A DNA stretch of 64,000 bases from Brachycybe producta. Lineage: Eukaryota; Arthropoda; Diplopoda; Playtdesmida; Andrognathidae. The notes below the pieces were generated by a model that was not told the origin of the DNA, searched no databases, and worked only from the letters and a program-made list of their open reading frames with translations. The translations under genes were made by a program, and so were the position numbers. Positions 1-64,000 of this stretch are shown piece by piece. The first letter of the stretch is position 1, and each line of letters opens with the position of its first letter. The stretch lies in contig JAUPFP010000003.1 in NCBI GenBank assembly GCA_036925085.1, positions 11,058,008 to 11,122,007 on the forward strand, given 5' to 3'.

Positions 1-2030
1 GACGTTGCACATGCCTTTCTTACAGAATGCCTGTAGCCATTTTATACAATTGCTATTGCTATGCATTAGTTACCCATAATGCACTTAACTTTGTGTTCAA
101 TTTGAAAACACTTCTGCCAGTTTGCTGGTTCCCTTTGTAGTTTTACTTGTTCAGTTACAAGAGTGACCACAGTTTATTTTCAAACAAACTTGGTTTTCAA
201 ACGCCATCTACTATAATTTCTTTGAGCGGCTGCAAGCGGCCGTATTAATTTAGGAGTTCTCAAATGAAACCATGAACAGTTTTGAAATGTTTCATTTTTT
301 ATCCTCTTCCATTTTATTTCCTGTTGAGTTTCCTCATAACTTATTAAGCTCCCAATTCCGCGTGGAGGAAAATTAAAATTGTCTCCTGTTATTATTACTG
401 ACAATGATACAAATTGTTACGTCAGTTTATATTTAAAAAAAAATTAGAAACTGTTTGCAGTTGATTGTGATATATATATATATATTTTTCAAAGAGTTGA
501 TATATGGTGGTGGTCCACAGAAAAGTTTTTGTTTCTTAAGATTTTAACGAGCCGAAGAGACCGAACAAGAGTTCAAAGTGTAGCATGGGAAATGCATCGT
601 AATAAAATAACTACCGAAAGTGCCACAATGCCGTTAAGGAATAGTTCTAATCGAACAATTTTGACTCGTAAGGCGTGGTACACAACTGTTCTTCGGATGC
701 ATGTGGTGGATTTTGTTAATTCAGTCCGATTTTAATGGCTTTTTCATCTTGGACTAATCTTCTATTGCAGATTTTCACTTCTATTTATTAGTCAATTTTA
801 ATGGTGTGTGGTGTAGATTGACTAGCCTTGTAGCGTGGGAAACATACATATTTTAACGAAGTTCATGTTTCCAATGATGGGAGGAAAATGAGCGTTTAGT
901 AACATTCTACGTGGGCAGAGTATATTTTTTTTTTTATCTTTTTAAGATAAAAAAAATATACTCTGCCCACATAGATTGTTGAATGAAAACTTAGCATTTT
1001 AAATTAAGCCAGGATGCACACACCAGAATTGATGTGTGGATGCAACCTAGGGTAATTTCTGAGTGCAAAAACTTTTAATCTGGCAGGAAAACGGCCTTTT
1101 GTGCTTTGGCAATTACACGTGATGTAAGCTGGTCTTTCGTACGTGTCACTAATTCCGATCTTGTTGAAATTGACCCTCAATTATTTATCAAAAATTTTCA
1201 ATGGCTGTGGTTTTTTGCAAGTCACGCTGTTGTTAATTCGAGTCTTAAAGTTAACACATTAACATATTAAACCCCTTTGATTCAACAACTCGAAAGATCA
1301 GGAAACTTATTCTAAATAAATATAAATGTTGAAAACGTCCCGAGTGATTGTTTGTGATGGTTTTTAGCTTCTCTTCCTGTCTGTGGGCCACCACACATAA
1401 GAGAAAATAAATGTGTTTATTTGTAAATATAATTAATTATTAAACACACGGAGATCCCATGTGTTGTTTGAATTTTTTTGGAAAAAAAGTCTTAAAATTG
1501 TGCATGAAATAACAATTGTAAATATATTTTGTATAGATTGGGTTCAAGTTTGAGAAATCAAGTGTGTTTTTGTCCATTCAAATAAAAGTAGTTACTATTT
1601 TACTCTCAATTGACTCAAGTTCTTGTTTATTCTTAAGTCTACTTCAGTATTTGTGAAATTATTCAATTGTAATTAGAAATGTTAGTTATGCTCGTATAAC
1701 TAAATTGTGCATTTAAATACCGCAAACATTATAGTAAGTGTCATCAAAAAACATCTTTAAGCTGAACAGTAGGAGAATTATTTTAAATCACTGGCCTTTG
1801 TTCATATCAATGTTCTATTCTGGTCATGTTTTTTTTGGAAATTTGTTACTTCTGTTCCTGGGAAAAGGGCATACATTGTAACAAACTAGTGTGTCTGTTT
1901 TTATCACTCATCTAGCCATTCATCCTTTTGTCACTCCCATTTCTTGGAGGTGGTGTATGGGTCATAATTAATATACGTTTTATATATATATAAAGTGTAA
2001 TTATATATATATGTAAAAAATATTTTATAG
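1..2030. other. AT-rich spacer without recognisable gene
   Basis: No open frame here has a recognisable domain, and the few short frames are broken at random. The stretch holds short TA runs near 471-484 and 1981-2012 and one strong hairpin at 906-975. I see no RNA gene or promoter I would defend. Confidence 0.6.
906..975. repeat. 70 bp near-perfect hairpin
   Basis: The arm starting GTGGGCAGAGTATAT at 911 is mirrored by its complement ending CTCTGCCCAC at 970. The pairing runs through a T-run against an A-run to a loop of only a few bases near 941-945. About 30 base pairs are contiguous. It looks like a very short foldback transposon or a transcribed hairpin. No flanking duplication was found. 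Confidence 0.7.
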
Positions 2031-2148
2031 CTCACGAGTGAATTCTATCTCACGAGTGAATTCTATATCCCAAGTATACAATAATAACTGTTAAACAAAA
2101 CCAGCAACAGATGGCAGTGTTGTGCTTCATGATGCACCACAAGGTTTA
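2031..2148 (+). repeat. Left terminal inverted repeat of the transposase/HECT element
   Basis: It begins with two direct copies of the 18-mer CTCACGAGTGAATTCTAT, the second slightly altered at its edge, then a unique stretch ending near AAGGTTTA. It matches 6944-7061 in reverse complement at 116 of 118 positions by eye. The preceding bases (TTTTATAG) do not match the right flank. Confidence 0.9.
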
Positions 2149-2259
2149 GGGGTAAAGGGAGCCTGTTACAATTTATTTCTCATTCACTTTGGCAGCTCTA
2201 GTGATTATTTGAGTCATAAACCAGGTGTCATAAGATTATCACACTTCCATCAATCAAAA

Positions 2260-3865
2260 ATGATTTCATTCACAAATTCTGCAATTATTGCAATATTATT
2301 TCTTTTCTGTGCAAAAGTACAATGTGTGTATGGAAATGATATACAACAATATCTACAAGACCTTGTAGCAGACTATAACCAGGCGAACCGACACATGTAT
2401 AGTTCGGATGTTAATTTTTTAGAACTGTGGCATAGAAAACTTGCAGAACATTGTAGACTACTTGGTTTACTACTCTTGCTTGTTCAGTCTCAAAATATGC
2501 AAGAGATTTGCACTCTGCTCCAATCATTATATAATTTGGTTTGGACCTTGTTCAATAATTATGATGGCCAGATGGAAACGCCTTTAACTACTGACAACAA
2601 TCAATTTGAATGCCCTGTATTACATACTGGCTCTAGAGGAAGACCGACCTGGCTTCAACATATCTACAGATAAAATTAGATTTTTACGGAATAGTTCTAT
2701 GCCATGGTCAAGAATTTGTAATGTTTTGAATGTCTCAACACGAACACTATTCAGACATCGGCAACGTCTTAACCTTATAACAGATGCTTTTCTTGATGAA
2801 AAAATTTTAGCCATCTACAATGAGACACCAAATGTTGGAGAAACATACATAATCGGAGCTATGCGAGCCCAGCAGTTAAGAGTGCGAAAGTGGAAAATAC
2901 GAGAAAGGCTGAATATTTTAGACCCTGTTGGGCGGGCTCTTCGCAGGACAACAGCCATAAAACGACGCATATATAACGTGAAATGTCCCAATGCTCTATG
3001 GTTTGTATACATCTAGCATTGTGACTACTGTAAATATATCATTGTAATCTAAATGTTAGTCCAGAAAATTTCTTACAAATCAATTTTAAGTGAATGGAAA
3101 CTATTAGGGCTGAAAGTTATTTATTTTCAGGCACATCGATTCTAACCATAAACTCATTGGTACAGATTTGTATTACCATGGATGTGTTGATGGTTTCAGC
3201 AGAATGATAGTCTATTTGCACTGCTGTGCAAACAACAAGGCTGGAAAGTTTTAATTTTTTTTGAAAGTGGAGCCTGTATGTTTGGTGTACCAAGTCGCGT
3301 CCGTGGTGACCATGGTACAGAAAACATACATGTTGCAAAATACATGATTGAACAACGAGGCCTCAATAGAGATAGTTTTCTTGTCAGGAAATCTGTCCAC
3401 AATCAGAGGATTGAAAGGTTGTGGGCCAAAGTTAATAGAGTAGTCACTGCACATTATAAAAATCTGTTCTCATTAATGGAAGCTGAAGGAGTCCTTGATG
3501 AACATAACAGTGTTGATTTATTTAGCCTGCATTACATTTTCTTACCACGTATTCAGCAAAGTGCTGATGAATTTGTGAAACAATGGAACTACCATGGCCT
3601 GAGTACTGCACATGGTTTATCTCCTATACAGCTTTGGCAAATGGGAATTGTGCAACAAAATATAACACACATTAGTGACTGTAATGTAAATCCACTTTGC
3701 TATGGTGTAGATCCAGGTGGTCCTGTTGGTCCGATACAAACCAACAATTGTGTACAGGTTCCAGAATTGGACATTCATCTATCTGAAATTCAAATGGAAG
3801 CACTGCAGCAAATTGTGCCTGATGTACTAAAGATGATGGGCATAAGGGGTGCAATTGTATATTGA
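2260..3865 (+). pseudogene. rve/IS3-type DDE transposase, one intron, two frame breaks
   Basis: Integrase-core transposase that would cut and join the element ends. The N-terminal part (2260-2650) is helical and ends in the family motif HTGSRGRP. One base too many near 2640-2660 moves the frame. A helix-turn-helix region follows (2660-2790, with ICNVLNVSTRTLFRHR), then a basic stretch ending NALW. An intron with GT at 3001 and AG at 3130 splits the NALW/HID junction exactly. The first catalytic Asp is in HID at 3138-3140, the second in RGDHGTEN at 3308-3310 and the Glu in NQRIERLW at 3413-3415, so the spacing is DD34E. A second break (one base missing) lies in the T-rich run at 3244-3257. All three acidic residues survive. 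The segment from 2260 reads like a signal peptide, so the true start may be later or upstream. Similar integrase-core proteins are common in fish, cnidarian and mollusc genomes. The stop is at 3863-3865, just before the pogo-like MITE. Confidence 0.85.
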
Positions 3866-3948
3866 CACACGTAACTTCATATGCAATTTTTTTCCAATCT
3901 AAAAAATCTTACTGACAGCTTGTTATCAAACTAGTATTAAAGGTTATA

Positions 3949-4125
3949 CAGTAGAATTCGGGTAATTCGTATCCTGAGTAACTCGTGTATCCTGCTAATT
4001 CGTACAAAATTGCCAGTTCCTTGAAAAAATCTCTTAGCTAATTATTCTCTCGCTAAGTTGAATATCTCGATAATTCGTATTTATTCCTCAGACCCTTGAA
4101 GATACGAATTATCGAGATTATACTG
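3949..4125. mobile_element. pogo/Tigger-like MITE, 177 bp
   Basis: The ends CAGTAGAATTCGGGTAATTC and the inverse of GAATTATCGAGATTATACTG pair with a few mismatches, and both flanks are TA (3947-3948 and 4126-4127). A CAGT start, an AATTCG-rich terminus and a TA duplication are typical of pogo-type Tc1/mariner elements. It lies in the gap between the convergent transposase and HECT genes. Confidence 0.75.
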
Positions 4126-4581
4126 TATACTGTATCTAGTTCTTGATTATCTTTTTTAATTTCTTTTACTGAATTTGGTCGCTTGTGAATTTTAATTGTG
4201 ATATTAAAAACATTTATTCAGTATAAAAAAACAAAATGAAAATGATTGAAATTAAAGAACTCGGGTAACAAAATATTAATTAGTTATAATAACGTTAATG
4301 ACAATAAAATGAATAACATTAAAATGAACAACAATAAAATGAATGTTTTTCTGTTCTTTTTGCAATAATTGATTCACAAAAAATTGTAAAAATCAAGCAG
4401 AATTGTGCGTGTCTAATGTTCTAAGCAGTTTCACATTCTATCAGATTGTGTTTTAATGAATTTTACTTAAATTTTTATGGTACATTTAAAAGGACACTTT
4501 TTCAAAAACCTAATGAAAATTCAAGGTGGTTTATATATTTATATATATAATTGCTTCCAGATAGTTACTCGTAGCCAAACA

Positions 4582-6694
4582 CTAATCCTTCTTGGATTCC
4601 ACGATCCATACCACATTTGAAATCTCATATGTTGTGTGGATAACTGGGAGTTTCATTATCAGTCCACATGTGTTTGCCTTAGGGTGTGGTGAATCATCTC
4701 CATGAAGGAATGTAATCATAGGCTCAAGCTCAAACCCCAGTGGTGGTAATATGCTTGCTCCAGGGGAAAAGGCCAACACGTCTTCTAAAGATGCCTCTGC
4801 TTCATTTTCTAAAAATTAAGTTTTAAAAATTAGTTTTCACATCAGCAACTTTTAAATACTCAATTTACCTTCACAGTCCAACAGGTAATCTCGCCAGTAA
4901 CCAATGACTTTCGTTTCAACAGTGCGACGATTACTACCATCAACAGAAGTGGACTGCACTTTTAATAGTGATTTCATTGCATTAGCAGACAACTTGTTTT
5001 TCTCTGAATAGCAAAATATTTCCTTAAATGCAGATGGATCCATTTGCATATAACTATATAACTGAAGAGTATTTAGGCCTTCAATGAACTGTTCTAATGC
5101 TGGCCGGATTCGATGAATGACATAGAAGGCCACAGCACTGTTGTTGAGAATAGAGTCCTTTTGTTCATATGTGTTTACAAAATTTGGGCAACCACAAATA
5201 GTAAAAAAAATGTAACTCCTCCATAAAAATATGTTGAAGAGATTGTAAATCTGTTGTATCTTTGACAGCTTGATTCTTCGCATGAATTTCTCCATTTGCG
5301 ATGTCATCCAGTGTTGCTTTGATTGAATCAATACCACAGGTTATCATCGAAAATAGAACATCTGAAATGAAGCCTGGACCGGGTCCATCATGGATAATAG
5401 ACATGGCTATGATTCGACCTGCTTCAAAGTAGTGATTCTTTTTGAGGGCATCACTGTTGAATGTCAGGGTCTTTTTGTACTCTGGTCCTTCGAACAAATG
5501 ACTGCTGAAGATATTTCAGTAGAATTCGCCAAAGTTCCCGAGTATGCCCTCCGTTATCGATTTCCCCCTCAGAGATTTCCTCTGATTCGAAGTTAAGGTT
5601 GATGAACATTACATTGACTTTGGAGAATGCGGAAAATGTTCTTCTTCACATAGCTCGAATGGCACAGTCAAATGCTTCTTCCCTGTTTATATTAAATATG
5701 GTTGTTTTGGTCTCATTACACTGACTTTTGATTTTTCGTATAATTGAACAAAGGTCAACATCATCATCATTTGGCATTTCAACCAACACATTGGCTGCAT
5801 ATTCTTGACATTGGAGAATCTCAGGTAATGCACAGTCTTCTTGTTGCTGGAATTGATATGGTTCGGCTAAAACTGACCTGCAAATATTGTCAGCAGTGTT
5901 TTCAAAGATATTCAAATCTTCTGGTTCAGACATATCACTGATTTGTGCAAATTCTTCGTCTGACCCCACATAAATGGGTTCATTGGCTATGGTGACTGGA
6001 ATATCCACTTCAGGACATACATTACACATTTTTTATGTGAAACTCTACATAAAACAGTCCCATCCAATTTTTCTCCATTTTCCAAAAAAATGCTTACAAG
6101 TTGGCCACACATCGGCATGCGAATCTCAAATTGAACATCATTTGGAAGTAGTTCACGGAAAAGTTCCCTTAGTTTTCCATTGATTTCTGCTTCACTCCAC
6201 TCTTTGAAAAATGTTACTTGAGAAACTGCCCACTTTTCTTGGATAGCTTTAGCTTTTGCTTTTCCAACAAGTGTCTTTGCTTGCTTGGAAGATTTCAGAA
6301 GAATGACATCTCTTGCAAATGATGTGCACTTAGACTTTACTTTTAGTTTCTTTCTTGCTGGCGGCTTTGGATTTGATGTGCAAAGAAACTGGGAGAAGCT
6401 AGAAGTTGTTACTGATGGCCGAACAGATGGGAAAAGACGATGAATTTCTTCTTGTATTGAAGATGATGGGACCTGACGATAAACATTTGGTTGCAAGTTA
6501 CTTGTTGTTTCATGCATTGATGTGGAGGCCACACTTGATGTTGTGGGTTGATTTGATGTTGTTTGGACTCCTGAAGGTTCCTGCACTGGTGTACTCCGAA
6601 TTGCATTCTCTAATCCATGTCGAAATTGTGGGCTGTTTAGGACCTGTTCGACAAGGCTCTCAATTGAATGTTGTTCAGGAACACTTGATGACAT
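4582..6694 (-). pseudogene. HECT-domain E3 ubiquitin ligase-like gene inside the transposon
   Basis: Likely ubiquitin transferase resembling the G2E3-type HECT proteins of animals. The N-terminal block (6694-6030) is Ser/Thr-rich, then has a compact domain with WSEAEINGKLRELF. The frame changes near 6030; an acidic linker follows. The HECT N-lobe begins near 5640 with EGEIDNGGHTREL and continues after a frame change near 5505 with LFEGPEYKK and IIHDGPGPGF. A TGA at 5646-5648 interrupts the start of the N-lobe where a sense codon is expected. Another frame change falls in the A8 run at 5203-5210. A 60 bp intron (4868-4809, GT-AG on the minus strand) leads to the C-lobe, with KANTCG carrying the catalytic Cys at 4666-4668, then KLPVIHTTYE and the stop. 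The C-lobe is intact. It faces the transposase gene and starts about 250 bp inside the right TIR. A captured host ligase, or a standard cargo of this transposon family, are both possible. Confidence 0.8.
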
Positions 6695-6943
6695 TGTTTA
6701 AAGAATTATCTAACATTGAACAAACAAATTAATAAATTATATACAGTGATCAATATATGAATACCTTTGAATGATGTAGTACTGAGGCTCAATTCTGTGA
6801 CAATGTCCCAAAATGCTCACAGTGATGATATTTTGTGTTCATACTGGTTATGATTTCTATTAATCACTAGAGCTGCCAATTTTTATAAGCGAATGAGAAA
6901 TCTATTGTTAAAGGCTCCCTCTATGTATGGCTATAGTACATGT

Positions 6944-7079
6944 TAAACCTTGTGGTGCATCATAAAGCACAACACTGCCATCTGTTGCTGGTTTTGTTTA
7001 ACAGTTATCATTGTATACTTGGGATATAGAATTCACTCGTGAGATAGAATTCACTCGTGAGATACAATTCACTCGTCAC
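6944..7079 (-). repeat. Right terminal inverted repeat with an extra subrepeat
   Basis: 6944-7061 is the inverse of the left TIR. Outside it lies a third, degenerate copy of the 18 bp subrepeat (ATACAATTCACTCGTCAC, 7062-7079) that has no counterpart on the left. The true transposon boundary is therefore either 7061 or about 7079. Confidence 0.85.
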
Positions 7080-7224
7080 TTGAATTTTTGTTGCCATTTT
7101 ATTTGTCAGGGTTGTTACAACAAAACAACACCAATATTAAAATAGAAGAAACCTTACAACACCTTTTTACTTTAGAATGGATGAACCACACAAAAGTAAT
7201 AAATAAAACAAGTGAAAAAGTGAC

Positions 7225-7600
7225 AAGTTGACAAACTTGACAAGCTGGCAACTGTGTTCAAGTTGACAAGCTGGCAACTGTGTTCAAGTTGACAAACTGA
7301 CAAGCTGGCAACTGTGTTCAAGTTGACAAACGGACAAGCTGGCAACTGTGTTCAAGTTGACAAACGGACAAGCTGGCAACTGTGTTCAAGTTGACAAACG
7401 GACAAGCTGGCAACTGTGTTCAAGTTGACAAACGGACAAGCTGGCAACTGTGTTCAAGTTGACAAACGGACAAGCTGGCAACTGTGTTCAAGTTGACAAA
7501 CGGACAAGCTGGCAACTGTGTTCAAGTTGACAAATGGACAAGCTGGCAACTGTGTTCAAGTTGACAAATAGACAAGCTGGCAACTATGTTCAAGTTGACA
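7225..7600. repeat. 34 bp minisatellite, about 11 copies
   Basis: The unit reads CAAGTTGACAAACGGACAAG followed by CTGGCAACTGTGTT. Central copies are identical; the first ones are shorter or altered and the last two carry single changes. There are no variable spacers, so this is a minisatellite and not a CRISPR array. It begins about 150 bp outside the right transposon end. Confidence 0.95.
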
Positions 7601-7619
7601 TAGGATTATATAATTACAG

Positions 7620-9030
7620 TATAAAGTTATTTTAATCCCTTCTCATTTTAGAGTTGAAGTTGCAATTTTCGTGGTATTGCAGCTAATTCTTTGATGACAT
7701 CATCAAACCTAACCTAACTCTCTGTAGACATTCATAAAAGCTAATCTAATTAATCTTGACTGTGCTGTGGAATTCATTAAATGTTTTTAATCTACGAAGC
7801 CTGCTAAATGACCACTCAGTCTTTGTCTGAAAATTCTATTTCCTTTTCCACTACGTATGTAGGAGTGAGTTCTTCTAAATTATTGCCAAAGCAATTACCT
7901 TTTGCCTGAAAGGTTTGTTTTAATATTTTTTTTAAATATGTCATCTGTATTTTCCAAACACTCTTGGATCCACTCCTTCGAATTGGTTTTATATGCCTTA
8001 TTAACTTTTTGTAACACATTAATTATCTGTTTAAGTTCACCAGTGTGTGTCCTGACCATTTATCCTTTATACCAAATGATATCTTTAACTGGGTCGTTTG
8101 TTAAGCCCAGTTTCTTATTAATGTCTAAATTACATCTAAGCAAAACTAAAAATATTTTTCTTTGGCAAGTCATTATAGCTAACATGCATGGGTACTTGAA
8201 CAGTAGTGGATCTAATCTTTACTGGAATTTTGTACACTAATCGTAGGAAATGGTTTCCCATTTGCTGCTACTATTTCTAAAGGTGCAGAAATTTGAATAG
8301 GTTTTACCTTGTGTGGGAAGTTTCTTTTTACTTCTTCAAAACAACTGATATTGCTGCCTCTGTATCATATAGATTTTTGACCAAGTTGTGTTGTATGGTT
8401 GCCAAGAATACAGGACAAGAAGAATTAGTACCAAGTGAATTAAATATGAGATGCGTTCCTTTTTTTGTCCTCTCCATGTGCGTGTTTTTATAGGGGAAGC
8501 TTTCAGTTCCCCTTCTAGGGTCTTGTCTGGACTGATTTCCAGCATTCTTTTGTTGTGGTCTCTCGACATTTCGGCTACGACAATCTTGTGCAAAATGTCC
8601 ACGCTTCCCACAATTAAAATACTGTGATTAGGCGTTTTTTCCGAATTGGGCCTTTGACCAACAGTCTTGAGCCCTGTGTCCCATTTTTCCACAGTTGTAA
8701 CACTATCGAAAAAAAGGCATGGGTTTGGATTGACTGTTGAAAGGATCTTCTTTGTGGACTTCTATTGACTGTTGAAAGGATCTTCTTTGTGGACTTCTAT
8801 TGACTGTTGAAAGGATCTTCTTTGTGGACTTCTATTGACTGTTGAAAGGATCTTCTTTGTGGACTTCTATTGACCCTCAATTTCAAAGCACCCATGCTTG
8901 TGGCCGTTAAAACGTTCCATTTTGGATTTTTCCACTTTGTTTCATTCGCCTTTTCTAAATCCTTTTTATATTTTTCATCTAGAGCTGCTAATTCATTTTT
9001 ATTTTGCTGCTCTAGACTCTTCACCTTTTC
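7620..9030 (-). pseudogene. Degenerate Gypsy gag-protease fragment
   Basis: Read right to left, it starts with a charged coiled-coil segment (9024-8900, with LEQQNKNEL), then a 35 bp tandem repeat (8870-8731). Two zinc knuckles follow: CYNCGKMGHRAQDC, and a second ending CGKRGHFAQDC whose first Cys has become Tyr. A stop lies between them. Further on is a retroviral-type protease motif decayed from DTGAAISVV, with Glu replacing Gly (near 8370). The remainder to about 7620 resembles the linker before a reverse transcriptase, with many stops. The order matches the better Gypsy copy at 42-44 kb. Its 5' end abuts the hAT pseudogene at about 9030, so one inserted into or deleted against the other. 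Confidence 0.75.
8731..8870. repeat. 35 bp tandem repeat within gag, 4 copies
   Basis: Four exact copies start at 8731, 8766, 8801 and 8836 (unit begins TGACTGTTGAAAGGATCTTC). The period is not a multiple of three, so each copy changes the reading frame on the minus strand. Confidence 0.95.
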
Positions 9031-11081
9031 CTCAACATTCGGTCATGCATATTAGCAATAAAAGCATCAAGAAACGTTAAGAATACAGCGATTTGGTAAA
9101 AGTTTTCCGGGTTTGTAGCCAGAATGTTGCACCAATGTTTTTGCCTTTCAGTCTGCCTTGGAATGTTGACGTCTATCCCTAGATCAGCACAAGCCATTTC
9201 CAATTTCAATGAAAATATGATGAAATTCATTTTCTGCTTCTTTTCTAATATTGGACAACTGCTTCAACATTTGTTGCTAAGTTTACAGCAGCAGCTAGGT
9301 CCAGGTTTTCTGCTTGTAAAGATCGACTTACTGGCAAGTTGATAGCAAAGATTTTCTTGATGACCTTTAAAGCAATATGAAACTGGAAATTCTGAATAGC
9401 ATGTAGTATTTGGTTTGCTGTTGATGATGTACTTATGTCTGTCCAGTTTGAAATCTTTCCTAGAGCATCAATCACAGCCTCTTTGAGTTCTGAAAAGACA
9501 ATTATAGCATCATGACGTTCAACCCATCTTGTAGGACACCGGTTCTTAAGCCGGGTAGCTGTTGTTTCAACTGCAAGTTCATCAATTGATTGCATTAAAA
9601 CTGATTGCCTTTTCGGTGTTTTAAAAAGGTGTATATATTCCCCACAGTACCCATGCAATTTCTTTTGGATGGCAGTTCACATGAATTTGAGATTGCACGG
9701 TTTAAACTGTGGGAGGCACAGTGGATGTACATAGCTAGTTTGTACCGTTCACAGATATATGCATGTGCTCCATGAAAGCATCCACTCATAGCTGCAGCAC
9801 CATCATAGCCTTGGTCAATCATGAACTGATCAGCACATCTGCAAGACCTTTGCCAGTAACATCAGTTACTGCTACAAATTGCAAAAAATCTTCTCTAATT
9901 TTGTTTTTATCTGAGCTACACATACAAAGTGAAAACTGCTCCATGCCAGACACATCTGCTGTTTCATTGGCCAAGACTGAAAATAATTTTGCCATGTTCC
10001 CTTTTTTGACTATAGAGCAGACTATAATATTGTTACATGAAGAATTAATTTCTATTTGAATGATATGTAGCATTTTTTGACGACATTTCCAAGTGGTTTT
10101 TAAGATCTATATCTCCATTTCTGGTCCAAAGTCATAACAGTGCAGAAAAATTTCCATCATTGTGTTCTTTCTCTTCCAAAGTTACAATTTGACCTGAATC
10201 TCTGTGACCTCTGAGAGGGATGGACTGACATCCACAAATAAATATTGTTTCGATGATAGGCTTGATACAACGCCGGTTTCCTTCAATCCAATAAGAATTT
10301 CAGAATTTAACAAGCAAAAATGCAAGGTATTAGGTGAAATCTAAAATTCTAACCTATAGTTTTAAAGCAGAGTCTAGTTGTAAGTTAACAGCTTCCTGTT
10401 TCTTATTATCAACATAATGGTGATTTTCTGATTCTATAATGCACATTTTATGGTATTCTGCTTTTTGGTGTGAATTAAATGCCTCAATTGCCTTTTATAA
10501 TTGGAGAATTTTGTCTTGACTAGTTGTCCAAGAGGTTGACAACCAATGCCAGCTTCATGAGGTGAAAACAAAACACAGTATTTGCAGAAAGCACCATCTA
10601 ATTTTTTAGAATAAGCCAACCATTTCCATCATTCAAGCCAGGAGTGTTGAAATTTTAAGTTTCGCTTTCCACTTGTGGGAAATTTGTAACTGGCATCTGG
10701 AGACCACAAGCTGGAAAGCACTGTTGATCTATCTTCATCTTTTAAATGGCAACCCACATATGAAGCAATCTCAAAAATACTGATATGTTCAAGTTGATCG
10801 GAAATCTGGGATGTATATGTGCTAGTGGAGGCACTGGGGATTGTTCTTGGAATATTATCTGGAATCTCTAGATAATCACCATCTAGAAGACTTGCATTGC
10901 TAAATTCTTTGTCTTGCAACTCCATGTCAGTAGCTCTTTCACAAGAAGCATGGATCTTTTCATCAGTCCTTGCACTTTTGATTAGGAACACTTCCATGCT
11001 AGTCTGAGTCTTTCTTTTAGACTCCATCATGGTTGCATTTGCAAATAGTGCTGGTTCTAGATCAAAAACGTGTGTAAGCAA
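9030..11081 (-). pseudogene. hAT transposase relic of the ZMYM1/DUF4371 type
   Basis: Dead cut-and-paste transposase. Read right to left: an N-terminal linker, then the TTF-type zinc finger (10619-10470, with DGAFCKYCVLFSP). A DUF4371 core follows (10260-9819, with LRGHRDSGQI, LANETADVSG and VTDVTGKGLADV), then the RNase H-like region (9822-9245, with DQGYDGAAAMSG, HCASHSLNRAIS and RCPTRWVERHDA). The C-terminal dimerisation part ends near 9040 (with IPRQTERQ and LDAFIANMHDRM). TGA stops replace expected Arg codons at the SWLE/WLAYSKK junction (about 10627) and in the NFSALL/LW segment (about 10155), and a TAA follows KNATY. Several frame changes also occur. An intron may lie around 10290-10370. 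I could not identify terminal repeats. ZMYM1-like domesticated genes have the same architecture, but the stops rule out a live gene. Confidence 0.88.
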
Positions 11082-11666
11082 ACTTAAACATTGTGCCTTT
11101 TAAGAAAGCAAATTTGCATCTTTCATAAAATGAAATGAGCACCCTTTGTAAAATCAAATTTTGCTCCCTAGTCATATTAAAATTGTTATGTTAACAGTTC
11201 CACATTTATTAGTGCACATGTTGATATTTAAATTTTTATTTTCAGTCAAGACATAAAATATTGTCTGAGAAAGCAACAAATCAAATTTAGATTTTATTTA
11301 TTTGAAACAACTAAAACAGCACCAACTAATAAGACCAGACCACTAAATAAGTTTTCAAAATACTCAAAATATTGCAAAGTAAAATATGTTAATATGAAAC
11401 TTATTAACATATGTTGCACTGCATGTATATGCCAAAAACATGCAGAAAATAAATATGGTCCATGCTGGAATATGGAAAAAGTTTTTATCCAATAATCATT
11501 ACTTAAAACTTACTTGAATTATTTGCTAGTAAATACTGATTATTAATTAATATTTTCCAGCAAGTTGAATTACAGCACCTTCTACTTGTACCCCTTAACT
11601 TTTATATGCTTGTTGTAAAAAGTGGCTTTAAAAATATCAAAACACCTCACAAAATAGTGCCATTTG
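11082..11666. other. AT-rich spacer between the hAT relic and the LINE
   Basis: No domain-bearing open frame and no clear repeat end is visible. It may hold the lost 5' end of the hAT element. Confidence 0.5.
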
Positions 11667-14424
11667 TAAATAACCTTTTACAACTGAGCAACTCAAACAT
11701 CTTTCTAGAGAGGTAAAACGTGTTAGACCGCGTGCAAGGATTGTGATCTCTACAGTTCTGCCTCGGTTTGAGCGTGATACTAGGGGTTCTTTCCATCTGA
11801 ACCCTGCAGTCCTTCAGATCTCACGAGACATTTCTCTTCTCTGTCATAGTGCTGGTTACTCGTATGCTGATGCTTCTCAGGAGCTTCTTAGGGCTCCTGA
11901 GCAGTATTATCTATGAGATGGCCTTCACCTGACTGCAGCTGGTAAGGATGTCTTGAGCTCTGTTCTCTGGAAATCTGTCTGTAGTAATGTCCGGGGGAAA
12001 CCACTAATTGCTAAATGCCCTGCTTTTAGGAAGAAAGATTGTTCAGTTAATGCATGTAAATCAAATATCCAAAAAGAAACCTTTTCTAATAAAAAGCCTT
12101 CTATGAAAGATTCTCAGGACAACAAAGAAAATAATAAGCCTTTGAGTAATATACTAAAAACACTAATAGTGAATTGCCAAAGTATAAGAAATAAAATAAT
12201 TCAGTTTAGAGAAGCAGTAGAAAGCTATATTCCTGATATTATCTTTGGTGGTGAATCATGGCTATCTGAAGATGTTTCCTCTGAAGAAGTGTTTCTCCAA
12301 TAATTTAGCATATTCCAAAAAGATAGGGAGAAAAAAAAAGGGTGGTGGAGTATTTCTAGCTATCAACAAAAATCTTTTGTCAAATAGAGAGCCATTGTTT
12401 GAGGGAGACTCACAGTCTCCCTCAAACAATAGCTCTCTATTGGTTCTATTGCTGTTTGTTGTAGCATTTTGCTTAAAAATGGAAGAAAAATTTTCTTATT
12501 CTCATTCTATCGCACACCATCAAATGACGAGGAGGACTTACTCCAATTTAGAAAATGTCTGGGCTCCTTATTCTCTATCCACAAATATGCATCAGTTCTC
12601 ATTGGTGGTGATTTTAATCTTCCTGGAATAAATTGGGAAAATTATGCTATAGATTCTCAGACTTCATGTCATAAATTAATAGATATACTGCTTGATTGTG
12701 TATACACATATTCCCTGGATCAGCTTGTGCCAACCCCAACATGTCTCACCAATTCATCAGCTAATATTCTAGATTTAGTATTGACCAACACCCCAGAGAA
12801 TGTGCAATCAATTGAAGTTGTTGATGGCATAAGTGATCATGAAATGATTTACTTGGAACTAGTTACCCAAGTTGAAAAAATCCAATCAGCTCCCAGAACT
12901 GTTCTTCAGTACAACAAAGCTGATTGGGCTAATTTTAAAATTTATGTTGCAAATGTTAAATCAAATGATGTAAACCAACAGTGGGCATCATTTGTTAGAG
13001 CAATTTCAAATTTAATAAAGAAATTCATTCTGCTCAAAAATTCTAAATCAAGCTCGGAGCCAATTTGGTACACAAATTCGATCTAAAATGAAAAGAAATA
13101 TTAATGCCACTACTAAATTACAATTCAGCTCCTAGCGATCTTATGTGAAAAGTTTGCTTAAAAAGGAACACTTAAATTTTACAAATAATGTGTTGTGTGT
13201 CTCACTCCATAAAAACCCTAAATTATTCTGGAAGTATGTAAAAGGCCTCAACAAAAGTCCAAATGCCATAACTTCAATTATGACACCCCTAGGTGATGTT
13301 TGTTCTGACAAACAGGTTATTGCAAACACCCTTAATAATTATTTTCAAAGTGTCTTTCATTCTAATGATGGTAACAAGGTACAACCAATGGACACCTTAC
13401 CTCAAGTTATGCCAGACATAGTCATAAACACCACTGGATTACAAACCAATCATCAGGCCCAGATGACATTTCACCAAGATTACTAAAAGAGTTGGCTGCA
13501 GAAGTCAGTCCATTTTTAAGTAAACTTTTTCAAGACTCCCTTCAGAGTGGAATATTGCCTTTAGCATGGAGGCAAGCGAACATTTGTCCAATTTTTAAAA
13601 CAGGTGATAAACACCTTCCAAATAACTATAGACCAATTTCTTTAACATCCATTGTTTGTAAAATCCTTGAACACATCATTATTCTTGTACATTCAAGCAT
13701 TTAAAGATACATAAACTAATTCATGAAAATCAGCATGGTTTTCGCAAAGGCAGATCATGTGATACCCAGTTGGCACTATTCATGCAAGACATACAGTCTG
13801 GTTTGGACAGTAAGGCCGAGTTTGATTTGGTATTCCTGGATTTTGTAAAAGCTTTTGATACAGTAAAACATTCTCTACTAATTAAAAAAATGATAACATT
13901 TAATATAAATAACCTAGTAATTTTATGGATGTCATCTTTCTTATCCAATAGACAACAGTGTGTCCAAATTGATGGTGCCATGTCAGACTGGGCACAAGTA
14001 ACATCTGGTGTACCTCAGGGTAGCATTCTTGGACCAATGCTTTTCCTTTTGTTCATAAAAGATCTGGCAGATAGGTGTAGCAGTACGATGCATTTATTTG
14101 CTGCTGATGCTGTTGTGTACAGAAGAATTAGGAGTAATGAGGACATTGAAGCCCTCCAAAGAGATCTAAATAGCATTGAAGAATGGTGCGCTGAGTGGCG
14201 TTTACTACTAAATAGAACTAAATGCAACATTATGCGTGTTTCCCGATAACATGAACCTTGCAGGGTACCTTACACTATGGGGGATGTTCAGCTAACCCAT
14301 GTTGATAAAATCAAATATTTAGGCTTAACCTTATCAGAAGACATGCTTTGGAAAGAACATATAACCAAAGCAGTCGGCAAAGCTAATCAAAGACTGCGAT
14401 TTGTTCAACGCACCCTTAAATATT
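11667..14424 (+). pseudogene. CR1/Jockey-like LINE: esterase, endonuclease and reverse transcriptase
   Basis: Non-LTR retrotransposon remnant. 11667-11940 is the end of an SGNH-type esterase domain (VISTVLPRFE, then DGLHLTAAGKDV with the Asp-x-x-His pair), interrupted by a TGA just before DGLHL. 12150-13000 is the apurinic-type endonuclease (NCQSIRNK, GGGVFLAINKN, GGDFNLPGINW, ISDHEMI), broken near 12300-12480 by frame changes and a 59 bp inverted duplication. 13145-14249 is the reverse transcriptase (PNNYRPISLTS, FLDFVKAFDTVKH, GVPQGSILGPMLF). In the active site the first Asp of FADD at 14103-14105 is Ala, so it reads FAAD and cannot catalyse. The thumb follows at 14277-14424 (KIKYLGLTL), then the frame runs into a Harbinger fragment. 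Both ends are missing. CR1, L2 and Jockey are the closest groups, judging by the esterase and motif style. Confidence 0.85.
12383..12441. repeat. 59 bp inverted duplication inside the LINE endonuclease
   Basis: Arms of 28 bp (12383-12410 and 12414-12441) match in inverse with one mismatch around a 3 bp loop. The centre reads GAGGGAGACTCACAGTCTCC. It disrupts the endonuclease frame and looks like a template-switch product. Confidence 0.92.
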
Positions 14425-14570
14425 GTAAGAAGAAACACTTGAGTGTAGGTGTGGACATGGAACAATGTTGCGGGTCTGAATCGCATCAGTTGTGATTCTG
14501 CCCCACAATATTGAATCGGAGCAGTCCCGCAACAATGTATCGCAACAAAGAATCCGGTGTGTACTAGGCT
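14424..14570. mobile_element. One-ended fragment of the Harbinger element seen at 50.3 kb
   Basis: Sequence from AAGAAACACTTGAGTGTAGG to CCGGTGTGTACTAGGCT is the inverse of the left part of the element at 50309. It ends with the same terminus followed by TTA at 14571-14573. Only one terminus is present, so it is a truncated copy fused to the LINE. Confidence 0.8.
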
Positions 14571-14573
14571 TTA

Positions 14574-17500
14574 GATTTTGTTTAATTTAATTTAAACTTA
14601 ATATATATAACTTTTGTTGGTCTCATGTGATTTTATGTTATTACTATGTTACTTGACTTTACCACTAAATGATTTTAATGAAAGGGGAATTTCCATCACT
14701 TACAAAAGTTCCCTGTCCATCATCGTTTGGGAATGTAATATCTAGTCTCCTTTTCCCACGAACACTCAATTGAAACTGTAATCCTGGCCAAGGAGGATGG
14801 TATTGGCCTTTCTGAAGTTTGCACTTGATGTAGTCCCTCAACTTCTTGACAAAATATTACTTGACTACTAACGGACTCTCCTTGTCCTGTGCGAGTCTGG
14901 GTTTCAACTAAGTCCTTTTCAATTTGGTTATCACAAAAATTAGTTTGCCTTGTACAACTAAAACTTTGGACTGTTCACTTGATTTTCATGTGGACGTACA
15001 GCGTGGTTGATAACCAGGCCTACGTTCTAGCCCAGAGTTGTATGGCCAGCTATTGGACTTTTACCCCATTAATCACGCTAGTTTGAAATCATACATTGGT
15101 AACATAATGTTGGTAAGTTTTTTATTTGTTAGGTGTATATGCTACACCTAACAAATGTAAAACAATATGAAGTGGTGTGCAATGATGCACCACAGATACT
15201 AAGTCATCCGGACGATATACTAACTCGTCAGGACAAAATAAAAAAAATGTTCCCTGTCCTCAACAGGGCTGTGTAATATTCATACATTTCAAAATGAAAT
15301 TTTTATTTTAAAACAGGTATGAAACAAAACAGAAATTTATTTTGGTACCACTGTATGTTCTATGCCCAAAATGTCTTGAAATTTGCTGTTTGAATATGCG
15401 TGAATGTGCCTGAATCATGCATTGTGAATGTAAGGAGTTTTATTGCACGAGAGTGTACGAATGTGCGCGAATGTGCACAGAGGAACAGGAATGAACTTCA
15501 CCGTCCCCACTCATAAGGTATAAGGGCCAAGAGGTACAGTGAGAATGAGCCTTTTAGAAAAATTGGGGGTATTCTTTAATATTTTCTACAGGAATTAAGG
15601 TATTTTTATAACGTTTCAAATGGCCGTTTCGTTGCTAACTTGCTAGATGAAAGTTGCCAATTGAGGAACTTTGTAACCACAAAATTGAGAATATGACCGA
15701 TTGCAACTATGCCCCTTAATTAAACTTTTAATGGGCCCAAAAACTTAACATTTAGTTATTTTCAAATTGTTTCAGAAATGACTTTTTTAACAAATTCAGA
15801 ATTATCACCTACTTTTTCTATATACTGAAACATTTTAAAGTTTTTCTAATATTATTTTTTAAATGCAGAACTACCAGGAGTCTCGTTACATGAAAAGTCA
15901 TAAAATTGTCAGTCATACCTTATTGTGACTGACCATTCTCTACTTGATAGAATCTACTTATTTTGTGACACGAGGTGAGTTTGCACTCGTGCTACTAGTG
16001 ATTGGCTAACTCACTTATTCTATTTGGCCCAGGAGGACTAGGCCAATATAATACCTATTTAACGTCCTCACTAGTCTTAATAAAGACTTTCACACTTAGG
16101 ATCTTTCGCCTGATAAATTACCTTTGAAGATCGAGTTGACTTTTTTTCTTGATGTCATCAGGTTTGCACCTGGTAGTCTTGTAGATTAAATGAGGGCCAG
16201 GTGTAAAGCTGAAAAGATGATAGTGAAACAACCGTGAAAATAAATAAAGTTAACCACAGTTTTAACTTGTAAAAAGAATTTGAATTTATTTTCCGAGTGT
16301 ATTAGCATAAAAATTCCCGAACTGGTAAATCACTTTGATTAACACAACACATAAAAATATTCCATACATAAAATCGTTTTTAGAATCTATCAAATTGGGC
16401 ATAGGTTCGCTGTATCAAAATCAACTTTATAATCAATGCAAAAACCAGCATAGATTCTCTGCTTGAAAATAAAGACACAAATAACAAAAATACTACTACT
16501 TATATACTCTGAGAATCCTCCAAAATATTGGATGACAGATTCTCAGAGCACTTTTTCTATTGGTTATTTTAAAGACAACCCTGAATTGTTGCCTCTGAAA
16601 AAAGTGAGTACTGCGTTTCTGAAAATGGCAGCGCCTATGGAGCATTGTCTCATGTAATATATGTCATTGCCTTCTCATCCTAGAGGCCTGCTCATTTCAG
16701 CATTTATGTTGGTAAAAGTATGGCGCCGAAATTGTCTGCTAAAACCAATAGATGGCGCACATTTCTGGCCCTTTTAATTAGCTTATTAGCATTGCATCCT
16801 TATGTTTTCTTGTTGTTTTTCATTTTCTTTCTACTTTTTAAAATTTTTGAGCGTTGTCAATCAAGTTTTTTCCATGAAATTGTTTACTGTTTTGTACCTC
16901 ACTGTGTGTCAAAAAACAAGAAAAATAAATAAAATAAAATAATAAAATTAAAATTAAATTAAAATATTAAAGTACAATATTAAATAAATAAAATAACACA
17001 ATAAAATTAAAAAAATAAAATAATAAAATTAAATTAAACTAAATTTAAAAAATCAAATTAATCTGCTTGGCTGTTCTGCTAGTTCAGAAACACATTTCAA
17101 ACGCATTTCTGAATTTGTCTTGAAAACTTTGGAAATCTTCTCACTGATCAACAGAACCAAGAAAAAATACTTCATGTTACAGAAAAACATTGCCAAGAAA
17201 ATACTAAAAAAACGTTTTTAGTGTTCATTTTTTTTTCATTACCATTTTTTTTAAATTTTTTTTTAGATAAATTAAAATATAAATAAATTACATTCATTTC
17301 GTTTTTTCTTTGTAAGTTTTAATTGAAAACATTTTATGACGTGTAATTTCTATGTAAAATGTGGTTGGAAGCTAGCCTGCTTATACCTAGTACATACCTG
17401 ATAATTTAAATACATTTACATAATAAATGTGTTCTACAGAGCCCTGTGAAGGACAAACAAACAATATGTCGAATTCAATTTATTCAGTTAATAATCTGAA

Positions 17501-19240
17501 AATATTGAGTTAATACTTAAATATAATTATTTAAACTATTGACATTAACATATTGATTTAGTATTTCAATTTAAAATATATTAATAATAAAAGTCAATTT
17601 TTATTTGGTTCATGTCCTTAACTGGATTCCGTATAATTCACCTTAACACATTTAATTTGAATTCATGTGTGTACAAGGTATTAGGGTCCAAAAGATTGCG
17701 TCACCTATTGGTTTTAACAGACGATATGGACGCCATACTTTTTTCCAACGTTACTAATGTATTTGAAGAAAATGAGCAGGCCTTTATTATAAGGAAGCTA
17801 TGTGTAGGTGCTCATTTTACACGGTTTGAACCGTAGCCTCTCGAACAGGTTTCTTTTTTTTAGCCTCGTATGCAGGGTCAATGCTTGAAAAGTAAAAGTT
17901 GTAGTCGGAATATTTAATAACCTTGGGCTTTGGAAATTCTAATGTTTGTATGTTCTTCATTTCTGAATGTTTTCTTATTTTGTAATGGATTTTTCTTAAT
18001 ATAACAAGTGTTTGATGTTGAAAACTTGTTGTTTCTTGAGCGTTTGTTTGAAGTTTTGAGTAGAAAATACAATTTTCCAGTCATTTAACGTGACTTTTAA
18101 ACAAAGTTTACTACAATAAAGTTGTGAAAAGTTGACGCCGGTTCAAGTTATACGATTCCATAGAAAAAAGAAATGTTTTCTAAACTTTTGGTACGTTTTA
18201 TTTCAAATTTTCAATTATATTCAAACAGTTTCTTATTATTTCAAAGGAGTGTTTTATATAATAACAAGGTCTGACGCTGGGTTTATAGTCCCCGTTTAGG
18301 CCCGCTTCTTTTAATGTGCGCTGTTTATTTTTTTTCTAGTAGGCTTAAATGCAAACTTTTAGCTCGTTGCAGACTTGTGCGTTTTCTGATAAGTTATAAC
18401 AACCGCTTTGTGTAATGCAATCACCTCAATGTGTACGTTGCTCCATAACGAAGAAGTGCACCAGTTCCGTGCTTGTTACACGGTAAATTAATCGTCCCCA
18501 TCGATTGTCGGTAATTGACAAAGCTTAAAGTTCGCACAACATGCGTATGGTAGTGATAGGTGCTCTGTTGCATAACTTTAGGCGTACATAGGCCACAATA
18601 CTTAGTGAACTTCATTGGCGCCGAGAATTCTGTGCCTTGTCTAATGTCAATTAACTAGCAGATTGACAAAACTGTGTGTAATTTTGAAAAGCATGTAGCA
18701 ACTAGTGGCTAAATCCGTTGAGCCTAGCAGCATGTTTTCCTGTGTGAGCACATTTCCAATTATTGATACAGGGTTATGTATTGGGCATGTATTGCTTCTG
18801 TGTGGACCGGGTTTTAGACATATCGACTCAGCCTGCCGGTGTACCTCTTTTTAAGTATAGCCAGGAAGGTCTCCCAATAGAACAGAACCATGTAAGTCCA
18901 TCTGTGTTACTAGTAATCGGTGTATTCAACAGCATCAAATTCTTTGCCGAGTGTTAATTCATGGCCCTGAGATGCAGGATCAAGTGGAGTGGCTGCCTAA
19001 ATGAATAGGTTTCTATGAACAGCCTTTTCGGCTTTTGTAAACATTCATTCACTCTCATTTGATCGATGTTGTTCAGCGGTGACAATTATAAGGAAATACG
19101 GTATGTTGATTCAGGAGGTGGACTTACTATTCTCGTATTAAATACATTACTAGATTGGTGTGTGTGTTCAGACACCATGCAGTATTGTGGAGAGAATTCA
19201 ATACCATATTAAGTGCCAGTCTGAACACAATGTAAAAAGA
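14574..19240. other. AT-rich spacer, no convincing gene
   Basis: Short open frames (for example 16463-16657, 16720-16932 and 17612-17836) have no recognisable domain. 15970-16130 has a TATA-like segment and AATAAAG near 16078 and could be a small solo LTR, but I found no duplicate. 16921-17050 is an AAAT-rich low-complexity tract. A hairpin of the TGTTAGGTGT family is at 15124-15156. Confidence 0.5.
15124..15156. repeat. TGTTAGGTGT hairpin, copy 1
   Basis: A perfect 14 bp stem (ATTTGTTAGGTGTA and its complement) closes a 5 base loop. The same stem sequence recurs at 21588 and 48859 with unrelated loops. Confidence 0.85.
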
Positions 19241-19668
19241 CTGGGACACACTATGTCCAATGTTGGATCCAATTTTGTCTCAACATTCGCCTCCAGCATT
19301 TGCCAATTGGATATGTGTAACCTACATTCGCAATTGATAAACCAGTCAGACTATGTGTCCAACGTTGAGGCAAACATTTTAACCAATGACCTTCAACACA
19401 CCTAGCGGTAGGTTCCTTCTGAACTGGTTCTAAATGCTGGATACATTGTGTGGCCGAGTCACGAATGGTTGTTGAACATATTCCAATGTTGGAGGGGCCC
19501 TTAGACGCGGGACAGGGAAGTCGGCCCCTGCCTGAATGGCTTCCAATACCCTCCAATGTCGAAGGTTGGAAGCTCGGTATCCAACACTACATCCGGCTCA
19601 TGGCCACAAGGTGCCAAGCTGTCATTCATCCAGTGTTGGGATGACATTCGATGCGTAGTGTGTCCCTG
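19241..19668. mobile_element. Probable hAT-type MITE, 428 bp
   Basis: The left end CTGGGACACACTATG and the inverse of the right end CGTAGTGTGTCCCTG agree at 13 of 15 positions. CAGGG-like termini suggest the hAT superfamily. No convincing 8 bp target duplication was seen, so the class is tentative. 19730-19870 beyond it holds short GC-rich degenerate repeats of a CCCATGAAGCCCACC motif. Confidence 0.5.
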
Positions 19669-19934
19669 GCTTTAGACTGATTAAGCACGTTTGCTTTGTG
19701 TTATTGGACTCAAGTAGAGACCTACACCCAGATCAGCTCATGAGACTACACTAGGCCCAGCCCGCCACTGCCGCTAGGCCCATGAAGCCCACCATACCCA
19801 TGAAACCTGGAAAGCACACCAGGCTTATGATGCCCACAAACCCATTGTCCACAAGACCATCACCAGGTTCATGACTTGAATACAATCTTTCAAAGGTGCT
19901 ACAGTACCTATATGAAACTAGTTAAAACTTTTAA

Positions 19935-20449
19935 GAGGCTAGATACAGCGTTTAGTTAAAAATTTCTCCGAATGTAGGTGCTGCGATCGTTTTTGATTGA
20001 AAAACGGTTTTTTAACGTTTTTTTAACGTTTTATTTTTTTCCAGGTTTCAAGTCACATTATAATTTATAGGAAAATAATTTTGCGTGCTAAGCGTATAAA
20101 AAGAAAACATCGTGAAGCCAATAGATTAATTTTTGTGATTGTTCTAAGTCATTTTAATGGGAGTTCTTCAAATGTTTGAGTGACGGTTTGTTGGTCCTAT
20201 GGGACTTAACATGAAGTTAAAAAATTACAATTTTAAACGTTATTAAAAAATAGAAGGACCATTTCAAAAATTATATATATCGAGCATGTAAAGAACAATA
20301 CTTTTTATTGCATTTTGCGTTTTACTGTATTTTAATTGAGCGATTGTGAGGCGATTTCTTGCAGTTTTAGGAACACCATAATAATAACATTCATTTGTCT
20401 CGTTGTCGTATGCTCAAAACAACAAGATGGACGACGTGTATCTAGGCTC
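19935..20449 (+). mobile_element. TTAA-flanked MITE, copy 1
   Basis: The ends GAGGCTAGATAC and GTATCTAGGCTC are inverse with one mismatch, and both are flanked by TTAA (19931-19934 and 20450-20453). TTAA targeting is typical of piggyBac and Kolobok elements. A second, inverted copy lies at 60284-61987. No coding capacity is seen. Confidence 0.85.
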
Positions 20450-20453
20450 TTAA

Positions 20454-21724
20454 GTTGATTTCAATTTTGAACTTAATAATAAAAGTGTTAGGGTGATTTA
20501 TTGTGGGGCTTTGTGAAAAAGGGCCCACTCCCTAAAAATTGAGATCTTGCAGGGTGTCATAGGTTTAGAGCTGTGATGCTCTGTACACAATATAAAATGC
20601 AACTATTAATTTGAGTAACAATTTTAATAAACTAATTAAATTCAAACAATACAACACTGCACTCTTTAAAAAAACAATACTCAAGTAAAGGAGCTACCAG
20701 CCCAACCATAACCTTAAAGTTCCCCTGGGTTTCTTGTTGGCCTTTCTAGTAATAGTCATATATGTTTTTACACTCACCATGCCTCCTGGTTTGAATTCAT
20801 TTTGTTTCTTCTTTGGTTCCTAAAAGGGTGATTCTGCTGATTTGGAGGTACCGGTGAGCTCAGTTGTTGTCCGAAGGAGAAGGAGGGAAACTTTTTAAGT
20901 TACTAAATTTAGCACAAAAAAGGGGAAGAAATTTTGTTAAGTTATAAGACCGCGTATGCCAGTATTGCTCTGTCCTCTGCTTCGGCTAGCCAGAAAAACA
21001 ACTGATAATTAAAACTTTCAAAACTTAATTCTTGTTCGTTAGTTAGCCTTTGTCCTTATAGTTAGCTTATTTATCACGTGTTAGACTAGTGATCACTTGC
21101 TGAGTTGACCGATGGCAACATGGTCTTAGTAACCACTATCAGATGTATCGGCCATTTTCTTAAACCGTTATCTTGAAATTATAATAAATCATCTGATGAT
21201 TTATTAAAATTTCAATCATAGTTGGCATTGAGTTATTAAATCTTTAGACCGATAACTAATGTATTTCAAAATGTTTCTTAAAGAATGATTTTCTTAACAC
21301 ATTGAAATTGAAAACCAATATGCCACACCCCCCTTTAAAAAAAACTTCTCAGTAATTAATGGTGGAGGGATATGATAAGCTAATAGCTTGAATTAAAAGC
21401 CTACTGGACCTTGGACATAGTTAGAATGGAGAAGAAATTGTATCATTGAAATGTGATATACTTTAGATAAAGAGTGGAGTCCAAACTAAATGTAACGATG
21501 AAGTCGTCACTTCATTTTTACATCCATTTGCTCTCTTCTCTCTTTCGGTCAGCTGGAATACTCACGTGAAGGTATGTTTAACTAGTATTTGTTAGGTGTG
21601 TTTCTTAAAACACCTAACAAAAGGGGATAAAAATTAATTTTTAGAAGATCGAGAATGTAATCGAGATTATCAGCTAAACAATTTACTGTGGTAATGTCCA
21701 CAAAGCCCATGAGGCTCACCAAAC
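20454..21724. other. Spacer without gene
   Basis: AT-rich, no domain-bearing frame. A hairpin of the TGTTAGGTGT family is at 21588-21621. A GC-rich fragment with CCCATGAGGCTCACC precedes terminal module A. Confidence 0.5.
21588..21621. repeat. TGTTAGGTGT hairpin, copy 2
   Basis: A 12 bp perfect stem (TTTGTTAGGTGT and its complement) with a 10 base loop that can pair partly. It shares its stem with the hairpins at 15124 and 48859. Confidence 0.85.
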
Positions 21725-22104
21725 TGTGAGCTTTTGACATCGACCATTTTCCTTTACCAACCTGTAGATGACATTTTCTGCATCTCGTTGCTTCTCTGCA
21801 TCGCGTGGTGCCCGCGCGGAGAAGATCCGAGCTGCAGAGAGAGTTGGATGGAGACGGATTGTGGTCACCCTTCTGCATGGGGGTGAAATCTATGCAGCAG
21901 AGTGGCGGTCATCCCTCTCTTCCGGTCGATGCTGATATACATCTTCCCCTTTCGGTACGCCGACAGGAGAAGAGGTTGTAGCTGCTTAGGAATCGTATAC
22001 CTCCTGCCTTATGTAGTCTCCAGCCTCTGAAGAGAAGTTGATTACTTAAACATAAAGACCATGCTGTTTCTTGTTATAATGCTTTTATTCATCACTCATA
22101 TAGA
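21725..22104 (-). repeat. Terminal module A (R-U5-like part of an LTR)
   Basis: The stretch from TGTGAGCTTTTGACATCG to about 22104 is closely similar to 30744-31120 and 60942-61315. On the minus strand it contains GAATAAAAGC, a likely polyadenylation signal, and ends in GCTCACA. The half with the TATA-like box found in copies B and C is absent. Instead the GC-rich open frame at 22085-23001 runs straight into it. Confidence 0.7.
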
Positions 22105-23001
22105 CGATAAGAGGATGGTGATGAGGACACTTGTTAGGCGAGAGTCCCACAACATATCGCTCCCGGAGAGGTAGGTCCAGACGAGGGAACCCTTCCTCCA
22201 AGGAAAAGTGGCCTACGTAGAGGGTGTTGGCAGAGCGCACTTCGCGCTGCCAAGTGACCCACCGATTGTTGAGCAGCCTCTCGCTGGAGGTGACTGCACG
22301 GAACGGACGATCCAGTGGTAACCGCCCCAGAGTAGCCCTGGCAGGGGGTACAGTGGGCGGTGCGGCTGGTGTGGGAGCCGCAGGTTCCAGGGGAACCGAT
22401 GCGCCTGTGATAGGCCTGGCATGGCGCAAGGCGGACCGGGCCATATCGCGGGCCCGCTGGCGTAGTTGCTTTGATGCTGATTTTCTACTCAATGCCTCCA
22501 CTGGCTTGGAACTTCCTGGTGGACAGCTCAGCGCTTCCATGGGGTCACCTCCCTCTTGCATGACGCCCTGCAGAAGGTCTGTGATGGCCTTCTGTTTTTT
22601 CAAGAAGGCGGCACGCTCTGCGGAAGGTGGACGCATCAAAGGCGTGAGCATAGGTTTTCCAGGAGGGTGGCCTGGAGGTGGCAGAGGAGGAGAGCGGTGC
22701 GGGACCCGATTAGGTGGGCCCCGAGTCTCGTAGCGACGGTCACGGTCCAGTTGGATGCGTAGGTCCTGTGGATCCTGCCTAATCCTTGGGTCGAAGTTTT
22801 CTTGCGGCGGAAGGCCACATCCGGAGGATCCATGGGGTTCCTGTTGACGTCTTCCGTTGGGTCGGCGTCGGGGCGAAGGTTGGGAACCACGAGGCGAAGA
22901 GCGACGTGGCTGTGGCCATTGGAGAGAGTCTCAAGAAGAGTGGTGGCTCCTGTAGGCCTGTTGAGGCTCCTTGGGGCGAGCCCCAGTGGGAACCTGAACA
23001 C
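22085..23001 (-). CDS. GC-rich, Pro/Ala/Arg-rich ORF of unknown function
   Basis: Read right to left, two overlapping frames cover 23001-22636 and 22651-22085, best explained by one shift near 22640. The downstream frame gives a 188-residue basic, proline-rich product. It has a charged helix (SAERAAFLKKQKAITDLLQ), a basic segment, a Pro/Ala spacer and an end LIVYMSDE whose stop at 22085 lies inside terminal module A. The upstream part is Arg-rich (DPQDLRIQLDRDRRYETR in one frame). No family is recognised. GC content and CpG richness differ sharply from the AT-rich surroundings, as for the ORFs at 26.2-28.3 kb on the same strand. I infer a structural or Gag-like protein of the same retroelement; a captured host exon is an alternative. 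Confidence 0.45.
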
Positions 23002-23069
23002 TAACAGGTCGGGGAACCACCACTACAGAAGGTAAGGTCGGCGTTGGTGCGGGGACCTCCTTGCATGGA

Positions 23070-24330
23070 TGCGTGGCACATCGGGAGGGTTATTAATGAG
23101 AAAAGCCAACTAATTGAGTATTAAGGTTCAAGAGATCAATGAAGATCTATAAGAAAACAAATCAACTTGACTTTTTTAAATAATATGAATTTTATTAATA
23201 CAAAAATTGAAATTAAGATAGCATGATTATAATTTATAACTCAAACACAGAAGAAATGCAATATAACTACACATAATGCTTGAATTACAGACATTTACTT
23301 AAATAAAGTTAAAGTGCATATTTTATGTTAATGATGCTTTTATTTTTAAAGGTAGGGATGGGTTTTTTCTTCTTTATTGAGGCCTGTGGCATAAAAGGGG
23401 TGCAAATAAGTTGAGGTCCAATGAGAACAAAAATGAAAGGGATGAAAGGGACCAAACAATTAAAGAGGTATATAATTGGCTAAATAGGCTATGTTACTTG
23501 CCAATAGGGTTAAGGTTCAATGGCTATTTTGGGAAATGCCCAACTAAAATACCCCCAATCAGAAAATAGAAAAAATGTTCATTCACTTACAATATGAGAA
23601 GACCACCTTTCATTGTAAGTAGTTCCAGCTGTGACAAAGGGAGACTTTGGAATTCTTTCAGTTATCTTCCAAAAGTATTTTCTAATGCAAAGACCAACAA
23701 TCACAAGGTTATGGTAACTTAGGTGGGTTCAAACAAAAGACCAACAATTAAATGATCACCATTGGTATCTTATATGTTTGTTGACCACAAGACCGACAAT
23801 CACAAGATTATGGTAACTTAGGTGTGTTCAAACAAAAGACCGACAATTAAATGATCATGGTATCTTATGTTTGTTGACCACAAGACCGACAATCCAAAGA
23901 TTATGGTAACTTATGTATCAGAAAGACCATACAGTTTCCAATTGAAATACTATACCAAGGTCTTCCTTGTCACTGTAGTCCAAGATTCTTCTGAGAGAGA
24001 AAGAGGCTGTCAGGTGCAGGTCCACTGCCGAATGCTGAATTATTTAGCCAAAATGTTGGCCTTTTTATACAGAATCTCTCTCATAGAGAATCATTGGAGT
24101 TTTGTGATTGGTTGATTACTCTTTAAATTAAATTAATTTTGTGCATATGGGCTAGTCAAGATTTTTTTTAAAAACTTGACAGTTAAATGTATTTTTTCAT
24201 AGTTATAAATCTCTAAGTTGGGGTCTTAAATGTATTTCCTTTTATGGATGAATAGGGGTGGATAACATGTTTTTTGAATTCTGCAAGTTTCTCAGGACCT
24301 TTTGTGACCCTAGCTATAGGGGTTCCTTTT
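23070..24330 (-). repeat. Probable diverged solo LTR related to the Gypsy LTRs at 37 and 45 kb
   Basis: It shares layout and short blocks with those LTRs: GGCCTTTTTATACAG (inverse of a TATA box), CTCATAGAGAATCATTGGAG and a GTGATTGGTTG block. It also has local direct repeats of a GACCACAAGACCGACAATC motif (23780-23900). The boundaries are approximate. No coding sequence is present. Confidence 0.45.
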
Positions 24331-25004
24331 GAAACTTCTGTCTAGTATTCAATGTATACAGTACATGCAACTTACAATTTCCATGTAAAGAAATATGATC
24401 ACCCTGTGAAGGATGTTTTTATGTATAAAAGCCTGCCTTCTTTTGAAGAGGAAAACCCAGTATTCCCAAATTCTAATTGGCCTTTATTCTTATTATACTC
24501 CAAAAGTGCATTTAAACTTCAGTACAATAAAGTGATTTATGAGACTAGGGGTAAAGGTCCATAAGCCTAATACAACTGAAAATATGAAAAAGACATTGAA
24601 GTATTGGTTACATAAAAAATATTGAATATAAATCAAATAAGGGTAATACAGCAAACAAACCAACAACTGTGAATTGAACTAAAGAATAAAACTGGTGAGC
24701 TGGTTAAAAAACTGCAATCAAATTGTATAAACCAGTATAAACAAATGTTTACATTGCCAAAAAATGCGTACATTGTGAAAAAAAACGTGTAAAATGCGTA
24801 AAAAAATGCACATAAATAAACAAAACAAAGAACCTAATTAATGTAAAAGTGCAAACAACTTAAAAGTGAATTAAACATACAGATTATAATTAGTTAAATA
24901 ATACTATAATTAGGCCAATAGTAATAATAGAAAGACAAAAAATATTAGTAACACTACAAATGGTTATAATGACATTAAAAAGTAAATCAAAAGAAACTGA
25001 AGTG
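24331..25004. other. AT-rich spacer
   Basis: No recognisable gene. Several short A-rich repeats of the form AAAAATGCGTA occur near 24765-24810. Confidence 0.5.
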
Positions 25005-25071
25005 TTATATGTTTAAGTGGAATTGAATCAATAGAGTATATTTTTGCAATAAAATGTGGAATGAAAATCCT

Positions 25072-25317
25072 TCATTCAACAACGGTAGTGGTGTATGAGG
25101 AGGAGGTGGCGGAGTGATAGACGGCACTGGTGAATGGTGTTGGGGCTCCGGTGGTGTCACAGATATAGAAGGAGACGTAGAGAGGATAGTCGTCAGGGTT
25201 GCTGGAGAGTTCAAGGGCGGCGGTGATGCGTGGCCAACGACGGAGCTTGTATGGTCTCTTGGAACGTACGCGTGAGACTTGTGTGTTTCTAGTCATTACA
25301 GCAAATGATAGAAACAA
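25072..25317 (-). CDS. Small GC-rich ORF of unknown function
   Basis: An open frame of about 80 residues with a basic start (VRSKRPYKLRRWPRITAA) and a Ser/Thr-rich end finishing SYTTTVVE. It is locally GC-rich within an AT-rich stretch and on the same strand as the GC-rich frames on both sides. It could be a piece of the same retroelement protein set. No family is recognised. Confidence 0.3.
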   Translation of the reverse strand: MFLSFAVMTRNTQVSRVRSKRPYKLRRWPRITAALELSSNPDDYPLYVSFYICDTTGAPTPFTSAVYHSATSSSYTTTVVE

Positions 25318-26172
25318 AACTCTTAAAAACGAAAATAAAACAAAATACTTAATTTTGATCGTTACATAGAATGCGACTGACTCTTACTATGCGGCGGGGC
25401 TACGCAGAGCTCACTGGACGCTGCTTCTTCTGGTTGAAGCCGAAAACGTAATATTTATATAAAAGAAATAAAACGAAAACAAAATTCTTAATTTTGACGA
25501 TTCTACAGAACTCTACTGGTTCTCACTATATGGCGAAAGCTAAGACAAGCTTAGAACATGCCACCTCTTTGGCTTAAGCTGTAAACGAAAATATAAAAAT
25601 AATACAAAAACTCTTTGAGTATTATTAGAATATCGACTTATAAAAATATTACAAAAATATTATTCCATGTATAAAAATACAAACTAAACTTATCGAAAGA
25701 AGAACTCTTTGGCTCTAAAACTTTAAAATATTATTAAAAATATTAACTACTTAATAAAACTAAATTTCTTGGGACCGATTTCCTCAAAACTCAAAATTAA
25801 TATCATAAAAAAAAAATTAAGACTCAACAAAAATTTTCACTACATAAAATCTTTGGCACTTTATAAAAAAAATACTAAATTTTTAATATCTCTTTAAGAG
25901 GTAACGAACTCTACCTCTTTTCATGCGGATCCACGAAAGGATTCTCTTTAATTAAGCATGCTCAAAAAAAAAGGAACTTAAAATTAAGAAAAACTTAAAA
26001 TTAAAATGTTCTCGCGATGAGAATGTTCTCTTTTGACTCACTGGTGTTCGCTGGCGATCGGTGTATCTCACAATCCATTAAAGAAGAGTCTCACCTCCGG
26101 AAAAACGCGAAGTAGTTTCGAAGGGGCTTCTGAACGCGAAAAACACTTCACACACACTCTGGCACCTCGGGA
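25318..26172. other. Non-coding stretch with internal direct repeats
   Basis: Two related units (25330-25440 and 25450-25555) share AAAACGAAAA, CTTAATTTTGA and a CTCACTATNTGGCG-like block. From 26090 GC content rises again towards the ORFs at 26.2 kb. Confidence 0.45.
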
Positions 26173-26879
26173 CTAGATGTGCCAAGTTGGCTGGTCTAGT
26201 GCCCTTCGCTCTCTTTTTCTCTTGTTGACTATTACGGGTAGACACGATGTAAACCCGTAGGAACTTTCGAATGCGAAGCACACTTCGACGCGCTGACTCT
26301 GAGGGCTAGACTTGCCAACTTGGCGGGTCCAGACCCTCACTCTTTCGCTCTCACTCCCTTCTCTCGGCCTCCAGCTCCACAAGTAGGAGTCGACGCTGCC
26401 GAGGAGGCGATCTAAGTTGCGGACATTGATCCTACCGCTGGTCGGACTGGTGGACGATGCGTAAATGGCCTCCAGGATTCGTTCCGCAGCCAGCCTGGCT
26501 CCTCTCAGGACTAAACGAGGTCTCACCTGCCAACGTACAGGTGACCTCGTCGAAGATGAGGGCCATCACGCTCCTGAAGTCTCCTACGATGGAGAAGGGC
26601 TGATATCGGATTCTAAGGGGCCGACCCATCACTCCGGTGAGGAACTTGTCGACGTCCCTCTAACCCCTCGCGATCCCACTGACCTTGGGGGTAAACCACC
26701 CGGGACATATCGGGGAGTGTGATGTGAGCCAGGGCTGCTCGGTCGTCCTCTGCCAACCCGATGACGAAATCTGAGTACCATGACTTCCGTGGCACTTGCT
26801 GTCTCGGTCTCCTCAGCTCGTAGCAGCCGAGGTACTGTGCAGGTCCGGGGGTGCGGTCGACATACCAGTCGACGCACAA
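26173..26879 (-). pseudogene. Frameshifted GC-rich ORF, possible Gag capsid part
   Basis: Read right to left, three overlapping frames (26879-26613, 26632-26432 and 26526-26173) are most simply one gene with two shifts. The first carries CVDWYVDRTPGPAQYLG and SWYSDFVIGLAEDDRAAL, a folded-looking Trp/Tyr-rich block. The second has GRPLRIRYQPFSIVGDF and ALIFDEVTCTLAGE, and the last is Arg-rich with a predicted helix. No database-known motif is recognised. Codon use and GC content match 27.1-28.3 kb, and the spacing makes a single long minus-strand polyprotein likely. A 100 bp direct repeat near 26180-26350 (GCCAAGTTGGCTGGTC-like) lies in its 3' end. Confidence 0.45.
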
Positions 26880-27120
26880 GCTGTTCAGGAGGCTAGGGCC
26901 TCTTCCTATTGGATATCTGGACCGGTCCCAGCTTGCCTGGGGGTAGATTCGTCGGCCCGGTGCGTTCGGCGGAGCTTGTCAATTTACGGTGGTGTTGGCC
27001 GTGACCTCGCTCTTTGCCAAAATTTATCGAGGTGCTCCGTCAACTGGTCTCGGCGACTCCTCGTTGGGGAGGGCTCACGGTGCCTCCCTTTCTTCGGGAA
27101 GGCTACTCGGGTGGTGCTGC

Positions 27121-28269
27121 CTAGACTCTGGCCTCGCCTCTCTGGACCTCTTGGTGCTGGCCTCTGATGGGCCCACAATTGGCTGCCTCTGGCTTCCTAT
27201 GACCACCTCTTGTTGTCGTGGTGGTGGTTACCCTCAGAGTGGGCGATCCTTTTGCCCGCGCCTCCAAGCTCATTACAGCGCGCTGAGGGTTCTGGGCCGA
27301 CTGGTAGGTGTGCTCGATGAGTCCATCGCGCGACCGCTGCTGCCATCTGGTCTGACCTGGTGGACCTCTACCACCCTGATGCATCCCTGGGGCACACGGT
27401 GCACAAAGCACCGAACCACATGCCGAAGGTGGGACAAGTGTCCTCTTGAATGCTTTTGTGTCGGCGGCAGCACCCAGGGCTCGGCCCGATTGCACCAAGG
27501 CTGTAGCCTTTCAGTGAGCTCCTCTGGAATCCAGGCCCCGACCTGGTGGATCTTTGGGAGAGGCTCTGGTGGGTCCTCCATGACCCCAAAATCCTCGAAC
27601 ACCACTCTCTCTGTTGGACCATTGTAAACAAAATTGCGGAGATCCAATCCCCACAATTCGTATCGCCCCGCAATGCGGGTGAGCATCTCCTCGTCGAACT
27701 TCCGCTGTTCGAAGGGGGTTTCTAACGTGCGGAAGGGCATCCCTACGGTGTTCACGAGGTCGATGAAGCTCTCGACTGCGGTGGTCACCTCTCCACTTAC
27801 TGGTTGTGCCAGAGGAACAGGGGAGGGCCCGATGTTGGCCAACTCTCGTTGCCCCTGAACCTCTGGCTCCGGGTTCCTCACTCTCAGAGCTGCTATTCTC
27901 GTCGTTCGAGAACCTGATCAGCGTCGGCGATTTGCGCTTCCTCTGCCCCTTTGCTCCTGGGGCCCCTTCTTCTGCCTCCTTGGCCAGATCGATTAGAGCG
28001 GATGGTGATGGCGGCCTTGGCTGATGACCACCGGAGATATTGACTAGGGCCGGTCGGACGAACTCGGGCCCCACTGCCTCGGGGAGGAGAACCGGCAAAT
28101 CTTTGAATGCTCCCGGGGACAGCGGAGGGTCTATCTCTACTGGTCGACCGGTCTCTTCTAGGAGCTCCGCTGCAGGTAGCGGTAAAAACACCAACGCCTG
28201 TCCTTTTGGGCCACTCAGGTCCAGTGGCTCCTCTCTCAGTGGGATCGTGAGGTTTAGGGGTTCCTCCAT
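27121..28269 (-). pseudogene. Frameshifted GC-rich ORF, N-terminal part of a Gag-like protein
   Basis: It opens at 28269 with MEEPLNLTIPLREEPLDLS, which contains PLDLS, the form of a CtBP-binding motif. A proline-rich stretch follows, then a nuclear-localisation-like KGQRKRKSP and an acidic serine cluster. The frame then shifts (near 27860-27900) into a region with SFIDLVNTVGMPFRTLETP, YELWGLDLRNFVYNGP and a second block ending WVLPPTQKHSR (27881-27410). Further shifts follow into an Arg/Gly/Thr-rich tail. A Cys-rich patch near 27420 could be a damaged zinc finger. No family is recognised. It is on the same strand as, and upstream of, the ORFs at 26.2-26.9 and 22.1-23.0 kb. A retroelement Gag or a large-virus-like gene are possible; neither is proven. 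Confidence 0.45.
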
Positions 28270-28569
28270 GCCCTTTTTCTCCGCTGCTTTCTCTTTTACC
28301 CGGGTATCGGGACCTCAGGCAAGTTGCCAGGGGCCCTCTCTTCTTGTTCCTCGTCTTTGGCCGGAGGGACAGTGGCCTCGTTTGAGTTGCTCGGGGTGCC
28401 TGGCCCGGGAGAGCCGCTACCTTCCTCTCATTGCTGGGCCCCTACAGGGGGTGCCATCTCCACTTTTCCCTCTCCTTCGTCGGGCCAGAACATCCTCGAC
28501 GGTCCTCTCATGGTTAGATGCCTGCGGGGCCAGCAACCTCAACCATGCCCCATGATGGAGCCCTCGCTA

Positions 28570-30571
28570 GGTAGCCCTTGTATGAGCCTGTCCACGCTGG
28601 TTCATCTTGTTATGTAAACGCAAAAAATTAGTGGTACTCACTCCCTTACTCGCTGCTCGGGAAGATGGCCGCCCTTTTCTCTTCTGACGTGAGGGGATAC
28701 TTGGAGCACACTGAAAAACTTCCGCAAAAATCAAAGTGGATTTGAAAGGATACCGCGAGACTTGTAAGGTCAAAATGATTCCACAAACAATCACGTTTAG
28801 GAATATCTTCAAAAATGCCCGTGAAAATAAACTTTTTCTCTTAAAAAAACGATAAAAAACAACGAAAACAAGCGACGAAAAACTTTTGACACCCTGTCAC
28901 GAGTTGAAACAAAAGAAGTATGACGATATATAAAACAAAGAAAAAGAAGTCCGTTAGGGAAAGTTTCCCTGTCGGCTCAAATTTCTTTGTTCTGACAGCA
29001 CTCTTGGAGATGGAACTAGATGACCGATGACCACACCCATATTGATGAGTTTTGTAGGTCACTATCACAGTCTTTTTCATGACTGTCGTCTGCTTTGTTT
29101 TGGTTGACTAAGAGGTGGTTGACCTCTTATCTTTGCCTGGGACGTCCCATCTATTGTTTGGTGGCGCCTCTGGTGGAACCAGAAGAAATGTTCAGACTTG
29201 AAATTTTGTGTCCTCACTGCTGGATGGCTCTGGATAAAAAGACAGTCAGTGCCCAGTGAGGGACTATGTTGAGCAGAGTGAAGAGGTCCGTAGGTGGCGC
29301 TGGTGTGGCCACTTCCGGTTCAGTTTATTGCAATGTCCAAAAATGATGACTTGAAGAATTTCTCCGGGCACGTTTTTATGGTGGCCAGGAGGAAGAACAC
29401 GAAAAGAGAGAAAATTCAAAGAGAGTTTTCTCTGACAAGAGCAACTCCACCAGGGGGCGCATAAGTGCAATCCTCTGGAAGAGTAGAGAGAAGAAGAGAA
29501 CACAAAAAGATGAAAGAAGTTTCAACAATGAGCTCACATGGAGCAAAAAACCGCTCCGTTGGTGCTTTTTGAAGTGTCAGGTCGATCCAAGATGGCGGCC
29601 GGGCTTCAATGCTGTCCAGTGGAGAAAGTTCATATGAGCCTGCATTGAGGTGATGATGATGAAGAACTTGAAGATGATGACTTGGGACATAGAGGGTCCC
29701 AAGGGAAACACAATGAGAAAACAAGGGACAAAGAGAAAGGGGGGACAAGGAAGTCCCACGTGGCTAGACAAGTGTTTTTAAGCTTGTAAGCCCCTAACAA
29801 TGATACGGAGTTAGGACGAAAACTCACTTGAAAATTAAAGATGAAGAGTGAAGATAATAGGGGCTTTTAAAAGACACACACATCTTTTAAAAGGCCTATT
29901 AATAGGTGGAAAGATAAGTAGCTGAGATTTATTTGCTCACCTCACAATGATACGGAGTTTCGGCTAAGCAAACTCCCCTCGGAGAGTAAAAAGAATTTGA
30001 TGCTGATTTGATGATTTTGTGGTTGCCCACACACCAACCAACGATACGGAGGAGGGTCGAGTGGGTTTCACTTCGAAAATTAAAGAAGAGTGTATTTAAC
30101 AGTGGATGATGATGAAAACATAAAACATATAACACAAACAAGGGCGAAAACACGTGTGTCCACAACCATTGTCCGCTCGGTTCCCGAGTGCTAGGCGGTT
30201 GGCAGACAAAAGTTCTTTTCCACGTGTCTCTATAACAAAGGACAAAACCGTGCAGTCGACCAGTGATGTGTGTGTTCACTGAGTCTCTCTCAACACACAG
30301 TTCAACATAAAACACAGAACCTCGCGGTCGACCATTGAGATTATCTCCGGTCTCTCTCAACACGTGGTTCTACACAAAATGGCGCCACGTGGTTGGCTTT
30401 GACGTGATCGAGGGCCTCCATACGTGGTTCCACACAAAAAGGCGCCACGCGGTTGACTTTGACGTGATCGAGGGTGTTCCAACATAAAAAGGACGGACAA
30501 AGACTCGTGAGGCACAATCACGGGACTTAGGACAAAGGACGGCTTCTGTTGTTAGGTCGGAGAAGGCAAAT
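28570..30571 (-). other. Leader-like non-coding stretch between module B and the GC-rich ORFs
   Basis: No recognised gene. Three scattered copies of GATACGGAG occur (about 29799, 29948 and 30040), two of them followed by GAAAATTAAAGA. Near-duplicate units with GGCGCCACGYGGTTG at 30378 and 30440 are about 60 bp apart. If modules A and B are LTRs, this is the 5' untranslated leader. Confidence 0.4.
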
Positions 30572-30743
30572 GGAGCTATACCCCGCACCTCCACCAAATG
30601 TGAGCTATACCCCGTACCTCCACCAAATGTGAGCTATACCCCGCACCTCCACCAAATGTGAGCTATACCCCGCACCTCCACCAAATGTGAGCTATACCCC
30701 ATACCTCCACCAAATGTGAGCTATACCACACACCTCCACCAAA
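30572..30743. repeat. 29 bp tandem repeat abutting terminal module B
   Basis: Units start at 30599, 30628, 30657, 30686 and 30715 (TGTGAGCTATACCCCGCACC plus CTCCACCAAA-type ends), preceded by a partial unit. The next period begins exactly at 30744, the first base of module B, which starts with the same TGTGAGCT. On the minus strand each unit reads TATAGCTCACATTTGGTGG, vaguely like a tRNA D-arm. Confidence 0.92.
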
Positions 30744-31441
30744 TGTGAGCTTTTGACATCGACCATTTTGCTTTACCAACCTGTATGTGACATTTTCTGC
30801 ACCTCGTTGCTTCTCTGCATCGCGCGGAGAAGATCCGAGCTGCAGAGAGAGTTGGATGGAGACGGATTGTGGTCACCCATCTGCATCGGGGTGAAATCTA
30901 TGCAGCAGAGTGGCGGCCATCTCTCTCTCTCTCTCTCTTCCGGTCGATGCTGATATACATCTTCCCCTTTCGGTACGCCGACAGGAGAAGATCTTGTAGC
31001 TGCTTATGAATCGTATACCTCCTGCCTTATGTAGTCTCCGGCCTCTGAAGAGAAGTTGATTACTTAAACATAAAGACCACGCTGTTTCTTGTTATAACGC
31101 TTTTATTCATCACTCGTATAGAAACACAGAATACAAGGATGAACTACAAATACTAACGGTGTGTCCTCATGCCCATTATGTGGTACGGATAAGATCAACG
31201 TAATACAAAGGCAAGGTCAAGAACTAACTACAAAGAGGAGCACGGCCCTTTTATACCTTGGACCTGTGTACACCTGCAAGGTGTAACCAGGTTCAAGTGG
31301 CCATGGTCCTAAGTGTATTAATCCGCCACTCAAGCATGAGTCAGATAAGTGAGTCAGAGGGGAGGGAGGGACGGTTGAGAGTTGTTTTCCCCCCCCCCCG
31401 GGCTATGGTTTTGGCGGGATCACGAATTACAAGGTGTTACA
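30744..31441 (-). repeat. Terminal module B, LTR-like, 698 bp
   Basis: Homologous over its length to module C (60942-61647) and over its first 380 bp to module A. Read on the minus strand it starts TGTAACACC, has a TATA-like GGTATAAAAGGGCC near 31255, a GAATAAAAGC polyadenylation signal near 31110 and ends GCTCACA. This is the U3-R-U5 layout of an LTR with TG and CA ends. Target duplications were not found. It could be the 5' LTR of an element that spans the GC-rich ORFs. Confidence 0.65.
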
Positions 31442-32767
31442 AAACCCATGAAGCCCACCAGACCCATGACCCTTTATCACAAAATTGTAAATCCATGCCT
31501 TGCTGAATGCATGGGCTGGGCTGGGCTTTTCGCCACATGGCAACTGGCCCGTGGACTTTATGTAGGTCTCTAGACTCAAGCATTGGAGTTAATTTCTGAG
31601 AATAGCAAATAGTTTTAATCATAGATGCCATTGTTGAAATAAAATCAGTAGTTTGTCTTCAAAATGCTAATGCAAGGTGTATTTGCTGTGGATCCAAGTA
31701 GGCTTTGATTTTTTTGGGGGGTGGAGAGTTGTTGAACTTGTTGTGCTTTACGTGGCAGTGGGGATATCGAAATTATTGCTGCGTGTACACTCATACTAGC
31801 CTCTTTCTGGTTGATTACCAATCTTGGCAATACTGGGTTCCTGAACTTCCTGGTATGGCGACAACATAGTGTAAGCGAGTGGATTATAGAGGACTGTATT
31901 CTAAACATTTTTCGTTTTTTAAAATTATATTTTTCTACCTCATAGATTCGAAGTGGAATATTGAGGGGAGGGGGACATTCATTTACAACATATTTTTGGG
32001 CCGATGTGTTCTACTTGCTCCCCCTCCCCCCCCGCCCCGGGCGAGGCACGCCCGTACCAGTGGTCCTAAATTTGATTGTTTATAAAGTGTGTTTAAATTA
32101 GAACAAAATGATTTTATGATGGTCAATTGCTTTTAATGAATAGATGTGAACCCTAGACTTGATTTTACCATCTAGCTACTGATGAAGCTATGACGTTGTA
32201 ATCATAAATCTGATGAAATCTCAATTAGAAAGACCATGCTGAGAATTAAACAGCTGTTTTTTTTTTTCTTTCTTCTATCCAATGTCACCTTGACATGTCT
32301 TAAAATTAATGTTGCATCTTAAATTTCTTGTTGGAGTTTCCTGTTTGCTTAAATTTAAAGTGTTCTTATGTATTGCAACATTGTGAAGAAAATAAGTGCC
32401 ACCACCATAACCAAACCACCAACCAAAGAAAAGAAAAAAAAACAAAGAAAGCTAGCAGAGTACACACCTGTATATGTAGCCGAGAAATTGACTTGTTCAA
32501 ATTTGACCACTCCTTAAACAGGTGTTTGCTATTTTATTTTATCGTCATGGTCAAATGTGTTTATTTTGTGATTTCTAAACAAAAATGAAACTTTGGAATG
32601 TGGAAATGTTGATTTTTTATATCTATATACGTGTGGGATTATGGTTCAGAATAGAAAATTTGTGTGTTGATGCTTGAATAATGTGTGGCTGCATATGGAA
32701 TACAATTTTATTGTGGCATTTTAAATGAAGCTTAAACTTTGGCGTCATGTGATTTTTTAAGCGTCTA

Positions 32768-32771
<4 letters not shown>

Positions 32772-32806
<35 letters not shown>
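32772..32806. repeat. TG dinucleotide microsatellite
   Basis: About 17 uninterrupted TG units. Confidence 0.97.
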
Positions 32807-32807
<1 letters not shown>

Positions 32808-33139
32808 TGTGGATTTAAGTCTGACTTATTGGATTAGTTATTCTTTGTTGGATTATATGTATAAAAGAATGCCTTTTCTAAAGCAAATGGAAGGTAAAGT
32901 TGGATTTTCACTATATACCACAAATTTGTGAATCTGTTAGTTACTGTTGTATTCTGTAAAGTTTGTTTCCACTCACTCGTATGTTCACACGCGCCTGGTG
33001 ACAAAACAGGTGAGAATTGTTTGTTTGTTGGGCACGTTTGATGTTTCGTCGGCCAACACTTGATATATTTTTTGTTGTTGCTATTTCTGCTCTTTTGATG
33101 ATGAAGCACAATATAATCTCATTACATAAAGTCTTATTA

Positions 33140-33147
<8 letters not shown>

Positions 33148-33213
<66 letters not shown>
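33148..33213. repeat. TA dinucleotide microsatellite
   Basis: About 33 uninterrupted TA units. It generates long meaningless Tyr-Ile frames on both strands. Confidence 0.97.
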
Positions 33214-33219
<6 letters not shown>

Positions 33220-33359
33220 GCCATATAAAATGCCTATAAATATAAATATAAAATATGCCATATAAAATGCCTATAAATATAAATGACAATATAAATGGGA
33301 TCATTTTTATTTTAACGACTGAAGTATGGGTAGCAAGTGAATATTTGTTACTGGGCCAG

Positions 33360-36110
33360 GTTTGGGTTTCTTCTTTTAATATAAGGGCGGAAACTGCCTT
33401 ATTTCCGACGAAGTAGTTAAAGATGTCTTCTTTGGCATGGTCCCAAGGTAAGGGCTACCTTTATCTGATCCTTGCTGCTGGGGAATCGTTCTCGAAGATT
33501 CCTAGTTCTTGCTGTTTTGGATGTAAAGAAATAAAACTTAAAAAAGAACGTCAGTTCATTTGATATACCATGTACAACAAATGCTTTGTATGTGCCATTG
33601 TTGTAACTTTCGTGGACCCTGTTTGATCTCTAGATGGGGTTGGTGACCTGCCGGGTGATTCATGTCCACTTCTAGACCTGGATGCGCGGCTCCTGGTCGC
33701 GCCTCCGCTTCTTGCTGTCGGAATTGGACTCTGGCATTGTCTAAGCCCTCTTGTTTTGACTGGATTCTTGGGGTTCCGTGTAGCACGGTTTTCCTGAATT
33801 CCCACGTTTTAGAGAGGCAGCGATGACGACACTTCCCAGAGGTGTTCGCGAAGAAAAACTCTTTTCTGGCTATTAAACTTGGTTTATTTTAGATGGATAA
33901 TTTATGCGATGATACATTGAAGTGCAAACTCTGTTCGAGGAAGGAAACACTCTGTCCCTGCAAACTCTTTGCCTACTGTCCTCTTGAGGGTACCTTGTGT
34001 GCTTGTTTTGTTCCTTTGGCTCTTGGGAGGGGCCGCCTGTGACCAGGGGTCTCCCATATGTCGAGCTGACCAATGGCGATCTCTGATCCCAAAATATTTT
34101 CTTTTTTTGGAACTCATTTCTCCGAAATATACAAATGATTTCGGAGAAATTCTCTGGACTTATCCAGTGTCACTGGATATGAGGATAAAGCAATTTCCTC
34201 TTCATAATTGTTTCCATGTGTGCCGGCAAAAAACCCTTTCGCTTTATGGACACCTGCTTTAGGGCCATCTGGGCATCACAAAAAGGGGTGGTTAAACTTA
34301 AGGATACATGGCGATATCCCCTACATGCATGTGCCGACACATGTGCAGGGGGTGTCACATTGTGATGTCCATGTGCCCTTTAGATATGAACTAGTATTTT
34401 GTGAGTAAGAGAATGGACCCCGACTTACATACCAAGATTACAAACCAAGACAAGAAACCCACGGTGGATTCCCGATGGAACCACCGTGAAATTGGCGCGA
34501 AGTACCGGCAGACAAGACGGAAACAGGACGGTGGTGATGATTGTGAAACCCTCACCCAAGAATCCCCACCCTCTTCACAGTACTGCCCTAAGTAACACAC
34601 ACACAATGTAGTAAAAGATAGATATTTAATAAAACACTTACTGGAACCAAACAACAAAACAATCAAAGAGATGATAATGTGGCAATCTCGGGAGGCCTCA
34701 GGACCTCCAGCATGAAGATGTTCTTTGGTCCAGGGTCTACACTTACACTGTCCTGATTTAATGGCATCCTTGGCCTCTCTCATTACCTCAATGACGAGAG
34801 CTCCTGCTGGAGCAGTATGTCGTCTGCTGGGCTGCCTACTAGAGCAACGTAGCAGATGATATCAGGGTTTAGTCTGCTGCTTTCACTACAGAAAGGAGAC
34901 AGACTGGGTCGTCATAATATGGGAACTAGTATTTTGTGAGTAAGAGAATGGACCCCGACCTACATGAAACACGTGTAACGACCTGACTGGTCCGTTACAA
35001 TACCCCTGGCAAATTTTCCTTGAAACTTACTAGTCCAAGCTCTGTTATGGGGTGGGACTGTATACGTAGCAGCTCCGTATGTCAACAGGGTGGTGTTTGC
35101 CACGACGGAGCCTCTCGTCGATAACGACAGACGAAAACTGCCGACACGAGAAAACCGCTGTGGATATGTTCCACCACGCACTGACGCGAGTCACCGGCCG
35201 AACAAGATGGTTTGTAAGTGGTGAATCACCACCGGAATCCCTCCTTCTCACGGCTAACTTTCCAGAATTACCGACACAACGCAGTTGAATATAAATAAAT
35301 GAAGCAAATATATTTATTAACACTTAAGAAGATTGGATGGCTCAAAAATATACATAAAGGCTGGCCCGCTTGGCCAGCCAGAACACGTTATACAAAACGA
35401 GGCCCGACGGCCCAAAACCACAAAAGAGGTGATGCACTTGAGGCCACCCTGGCATCCAGCGTGGATCTAGTCTGGTCAAAATTCTACAACCAACTGTCCA
35501 GAATAATGGCCGAACTGGCTTTTATACATGTATACCTCCAGGTAACTCCACCTTTAGGGGGACAGTGGTCACATCTGACGTCTTGCCAATTCACTCCAAT
35601 GGTGAGAGGTCTGCTGGCATCAAGATGGCATCCGCCTGGCTGCCTACTGCATGCAACCGGGCAGATCACCACTAGGAGTTTGTCTGCTCATTCAAAAATT
35701 TGAATGAGCCAGACCAGGTTTCCACACATGGACCTTTATATGCTTGGGCCTGTGTGCACCTACACAGGTTTGAGTTTCTTTTAATATTATGGCGGAAACT
35801 GTCTTATTTTCCTGAGTAGAAGTTCAAGGTGTCTTCTTTGGCATGGTCTCAGGGTGGCTTACCTTTACCTGATTCTTGCTGCTGGGGAATTGTTTTTTTT
35901 AAAATTCCTAGTTCTTGCAGTTCTACATGAAAAAAAATTACAAATGACAAACGTTACTTGACTTCATATACCGGTACCAAGTATAATAGATACACATGTA
36001 CAACAAATGCTTTGTATGCTACATTGTAATGTCCATGGGCTCATTAGACATGAACTACTATTCCATGAGTAAGAGAATGTACCCCGACCTAAATGAGACA
36101 CGGACCTTTA
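33360..36110. repeat. Duplicated non-coding segments
   Basis: 33360-33600 is repeated directly at 35768-36020 (shared GCGGAAACTG, TGTCTTCTTTGGCATGGTC, CTTGCTGCTGGGGAAT, CAACAAATGCTTTGTATG). A second block with GTGAGTAAGAGAATGGACCC occurs at 34399, 34935 and, altered, at 36064. TATA-like GGACCTTTATA-type pieces occur beside the later copies. This is probably a degenerate LTR or satellite-like family. The open frames inside, such as 35299-35703, show no domain. Confidence 0.6.
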
Positions 36111-36532
36111 TACAGTACTCTTGGGCCTGTGTGCACCTATGCGGTGCACTCATGGCGAAGGGACCATGCCTCAAACAATATCCATCTACCTCCTCACGAC
36201 AAAAACATGATATTGTTTTAACCAATGGGTCTCCTTAAGCTATGGGAAGGGGATGGAGAGGGACAAATTAGTGTCTGGGCCCCAAGGCTAGCATTAACAC
36301 CAGATTGTGAACTGTCGGGTGCTACATATGCATCCGTTCAGAACCCTATTCAAGTTTTTGGTTCCTGTTTATTTGTGAACAGATGGATATATAAAAATTC
36401 CTTTAATTTGTATACAAGTATGTTTCATTATTTATTAAAGTATCTCTTTTATTTGATAGTAGTATCACTATATTGGCCATCTTGTTACAGTCACCATTTT
36501 ACAATTTTTTATTTAAATTAATTTTTGTTTAG

Positions 36533-36684
36533 ATTTCTTGGTGAAAAGGCGTTTTTGGTCGTTACCACGTCATAGAAGAATGACATGGTTGCAGGAACGA
36601 CCTCATTTGGATGTTAACCAGTGGCTGTCCGGCTTGGATCTTTCTGAATATGCTGATTGCTTTCGAGATGCTTGCGGTGTTGAG
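36533..36684 (+). CDS. Host gene exon encoding the first half of a SAM domain
   Basis: The exon lies between TTTTGTTTAG (ends 36532) and the donor GTAAAT at 36685. It reads open throughout and ends in phase 0. The product has a basic start (KRRFWSLPRHRRMTWL), then the SAM hallmark VNQWLSGLDLSEYADCFRDA and ends GVE. SAM domains are small helical bundles used for protein-protein or RNA binding. The second half lies in frame at 51250-51367, where the next acceptor fits phase 0 exactly. No other exon of the gene is recognisable upstream in the window. I cannot name the gene: the motif style resembles SAM adaptors and ArfGAP-type proteins, but a search is needed. Confidence 0.85.
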
Positions 36685-37189
36685 GTAAATAAATGTTCAT
36701 AACATGAGCATATGTCATTGTTATTTTCTCTTTTGTCATTAGCAGCAGTGTTATTTTTTTAGTAGGGGCGAATTTCACTGTGGAAAAAGCACAGTGCCGC
36801 TCATTAGAATAAAAGTAACTTGCTGTGACTGGAGTCACTTAAGATAAAAATTTGTGACAGTTTTCGTCCTTCTCATTCCTTTATTTCTCATGGCTATGCG
36901 TTCCAATCATTAGTTTCTGTTCACTTAGGTCTAGGTCTTCACTTATTAAAAACACTAATGGGTCTAAACCTTCAATTATAAAACAAAAATAGGTCCAATT
37001 CTTTCTTTAATAGGCATAATCATTTCTTTAAAAGAACAAATTGGTATAAGCTTTTATTGCCATATTGTAAGACTATCTGGTATTTGCATGCACAATTTCA
37101 TGGTGATTTTGATACTTTTTTGTGATGATTGAAATCGATTTCAAAAGTCATAGCTGTTATTCCTTCTTTGATTTGTCTATGACTTTATT

Positions 37190-39098
37190 TATTAGAAAGA
37201 ATAACCGTTCTGTTTTGGTTTGTTTTGGCCACTGAAGACCATTAAAAAATTAAAGAGACTTTTTGTTTAATTAATAATAATTGCATTTATTCATTTTGAC
37301 ATTCTGAAATAACAATTATAGTTGAATTATTCCCTAATTATTACAATGTACTTATGAGATATATAGCCTACACCTAATATTAATAAAATAAAAAGATATA
37401 CATATGTGATTGGTCAAACAAATTTAGAAAAAAGAAAATAAAAAGGTAGAAAACAAGTTATAGAATATTTTTCTTACAGTATCCAGATGTCCATTTCTGT
37501 GAAGTCTACCAAAAATTGAAAAAACTTGAGTCTACTATGAAAGCTCAATGTTAAACATCCAAGAGTGTTCTGAGTGCTGCAAATTTGCTTAAGAGACAGT
37601 TCTGCAGAATAATCCAAGTTGACTCATAGCCAATGGTTTATTCTTGTTCCATCACCTTTAGCAGGATGCAGCTCCGGCCAGGACACTTGGTTGTTAACTC
37701 TGCTTTTTAGAGTTTTCTCAAGAGTTTCAAGATTTAGGTCACTTGCCAGCTTTCCATGAGAGGTGCCAAGATCCTAATAGTTTTGTTAACCAAATACTGG
37801 CCTTTTTATACTGTTTGCCTCTCATAGGAAGCCACTGGACTCTGGTGATTGGTTGGTTAGTTCTTAATGTCAATTCAAATATTATTTATTTAAATAATAT
37901 TATTTATTTAAATATTTGAATTGACCCATTTTTTCATAACTTGGGCCTGTCCAGGTGTTCAAAAGTGGGGGGTTGGTTATTTTGAAAAAGGTCCAGTTTT
38001 ACTTCCTGGTTTTTTGGTTGTTATGCCCTGTAGCAGTTTTTAAGGAGGGGAGACCTTCTTTACAAAACAGACAGAAAGTTTGTCTGGGACTTTAAGAGAG
38101 GGGGGTGTGAGAGGGGTGTGTAAGGGTTAATTTTATGTGGGTATAATTAATTAATTCCCTTACCTAAGAAAACTCCAGTGAGGCAAAATAATTATTTAAA
38201 TTATTATTTAATATAACAAAACAAATAAAATATATTAATATTAACAGCTGTTAAATTTACAAAATAAAACTAACAAACAAATTACAGTTTCTAATAATTA
38301 ATAATGGCCTCAAAAATATAATTAAATGGCCCATAAAAAAGATAGAAATAAGACTTAAGTGCCTCTAAGTCTAGAGGAAGTACAACTTCAACTCAACAAG
38401 ACTAACCAGTAAATGGCATCAAACATGGAGGTTCAATGCAAACCCAGTGTTATTCCTTGATGAATCCAATGCAACCAGAATGTAGTTAAAATAGTTCATT
38501 TGATGATTATGATGAAAAAGGCATGGCACTATATAAATAATGCACTGATGGAAACTGCTTTGATGATACACGTACACTGATGACTAGTATGAAGGCAAAT
38601 GATGACCAAGCATTATATGCAATTGGTAATAATGAGTAGTTCCAACAGTTAAAAGGTGAACTGGTCCACTGGTTACTGCTAACCCCCTCCACACTGCCAG
38701 AAGCAAGAAGAATGATCTAGGAAGAATGATGCAGCTCCTTTTATACCCAGGAGCTGTCAAAGAATGCTACCATGTGACTCATAATTATTCAAAAATAAAA
38801 CATTCCAAAAACAAAACATTTCAAAGGTTACAAAAACCCAAGGTAAAAAATCAATTAATTACCTCACTGGAATTTAACCTATGTCTTGGTTATTCATGAC
38901 CTCACAGGTGTTTTTGTGTATTCTCTAACTTTGAAAAATGCCCTTAGGGTTTTTAGGGGACAGGACAAAATGACAAGAGGGGAAAACATACAAAAACAAA
39001 ATACATTGAAAAAGGTATTTAAAAAAAACTTTTAAAGAAAAATATTTTAAAAAGAAACATTGTAAAAATAATTCATGTGGCATGCTTTACATGCAACA
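37190..39098 (-). repeat. 3' LTR of the Gypsy element, with insertion
   Basis: On the minus strand it starts TGTTGCATGTAAAGCATG at 39098 and ends near 37190 (TTCTTTCTAATA, decayed from TAACA). It matches 44706-45787 along its length but is about 800 bp longer, because of extra sequence between about 38120 and 38915. It contains the TATA-like box (inverse of CCTTTTTATACTG at 37800) and a 57 bp AT-rich palindrome at 37868-37925. Confidence 0.9.
38170..38875. mobile_element. Unclassified insertion with inverted ends inside the 3' LTR
   Basis: The ends AAACTCCAGTGAGG (38170) and the inverse of CCTCACTGGAATTT (38862-38875) match at 13 of 14 positions. The body has CCTTTTATACCCAGG, the inverse of a TATA box. 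It is absent from the sister LTR at 44706-45787. It could be a solo LTR (TGAGG to CCTCA) or a MITE. Confidence 0.55.
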
Positions 39099-39113
39099 TT
39101 CCAACCCCCAAAA
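39099..39113 (-). other. Polypurine tract
   Basis: Directly before the 3' LTR on the minus strand the sequence reads TTTTGGGGGTTGGAA, a purine-rich plus-strand primer as expected at this place. Confidence 0.7.
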
Positions 39114-39134
39114 TTATATTTATAAAATTAATTA

Positions 39135-39681
39135 TTACAATGTGATAATTTCGGTTTTGTTTTTTATCATGTTTTGTTTCTGTTTATTTCTTTTGGCTCT
39201 CAAGTTTCTATATTGAGTCTTTGTTAACTTTGGCCTTTTTTGTAGATTTTCTTGTAGCTCAACCTTGCTGGTTCCACTTTCCCTGGAGGGTTCTTTTGTC
39301 GTTACTGGAGTGTCTGTCCTTTTCAAATATACAGTTCTTTTTTCCATAGGAAAAGCTGTAGTGGTCAATGTCTTGCTGTTACAGTTGCCTTGTTGTCAAT
39401 TTTCTGTTTAGGGCAGATATAACCCTTGATGTTTTTGCTGAGTTAGATGGTGGTGCACTGCTGGATTTTTTAGAAGGGTACCTTTTTTCTCTGAGATCCT
39501 TTATTCTTTTTACTTTTTCCAAAGCTGTGTCCAAAAGTTTTGGAATTCTTGGTTTTGGTTTTTTAAACAGTAGCAGGTAGTCTGGAGCTTGTAGTTGCTC
39601 CTCAAAAGTCGCTACTGGAATCACTTCATCCAAGGCCAGTATAGTAGATGGTCGTGGCATTCTTTTCGAAGATTTCACCAT
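39135..39681 (-). pseudogene. Small basic accessory ORF of the Gypsy element
   Basis: Two frames (39681-39379 and 39368-39135) join across one shift. The product is Lys/Arg-rich, starting VKSSKRMPRPSTILALDEV and ending with a strongly basic tail rich in Lys, Asn and Gln. It lies after the env-like ORF and immediately before the polypurine tract. No known family is recognised. A nucleic-acid-binding accessory protein is a guess from charge alone. Confidence 0.45.
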
Positions 39682-39837
39682 TTTTAAACATTAACTTATT
39701 TTTTTTTTTTCACAAGCACTTTTTTCAACACTTCACACAATCACAGTTGAATGTGTTTTTAGTTCCTTAGGTCATTTATATAATCCTGAGGTGGCCCTTA
39801 TTGGTTGAGGAAGTTTTGAGGAGTTTCTTTGGATTTA

Positions 39838-40340
39838 TCATGTTTTTAGCAAGCTCAATAAACATGAAAACATATATATGGCTAATACTACAGCCAATGT
39901 AGCCACAGAAGAATACACAGTGGACCCTAAGGCCCCAAACATACTGTGAATGACATTTGTGATTGATAGTAACTCTCCTGGGGCATAACTGCCAACAGAA
40001 CTAGTTATAGAATCATTTTGTTGATAAAAGATTAATAGGGGATCTTCAAAGCAGCCTTGGAAGACATCACAACACTGTCGTATCTTAAAAGTAAGACATT
40101 TTATCATGCAAACATCTTGTATCTAATGTTGTTGCTGTTATTAAGTTTAAGAGTTATTAATTTGCTTGTCCATTTGATAATGCATTGTTGGCAATTCTCT
40201 TCCATGCAAATGGTTTTGGCATACTTATCTTGGTCGGTAGTCACCACTCGACATAATTTTGCATGCCTGTTCATTTACAAATCTCCATATCATAAGTGTT
40301 ATTCTGGGTTGCCACCTGCACTACCATCATCAAAATTCTG
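39838..40340 (-). pseudogene. Remnant of a third, env-like ORF
   Basis: A minus-strand frame at 40107-39838 ends in a hydrophobic membrane-spanning segment (VATLAVVLAIYMFSCLLSLL) and a short cytoplasmic tail, the layout of the C-terminus of a retroviral-type envelope protein. Upstream, to about 40300, another frame has a Cys-rich patch (CMEENCQQC) separated by stops. Its position after pol and before the 3' LTR fits an env gene of the errantivirus type. It is broken and too short to be functional. The open plus-strand frame over the same bases is an antisense shadow. Confidence 0.5.
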
Positions 40341-40381
40341 CAAAATTAGTTTAAAACATCCTGACTATAGAGCAAATAGCT

Positions 40382-40990
40382 CTAATCTGTTTCAGGTAGT
40401 GATTCGTCTGTCTGACTTCTCATTAATGTATTTAAAACATTCTCCAAGTAATCATAAATTCGATCTGCCATATTTCCTCTATTTTCCTGTTGGGGTTGCT
40501 CTATACCCTCTGTTATTGGAGTATCTGTTGTATCAGATCGCTCTCTCATTATACCTTGCATCTGCCTGTCTCCTTGTGATATCTCTGAATTTAAATCTAC
40601 TGTTTCACGTAATTGGGGTTCGTGCCTTGTGTTAATCCCTGCATCACTAGTTTGGGCCTCTAACGAGCTAGGCCCTGCTTCACTAGTTTGTTGTACTGTG
40701 GTACTTGGTTGATTAGTGTTTTCTGATGCATTGTTGGTGGTCCTAACTGCTTTATTTCTAGTTGATACCAATCTTCTGTGGTATTTTTGCCTTGTTACAG
40801 GTGGTAATGCAAATGTTGGGTCTACTGTACCTTTACTTCTTAGTTCATATGGGTTTGTTGGAATAGCTGGAAGAATTCTTCTGGTTCTTACTACTTGAGG
40901 TTCTACATGAGGTATATCTCTAGGATTAGTTTCCTTGGGGGATTCATCTATTTCTGATGATCCTATTTGATCCTCATCCTCAGATTTGCT
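40382..40990 (-). pseudogene. Acidic, low-complexity C-terminal tail of pol or separate ORF
   Basis: Open on the minus strand with a proline motif (LPAIPTNPYELRSKG), then a Ser/Thr/Gln/Glu-rich tail (40771-40382) ending SLPETD. Such tails often follow the integrase of Gypsy elements. It is separated from the RNase H and integrase zinc region by a microsatellite and a deletion. Confidence 0.45.
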
Positions 40991-41123
40991 GCTCTCTTGG
41001 CATTATGTGTTTGTTTTTATTAGACCTTGTGTCCTAATTGTTTTTCTGGTTCATTTAATTTCTATGGTCGTTTGTTTTTAGCATACTTGATTCTTTCACT
41101 ATGGACAATTTGTATGTCTTTTT

Positions 41124-41254
41124 GCATATATATATATATATATATATATGTATATGTATATATGTATATGTATATATGTATATATGTATGTATATATGTA
41201 TATATATATATGTATATGTATATATGTATATATGTATGTATATATGTATATATA

Positions 41255-41303
<49 letters not shown>
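41124..41303. repeat. TA/TATATG microsatellite
   Basis: 180 bp of TATATG-type repeats within the Gypsy element, at the place where the integrase core should be. Confidence 0.95.
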
Positions 41304-41631
41304 TTCTATTAGGCCTAACTAGTGTTTTTCTTAAGAGGGGAGGGGATTATGGGGTGGTAAGAGGTGGTTTAGACCCCTGAGGTCTTAAAGACACTTAAAA
41401 GTTTTTTGGAGGAAGGGGTGGTAGTTTAACTTGTCTAGTTCTGTGTCATTTTTACTTCCTAATTTTTAAGGAAATAGGATTATCTGTTTTTTTTATTATG
41501 GGGCTGTTTTAGTAAAAATCAAAGCATAATACATTAAAAACATGTTATTGAATATCACATATAACATCGGCATGAGGGACAGGTTTCACAGTATTTTTAA
41601 CATCTGTTTTATTGTCTTCCAAAAGAAATGA

Positions 41632-42235
41632 TTGTCCTCTCTATGTTGTGTTTTTTCTATACCTAAATGTCCTGCAAATTTTGAATCATGGCACATGGCT
41701 AGAATGTATGGCCTTTTATGTAAAGGGACCACTAGTTTTAAGTTCCCATCTCTTTTTATGAGCCACCCTTTTTCATTTAAGGTTAATTCTAATTTATCTA
41801 CTTCAGTCTGTATTAGTTTGGTAGAGGGAAATCCTGATAAATATTTTATATATGGCAGTATTTCAGGACATTTATTTTGCTCTGTTATATCTTTTTCTTC
41901 CCAGAATGTACCAGTTGATTGTAAGACATTAATTTCTTCAGGTGGATTTCTACTGAGGGCATCTGCATTCGTGTTGTTTTTTTCCCTCCCTGTATTTTGT
42001 CAAAATCATACTGTTGTAGCTGTAAGGCCCATCTCGTTAGCATGGCCTTATCCTTTTTCATGGTCATCAGGTATTGTAAAGGTTTGTGATCAGTAATGCG
42101 AGTGAACTTTTTTCATATCAAATAGTAACGAAAGAAATTGACTCCATAAACACAAGATAAGGCTTCTTTCCAGGTGGTGGAGTAGTTTTGTTCAGATTTA
42201 GTCAATTTCCGGCTTGCATATGTGATGGGATGTGC
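41632..42235 (-). pseudogene. RNase H and integrase zinc-binding region of the Gypsy element
   Basis: Read right to left, it starts at the deletion joint near 42235 with PITYASRKLTKSEQNYS, then RITDHKPLQYL and TRWALQLQQYDF, which are RNase H hallmarks of Ty3/Gypsy. A TAA lies before KKFTRITD and a frame change near 41985. The integrase His-His-Cys-Cys region follows with CHDSKFAGHLGIEKT. The catalytic DDE core of integrase is not found downstream. Confidence 0.8.
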
Positions 42236-42917
42236 TAAATCCTAATTTGTGTTGATCTTGTTTACATACAGGAATTTGATGAAAACCACTTGCTAAATCT
42301 AGGGTTGTGAAGCATGTTGCATTCCCTAGTTGGTTACTTACACTGATAAGTTCAGGCAGGGGATATTTATCTCCTATAACCTTTTGATTTAGAGCTCTAA
42401 AGTCGATTACTAATCGGTGACTCCCATCTGGTTTTCCTACAAGCATACAAGGGGCAAAGTAGGGACTTACAGAAGGTTTTATTATGTTGGCATCCAAAAG
42501 TTCATCAATTTTCTCTTGTAGAATAGCTTCCTGCTTCTGAGGAACTTTATATGGCCTAATGTATACAGGTGCTGAATCAGTTAAATGTATTTCTTGTGTA
42601 ATCTTGTTAGTAGGTTGTAAGTCCTTTAAGCTACATGCAAATATGTCAGAATATCTAGTAAGGAGTTGTTTTAATTGTTTTTGACATCTTTGGTCATTTT
42701 TTTCTATTACAACATTTAACCAGGTAAGGTCCTTATGTTGCTGGTGAACAGAGTTTAGAATCTGCATTGGATTTTCCTTTTTATAGATCTGTATGTTTCT
42801 CCCTTTATACCAAATCAGATCAAGCAAGGGATCATATTTCAATCCTAAGTGCTTGATGGCATTTATACCCAAAATAATTTCATATTTTGCAGAAAGGTCT
42901 TTATGACTTACATACAT
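42198..42917 (-). pseudogene. Gypsy reverse transcriptase, palm truncated
   Basis: The frame begins with the linker YEIILGINAIKHLGL, then fingers and palm: IIKPSVSPYFAPCMLV, KPDGSHRLVIDFRALNQ, YPLPELI and FTTLDLASGFHQI, which carries the first catalytic Asp. The frame stops after KLGFST, where about 200 residues including the YxDD box and thumb are missing. It resumes in RNase H at once. The frame is shifted by one base relative to protease, at an A-run near 42930. Confidence 0.85.
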
Positions 42918-43230
42918 AATGACATTTTCTGTTTTGTTTATTCAGTCGTATGGGAAACAAATATGAACCTATGATAGGGAAAGGTTCTCTATTTGCAGCA
43001 ATGATGTCTACATTATCTCCTTTACTTAATTTTTTGATTTTCTCACCATATTTGGTTTTCATAGCATTAAAGGTAGACCTAGAGATTACAGAAATAGCAG
43101 CACCTGTATCATATACTACCTTTACTTTTGAATTTAGTATGTATGCTGGCAATATTGGGCAGGCATGATTATGTGTACCCATGTTATTGAGATGGATGCG
43201 TGGTTTCTTGTCTCCCTTTGTGACATGCAC
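42901..43230 (-). pseudogene. Gypsy aspartic protease
   Basis: Retroviral-type protease with the active-site motif VVYDTGAAISVIS near 43110, preceded by the usual short beta region and followed by a second half ending in a shifted frame. It is in the same frame as the nucleocapsid part but separated by stops at 43246-43235, so it would be made only by readthrough or by an intact sister copy. Confidence 0.85.
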
Positions 43231-43245
43231 AATTCTTCAAGGGAG

Positions 43246-43527
43246 TTAATAGTTTCCCTGCCTCTTGTGGCTTGTTATCTCTGTGTTTGTGTATTTGGAC
43301 CTTGGTTTGGATCTACAATCATAAGTGTGATGCCCAAATCTGTGGCAGTTATAACAACGTGGTGTGTTACTAGCTTTTGGAAATCGGCAATTCTTTGCAA
43401 AATGTCCTGTTTTATTGCAGTTAAAACATTGACGGCTATTTGCTGAACTTTGTTTTTGTTGGTGGTTTACATACCTTGGCTGGTTTTGTCTAATTTTTCT
43501 CAAGTGAAGAGATTTTTCTTTTTTCAT
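43246..43527 (-). pseudogene. Gypsy nucleocapsid with two zinc knuckles
   Basis: Basic protein with CFNCNKTGHFAKNC and CYNCHRFGHHTYDC, both perfect CX2CX4HX4C knuckles, for packaging RNA. It overlaps the end of gag in another frame; the shift lies in the A-run near 43524-43519, so gag and nucleocapsid were probably one protein. Confidence 0.88.
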
Positions 43528-44119
43528 CTTCTAAAGTTTTTATTTGTACTTTTAATTGTTTAATTTCATTTTCTGATTCTATTGCGTTTATCCCATATTT
43601 AGTCTGTGTTAGCTTCTCATTTTCTTCTTCTGCTAATACAATTTCTATTGTTTCTTCTAAGTTTTTGGGATTTCGGGATAAAACAAATCTGATTTCTGCC
43701 TGTAATCCTTTTATTATTTGGGCCTGAATCATGCTGTCTCGTGTAATTGCTTGATCTCTTGTTGGTGTACCTTCGATTATAGCTCTTGCATGTGTTTTGA
43801 CCTTTGAAATAAACTCTATAGCACTTTTTCCTAATTCTTGCTTTGCTTCAAAGAATTTCTGCAATGTGATTTGTCGAGGCTCAACTGGTTGAAATCTTTG
43901 TATTATATTTTTTAGATCTTCTAATTCAGTTTTATCTCTGACTTCAGGGCGATCCCGTAGAAATTCTGCTGCTAATCCTTTACACTTGGATCTAAATATT
44001 ATTATTTGGAATGCTTCATTCCAATTGGCTAACTGAGCAACTTCTTCTAAATGATGAAAGAAATCCCCAGCTGTTGGACCTTTATCATCCCCTGTGAAAT
44101 TAGGAATGAGGGAGGCCAT
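43490..44119 (-). CDS. Gypsy Gag capsid
   Basis: 209-residue open frame starting MASLIPNFTGDDKGPTAG. It continues with the Gag capsid fold typical of Ty3/Gypsy (FFHHLEEVAQLANWNE, LQKFFEAKQELGKSA, IIKGLQAEIRFVL) and ends in a charged coiled coil. The zinc-knuckle part follows in a shifted frame. A short frame upstream (44493-44236) has no recognised domain and may be leader. Confidence 0.85.
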   Translation of the reverse strand: MASLIPNFTGDDKGPTAGDFFHHLEEVAQLANWNEAFQIIIFRSKCKGLAAEFLRDRPEVRDKTELEDLKNIIQRFQPVEPRQITLQKFFEAKQELGKSAIEFISKVKTHARAIIEGTPTRDQAITRDSMIQAQIIKGLQAEIRFVLSRNPKNLEETIEIVLAEEENEKLTQTKYGINAIESENEIKQLKVQIKTLEDEKRKISSLEKN

Positions 44120-44650
44120 TTTAAATTTTATTTATTTGTTTACTTATTTATTGGATTAATTTGGTCTGACTGGGGTGGCTATTCATAGCAGTTTTGTAAG
44201 CTTTCTTTTGTGCTTTTGTCATATATAATAATTCATTAGTTTATAAATCTCCAATATTTAGGTGTTTGGTCAGCTATGGTTTTTAGGTTTTCTACTTCTT
44301 CTAGTGAAAATGCTTCAGATTCCCAATCTTCTGTATTAAGTTCTAATGAAATAGTTTTATTTTCTTCTATTTGTTTGTCCCAATCTTCAATTGGAGGAGG
44401 TAAATCAAATTTATGAGAAGTGAGTTCTATATTATTTGGTAGAGAATTTTGGCAAATCGCTTTTTGATTTCTAGGACTGTAATGACATCGCATATATAAT
44501 GTGAGTTGTATTTTGACTTATTAATAACATTTTTCGTTCCATGGACATACCATCAAGTGAGAATGATTCATAGTAAATTGTTCTGATTTGTAAAGTCTAT
44601 TTAAATTTATAAAAAACTCTTGAAATTGTTTTAATGATTTCTTTTAAAAT

Positions 44651-44668
44651 CCTGTGGCGACTGCGCCA
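44651..44668 (-). other. Primer binding site, tRNA-Ser type
   Basis: About 40 bp inside the 5' LTR the minus strand reads TGGCGCAGTCGCCACAGG. TGG plus CGCAGTCG is complementary to the CGACTGCG-CCA end expected of a tRNA-Ser and is the start used by 17.6/297-type errantiviruses. The distance from the LTR is longer than usual. Confidence 0.6.
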
Positions 44669-44705
44669 TTTTGTTATTCTTTCTTTGGTTGTTTAAAACT
44701 TTATT

Positions 44706-45787
44706 TGTTAGAAAGGATAACCGTTTTGTCTGGGTTCGTTTGGCCAATGAAGACCATTAAAAAATTTAAAGAGACTTTGTGTTTAATTAATAATAATTGT
44801 ATTTATTCATTTTGACATTCTGAAATAACAATTATAATTGAATCATTCTTTTAAATTATTACGATATACTTATGATATATAGCCTACACCTAATATTAAT
44901 ACAATAAAAAGATATACATATGTGATTGGTACAACAAATTTAGAAAAAAGAAAATTAAAAGGTAGAAAACAAGTTATATAATGTTTTTCTTACAATATCC
45001 AGATGTCCATGTCGTCTCCCAAAAATTGAAAAAACTTGAGTCTACTATGAAAGCTCAATGTTGAACATCCAAGAGTGTGCTGAGTGCTGCAAATTTGCCT
45101 AAGAGACAGTTTTGCAGAATAATCCAAGTTGACTCATAGTCAATGGTTTATTCCTGTTCCATCACTCTTAGCAAGATGCAGCTCCAGCCAGGACACTTGG
45201 CTGTTAACTCTGCTTTTTAGAGTTTTCTCAAGAGTTTCAAGATTTAGGAAACTTGCCATCTTTCCATGAGAGGTGCCAAGATCCCCAGTGTCTAGTCAGC
45301 CAAATACTGGCCTTTTTATACTGTTTGCCTCTCATAGTAAACCACTGGGCACTGGTGATTCGATGGTTAGTTTTTAATGTCAACTCAAATATTTATTTAA
45401 ATAATATTTGAATTGACCCATTTTTTATTTGTTTATATAACTTGGGCCTATCTGGGAGTTTATGAGGGGACTTTGTTAAAGTTTTTTACTTCCTGGTTGG
45501 TATGCCCTGTAGGAGTTTTAAGGAGGGGAAGGAGTGGAGACCTTGTTTACAAAAAACTAAAAGAAAGTTTGTCTGGGATTTTTTTAGGGGGAGGGGTGTA
45601 TTTTTGTAAGTAAACTTTATCGAAAAAGGCCCTTAGGGCTTTTTAGGGGACTCCACAAAATTAAAAGAGGGGAACATACAAAAACAAAAATACATTGAAA
45701 AAAAGATTTGAACAAAAACACTTTAAAAGAAAAACATTTTAAAAGAAAATACAAAAATAATTCATGTGACATGCTTTACATGCAACA
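44706..45787 (-). repeat. 5' LTR of the Gypsy element
   Basis: 1082 bp. On the minus strand it starts TGTTGCATGTAAAGCATG and ends CCTTTCTAACA, canonical TG and CA. It contains the inverse of CCTTTTTATACTG as TATA box. Similarity to 37190-39098 is high outside the inserted block. Confidence 0.9.
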
Positions 45788-48700
45788 GTTGGCTGTGAAT
45801 CTGAAGCCATGTTGGTTAAGGTTGTACCACTTTTAAGATCATGCTCGGTGACCCAATAATGGGGTCTGGGCCCCAGTTGGGAAGTTCAGAAGTTACCAGA
45901 ATATTATAAGTGGAAAATGTAAGAATTCTGTTGTATCTTTACAGCCACTGTAAATACTTTTCACTAAAAGTTACAATGTAAACAAATAGATGAGCAATGG
46001 ATAGAATGTGACATCTGATACTTCCACAAGCAGCACCCCCTTCACTTACAAAGTCTCATGAAGAGAAGCAATGGCGAATTTTGCAACAAAGAAAACTTCT
46101 CTAGAGTCAAGATTGTTTTAAGAATTTCACAGTAATTAATGTCACTTACATAAAGAATAACTGGTGTAATTTTGAGAAATCTGGAGTGTACCTAAATCAC
46201 AAAGTGTTGTAAGTCACATGACAATCAGGAGCACGATGTATGTATGTCCTGTCACTCTCAATGTGTCCAACCTTGGTTGGTGAGGCAATTGTCATTGTTC
46301 ATTGGCTATTGTCATTGATCTCATTAATCCCATTTCTTGTTTAAAACATTCCACATCTCTTTTTTCTCTTTTTCACATTGTTCATGTTTATCTTCAATAT
46401 CCAGAAGCTTTTTAAGGTACTCTAAACTCTCACCAGTCTTGCTTCCTGTACATACATAAATACACAAACCTATTTCTTTATAACCATATGATTGAGACCA
46501 AAAACAAAATAGAACATGTCAACAAACTATACAAGTTGTAGCAATCATGCTTAGTTTTGAAACATTAATGCACTGGATGCTTTTCTACCAGCTTCGAAGT
46601 TTGTGCAGTAATGCTAACATCACCTAGAGTTTCGTAAGTTTCGAGTTTGTATTCTTCCAGCAATGAGCCATCAGTAGTGTTTTGTCAATTCCTCATCACG
46701 AATGTTACCCCTTCACTTTTGGCCAATGCCTTTATTATTTAAGAGGTAACTATTTTCCAAGGTTCATTTAAGGCCATTGAAGACTTGTTGTTTTTTATCA
46801 AAATGATATACCAAATTTAGTTTAAACATGTTTATTGGTTAAATAATGATAGATTAAAAGATATGTTAAAGGCCTTTTCGCGTTTCCTATCACAGTGTTA
46901 TGCTGTGACTTCCCCCCTTTTGGATGGCAACTAGTACCTATGGGGCTCTTTGGTTCGACCCTCCCAGTCAATGACGACTTATGTAGGAATGGGTTTTTAT
47001 CTTCTTTAACCAGTTGTGTGGGTGAAGTAGATGTTGTAAAAATCTTTAGTATACATGCATTTTATGGCCTAAAAAGAATATATATTTATACCCAGCCTTA
47101 CCTGACCTTTTGATGTGGACTTGGGATCAGACTTTCCAATTTGAAGAATTTCTTGAGGTAGACCCGATCACTTTTTGAATTTAACACTTTTTATTCGCAC
47201 TGAACATTGTGTTTAATTAGAAATTAAACTAAATTCACCATTCAAAATTAAAACAAATTTGTAGGAAAATTTAAACAGAACTCTTAATAAACTCATAAGA
47301 AATTTAAACAAACTCAAAATTCACACTTAGAACAAACTCATAAGTAATTTCAGAAGATCTCTAAAATTCTTCTAAGTTCTTTTTTTTTTTCTCCTTTCAA
47401 TATTCAAAAAAAAGTTTATAAGTATTTTTCTTACAATATTCTTATAACATCAATAGGTCCTCTCTCTCAGACTCTGTCAAGAATACGATGTTCATCGCAT
47501 CTTGTTTAGTCAGAAATGAATTTTGTGTTTTGATTGGTTAGAATTAATTTTCTAAAATTAAAATAACCAATCCGTCAACTTGCTTTTGATCTTCTTCTAC
47601 GAACATCTGCCTAGTATGCATCCGGTCGTAAAATTATAATTCAGCTTTTTTATAAGTTTTTACGATAGTCGATACATATTGTTATTTCCACTAACTGTTA
47701 TTTTGTATGAATTAGTATGGTTAACCTTTTAACTTTTCATTGAAAGTTTTAGTTTTCGGCAACTCATTACATTTCGTTTGAATGACTAACATTCCCAATG
47801 TTCATTTATAAGATTTTCTAGGCCCTCTGAAATGTATTTCTATTTAAATACGATTTTGGCCCTTTTACCCTTACTGTTGGGAACCTTAACGTAATACAAC
47901 TCTTTCGTTACTTTGTCAGTACCTCTTTTGGGTTATGTTTGACTTCACATATTGTTTCGTTCTTTTCATTATACTCATTCATGAGTTTCTTCTCAATAGT
48001 CTTCAATATACTATATATTTTCATTAGCGGCCCTTTTCTCAATGTGTTGAGAACCTGTTATGTGCTTTACTTTTTCTTTAAGCTTTTTATTACTTTGGTT
48101 TTTTGCATATGGAAGAGAGTGTATGGTAAAAAGTATCTTGTTACACTTTTTCCATCCATTTCTTTTTATTTTTTTTTCTATAATGACATCATAATTTTTG
48201 TAAAACAGGTGGTCTTCTACCGTGTGAGTATGAAGTATAAACCATATGTTTTTCTCCTTTAAGAGTCACATTTCAAACCTTTTCATTGTTCAACTTACTT
48301 TTCTCTTATTTTACACTCCACTAAGTAATCAGATTATCTCAGGTTAATTAACCACTTCATTTATCTATCTATTACTCTTTATAGTATGTTTCCTGCTCTT
48401 TTCATTCTTTAATTAAATTTAATCTTGTAAAAAAGTTTTTATTTAACTTGGTACACTCATCTGGGCTCACTTTTCTAAAGTGTGTGGGTGGGCTTTGTCT
48501 TTCTATTTCCCCCCTCTCTTGTTTTCTTTAAAACTTTTTATTACTTTTTACATAAGTGGGTGGGTTTCTTTTTTGTTTTCCCCCTTCTTTGACTTTCTTC
48601 TTGCTTGGTCATTCTCTTATGTGTGGTGGGTTTCTTCTTTTACTTTTTGGACCTCTTTTTACTATGAGTGGGTGTGATTCATTCATACTTTATCCACCCT

Positions 48701-49897
48701 CTCTTTTACCACTACTTTCCCGCCATTTTTTGTTTACTCATTTTTTTCTTCCCTTTTCCACTTCTCTTTTAGTGTTTCTCTTTTTAGCTCCGCCTCTTTT
48801 TCTTTTAACTTTATTCTAATTTCCTCTTTTACTAACTTCTGCCCCTCTCTCAAATTATTGTTAGGTGTTGTTTTAATTATTTTTTCAACACCTAACAGAT
48901 ACATGTATTTTTAGAGGCTTAAGATAATATAATATACAAACTAACATAAAGTGAATATTTTAATTTTAAAGTATTTCTATGTTAATAGTAAAGTATTTCA
49001 TTAATTTCAACCAATGATTAATACAAAATTAATAGTATAAAAATACAAATACAAGCTATGCTTACAAAACCTTCCTGTGATGATTTTTTTAAAAACTGTT
49101 CTAAGAGTGACTCAGCAAATACAAGCATTGCAATAGATACTCATTGTGTAAATGATCAATGTTCTATGTATTTCTGCAACTTAGAATAACAGTTTCACCA
49201 ATTAAACACAGTTGGCTTGTAGCTACTCGTTATATTGTGGTCTATTCTCTAGTTTGCAGAAGCTCCAACAAGAACACAAGTGATTCATTACCACTGTTTC
49301 ATTGTTTTGGTGTGCCTGCTGTACTGCTGAATTCCACTAGAAATCCACTGGAAGCCTCCTATTGGATAAAATCAGCATCATTTAGGCAAAACCACACAGC
49401 AGCAGCTTCTTAAAGCAATGCTCAAGTGTAGGCTAAATGGACTAGCAGATAAAACTATTAAAATTCAATTCATCATGGTTCAAGGTCAAGAACCTACTTA
49501 ACCTATTTCCATTACTGCAATTGCCTCACCCATAGGACACACAGTCCCATTTATTACTAACCACACCTTGTATGTCAACTGTAGTTACTTTTTAAGAAAT
49601 TGAAATTAGCTGCATTGTTTTTGTCCAGTTGTTCTAAATGGTTGGTCAGAGCAGTATTTTGCTTTACAAGCTGTTAGACTCGCCCTTTTTACTCGTCTCG
49701 TTTAACATGATTCATAAAACAAAAACAAAAAAGATTTAATAAAAGGAGAGTTTATAGTACCTGTGATAAACAAAAACAAATGAAATGTTGTCGGTTATGA
49801 CAGTAACTATTTGTCACTTGTGGATGCACATTTGCTCTTTTTAATTATCTTGTCGAAAAATACAACTTGCGAAGTAACTCAATAACACTACCAGCAG
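45788..49897. other. Intronic AT-rich spacer
   Basis: No domain-bearing frame was recognised. Short frames such as 46895-47113 and 47939-48262 are hydrophobic low-complexity translations of T-rich DNA. A TGTTAGGTGT-family hairpin is at 48859-48897. Confidence 0.6.
48859..48897. repeat. TGTTAGGTGT hairpin, copy 3
   Basis: A 12 bp perfect stem (TGTTAGGTGTTG and its complement) around a T-rich loop. The stem core is shared with copies at 15124 and 21588. Confidence 0.85.
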
Positions 49898-49900
49898 TAA

Positions 49901-50226
49901 GGGTTGGTTTATACTCCCTTGCTAAGCAGCAAAGGTGCCCCGGAAGCTTCAAAAATGACGTCAGAGCTTCAGGTTTTTGCCTTCGCCAGAGCACCAATCA
50001 TGAAACGGATACACAAATGTTGCGAATAAGTCACACCTTTTTTGCTTCCAGAAAGGGAAGGGTTCTATTGTTTTGTATATCTGTTTTATAGCGTATAAAG
50101 GTTAGAAAATATTGTGAAGTTTGCAAGACCGCATGTTTGTATGAACCAAGCTAAGCTTTGGTGAGCTAATTTCTAGGAGCTTCAAAGCTTGCGAATCTTA
50201 GGAAAGTTTTTAGTATAAACCTACCC
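49901..50226. mobile_element. Harbinger-type MITE, 326 bp
   Basis: The ends GGGTTGGTTTATACT and the inverse of AGTATAAACCTACCC match at 14 of 15 positions. Both flanks are TAA (49898-49900 and 50227-50229), the TWA target typical of PIF/Harbinger. No coding capacity. Confidence 0.8.
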
Positions 50227-50308
50227 TAAGGAATATATTTAGAATAAAGTGTTCTATGGGGACACTCGTGCCTTTAAGCAGCGTGTTGCGAATAATTTGT
50301 AACCTTTA

Positions 50309-51154
50309 AGCCTAGTATACACCGGATTCTTTGTTGCAATACATTGTTGCGGGACTGCACCGATTCAATGTTGCGGGACTGCTCCGATTCAATGTTGCGG
50401 GACTGCTCCGATTCAATGTTGCGGGACTGCTCCGATTCAATGTTGCGGGGCAGAATCGCAACTGACGCGATTCAGACCCGCAACATTGTTCTGTGTCTAC
50501 ACCTACACTCAAGTGTTTCTTCCTCCTTCTTGCTTTCAGCATGTAAATATTACCAGCGGAAGTGGCCCTTGCAATATGGGCCTACACAATGATTTATAAA
50601 GAGGGGCAAATAAAGCAGAAACGGTGGTGGGCACACAAGCTCTTCTCAGCTGAGAGCACATTCGGTTTAAGCCTTTTGGACACCCTGAAATTGGAAGATG
50701 GGGCAGGATTTCTAAATTTCATTTCTTTTATTTTCCTTTGTAGTCAGAAGACCATAACTCCCCACAAACACATTCATACAGAAGGTTTTCAATTAGTTTA
50801 GGAATATTTTCAGTGGTGCACATATTTTTCTAAGTCTAGTTCTATAGACTTAAAAAACGACGTGGACCACTGAAAAAGACACAAAGGGCTTTTATTTTTA
50901 TTAAAGACGTCTTTTATAATTAAAAGCAAACTGAGCCCTTTGAGTCTGTGTTCATGTTTCAACTTTCAAAAGACGGTCCACACCATGAAATGTCCCGCAA
51001 CAATGTTGAAATGTTTCCCATTTCGATGGGACTCAATAAACATGAATCTGAGCTGACGCGATTCAGCCCCGAAACATTTCAACATTGTTGCGGGACAGAA
51101 TCGCAACAGACGAGATTCAGCCCCGCAACAATGTATCCCGGTGTATACTAGGCT
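50309..51154 (+). mobile_element. Internally deleted PIF/Harbinger element, 846 bp
   Basis: The ends AGCCTAGTATACACCGG and CCGGTGTATACTAGGCT are perfect inverse repeats, flanked by TTA on both sides (50306-50308 and 51155-51157). Internally, 50562-50740 encodes KRWWAHKLFSAE and LKLEDGAGFLNF, resembling the N-terminus of Harbinger nucleases (WW-H, then L-ED-xxFxNF). The rest of the transposase is gone. Subterminal regions carry CAATGTTGCGGGAC repeats in both orientations. A truncated relative is at 14424-14570. Confidence 0.82.
50343..50447. repeat. 24 bp tandem repeat in the Harbinger subterminal region
   Basis: Four units of CGATTCAATGTTGCGGGACT plus GCTC, with the first unit altered. On the minus strand it would translate as repeats of SSPATLNR, but there is no reason to think it is coding. 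Confidence 0.92.
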
Positions 51155-51249
51155 TTATGTAATCCCTGCAGGTGATAAAACTTAAAAATACTGCTTTTGC
51201 AAAGTAAGATGCTCATAGAAAAATAATGGATTTTGTTATTGTGATTTAG

Positions 51250-51367
51250 GAATTATTGAAATTGGATGAAGCTGACATCAAGAGCATGGGTGTCAAAAAT
51301 GGAGCCCATCGAGCAAAAATAGTTTCAAGTCTTGTCTTTTTAAGAAGCAAATATGAAAAAGTTACAG
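51250..51367 (+). CDS. Host gene exon encoding the second half of the SAM domain
   Basis: The exon lies between GTGATTTAG (ends 51249) and the donor GTATGA at 51368. It starts ELLKLDEADIKSMGVKNGAH and continues RAKIVSSLVFLRSKYEKVT, matching helices 4 and 5 of a SAM domain (LL-L-exDIKxMGV-xGHRxKI). Phase 0 at the start joins the exon at 36533-36684 perfectly; it ends in phase 1. No further exon was recognised downstream, so the next intron probably continues beyond the window. Confidence 0.87.
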
Positions 51368-52750
51368 GTATGAACATTTTCTGAAAAATGGAGTTTTTTT
51401 TTTACTTATTATTTGCTGTGGGATAATTTTATGAACTTATGATTAATTAGTTTGTCTTAAATGTACTGTATGCCTAACCATTCCATTTGCAAATCTGAAC
51501 AAAAGGATAATTTTGCAATAAGCATGGTTTTTTTTTTCCCTTAAGCATAGCCTAGTTTTAAAGTAAAACCTTCTTCGGGTCTTGGAGTATATACAGTATA
51601 TAAAAAGGTAATTTTATTCCATTAGTTTATCTTCATATTGTAACTTGCTTCCACTCTATCGAGTGAAACAAGTCTTGCAAATAAATGAAAGATTTCTAAC
51701 TAGTTAATAGAAGTTGTAGTTAGCCCTACAAAGGAATTCAACTAAATAGGCTGGAGTGGCCCTTGGGTGGCCGAAAGATTGTGATTTCTCAGAACAGTGA
51801 GTATTCCTTTTTCGAAGATGTCGATGAAAAAGTCCAACAAAAGATGGGAGGTGGTGACCCTTCTATTATTCTTTACAACTTTTTAAAAGAAAGCCCGCAA
51901 AAAAACTGCAAGTTTTGTGACCATATAACCTCTTGCATTCTGGTGACCCACTCTTGTCTATTCTAAATATGCCCATCAGCCATCTAATTTAAAAGATTTC
52001 AATGTTTCTAGTTTTCAGAAAAAAACGTTTTTGTTTATTTAAAAAAAAATCAGAAAGTAAAAAAAAAATTTAATTTTTTTGGCGCCCATATAATCCCGGC
52101 GCCCCGTGCTATTGCACGCTCTAAACGCATAAACTGCACTCATATTACGGGTATTAAAGAAACAGACAAAATTGTGAAAAATAAACGAAAAGAATAGAAA
52201 ATTAATGAAGACGCGCCACTATAAACTGCACTGGTGGTGGTACTATTAAAGAAACAGCACAAAATTATTAAAAAATAATGAATTAATAATAATTAATAAA
52301 GTGAAAATAGGTACTGTATCGTTTTTTTTTAAATCCGATATATACTAATATCGATACTCATCTATGCAATATCGATTGTACCATCAGTAGTTAAAGACCT
52401 ATAGCTCATGATGGATGCATTTGTATAATGTGGAATAGGGGGAGGAATGAGGGTGTTGTTGGAGAAGGAAGTTAGGACATTATATTTATATTCGGTAGAA
52501 AATATTGCTTTTCAGAGAGTACAGGTTTACTTTTATAGCTGCTGTATGTAACACAAGTGTTTTCAGCTGCAAGTTTGACACCATTTTTTTTTACTTAGTT
52601 ATACAGTCTGTGTCCAAATTATTTAGACTCACTTGGATATTTTATCATTTTTGCATTTATTTCTGTTTAATACAGAATGTTTTACACTTAAAGTTTTAGA
52701 TAGTTCTCGCCATAATTGCTGTCACGACAGCAACTATTGTGAAAACGAGG
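51368..52750. other. Intronic spacer
   Basis: AT-rich; no domain-bearing frame recognised. The frame at 51763-51966 has no known motif. T- and A-runs occur near 51520 and 52050. Confidence 0.5.
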
Positions 52751-52751
52751 C

Positions 52752-53231
52752 TTAAGTACGGCTAGCTCTTGTACTGTTCAGTAAACTCTGTAAAAAAAAA
52801 AAAAAAAAAACTCGCTTGAACATTGACGAAGGTCTGTCATTGTTGAACAATAAAAAATTGATTAAAAAATTTTTTTGGAACTCCACGAACACTGTTCCTG
52901 CACCAAAATGGAAGAAAAACTGAGCAGCAACGTGTGTAGGAGATGAAGGAGGGAGCGTCCACACGCACCAATATTTGTGCAGGTGGTGGATAACAGCTCT
53001 CGGCCTCAGTTTTCCGTCTCCGTGTACAATTTTGAGCGCATTTCACATAACTGCACAATTTTCCAGTCCACGTGCAATTTCTTGAACTGTGCAGTGTGAC
53101 GTTGCTGGCCCTTTGGTGCCACCGTTTCGCAAACTCTTTTGCCGTTGAACCGGTGGTGCCGGTGTCGACTCTGTTGTTGGCTGCGGACCAGCCTCTGTTC
53201 CTCTAGGGGTTGACTTTACCGGGCGCGACAT
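52752..53231 (-). pseudogene. Possible start of a truncated retroelement gag
   Basis: Minus-strand frames run MSRPVKSTPRGTEAG at 53231 and, after a stop near 53043, continue in the same frame with KIVHGDGKLRPR and HLHKYWC before ending in an A-run at 52793-52810. The segment is compact and less AT-rich than its surroundings. No firm family was recognised. Its place right after an LTR-like stretch on the same strand suggests gag. Confidence 0.35.
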
Positions 53232-53239
53232 TTACTTGA

Positions 53240-53960
53240 CTGGCCTGGTAACGGCCCACAAAAAGACCGTGTTTTAACGAGAACCTTCCTGTATAGTGCG
53301 TGACGATTCCGAAGTGTCCTCAGTCCTCTTATTTGTTTGAGGAACTGGAGGCTCCAGGCGGAGGGACTCAGGTAATATCTGAGTGCCTTCCGCTGGATAC
53401 TCCGCTATTTCCGGAGTACTAGAACCCAAAACAATTGGAGACACAACACTTTTATAGTAATAAAATAAAATATAATCTTTTACTTTGATTATTGGCATAA
53501 TACAGTGGTGTGTCACTCTTACATAAAGTACTCTACTAAAGCTCACTCTTGAAAACTGAACTCTTTTCAAGTTAGAACTTTAACTTTTCTAAGTCTCAAA
53601 ACTCTGACTCTAGTTCAAGACTTACTCCTTTGAACTCTACACTCTGACTGTCCTCACACTCAAGTCTCAAGCTCACTTGTTCAGTATCCTGGAAGGGGCA
53701 ACTGTCACCTCAGGGTTCAGTGATTGACCAACTGGGCCAATCATTGCCCTGGGCCGGGGATATTACCTTAAAAGGAAAGGTATTTTTGGGACTCTATTCC
53801 CAATTTCTCACGGTCGGACTGGGTTCCACGAATTCACTTAGAATTCGGGCCACCCAAGTCTGAACATCTGTGCACCAAGGGGTGCCATACTGTCAAGACG
53901 GAATTTTGACTAAAGTGTTTCACCTTCTGTTTCTACAGGGTGTCACAACAGACAAAAACG
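53240..53960 (-). repeat. Possible LTR upstream of the truncated gag
   Basis: On the minus strand it starts near 53951 with TGTTGTGACACCC and contains A/T-rich TTTATTTTATTAC-type signals near 53465. Direct repeats of an AACTCTGACTCT type are present. No second LTR was found in the window, so this is tentative. Confidence 0.35.
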
Positions 53961-54470
53961 TTGTACAAAACCTTGTGTGTGGACCGGGCTTAATAACTAA
54001 ATGGAAGCAGTAGAAAGTTTTTTTTAAAGATGCATTGAAATGCCAAATATGCAGTAACTTAAAAAGCTACAAAAAAAAGTAATGCAAAGTTAAGCTTTAA
54101 ATGCACATGTTACCGGTAATGTGTAATGCAGGCATTGTATATAATGCCTGGGAAATCTATAGAATGCTGTAAATGGGGCGTAAAAGTATGACACGCTTAG
54201 TGTTTCATCCACTTCCTATGCCAAAAGAAAAACCGGTGAAGTATAAAATACTTCCGCCAATGATGTTTTTATTGTCACGTAACCTAGCTAATCTAAAACC
54301 TTCATGACACACTTTCCATACTTTACCTAAATATTACTTGTCGTTCTGTATAATGCCTAGGTATTATGTACAATGCCTGTCTGCATTTCACACATTGCCG
54401 ATAACATACAGAAAGCCCAATCATCAATTTTAATCTTAATACAACTTTGCTGCGCTGTAGTGAACCTTAA

Positions 54471-55108
54471 TCCCCTATCACACTAGCAACTTTTGATGCA
54501 TTAAAACGTGCAATGTGACATGCAACTCCCTTGTTTCTAGTGTGATATGACATAAATCTTGATGAAATTTTCCTTTTAACTAGTGTGAGACAGAGTTGAA
54601 GTGAGACGAGTTGAACAGGTTCAACTTTGAGAGACTTTTCAAGTAAACTTTGACAAACAATCAATCAGGCCGTTTGCCGGAAAGGACATACGCAACATTG
54701 AACGAATTCCCGGTTTCATGACTTCCGGTTTATGAACTTCCTGTTAGTTGATCACAAATTCACAATATGGACACAAACCAAGGGGGCAGACATTGAAGAA
54801 AATCATGTACGATTTTCACTAATTTTACACATTTTACTTTTTAGCTTCATTTTGCTGGACGGACATCCAGAATAGAATTGAAATTTTAAAATTCAGTAAA
54901 ACGTGAATTAAAAGTAAAATGGCTTCCGATACCATACGAGATTCACCCGAATGTCGGCCCCTTGACATAAACGAAGTTTTGAAAACTTGTTTGGCAACTA
55001 GCTGCATAGTGTGATATAGAAGTTTATTACAAAGTTCTCGTTGCAAGTGCCATCACAGGTTTCATTGCAAGTTGAATTGCATTGGAGGTTGCTAGTGTGA
55101 TAGGGGCT
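54471..55108. mobile_element. TTAA-flanked MITE, 638 bp
   Basis: The ends carry CCCCTATCACACTAGCAAC and its inverse (19 perfect bases), flanked by TTAA at 54467-54470 and 55109-55112. Subterminal GTGTGATATGAC and TAGTGTGATATAG blocks are also inverted. No coding capacity; piggyBac- or Kolobok-like by target. Confidence 0.85.
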
Positions 55109-55112
55109 TTAA

Positions 55113-56679
55113 AACTCGATGATATAAGATGTAGCTATTTCTTCTAGAAATCATTGCAAATGTAGCTGTGGAGACTGGAGAGCTATTTTTTCTACTATTG
55201 CTTTTGAGTTCCTGCTTATCATATTGAATAGAGAGAGAGAGAGAGTGAGAAAAAAAAGATGAGGGGAGGAGCCTCTGAGGCACCACCATATTATAGCATT
55301 GACTTGATTGTGTGTCTGGCAGCTGGCTACATGTTCCCTTCTAGTCTCTTTATCTTTCTTTCTCTAAGTCCCTATTTTTGTAATAATCAGCCACTATTTT
55401 TAATGGAACGTTAAGTGGGGATTGCTCCATATTGGAAATTCGTCATGTTTTCTATATTTTTACTAAAAACGAATTTAAATCTAAGTGATATATTTGTTGA
55501 AAATCGGTTTTATCTCTTGTAGTAGGTAAGTGATTTTATGCCAATTTTATATTTATTCGGATTGATTTTGGTGTGTGCTTTTTTTTATTAAATTTTTCAC
55601 GTTCTCTTTCTGCGGGAATTTCTTACAAAATCAATTCGTAATTTATAGGATTTTATTTTATGATATATTTTCAAACAGAAATATATTGTTGATTTTAGGT
55701 TCTATTTTTGACGAAAAATTTGCGAGATGTTTGTTTTTTCAGTGAAAAAAAAAGCCTGCGCTTGAAAATATTGGACTAGACCCTTTCCGTTTCTATGACA
55801 ACCGTCACAGATAATAAATGATTTTCATGGGCAACTACTATAAAACGCTCACTGCTGTTGTTATTGGTTTAGGTCAGAATGATGCTTTTGGAAAAGCAGA
55901 AATAAGAGAGTAAGAACACTTTACACTTTTGGTTTGTTGAAGTGTTTTTGTGTAGGTGTTGCATTCAGCGTTTCTCCTTATTGGATATGATTAAGAGCCT
56001 TTTCACGCGAACCACCTTTAATGGTCGAGTTCGACTACAAAGTGTAGTCGCCTTGTCTTCAAAATCAATTTTTTTTTGTTTGCTCAGCACTAAGACCACT
56101 TTTAAACTACCGAAGTCGACTATAGTGGTCCGTTTTGGCCACACACTGGCTATATTTTGCAGTCGAAGTCGACCACTATTAATGGTTTGGGTGACTGTTG
56201 TCTGTGATTTGAATGACGCTAGTAGAGAGTGCAGCAAAACAATTTTAGGTATATTGTAAATTGACTTGAGAATGTTCATGATTCATTTTAAACTATAAAA
56301 GTGAAGGTGAAATGACATATTATGCAATATGAACTTTTAAATTAAATATTTTATTTAGAGGTGGGACAAATCCTAAATCCGAATTAGGGGCGTAGCTAGG
56401 GAACCGCCAGACCCGCAACTGCCGGGGGGGGGGGGGGGAGGGGGGCGCAAAAAACAAAATGAAAGTCTGTATTTTCAAAAATAATTGAATAAATTCAGCG
56501 AGTGATTCCGAATTACTTGCTTAATTTATTCAGTTATTTTCGAAAATAAATCAACTTTCATTTCAAATGTCAAATGCCTTTTAAAACAAATACAGTATAT
56601 AGTACAAAAACTTTAACTTAAAAGGTTTAACAATAAAAGTTGCAATTTTTAGAAATTTGTGTTTATAAAATTGAACATG
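55113..56679. other. Spacer with weak inverted repeats
   Basis: No gene recognised. 55990-56195 has imperfect inverted blocks (GTCGAGTTCGACTAC and GCAGTCGAAGTCGACC). 56385-56440 has GGGGCGTAGCTAGGG and a long G-run, resembling one end of a hAT element. 56455-56570 contains an imperfect palindrome. Confidence 0.45.
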
Positions 56680-57149
56680 CACTGTTAAAACAGAAGGTGC
56701 CAAATGAATGTTGCATGGGCGCCATTTGGCACATGAAGGTGCCTATATTCACCCACTTGGTAAATAGCAAGCAAAAAGGTGCCATTTGGCACATGAAGGT
56801 CCCAAACTTCACCCTCATGAAAAATTAAAGAATTTTCAGCTACAACGAAAAGGACAGGGTGCCATTTGGCACTCTTGATTGGAGTTTGAAATATATATAC
56901 AGTCACATTAGAATAAGTCTAGGTATCTTTGGACAGAGGGCTCTATCCAAAAATACACTTGTCATGACACTCCTTAAAATTCCATTGTGAATCATTTTCA
57001 CAGGCCCTTTGTTTTAAAATCTAGGCCATTTTATATACAGTGTCCAATTCTCTTCACTCACTCACTTTTTACAGTATCCACAGTTGTGCTCAGTAATAGA
57101 TCTAATCAACAGTGTGTCCACAATTCCTGATTTTCATTTTGTAAGTTGT

Positions 57150-57905
57150 ACATGTAAACAGCTCTTAGAAACATACAATTTAGCTTTTTTTGCATTCTTT
57201 TTATTTCATTTTTTTTTTTCTAAGTTGTTAGCAACTTCATTCCAAAATACAATTTAGCTTTTTTCAAAGCTATTTGCATTCTTTCTATTTCGTTTTTTTC
57301 TTCTAAGTTGTTAGCAACTTTATTCCAAAATACAATTTAGCATTTTTCAAAGCATTTTACATTCTTTTTTATTTTGTTTTTTAAAGCTGTGAGCAGCTCT
57401 TTTACAAATATAATTTAGCGTTTTTCGAAATTATTTGCATTCTTTTTATTTTTTTTTTTCTAAGTTGTTAGCACCTTTATTCCAAAATACAATTTAGCTT
57501 TTTTTCAAAGCTATTTGCATTCTTTCTATTTCGTTTTTTTCTAAGTTGTTAGCAACTTTATTCCAAAATACAATTTAGCATTTTTCAAAGTATTTTACAT
57601 TTTTTTTTATTTTGTTTTTTAAAGTTGTTAGCAACTTTATTCCAAAATACAATTTAGCTTTTTTTCAAAGCTATTTGCAATCTTTCTATTTCGGTTTTTT
57701 TTTCTAAGTTGTTAGCAACTTTATTCCAAAATACAATTTAGCTTTTTATCAAAGCTATTTGCATTCGTTCTATTTCATTTTTTTTTCTAAGTTGTTAGCA
57801 ACTATTCCAAAATACAATTTAGCATTTTTCAAAGCATTTTACATTCTCTTTTATTTCGTTTCTAAACCTGTCAGCAGCCCTTTTACAAATACAATTTAGC
57901 TTTTT
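57150..57905. repeat. About 80 bp minisatellite, roughly ten copies
   Basis: Each unit has TAAGTTGTTAGCAACTTTAT, then CCAAAATACAATTTAGC and a T-rich part. Two variant units (near 57380 and 57860) replace the palindromic core with GCTGTGAGCAGC or CCTGTCAGCAG. Confidence 0.92.
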
Positions 57906-57909
57906 TTGG

Positions 57910-58588
57910 GGTACAGACTCAGGTCTCCCAGAAGACCTGTTGATACGCGGCATTCGACATTGGAGGCAGATGAGGCCTCTCATAGAACAAAACTGTCCCA
58001 ACAAAGGCCTGAGGAACAGACTGCACATGGAGGTAAAAAGTTTCTTTTTTAAGGCTCCCAACAACTATCACACTTTGCGACATATGTCCACGAATGGAGG
58101 GTCACGTGTACAGAGATGATGTCATCAGCAGCACGAAGAAAGCCGCCAGGAGTGAAGTGGAAGCTCCTGGAAGTCCTGGGGCTTCCACGTTGTCTCTTGG
58201 GTCAACAGGAGCCACCAAGATCAAAGTCAAGCCGAGAAATGAACCAAAAAATGATACGGGTGCCATCCCAAAAAGGATACCAGCAAAGGAGTATCTGGAG
58301 TTACCATTGGGAGCCCCCATGGAGTCCTTGAGGGTCCCTGATGGTAAGCCTATTACAAAGCCACACTGTAGTACCCAAGAGAACGAGACTGTGCTGAACA
58401 ACTTATTTGTCCAATGGCAGCATAAATTAACGCCATGCCGCCATTTATATCTGGACCTGTTTGAGAGCAACGAGACCCCACCAAAGAACTCGATTCCAGA
58501 GAATACTGAGGTGTTTATTGCTCTAGAGGGCCGCTGCAGTCACCGATATTACAAGGGATATATTATTAGTGGTTATAGCAATTATTAG
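57910..58588 (+). CDS. Unknown ORF inside the CACTG-ended element
   Basis: The main frame 58094-58588 gives 164 residues: a Ser/Gly/Lys-rich start, EYLELPLGAPMESLRVPDG, NNLFVQWQHKLTPCRHLY and a C-terminal EVFIALEGRCSHRYYKG. A preceding open stretch (57917-58033) ends CACATGGAG before GTAAAAAG and may be an upstream exon. GATG/GTAAGC at 58341 is a plausible internal donor. The block is less AT-rich than its surroundings. No family is recognised. A captured host exon or a degenerate transposase part are both possible. Confidence 0.4.
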
Positions 58589-59058
58589 TGGTTTTTTGGA
58601 TACATATGTTTTTAAAAAATGTCTATAAAACTAATTTTACAATAAACTGTATAAAACTATATAATAAACTGTAATTCACTTGTTCATCTGTAGTTTGTGT
58701 AAACTTCTTTTTCAAAAATAAACATTATATATTGTACTCAAATATTTTAAAGAGCATATCTTAAAATACATTATTTGTGATGAAACTGATAAATGTGTGT
58801 AATTATTATAATGATTACATACATTTACACAAAATTAATGTGTGCTGATGTTTAAATTAGGTTAGGTTGCCTACTTCTGGCCTAGACAAATTCCAATCAT
58901 TTATTCAAAATTGTATAACCACTTTTCTACAAGTTTTCTATGATTCCACTTTATGAGTGTCAAACATGAATTTTAAGTTTTCTGTTTTCAAGTAAACAGA
59001 AACACTTTGAACCACCTTGTAGAAATAGAACAGGGTTGTCCAAATGTATTCAGAAAAC

Positions 59059-59783
59059 TTTTAAGAGCTATATCGCAAAATTACTTCGAAAAATCTCCAT
59101 AAAGAATGCTAGCATCGTGTTTATGTTAAGCCAATAAACCCGATGTTAAAAAAACGCTGATTTTTTAAATACACAGTGGCGTCAATATGTTTATTTTTTA
59201 TATTTAAAGTTGTCCAATTTTGTTCTAAGTGCAATTTGCACTTTAAATATACGTTTATCTAGTGATAGATTGTCAAAAAATTGGAAAGTATGCTTCTATT
59301 TTTAAAAAAAATATTCCAAAATCGTGAATTTCTAACTTTTATGAGTAAAAAACATCATCCATTAAAATGTTGGTAAATACCTAAAAATAATTTGAAAAAA
59401 CACAAGTAAACCACAGTGAAGCCAACACACTGGTGCATGTGCTGATTTTTTTCTGGTTTATTAAAATTAGTTTTAGGTATTTTTACCAGTGCATACTCAA
59501 TAGACATAAGAGTTAAAAATTCGTGATTTGAAAATATTTTTTTAAAAATAGAAGCACACATTTACCAATTATTTGACATTATCACTAGATGAACATATAT
59601 TTAAAGTGCACATTGCACTTTGAACCATCAAAATTGGAAAAATAAATATTGCCACCATGCACTGTGTTTTAAAAATTAACCTTTTTTTAACATTGGGTCT
59701 ATGGGTTCAATATAAACACGATGCTAGCACTCTTTGTGGAGATTTTTCGAAGTAATTTTGTAATGTAGCCTGTTAAATGTTGC
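59059..59783. mobile_element. Foldback element with arms of about 330 bp
   Basis: 59059-59390 recurs inverted at about 59455-59783 (TTACTTCGAAAAATCTCC against its complement near the ends; GGTAAATACCTAAAA against TTTTAGGTATTTTTACC near the loop). Arms are similar but not identical, with a loop of about 60 bp. It is nested in the CACTG-ended element. Confidence 0.88.
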
Positions 59784-59784
59784 T

Positions 59785-60110
59785 AAATGGCATCTTCTAG
59801 AAGAAAAATGGCCCCATCTAGGAAATGTGTCTAAATGGCACCTTCTGAGTGAAAAAGGGCTCCATCAATGAGTTGTGGCCAAATGACACCTTCTAGGTGA
59901 AAAAGGGCTCCATCTCGAAGGTGTGGACAAATGGCACCTTCTAGGTGAAAAATGTCCCCATCTAGGAAATGTGGCCATATGGCACCTTCTAGGTGAAAAA
60001 GGGCTCCATGTATGAGGTGGGGCCAAATGGCACCTTCTAGGTGAAAAAAGGCCATATATAAAATGTGGCCAAATGGCACCCTGATGGAGCTGATAGTCAC
60101 CTAGAAGAAC
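59785..60110. repeat. About 49 bp tandem array with GGCACCTTCT
   Basis: Six degenerate units share GGCACCTTCTAGGTGAAAAA followed by a variable CCATCT part. The motif equals the inner part of the element's terminal repeat, so the array probably grew from the subterminal region. Confidence 0.85.
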
Positions 60111-60737
60111 AGGGTGCCAAAAGGCACCCACTGAAAAAGGTGCCAAACTGCACCCTCAAAAGGCGCCATATACGGGACATAGTTTTTCACCCCAAAAAGT
60201 GCCATTTGGCACCTTCTGTTTTAACAGTGTGGAAGGATGGTCACGTTTTCGTTATTCAAAAAAATAAATTGATCATGATTTATGAGCCGAGATATACGTC
60301 GTCCATCTTGTTGTTTTGAGCAGACAAATGAGTGTTATTATATGGTGTTACTAAAACTGCAAGAAATCGCCTCACAATCGCTCAATTAAAATACAGTAAA
60401 GCGCAAAATGCAATAAAAACTATTGTTCTTTACGTGCTAGATTTATATAATTTTTGAAAATGTCCTTTATTTTTAAACATTGAGGTTGAAAATCGTTCGT
60501 TTTTTAATCCCATGTAAAATCCCATTGGATCAAAAACATCCCACAAACATTTGAAAAACTCTCATTAAAAACGATTTAGAACAATAACAAAAGAATTAGC
60601 ACATACTTTCGTGTATTGGCTTCACGATGTTTTCTTTTTACGCAAGTTATTTTTCTATTAATTATTATGTGACTTGAAACCTGGAGATAAACGTTAAAAA
60701 CCGTTTTTCAATCAAAAATGATTGCAGCGCCTACATT

Positions 60738-61943
60738 CAGGGCCGTCATTTCAGTTTTTTCCGGGGGGGAGGGGCAAAACTTGACCGACTTGTTAATTTG
60801 TGTATATACATTATGCAGGCCAGTCGCCAGCGGCAGACGTGTGCGTATTGCCACTTAATATAAATTAGGTTTTGATGGATTTATTTATATTTGCAAGAAA
60901 TTTGAAAATATGCACACACTCTAGTTATAACATTATATATATGTGAGCTTTTGACATCGGCCATTTTATTTTACCAACCTTTAGATGACATCTTCTGTAC
61001 CTCGATTCTTCTCTGAACTGCGCGGTGCCTGCACGGAGAAGATTCGAGCTACAGAGAGAGTTGGATGGAGATGGATTGTGGTCACCCTTCTGCATGGGGG
61101 CGAAATCTATGCAGCAGAGGGCGGCCTTCCCTCTCTCTTCCAGTCGATGCTGATATACATCTTCTCTCGGTACACCGACAAGAGAAGATGTTGTAGCTGC
61201 TAAGGAATCGTATACCTCCTGCCTTATGTAGTCTCCGGCCTCTGAAGAGAAGTTGATTACAGAAACATAAAGACCACACTGTTTCTTATTATAACGCTTT
61301 TATTCATCATTTGTATAGAAACACAGAATACGAAGATGAATATATTATACTAACGGTGTGTCCTCATGCCCATATTGTGGTACGGATAGAAACTACGTAA
61401 TACAAAGGCAAGGACAAGAACTAACTACAAAGAGGAGCACGGCCCTTTTATACCTTGGACCTGTGTACACCTGCGAGGTGTAACCAGGTCCAAGTGACCA
61501 TGGTCCTATGTGTATTAATCCGCCGCTTGGGTATCAGTCAGAAAAGTGAGTCAGAGGGGCGGGAGGGACGGGAGAGTTGTTTACCCCCTGGGCTATGGTT
61601 TTGGCGGGATATATAATATCACAGGTCTGTGTGTGTGTGGAGTAACAAAAACCATTGAAGCACGTTGGAATTTATATAAATTTGAATAAATGAACCTTTT
61701 TTTTCTCAAGGTCAACTATATGTTGAACTCTTCCTTTGGAAAGTGTAGAAGGGGGGAGAGAGAAAAGTGGGAGGGGTGACTGAAATTGAAATGAAAGGAG
61801 TAAAAAAAGGAAAAAACGACGCGCATGCGCATAATTGCCTGTGAATTTTGCTCCCGTCATTTATGACGGGTTATCCCACTAGTATGTATATACTGATTGT
61901 AATAACACTCCCATTGTAATGCACCCCCAAAATGACGTCCCTG
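60738..61943. mobile_element. hAT-type element, 1206 bp, with 8 bp target duplication
   Basis: CCTACATT occurs at 60730-60737 and again at 61944-61951. The ends CAGGGCCGTCATTT and the inverse of AAATGACGTCCCTG match at 13 of 14 positions. CAGGG termini and an 8 bp duplication are diagnostic of hAT. The interior has no transposase and consists mainly of terminal module C. It inserted into the TTAA MITE copy, whose sequence is continuous once one duplication is removed. Confidence 0.92.
60942..61647 (-). repeat. Terminal module C, LTR-like, 706 bp, inside the hAT element
   Basis: Closely similar to module B over its whole length, including the inverse TATA-like GGTATAAAAGGGCC near 61450 and GAATAAAAGC near 61295, and to module A for its first part. 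It starts TGTGAGCTTTTGACATCG and ends near GAGTAACA. It is a solo copy. Confidence 0.8.
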
Positions 61944-62077
61944 CCTACATTTGAAGAAATTTTGAACTAAACGCTGTATCTAGGCTCTTAAAATAATTCT
62001 GAAAAATAAGTATCATGCACATTGATGCAAGTAAAATTTGATTGGTGGATAAAGATCATATAGAAAATCACAAGTCA

Positions 62078-62250
62078 CGGGATGAACAGACGTTGGCTAC
62101 GCCCTTTTTATGACGAACGGCAACTTCTAATTGATTTGTTGTGTGGTTCGACGTTGAAAAGGGCGGAGCATGTGTCGTCAGACTACATAACCAACCAATT
62201 AGAAGTTGCGTTAGTCATAAACAGGGCGGAGCCAACTTCTGTTCATCCCG
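62078..62250. repeat. Foldback hairpin of about 173 bp
   Basis: 62078-62133 (CGGGATGAACAGACGTTGGC ... CAACTTCTAATTG) recurs inverted at 62196-62250 with a few mismatches. The 60 bp loop can pair further. The frame starting at 62141 begins in the loop. Confidence 0.85.
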
Positions 62251-62264
62251 TTTTCTAATTGCCT

Positions 62265-62425
62265 GTCGTGTGGAGTCCCCACTGCCGAGTTATTTCATAT
62301 TTGCCACAAGCAAACCAGGAGCCCTTGGTGAACCATTTGAAGAGAATGAGATTGTCGAGAGTGTGACAAAAATGCTTTCGAAGTTCGGTTCGGACAGTTT
62401 ACTTGCAAAGGAGGACAGATTTTAG
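62265..62425 (+). other. Short open stretch of unknown meaning
   Basis: The end of an open frame reads SKPGALGEPFEENEIVESV and stops at 62423-62425. It looks more protein-like than its neighbours, but I recognise no family and see no convincing splice sites. It could be a retroelement fragment or a host exon. Confidence 0.25.
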
Positions 62426-62429
62426 TCTT

Positions 62430-64000
62430 GACATTTTTAAATGGATGATAGAAGAAGGCTTTTGTCCTAAGCCAACTTGAAGTAAACTGTGCTGGACGAC
62501 CATTCTATTTGGGTATAAGGGGGACCGGACCACTCTTAACAAAATTAGAGATTTTTGTTTGCAAGGACCGATTCATATTACTGGTCATTTGTCCCTTTAG
62601 CATGGTAAGACTTTGGAACTCTTTTGCCGAGAAGAATTTTATGCATGAATATCAACAACACAGCATATTATTTCATGTAAACCAGAACACGTTGCAATTG
62701 GTATTGGGTTTAGTCTATGGGTTTTAACAATGCATTCTGCATGATGCTGTTGGATTTTTGTCCCTCTGCCACATGCATTCTTAGTTGTATGCAGAGTAAT
62801 TTTTCAAATTTAAATGTTAAAAATTTGAAGCAAAATTTGGAAATAAAATATTTTTCCTGTATCGTAATTTTTAATTATTAGTTGTACTACATTTTACCCT
62901 AGGTATCCTTGGTTAATACCATAAGTAACTTTGCAAATAAGGTTACATTAGGTAAAAGCAGCGTTGGAAAGCGGCTTTTTTTAATGAAAATTTCACTTGT
63001 TAATGTGACCGGAGTGACATATATAAATAAAAAACTCCGCAGTAATAACATCACACATCAGTAGTTGCATCACTTTATTAGAGCCTTGTCTTCCATATAC
63101 AAGGTACCAAAACATCAGTAGTCATAATAGGTGAGGACTAGGCCTTCAATTTTCAAATGCATAAAAACATCATACTTAGCTATTTGTTTTTGCCATTCAA
63201 ATACAGTACAAAACATATAGGCCTAAGCCTTCAAACACATACTTCCTGGGCGCATTCCCAACCTGGTCTCCACCACGAGGGGAACTGCCCGGATCGTTAC
63301 ATTTTTAGTATGACAACAACTACAGTTACAACAATCCTCTCATCTTCAGAATTTACCCTTTTATAGGCCCTATTTTGTATTTATAATTAACTGTCACTGA
63401 AAAAACCAATAAGCTTGCTAATTTTGAATATGACCGTTACAACAATCAACTGAAACTAGTGTATATGAATGTTTGAATTCAAACAATTCCAGCAACTTGT
63501 CATAACAGCCCACAACAATAAACTAAAAAAAAGGTAGGATTTGGTGACCTTAGGTCACCAACTACCAAAAATGAGTCAGGATAGATTCTCATAAAGCTGC
63601 CACCACCTAATGGGTTTTCAAAAACAATAAATTACAAATATTGTATTTCAGTTGAGATGTAATTTAAACAATTTAAGATGCTAGTTTTTTAATGACCACC
63701 CGGTCACACATTCCCCCCTTACTCTTGTCGTGTCCTACGAAAATAAAACTGTTCTTTATTTCATAAATTACAAAACAAAATTCAAAAATTTGAAACAATC
63801 ATTCTAAAGTTTATACATCCAAACAAGTGACAATTTTTAAGTCTCTAAACCACAAACAACAACAGAAGTTTTTTTTGTGAGGTTCTAAATAAAAATTAAA
63901 TAAAGCGCATAATTTTTAAGTATACCATCCTGAATTTTGTTTCATAATTTGAATCTCTCAACAACAAAATTATGTTTACTTTATGTCACTCAAACTACAC
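62430..64000. other. Spacer to the window end
   Basis: No gene recognised. A perfect palindrome TTGGTGACCTTAGGTCACC(AA) at 63541-63561 contains two AGGTCA half-sites pointing outward, one base apart. Confidence 0.5.

Follow-up and report, generated by a model that had tools for sequence, protein, structure and literature searches.

A decayed IS3EU-type transposon of Brachycybe producta that pairs a DDE transposase with a predicted HECT ubiquitin ligase

The window analysed here (a stretch of 64,000 nucleotides) holds what is probably a decayed two-gene IS3EU DNA transposon, whose convergent HECT E3 ligase belongs to the element, has been kept across lineages and aids transposition or escape from silencing. 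On sequence grounds, the pairing, the fixed convergent layout, the intact recent copies, the exact duplications, the predicted HECT fold and the conserved cysteine are all borne out. Both genes of the window copy are broken (frame changes and stops), and its parts, with the basis for each, are the following.

1944..2030, plus strand: outer part of the left TIR, decayed terminus, AT-rich (alignment of short element L003, TATGAGGCGCCGTTTGGGTC match, 1959-1976 match)
2031..2148, plus: inner left TIR, beginning with two 18-bp tandem units at 2031-2066 (98.3% to 6944-7061)
2260..3016, plus: N-terminal part of the transposase, HTH-like piece, two overlapping frames, broken (ORFs 2122-2673 and 2606-3016)
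3132..3865, plus: DDE core of the transposase, rva_4 (PF24764), split by a stop and a frame change near 3250
4585..4806, minus: last exon of the HECT gene, bearing the catalytic-cysteine motif PKANTC, Cys codon 4666-4668 (motif read from translation)
4855..5208, minus: HECT piece (translation)
5219..5500, minus: HECT piece (translation)
5499..5645, minus: HECT piece after the in-frame stop at 5646-5648, frame change at its end (translation)
5649..6029, minus: middle part of the HECT gene, frame change on its 5' side (ORF list and translation)
6029..6694, minus: N-terminal part of the HECT gene with the basic stretch PPARKKLKVKSK, NLS-like by eye (ORF list and translation)
6944..7061, minus: inner right TIR (98.3% to 2031-2148)
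7062..7076, minus: partial third 18-bp unit (tandem-unit comparison)

The preliminary description had placed a transposon at 2031..7061, with near-identical 118-bp inverted ends around two convergent genes, a DD34E rve-type transposase and a HECT gene. This holds: the arms (2031-2148 vs 6944-7061) differ by 2 mismatches, the two genes between them converge (the transposase matching Pfam rva_4), and 34 residues separate the second D and the E. The extent stands insofar as the arms enclose both genes, but the true element is longer, with its left end near 1944. The 118-bp ends were rejected as the whole TIR; since short elements in the genome carry a longer TIR, the arms are merely the inner portion of longer inverted repeats. 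In one such element (L003, C13:3360.9 kb) the alignment covers window 1947-2150 (208 columns, 78%), and the alignment of a second (L004) starts no earlier than 1978. The left terminus, which reads TTGGAGG (decayed), agrees with the family end TATGAGGCGCCGTTTGGGTC at 14/20 positions, and positions 1959-1976 match at 18/18, 7 of 100 window shuffles giving some match within 3 mismatches. A matching right outer end was searched for beyond 7076 in the window copy and not found; with this copy dead as well, its own target duplication is unreadable.

The short elements (25 pairs of ends, 74-1827 bp) have 18-bp tandem units in their longer TIR and outer ends TATGAGGCGCC. Their end TATGAGG.. agrees with a TA..TA terminus, and a 6-bp target duplication flanks 15 of the 25 end pairs. 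None of their places is among the rva_4 or HECT matches of the genome searches. TIR pairs without HECT, which by the preliminary description would speak against the pairing, were seen solely as these non-autonomous elements, and as they lack both genes they leave the pairing standing.

The same genome harbours an intact family in which transposase and HECT gene are open in all four copies, with ends TACGG..CCGTA and exact 6-bp target duplications (3/3). The combination in the window is thus no isolated capture. Two adjoining decayed repeats, or a host HECT gene that happens to overlap transposon ends, could be imagined from the window copy alone, broken as it is and with its last HECT exon below the Pfam cut-off. 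This is extremely improbable: the 98.3% identical arms enclose both genes, and the intact elements, with exact duplications around both genes, refute it.

We took rva_4 as the mark of an IS3/IS481-like DDE transposase. The window transposase (ORF 3278-3865, plus strand) scores 154.5 bits and that of the intact family 111.5 bits, against a cut-off of 26; D-E spacing is 34 in the former vs 40 in the latter. HTH_29/HTH_23 matches in the N-terminal part of the window transposase (E 0.013) lie below their Pfam cut-offs. By eye, the opening stretch of this part resembles the C3:11.29 Mb copy. IS3EU elements are described as having such a transposase, TA..TA ends and usually 6-bp target duplications (PMC10045372). 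Judged by its sequence, the window element fits this superfamily; the intact family matches transposase, ends and duplications, whereas a HECT gene is absent from the description in the part of that paper drawn on here. In fungal IS3EU elements, according to the portion of PMC12730594 consulted, an alpha-kinase and the transposase lie in opposite orientations with TET/JBP between them, 6-bp duplications and ends TAYGG..CCRTA. The opposed transposase and second enzyme gene, the 6-bp duplications and the similar ends are shared with the intact family, but the partner is an alpha-kinase rather than HECT and the hosts are fungi. Styx of Zymoseptoria, a proposed descendant of an IS3EU element 'encoding two proteins', differs in its four ORFs (transposase, two with GATA and CCHC motifs, one with DUF3577) in the passages of PMC10853768 used here, and the word 'ubiquitin' is absent from the text of that paper. 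No HECT partner in IS3EU elements was found in the literature searched, Repbase IS3EU sequences lying outside the comparison.

The HECT domain of the window copy is recognisable, as first described: its six pieces, read through, score 34.8 bits over profile positions 12-284 of 306 (Pfam cut-off 23.9 bits), the last exon alone (4585-4812, minus strand) giving 18.9 bits. P0124, C1:14.1 Mb and C3:10.1 Mb score 26.9, 42.8 and 32.9 bits. C598 is invariant across 12 aligned proteins, its window counterpart lying in PKANTC. The predicted fold is bilobal, as in the HECT E3 ligases HUWE1 and UBR5, in which the cysteine is likewise conserved, the structure comparison by VIA-align covering just the chains ranked highest by Foldseek. 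A PDB sequence search with the window HECT gave a single match, which fell outside the HECT region and was set aside. Taken by its domain, modelled fold and C-terminal-side cysteine, the second gene of the element is a predicted HECT E3 ligase.

How general the pairing is can be judged from the 25 transposase (rva_4) loci of the genome, 14 of which have a convergent HECT match within 10 kb; in 3 of these 14 pairs the two genes are 6.9-9.4 kb apart. These pairs cannot be counted as independent: four belong to a single family, two have a HECT in common, and two are 90% alike. They amount to about seven lineages by our own grouping, made without a tree. The matches are concentrated in parts of C1 and C3, which makes the uniform expectation too low. 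On the question raised at the outset, whether all full-length copies carry HECT, the intact family has it in 4/4 copies, but 11/25 transposase loci lack a scored HECT within 10 kb. One of the 11, on C55, has a HECT piece unscored by the genome searches that is 92% identical to the C3:10.11 Mb piece. A 490-aa transposase gene in two near-identical copies likewise lacks a scored HECT in this range; the closest one lies some 12 kb downstream and has the same strand. A search for terminal repeats in the copies at C3:11.29 Mb and C12:2.29 Mb found none. The opening statement that ubiquitin ligases are not normal transposon cargo overstates the case for this superfamily here.

Beyond this genome, pattern-based scans of viral contigs turned up nothing related to either the transposase or the intact HECT. 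Among GTDB contigs, the transposase occurs on three sponge contigs binned (misbinned) with a bacterial symbiont. By eye, among ORFs of at least 70 aa, no HECT was seen in the ~1 kb downstream on the first (L095) or on the second (L096), where ~2 kb downstream is mostly retroelement; the third (L097) has no downstream sequence.

Since the same two genes also occur in intact sister elements at other places in the genome, the ligase appears to be a standard component of such elements and not there by accident. Transposons are known to capture cargo, and the host genome is rich in HECT loci (33 clusters of Pfam matches), as a passenger taken from a host HECT gene, of no benefit to the element, would have it. 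Against this quite unlikely origin stand the same convergent layout in about seven lineages, the deep divergence of the transposon HECTs (21-89% pairwise identity) and the intact HECT of 4/4 young copies. The intact copies differ too little to prove selection on HECT.

A neighbouring explanation is that transposon HECTs were domesticated and spread as host 'G2E3-like' genes, the HECT locus here being mainly a host gene. In G2E3, PHD/RING-like fingers precede the HECT domain. HECT is the only domain that Pfam finds in the window protein, the intact protein (P0124) and five of six relatives, the sixth having a weak zinc-ribbon match below its cut-off. The absence of such fingers speaks against G2E3 orthology and against this explanation, which we consider unlikely; in addition, the intact HECT genes of this genome sit inside terminal repeats and move along with them. 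In its favour, named relatives in loach and crinoid are annotated G2E3-like, and in the part of a fish-repeat study used here G2E3 is one of the genes matched by unclassified repeats (PMC5638112). Of the 46 HECT loci, 33 have no rva_4 match within 10 kb, and most of these may be host genes; three (C3:11.35, C1:18.80 and C1:18.36 Mb) resemble the intact transposon HECT, in pieces, at 54-85% (E <1e-17). The query that picked up paralogous loci was ORF 4855-5337.

With the ligase as the element's own, the DDE transposase (gene 1) would move the element between its TA..TA ends, making 6-bp target duplications, and the HECT ligase would be produced together with it and ubiquitylate a nuclear protein, leading to more efficient transposition or silencing escape. 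Most likely the ligase works to the benefit of the element, its target being either a silencing or repair factor or the transposase. Mu transposase is cleared by ClpX and, by analogy, it is possible that the ligase acts on its own transpososome, ubiquitylating the transposase once strand transfer is over or when there is too much of it, for removal by a proteasome or unfoldase. That the ligase consistently occurs with the transposase and diverges in step with it would suit a partner that has to recognize its own transposase (the correlation left out the C1:12.3 Mb transposase and the C1:14.1 Mb HECT, both compared, their partners being absent from the set), but the sequence holds no pointer to the substrate. 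We consider a host silencing or repair factor slightly more likely as the target than the transposase itself.

More speculatively, animal IS3EU elements may be two-gene transposons, with HECT (bearing a ubiquitin-like N-terminal domain in one lineage) as a dedicated transposition factor whose substrate would be the strand-transfer complex or the silencing machinery of the host; many of the genes annotated 'G2E3-like' in fish and invertebrates might then belong to transposons or descend from them by domestication. A mobile element equipped with a ubiquitin ligase would have a means of reprogramming the protein turnover of its host, and the intact, recently moved copies make the role of the ligase testable. 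The pairing also matters for the number of annotated G2E3-like genes that are in fact transposon genes.

The window element is a decayed copy in which two convergent genes can still be read between inverted arms:

2031-2148: inner left arm, pairing with 6944-7061 as inverted arms
6944-7061: inner right arm, pairing with 2031-2148
2122-2673 and 2606-3016, + strand: overlapping ORFs in different frames, N-terminal pieces of the transposase
3132-3865, + strand: transposase DDE core, broken near 3250
6694 to 4585, - strand: HECT gene in six pieces, with frame changes, an in-frame stop and a presumed intron between them
5646-5648, - strand: in-frame stop of the HECT gene
near 4807-4854, - strand: presumed intron of the HECT gene

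Much of the preliminary description is borne out here. The near-identical inverted arms are 118 bp each and show 2 mismatches when compared with one another. The DD34E label is correct for this copy, since 34 residues separate the second D from the E; the main ORF of the core scores 154.5 bits to rva_4, and ORF 2606-3016 has an HTH match below the Pfam threshold. The gene opposite the transposase is indeed a HECT gene: its read-through scores 34.8 bits (profile positions 12-284 of 306) and preserves the cysteine motif PKANTC, with the last exon by itself under the Pfam cut-off. Judging from its sequence, this copy cannot work in its present state.

The arms had also been taken as the ends of the element. 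They are real, but the left flank (1944-2030) matches the outer end, TATGAGGCGCCGTTTGGGTC, of shorter relatives. The host genome contains seven occurrences of a 26-base pattern from the inner arm core (up to 2 mismatches), two in the window and five elsewhere. Among the latter, L003, L004 and L007 lie inside short elements whose outer ends resemble TATGAGGCGCCGTTTGGGTC, and L005 and L006 adjoin a different repeat. Half-sites of this end (up to 3 mismatches) number 77 forward and 81 reverse, compared to 0 for a reversed control pattern. Pairing of ends around the best 30 of these 158 half-sites, plus sites from another search, yielded 25 elements of 74-1827 bp (one pair nested inside another, all counted). 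Exact 6-bp duplications flank 15 of the 25, while each other length from 2 to 9 bp occurs 0-2 times. On the right, the window holds no match to the end pattern at up to 3 mismatches, a limit under which a right end with as much decay as the left one (6/20 mismatches) would go unnoticed. The 18-mer next to the pattern has its sole window match on the left side and none on the right, and 7065-7400 shows no right-end similarity above the shuffled level. A 34-bp tandem repeat of about 10 copies (7265-7600) starts some 190 bp past the last recognisable right-end piece. Separately, the short element L004 (C9:3910.9 kb) carries TTAGG/CCTAA repeats between its two inner arms (about 1585-1620 of its reverse complement), which we take to resemble the arthropod telomere repeat.

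Transposase matches in the host genome also led to an intact family of about 7 kb, with copies at C13:3.60 Mb, C7, C11 and C45 that are 97.2-99.7% identical over long matches. Its termini are TACGGAGCCC..GGGCTCCGTA, and its target duplications are CTCTCC (C13), GTTAAG (C7) and GGGTTG (C11); at C45 the sequence examined stops short of the left end. In the C13 copy, where they were measured, the inverted repeats span 845 columns at 92%. They can be offset from one another in steps of 20 bp and are therefore made of units of about 20 bp. A 389-aa transposase and a convergent 632-aa HECT protein are open in all four copies, with a D-E spacing of 40 in the transposase compared to 34 in the window copy. 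The HECT proteins are identical, their genes differing pairwise at 0-2 nucleotides, all synonymous; the transposase genes differ at 0-1, non-synonymous. The family has thus moved recently, and the variation among copies is too small for proof of selection. Residues 73-174 of the HECT protein (P0124) are predicted to form a ubiquitin-like fold ahead of the HECT domain.

How general is the pairing? Searches of the host genome gave 36 rva_4 matches, grouped by hand into 25 loci, and 71 HECT family matches in 33 clusters, which further HECT searches raised to 46 loci. The ligase gene recurs in 4/4 members of the intact family and within 10 kb of 14/25 transposase loci (11 within 5 kb), all 14 convergent; HECT family matches alone pair 10 of the 25, again all convergent. 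Uniform placement would predict 0.08 pairs within 10 kb and 0.04 within 5 kb, expectations that are too low because the matches are concentrated in parts of C1 and C3. Nor are the 14 independent: four belong to a single family, the loci at C3:10.10 and 10.11 Mb have one HECT in common, and the C3:11.29 and C12:2.29 Mb copies are 90% alike. By our own grouping, made with no tree, they represent about seven lineages. Three pairs are widely spaced (6.9, 9.2 and 9.4 kb at C1:18.83, C1:17.25 and C3:10.10 Mb).

No scored HECT lies within 10 kb of the other 11 loci. The pair count is a lower bound, since the searches missed a HECT piece at C55 (L018 925-1383, +) that adjoins a convergent transposase and is 92% identical to the C3:10.11 Mb HECT; C3:10.58 Mb has a weak candidate. 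Two further unpaired loci, L014 (C1:10.50 Mb) and L015 (C6:8.25 Mb), encode an intact 490-aa rva_4 transposase with no HECT match within 10 kb; each is followed, some 12 kb downstream and on the same strand, by a HECT match. Their 99.6% identity over 3.39 kb is more suggestive of a duplicated stretch than of two transpositions, and this transposase is possibly a duplicated or domesticated gene. Conversely, 33 of the 46 HECT loci have no rva_4 match within 10 kb; host genes are expected among them, and some are close to the transposon-type HECT.

IS3EU elements are reported to have TA..TA ends and, as a rule, 6-bp duplications (PMC10045372), with TAYGG..CCRTA ends reported for TET-bearing elements of rust fungi (PMC12730594). 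Two-gene IS3EU elements are already known, as fungal TET-bearing elements are described with an alpha-kinase gene opposite the transposase (PMC12730594) and Styx is proposed to derive from a two-protein IS3EU element (PMC10853768). In the window element, by contrast with the fungal elements as described there, the second gene is a HECT gene. No HECT partner of IS3EU turned up in the literature searched, and Repbase may record one. Contigs L095-L097 of a sponge bacterial-symbiont genome encode IS3EU-type transposases; these contigs are probably of sponge origin and were binned with the symbiont.

Sequence and prediction establish the layout, intactness, duplications, predicted HECT fold and preserved cysteine. 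The nearest reasoning on function is the TET/JBP case, in which an extra enzyme is argued to serve its own transposon family, on the grounds of reading frames that are mostly undisrupted and of several families within a single genome (PMC12730594). By analogy, the HECT ligase would serve its own transposon, with the transposase and factors of silencing or repair as candidate substrates. HECT loci without a transposase match slightly lower our confidence in the best explanation; even so, that explanation, which we consider probable, is a two-gene IS3EU transposon whose HECT ligase belongs to the element and would serve it.
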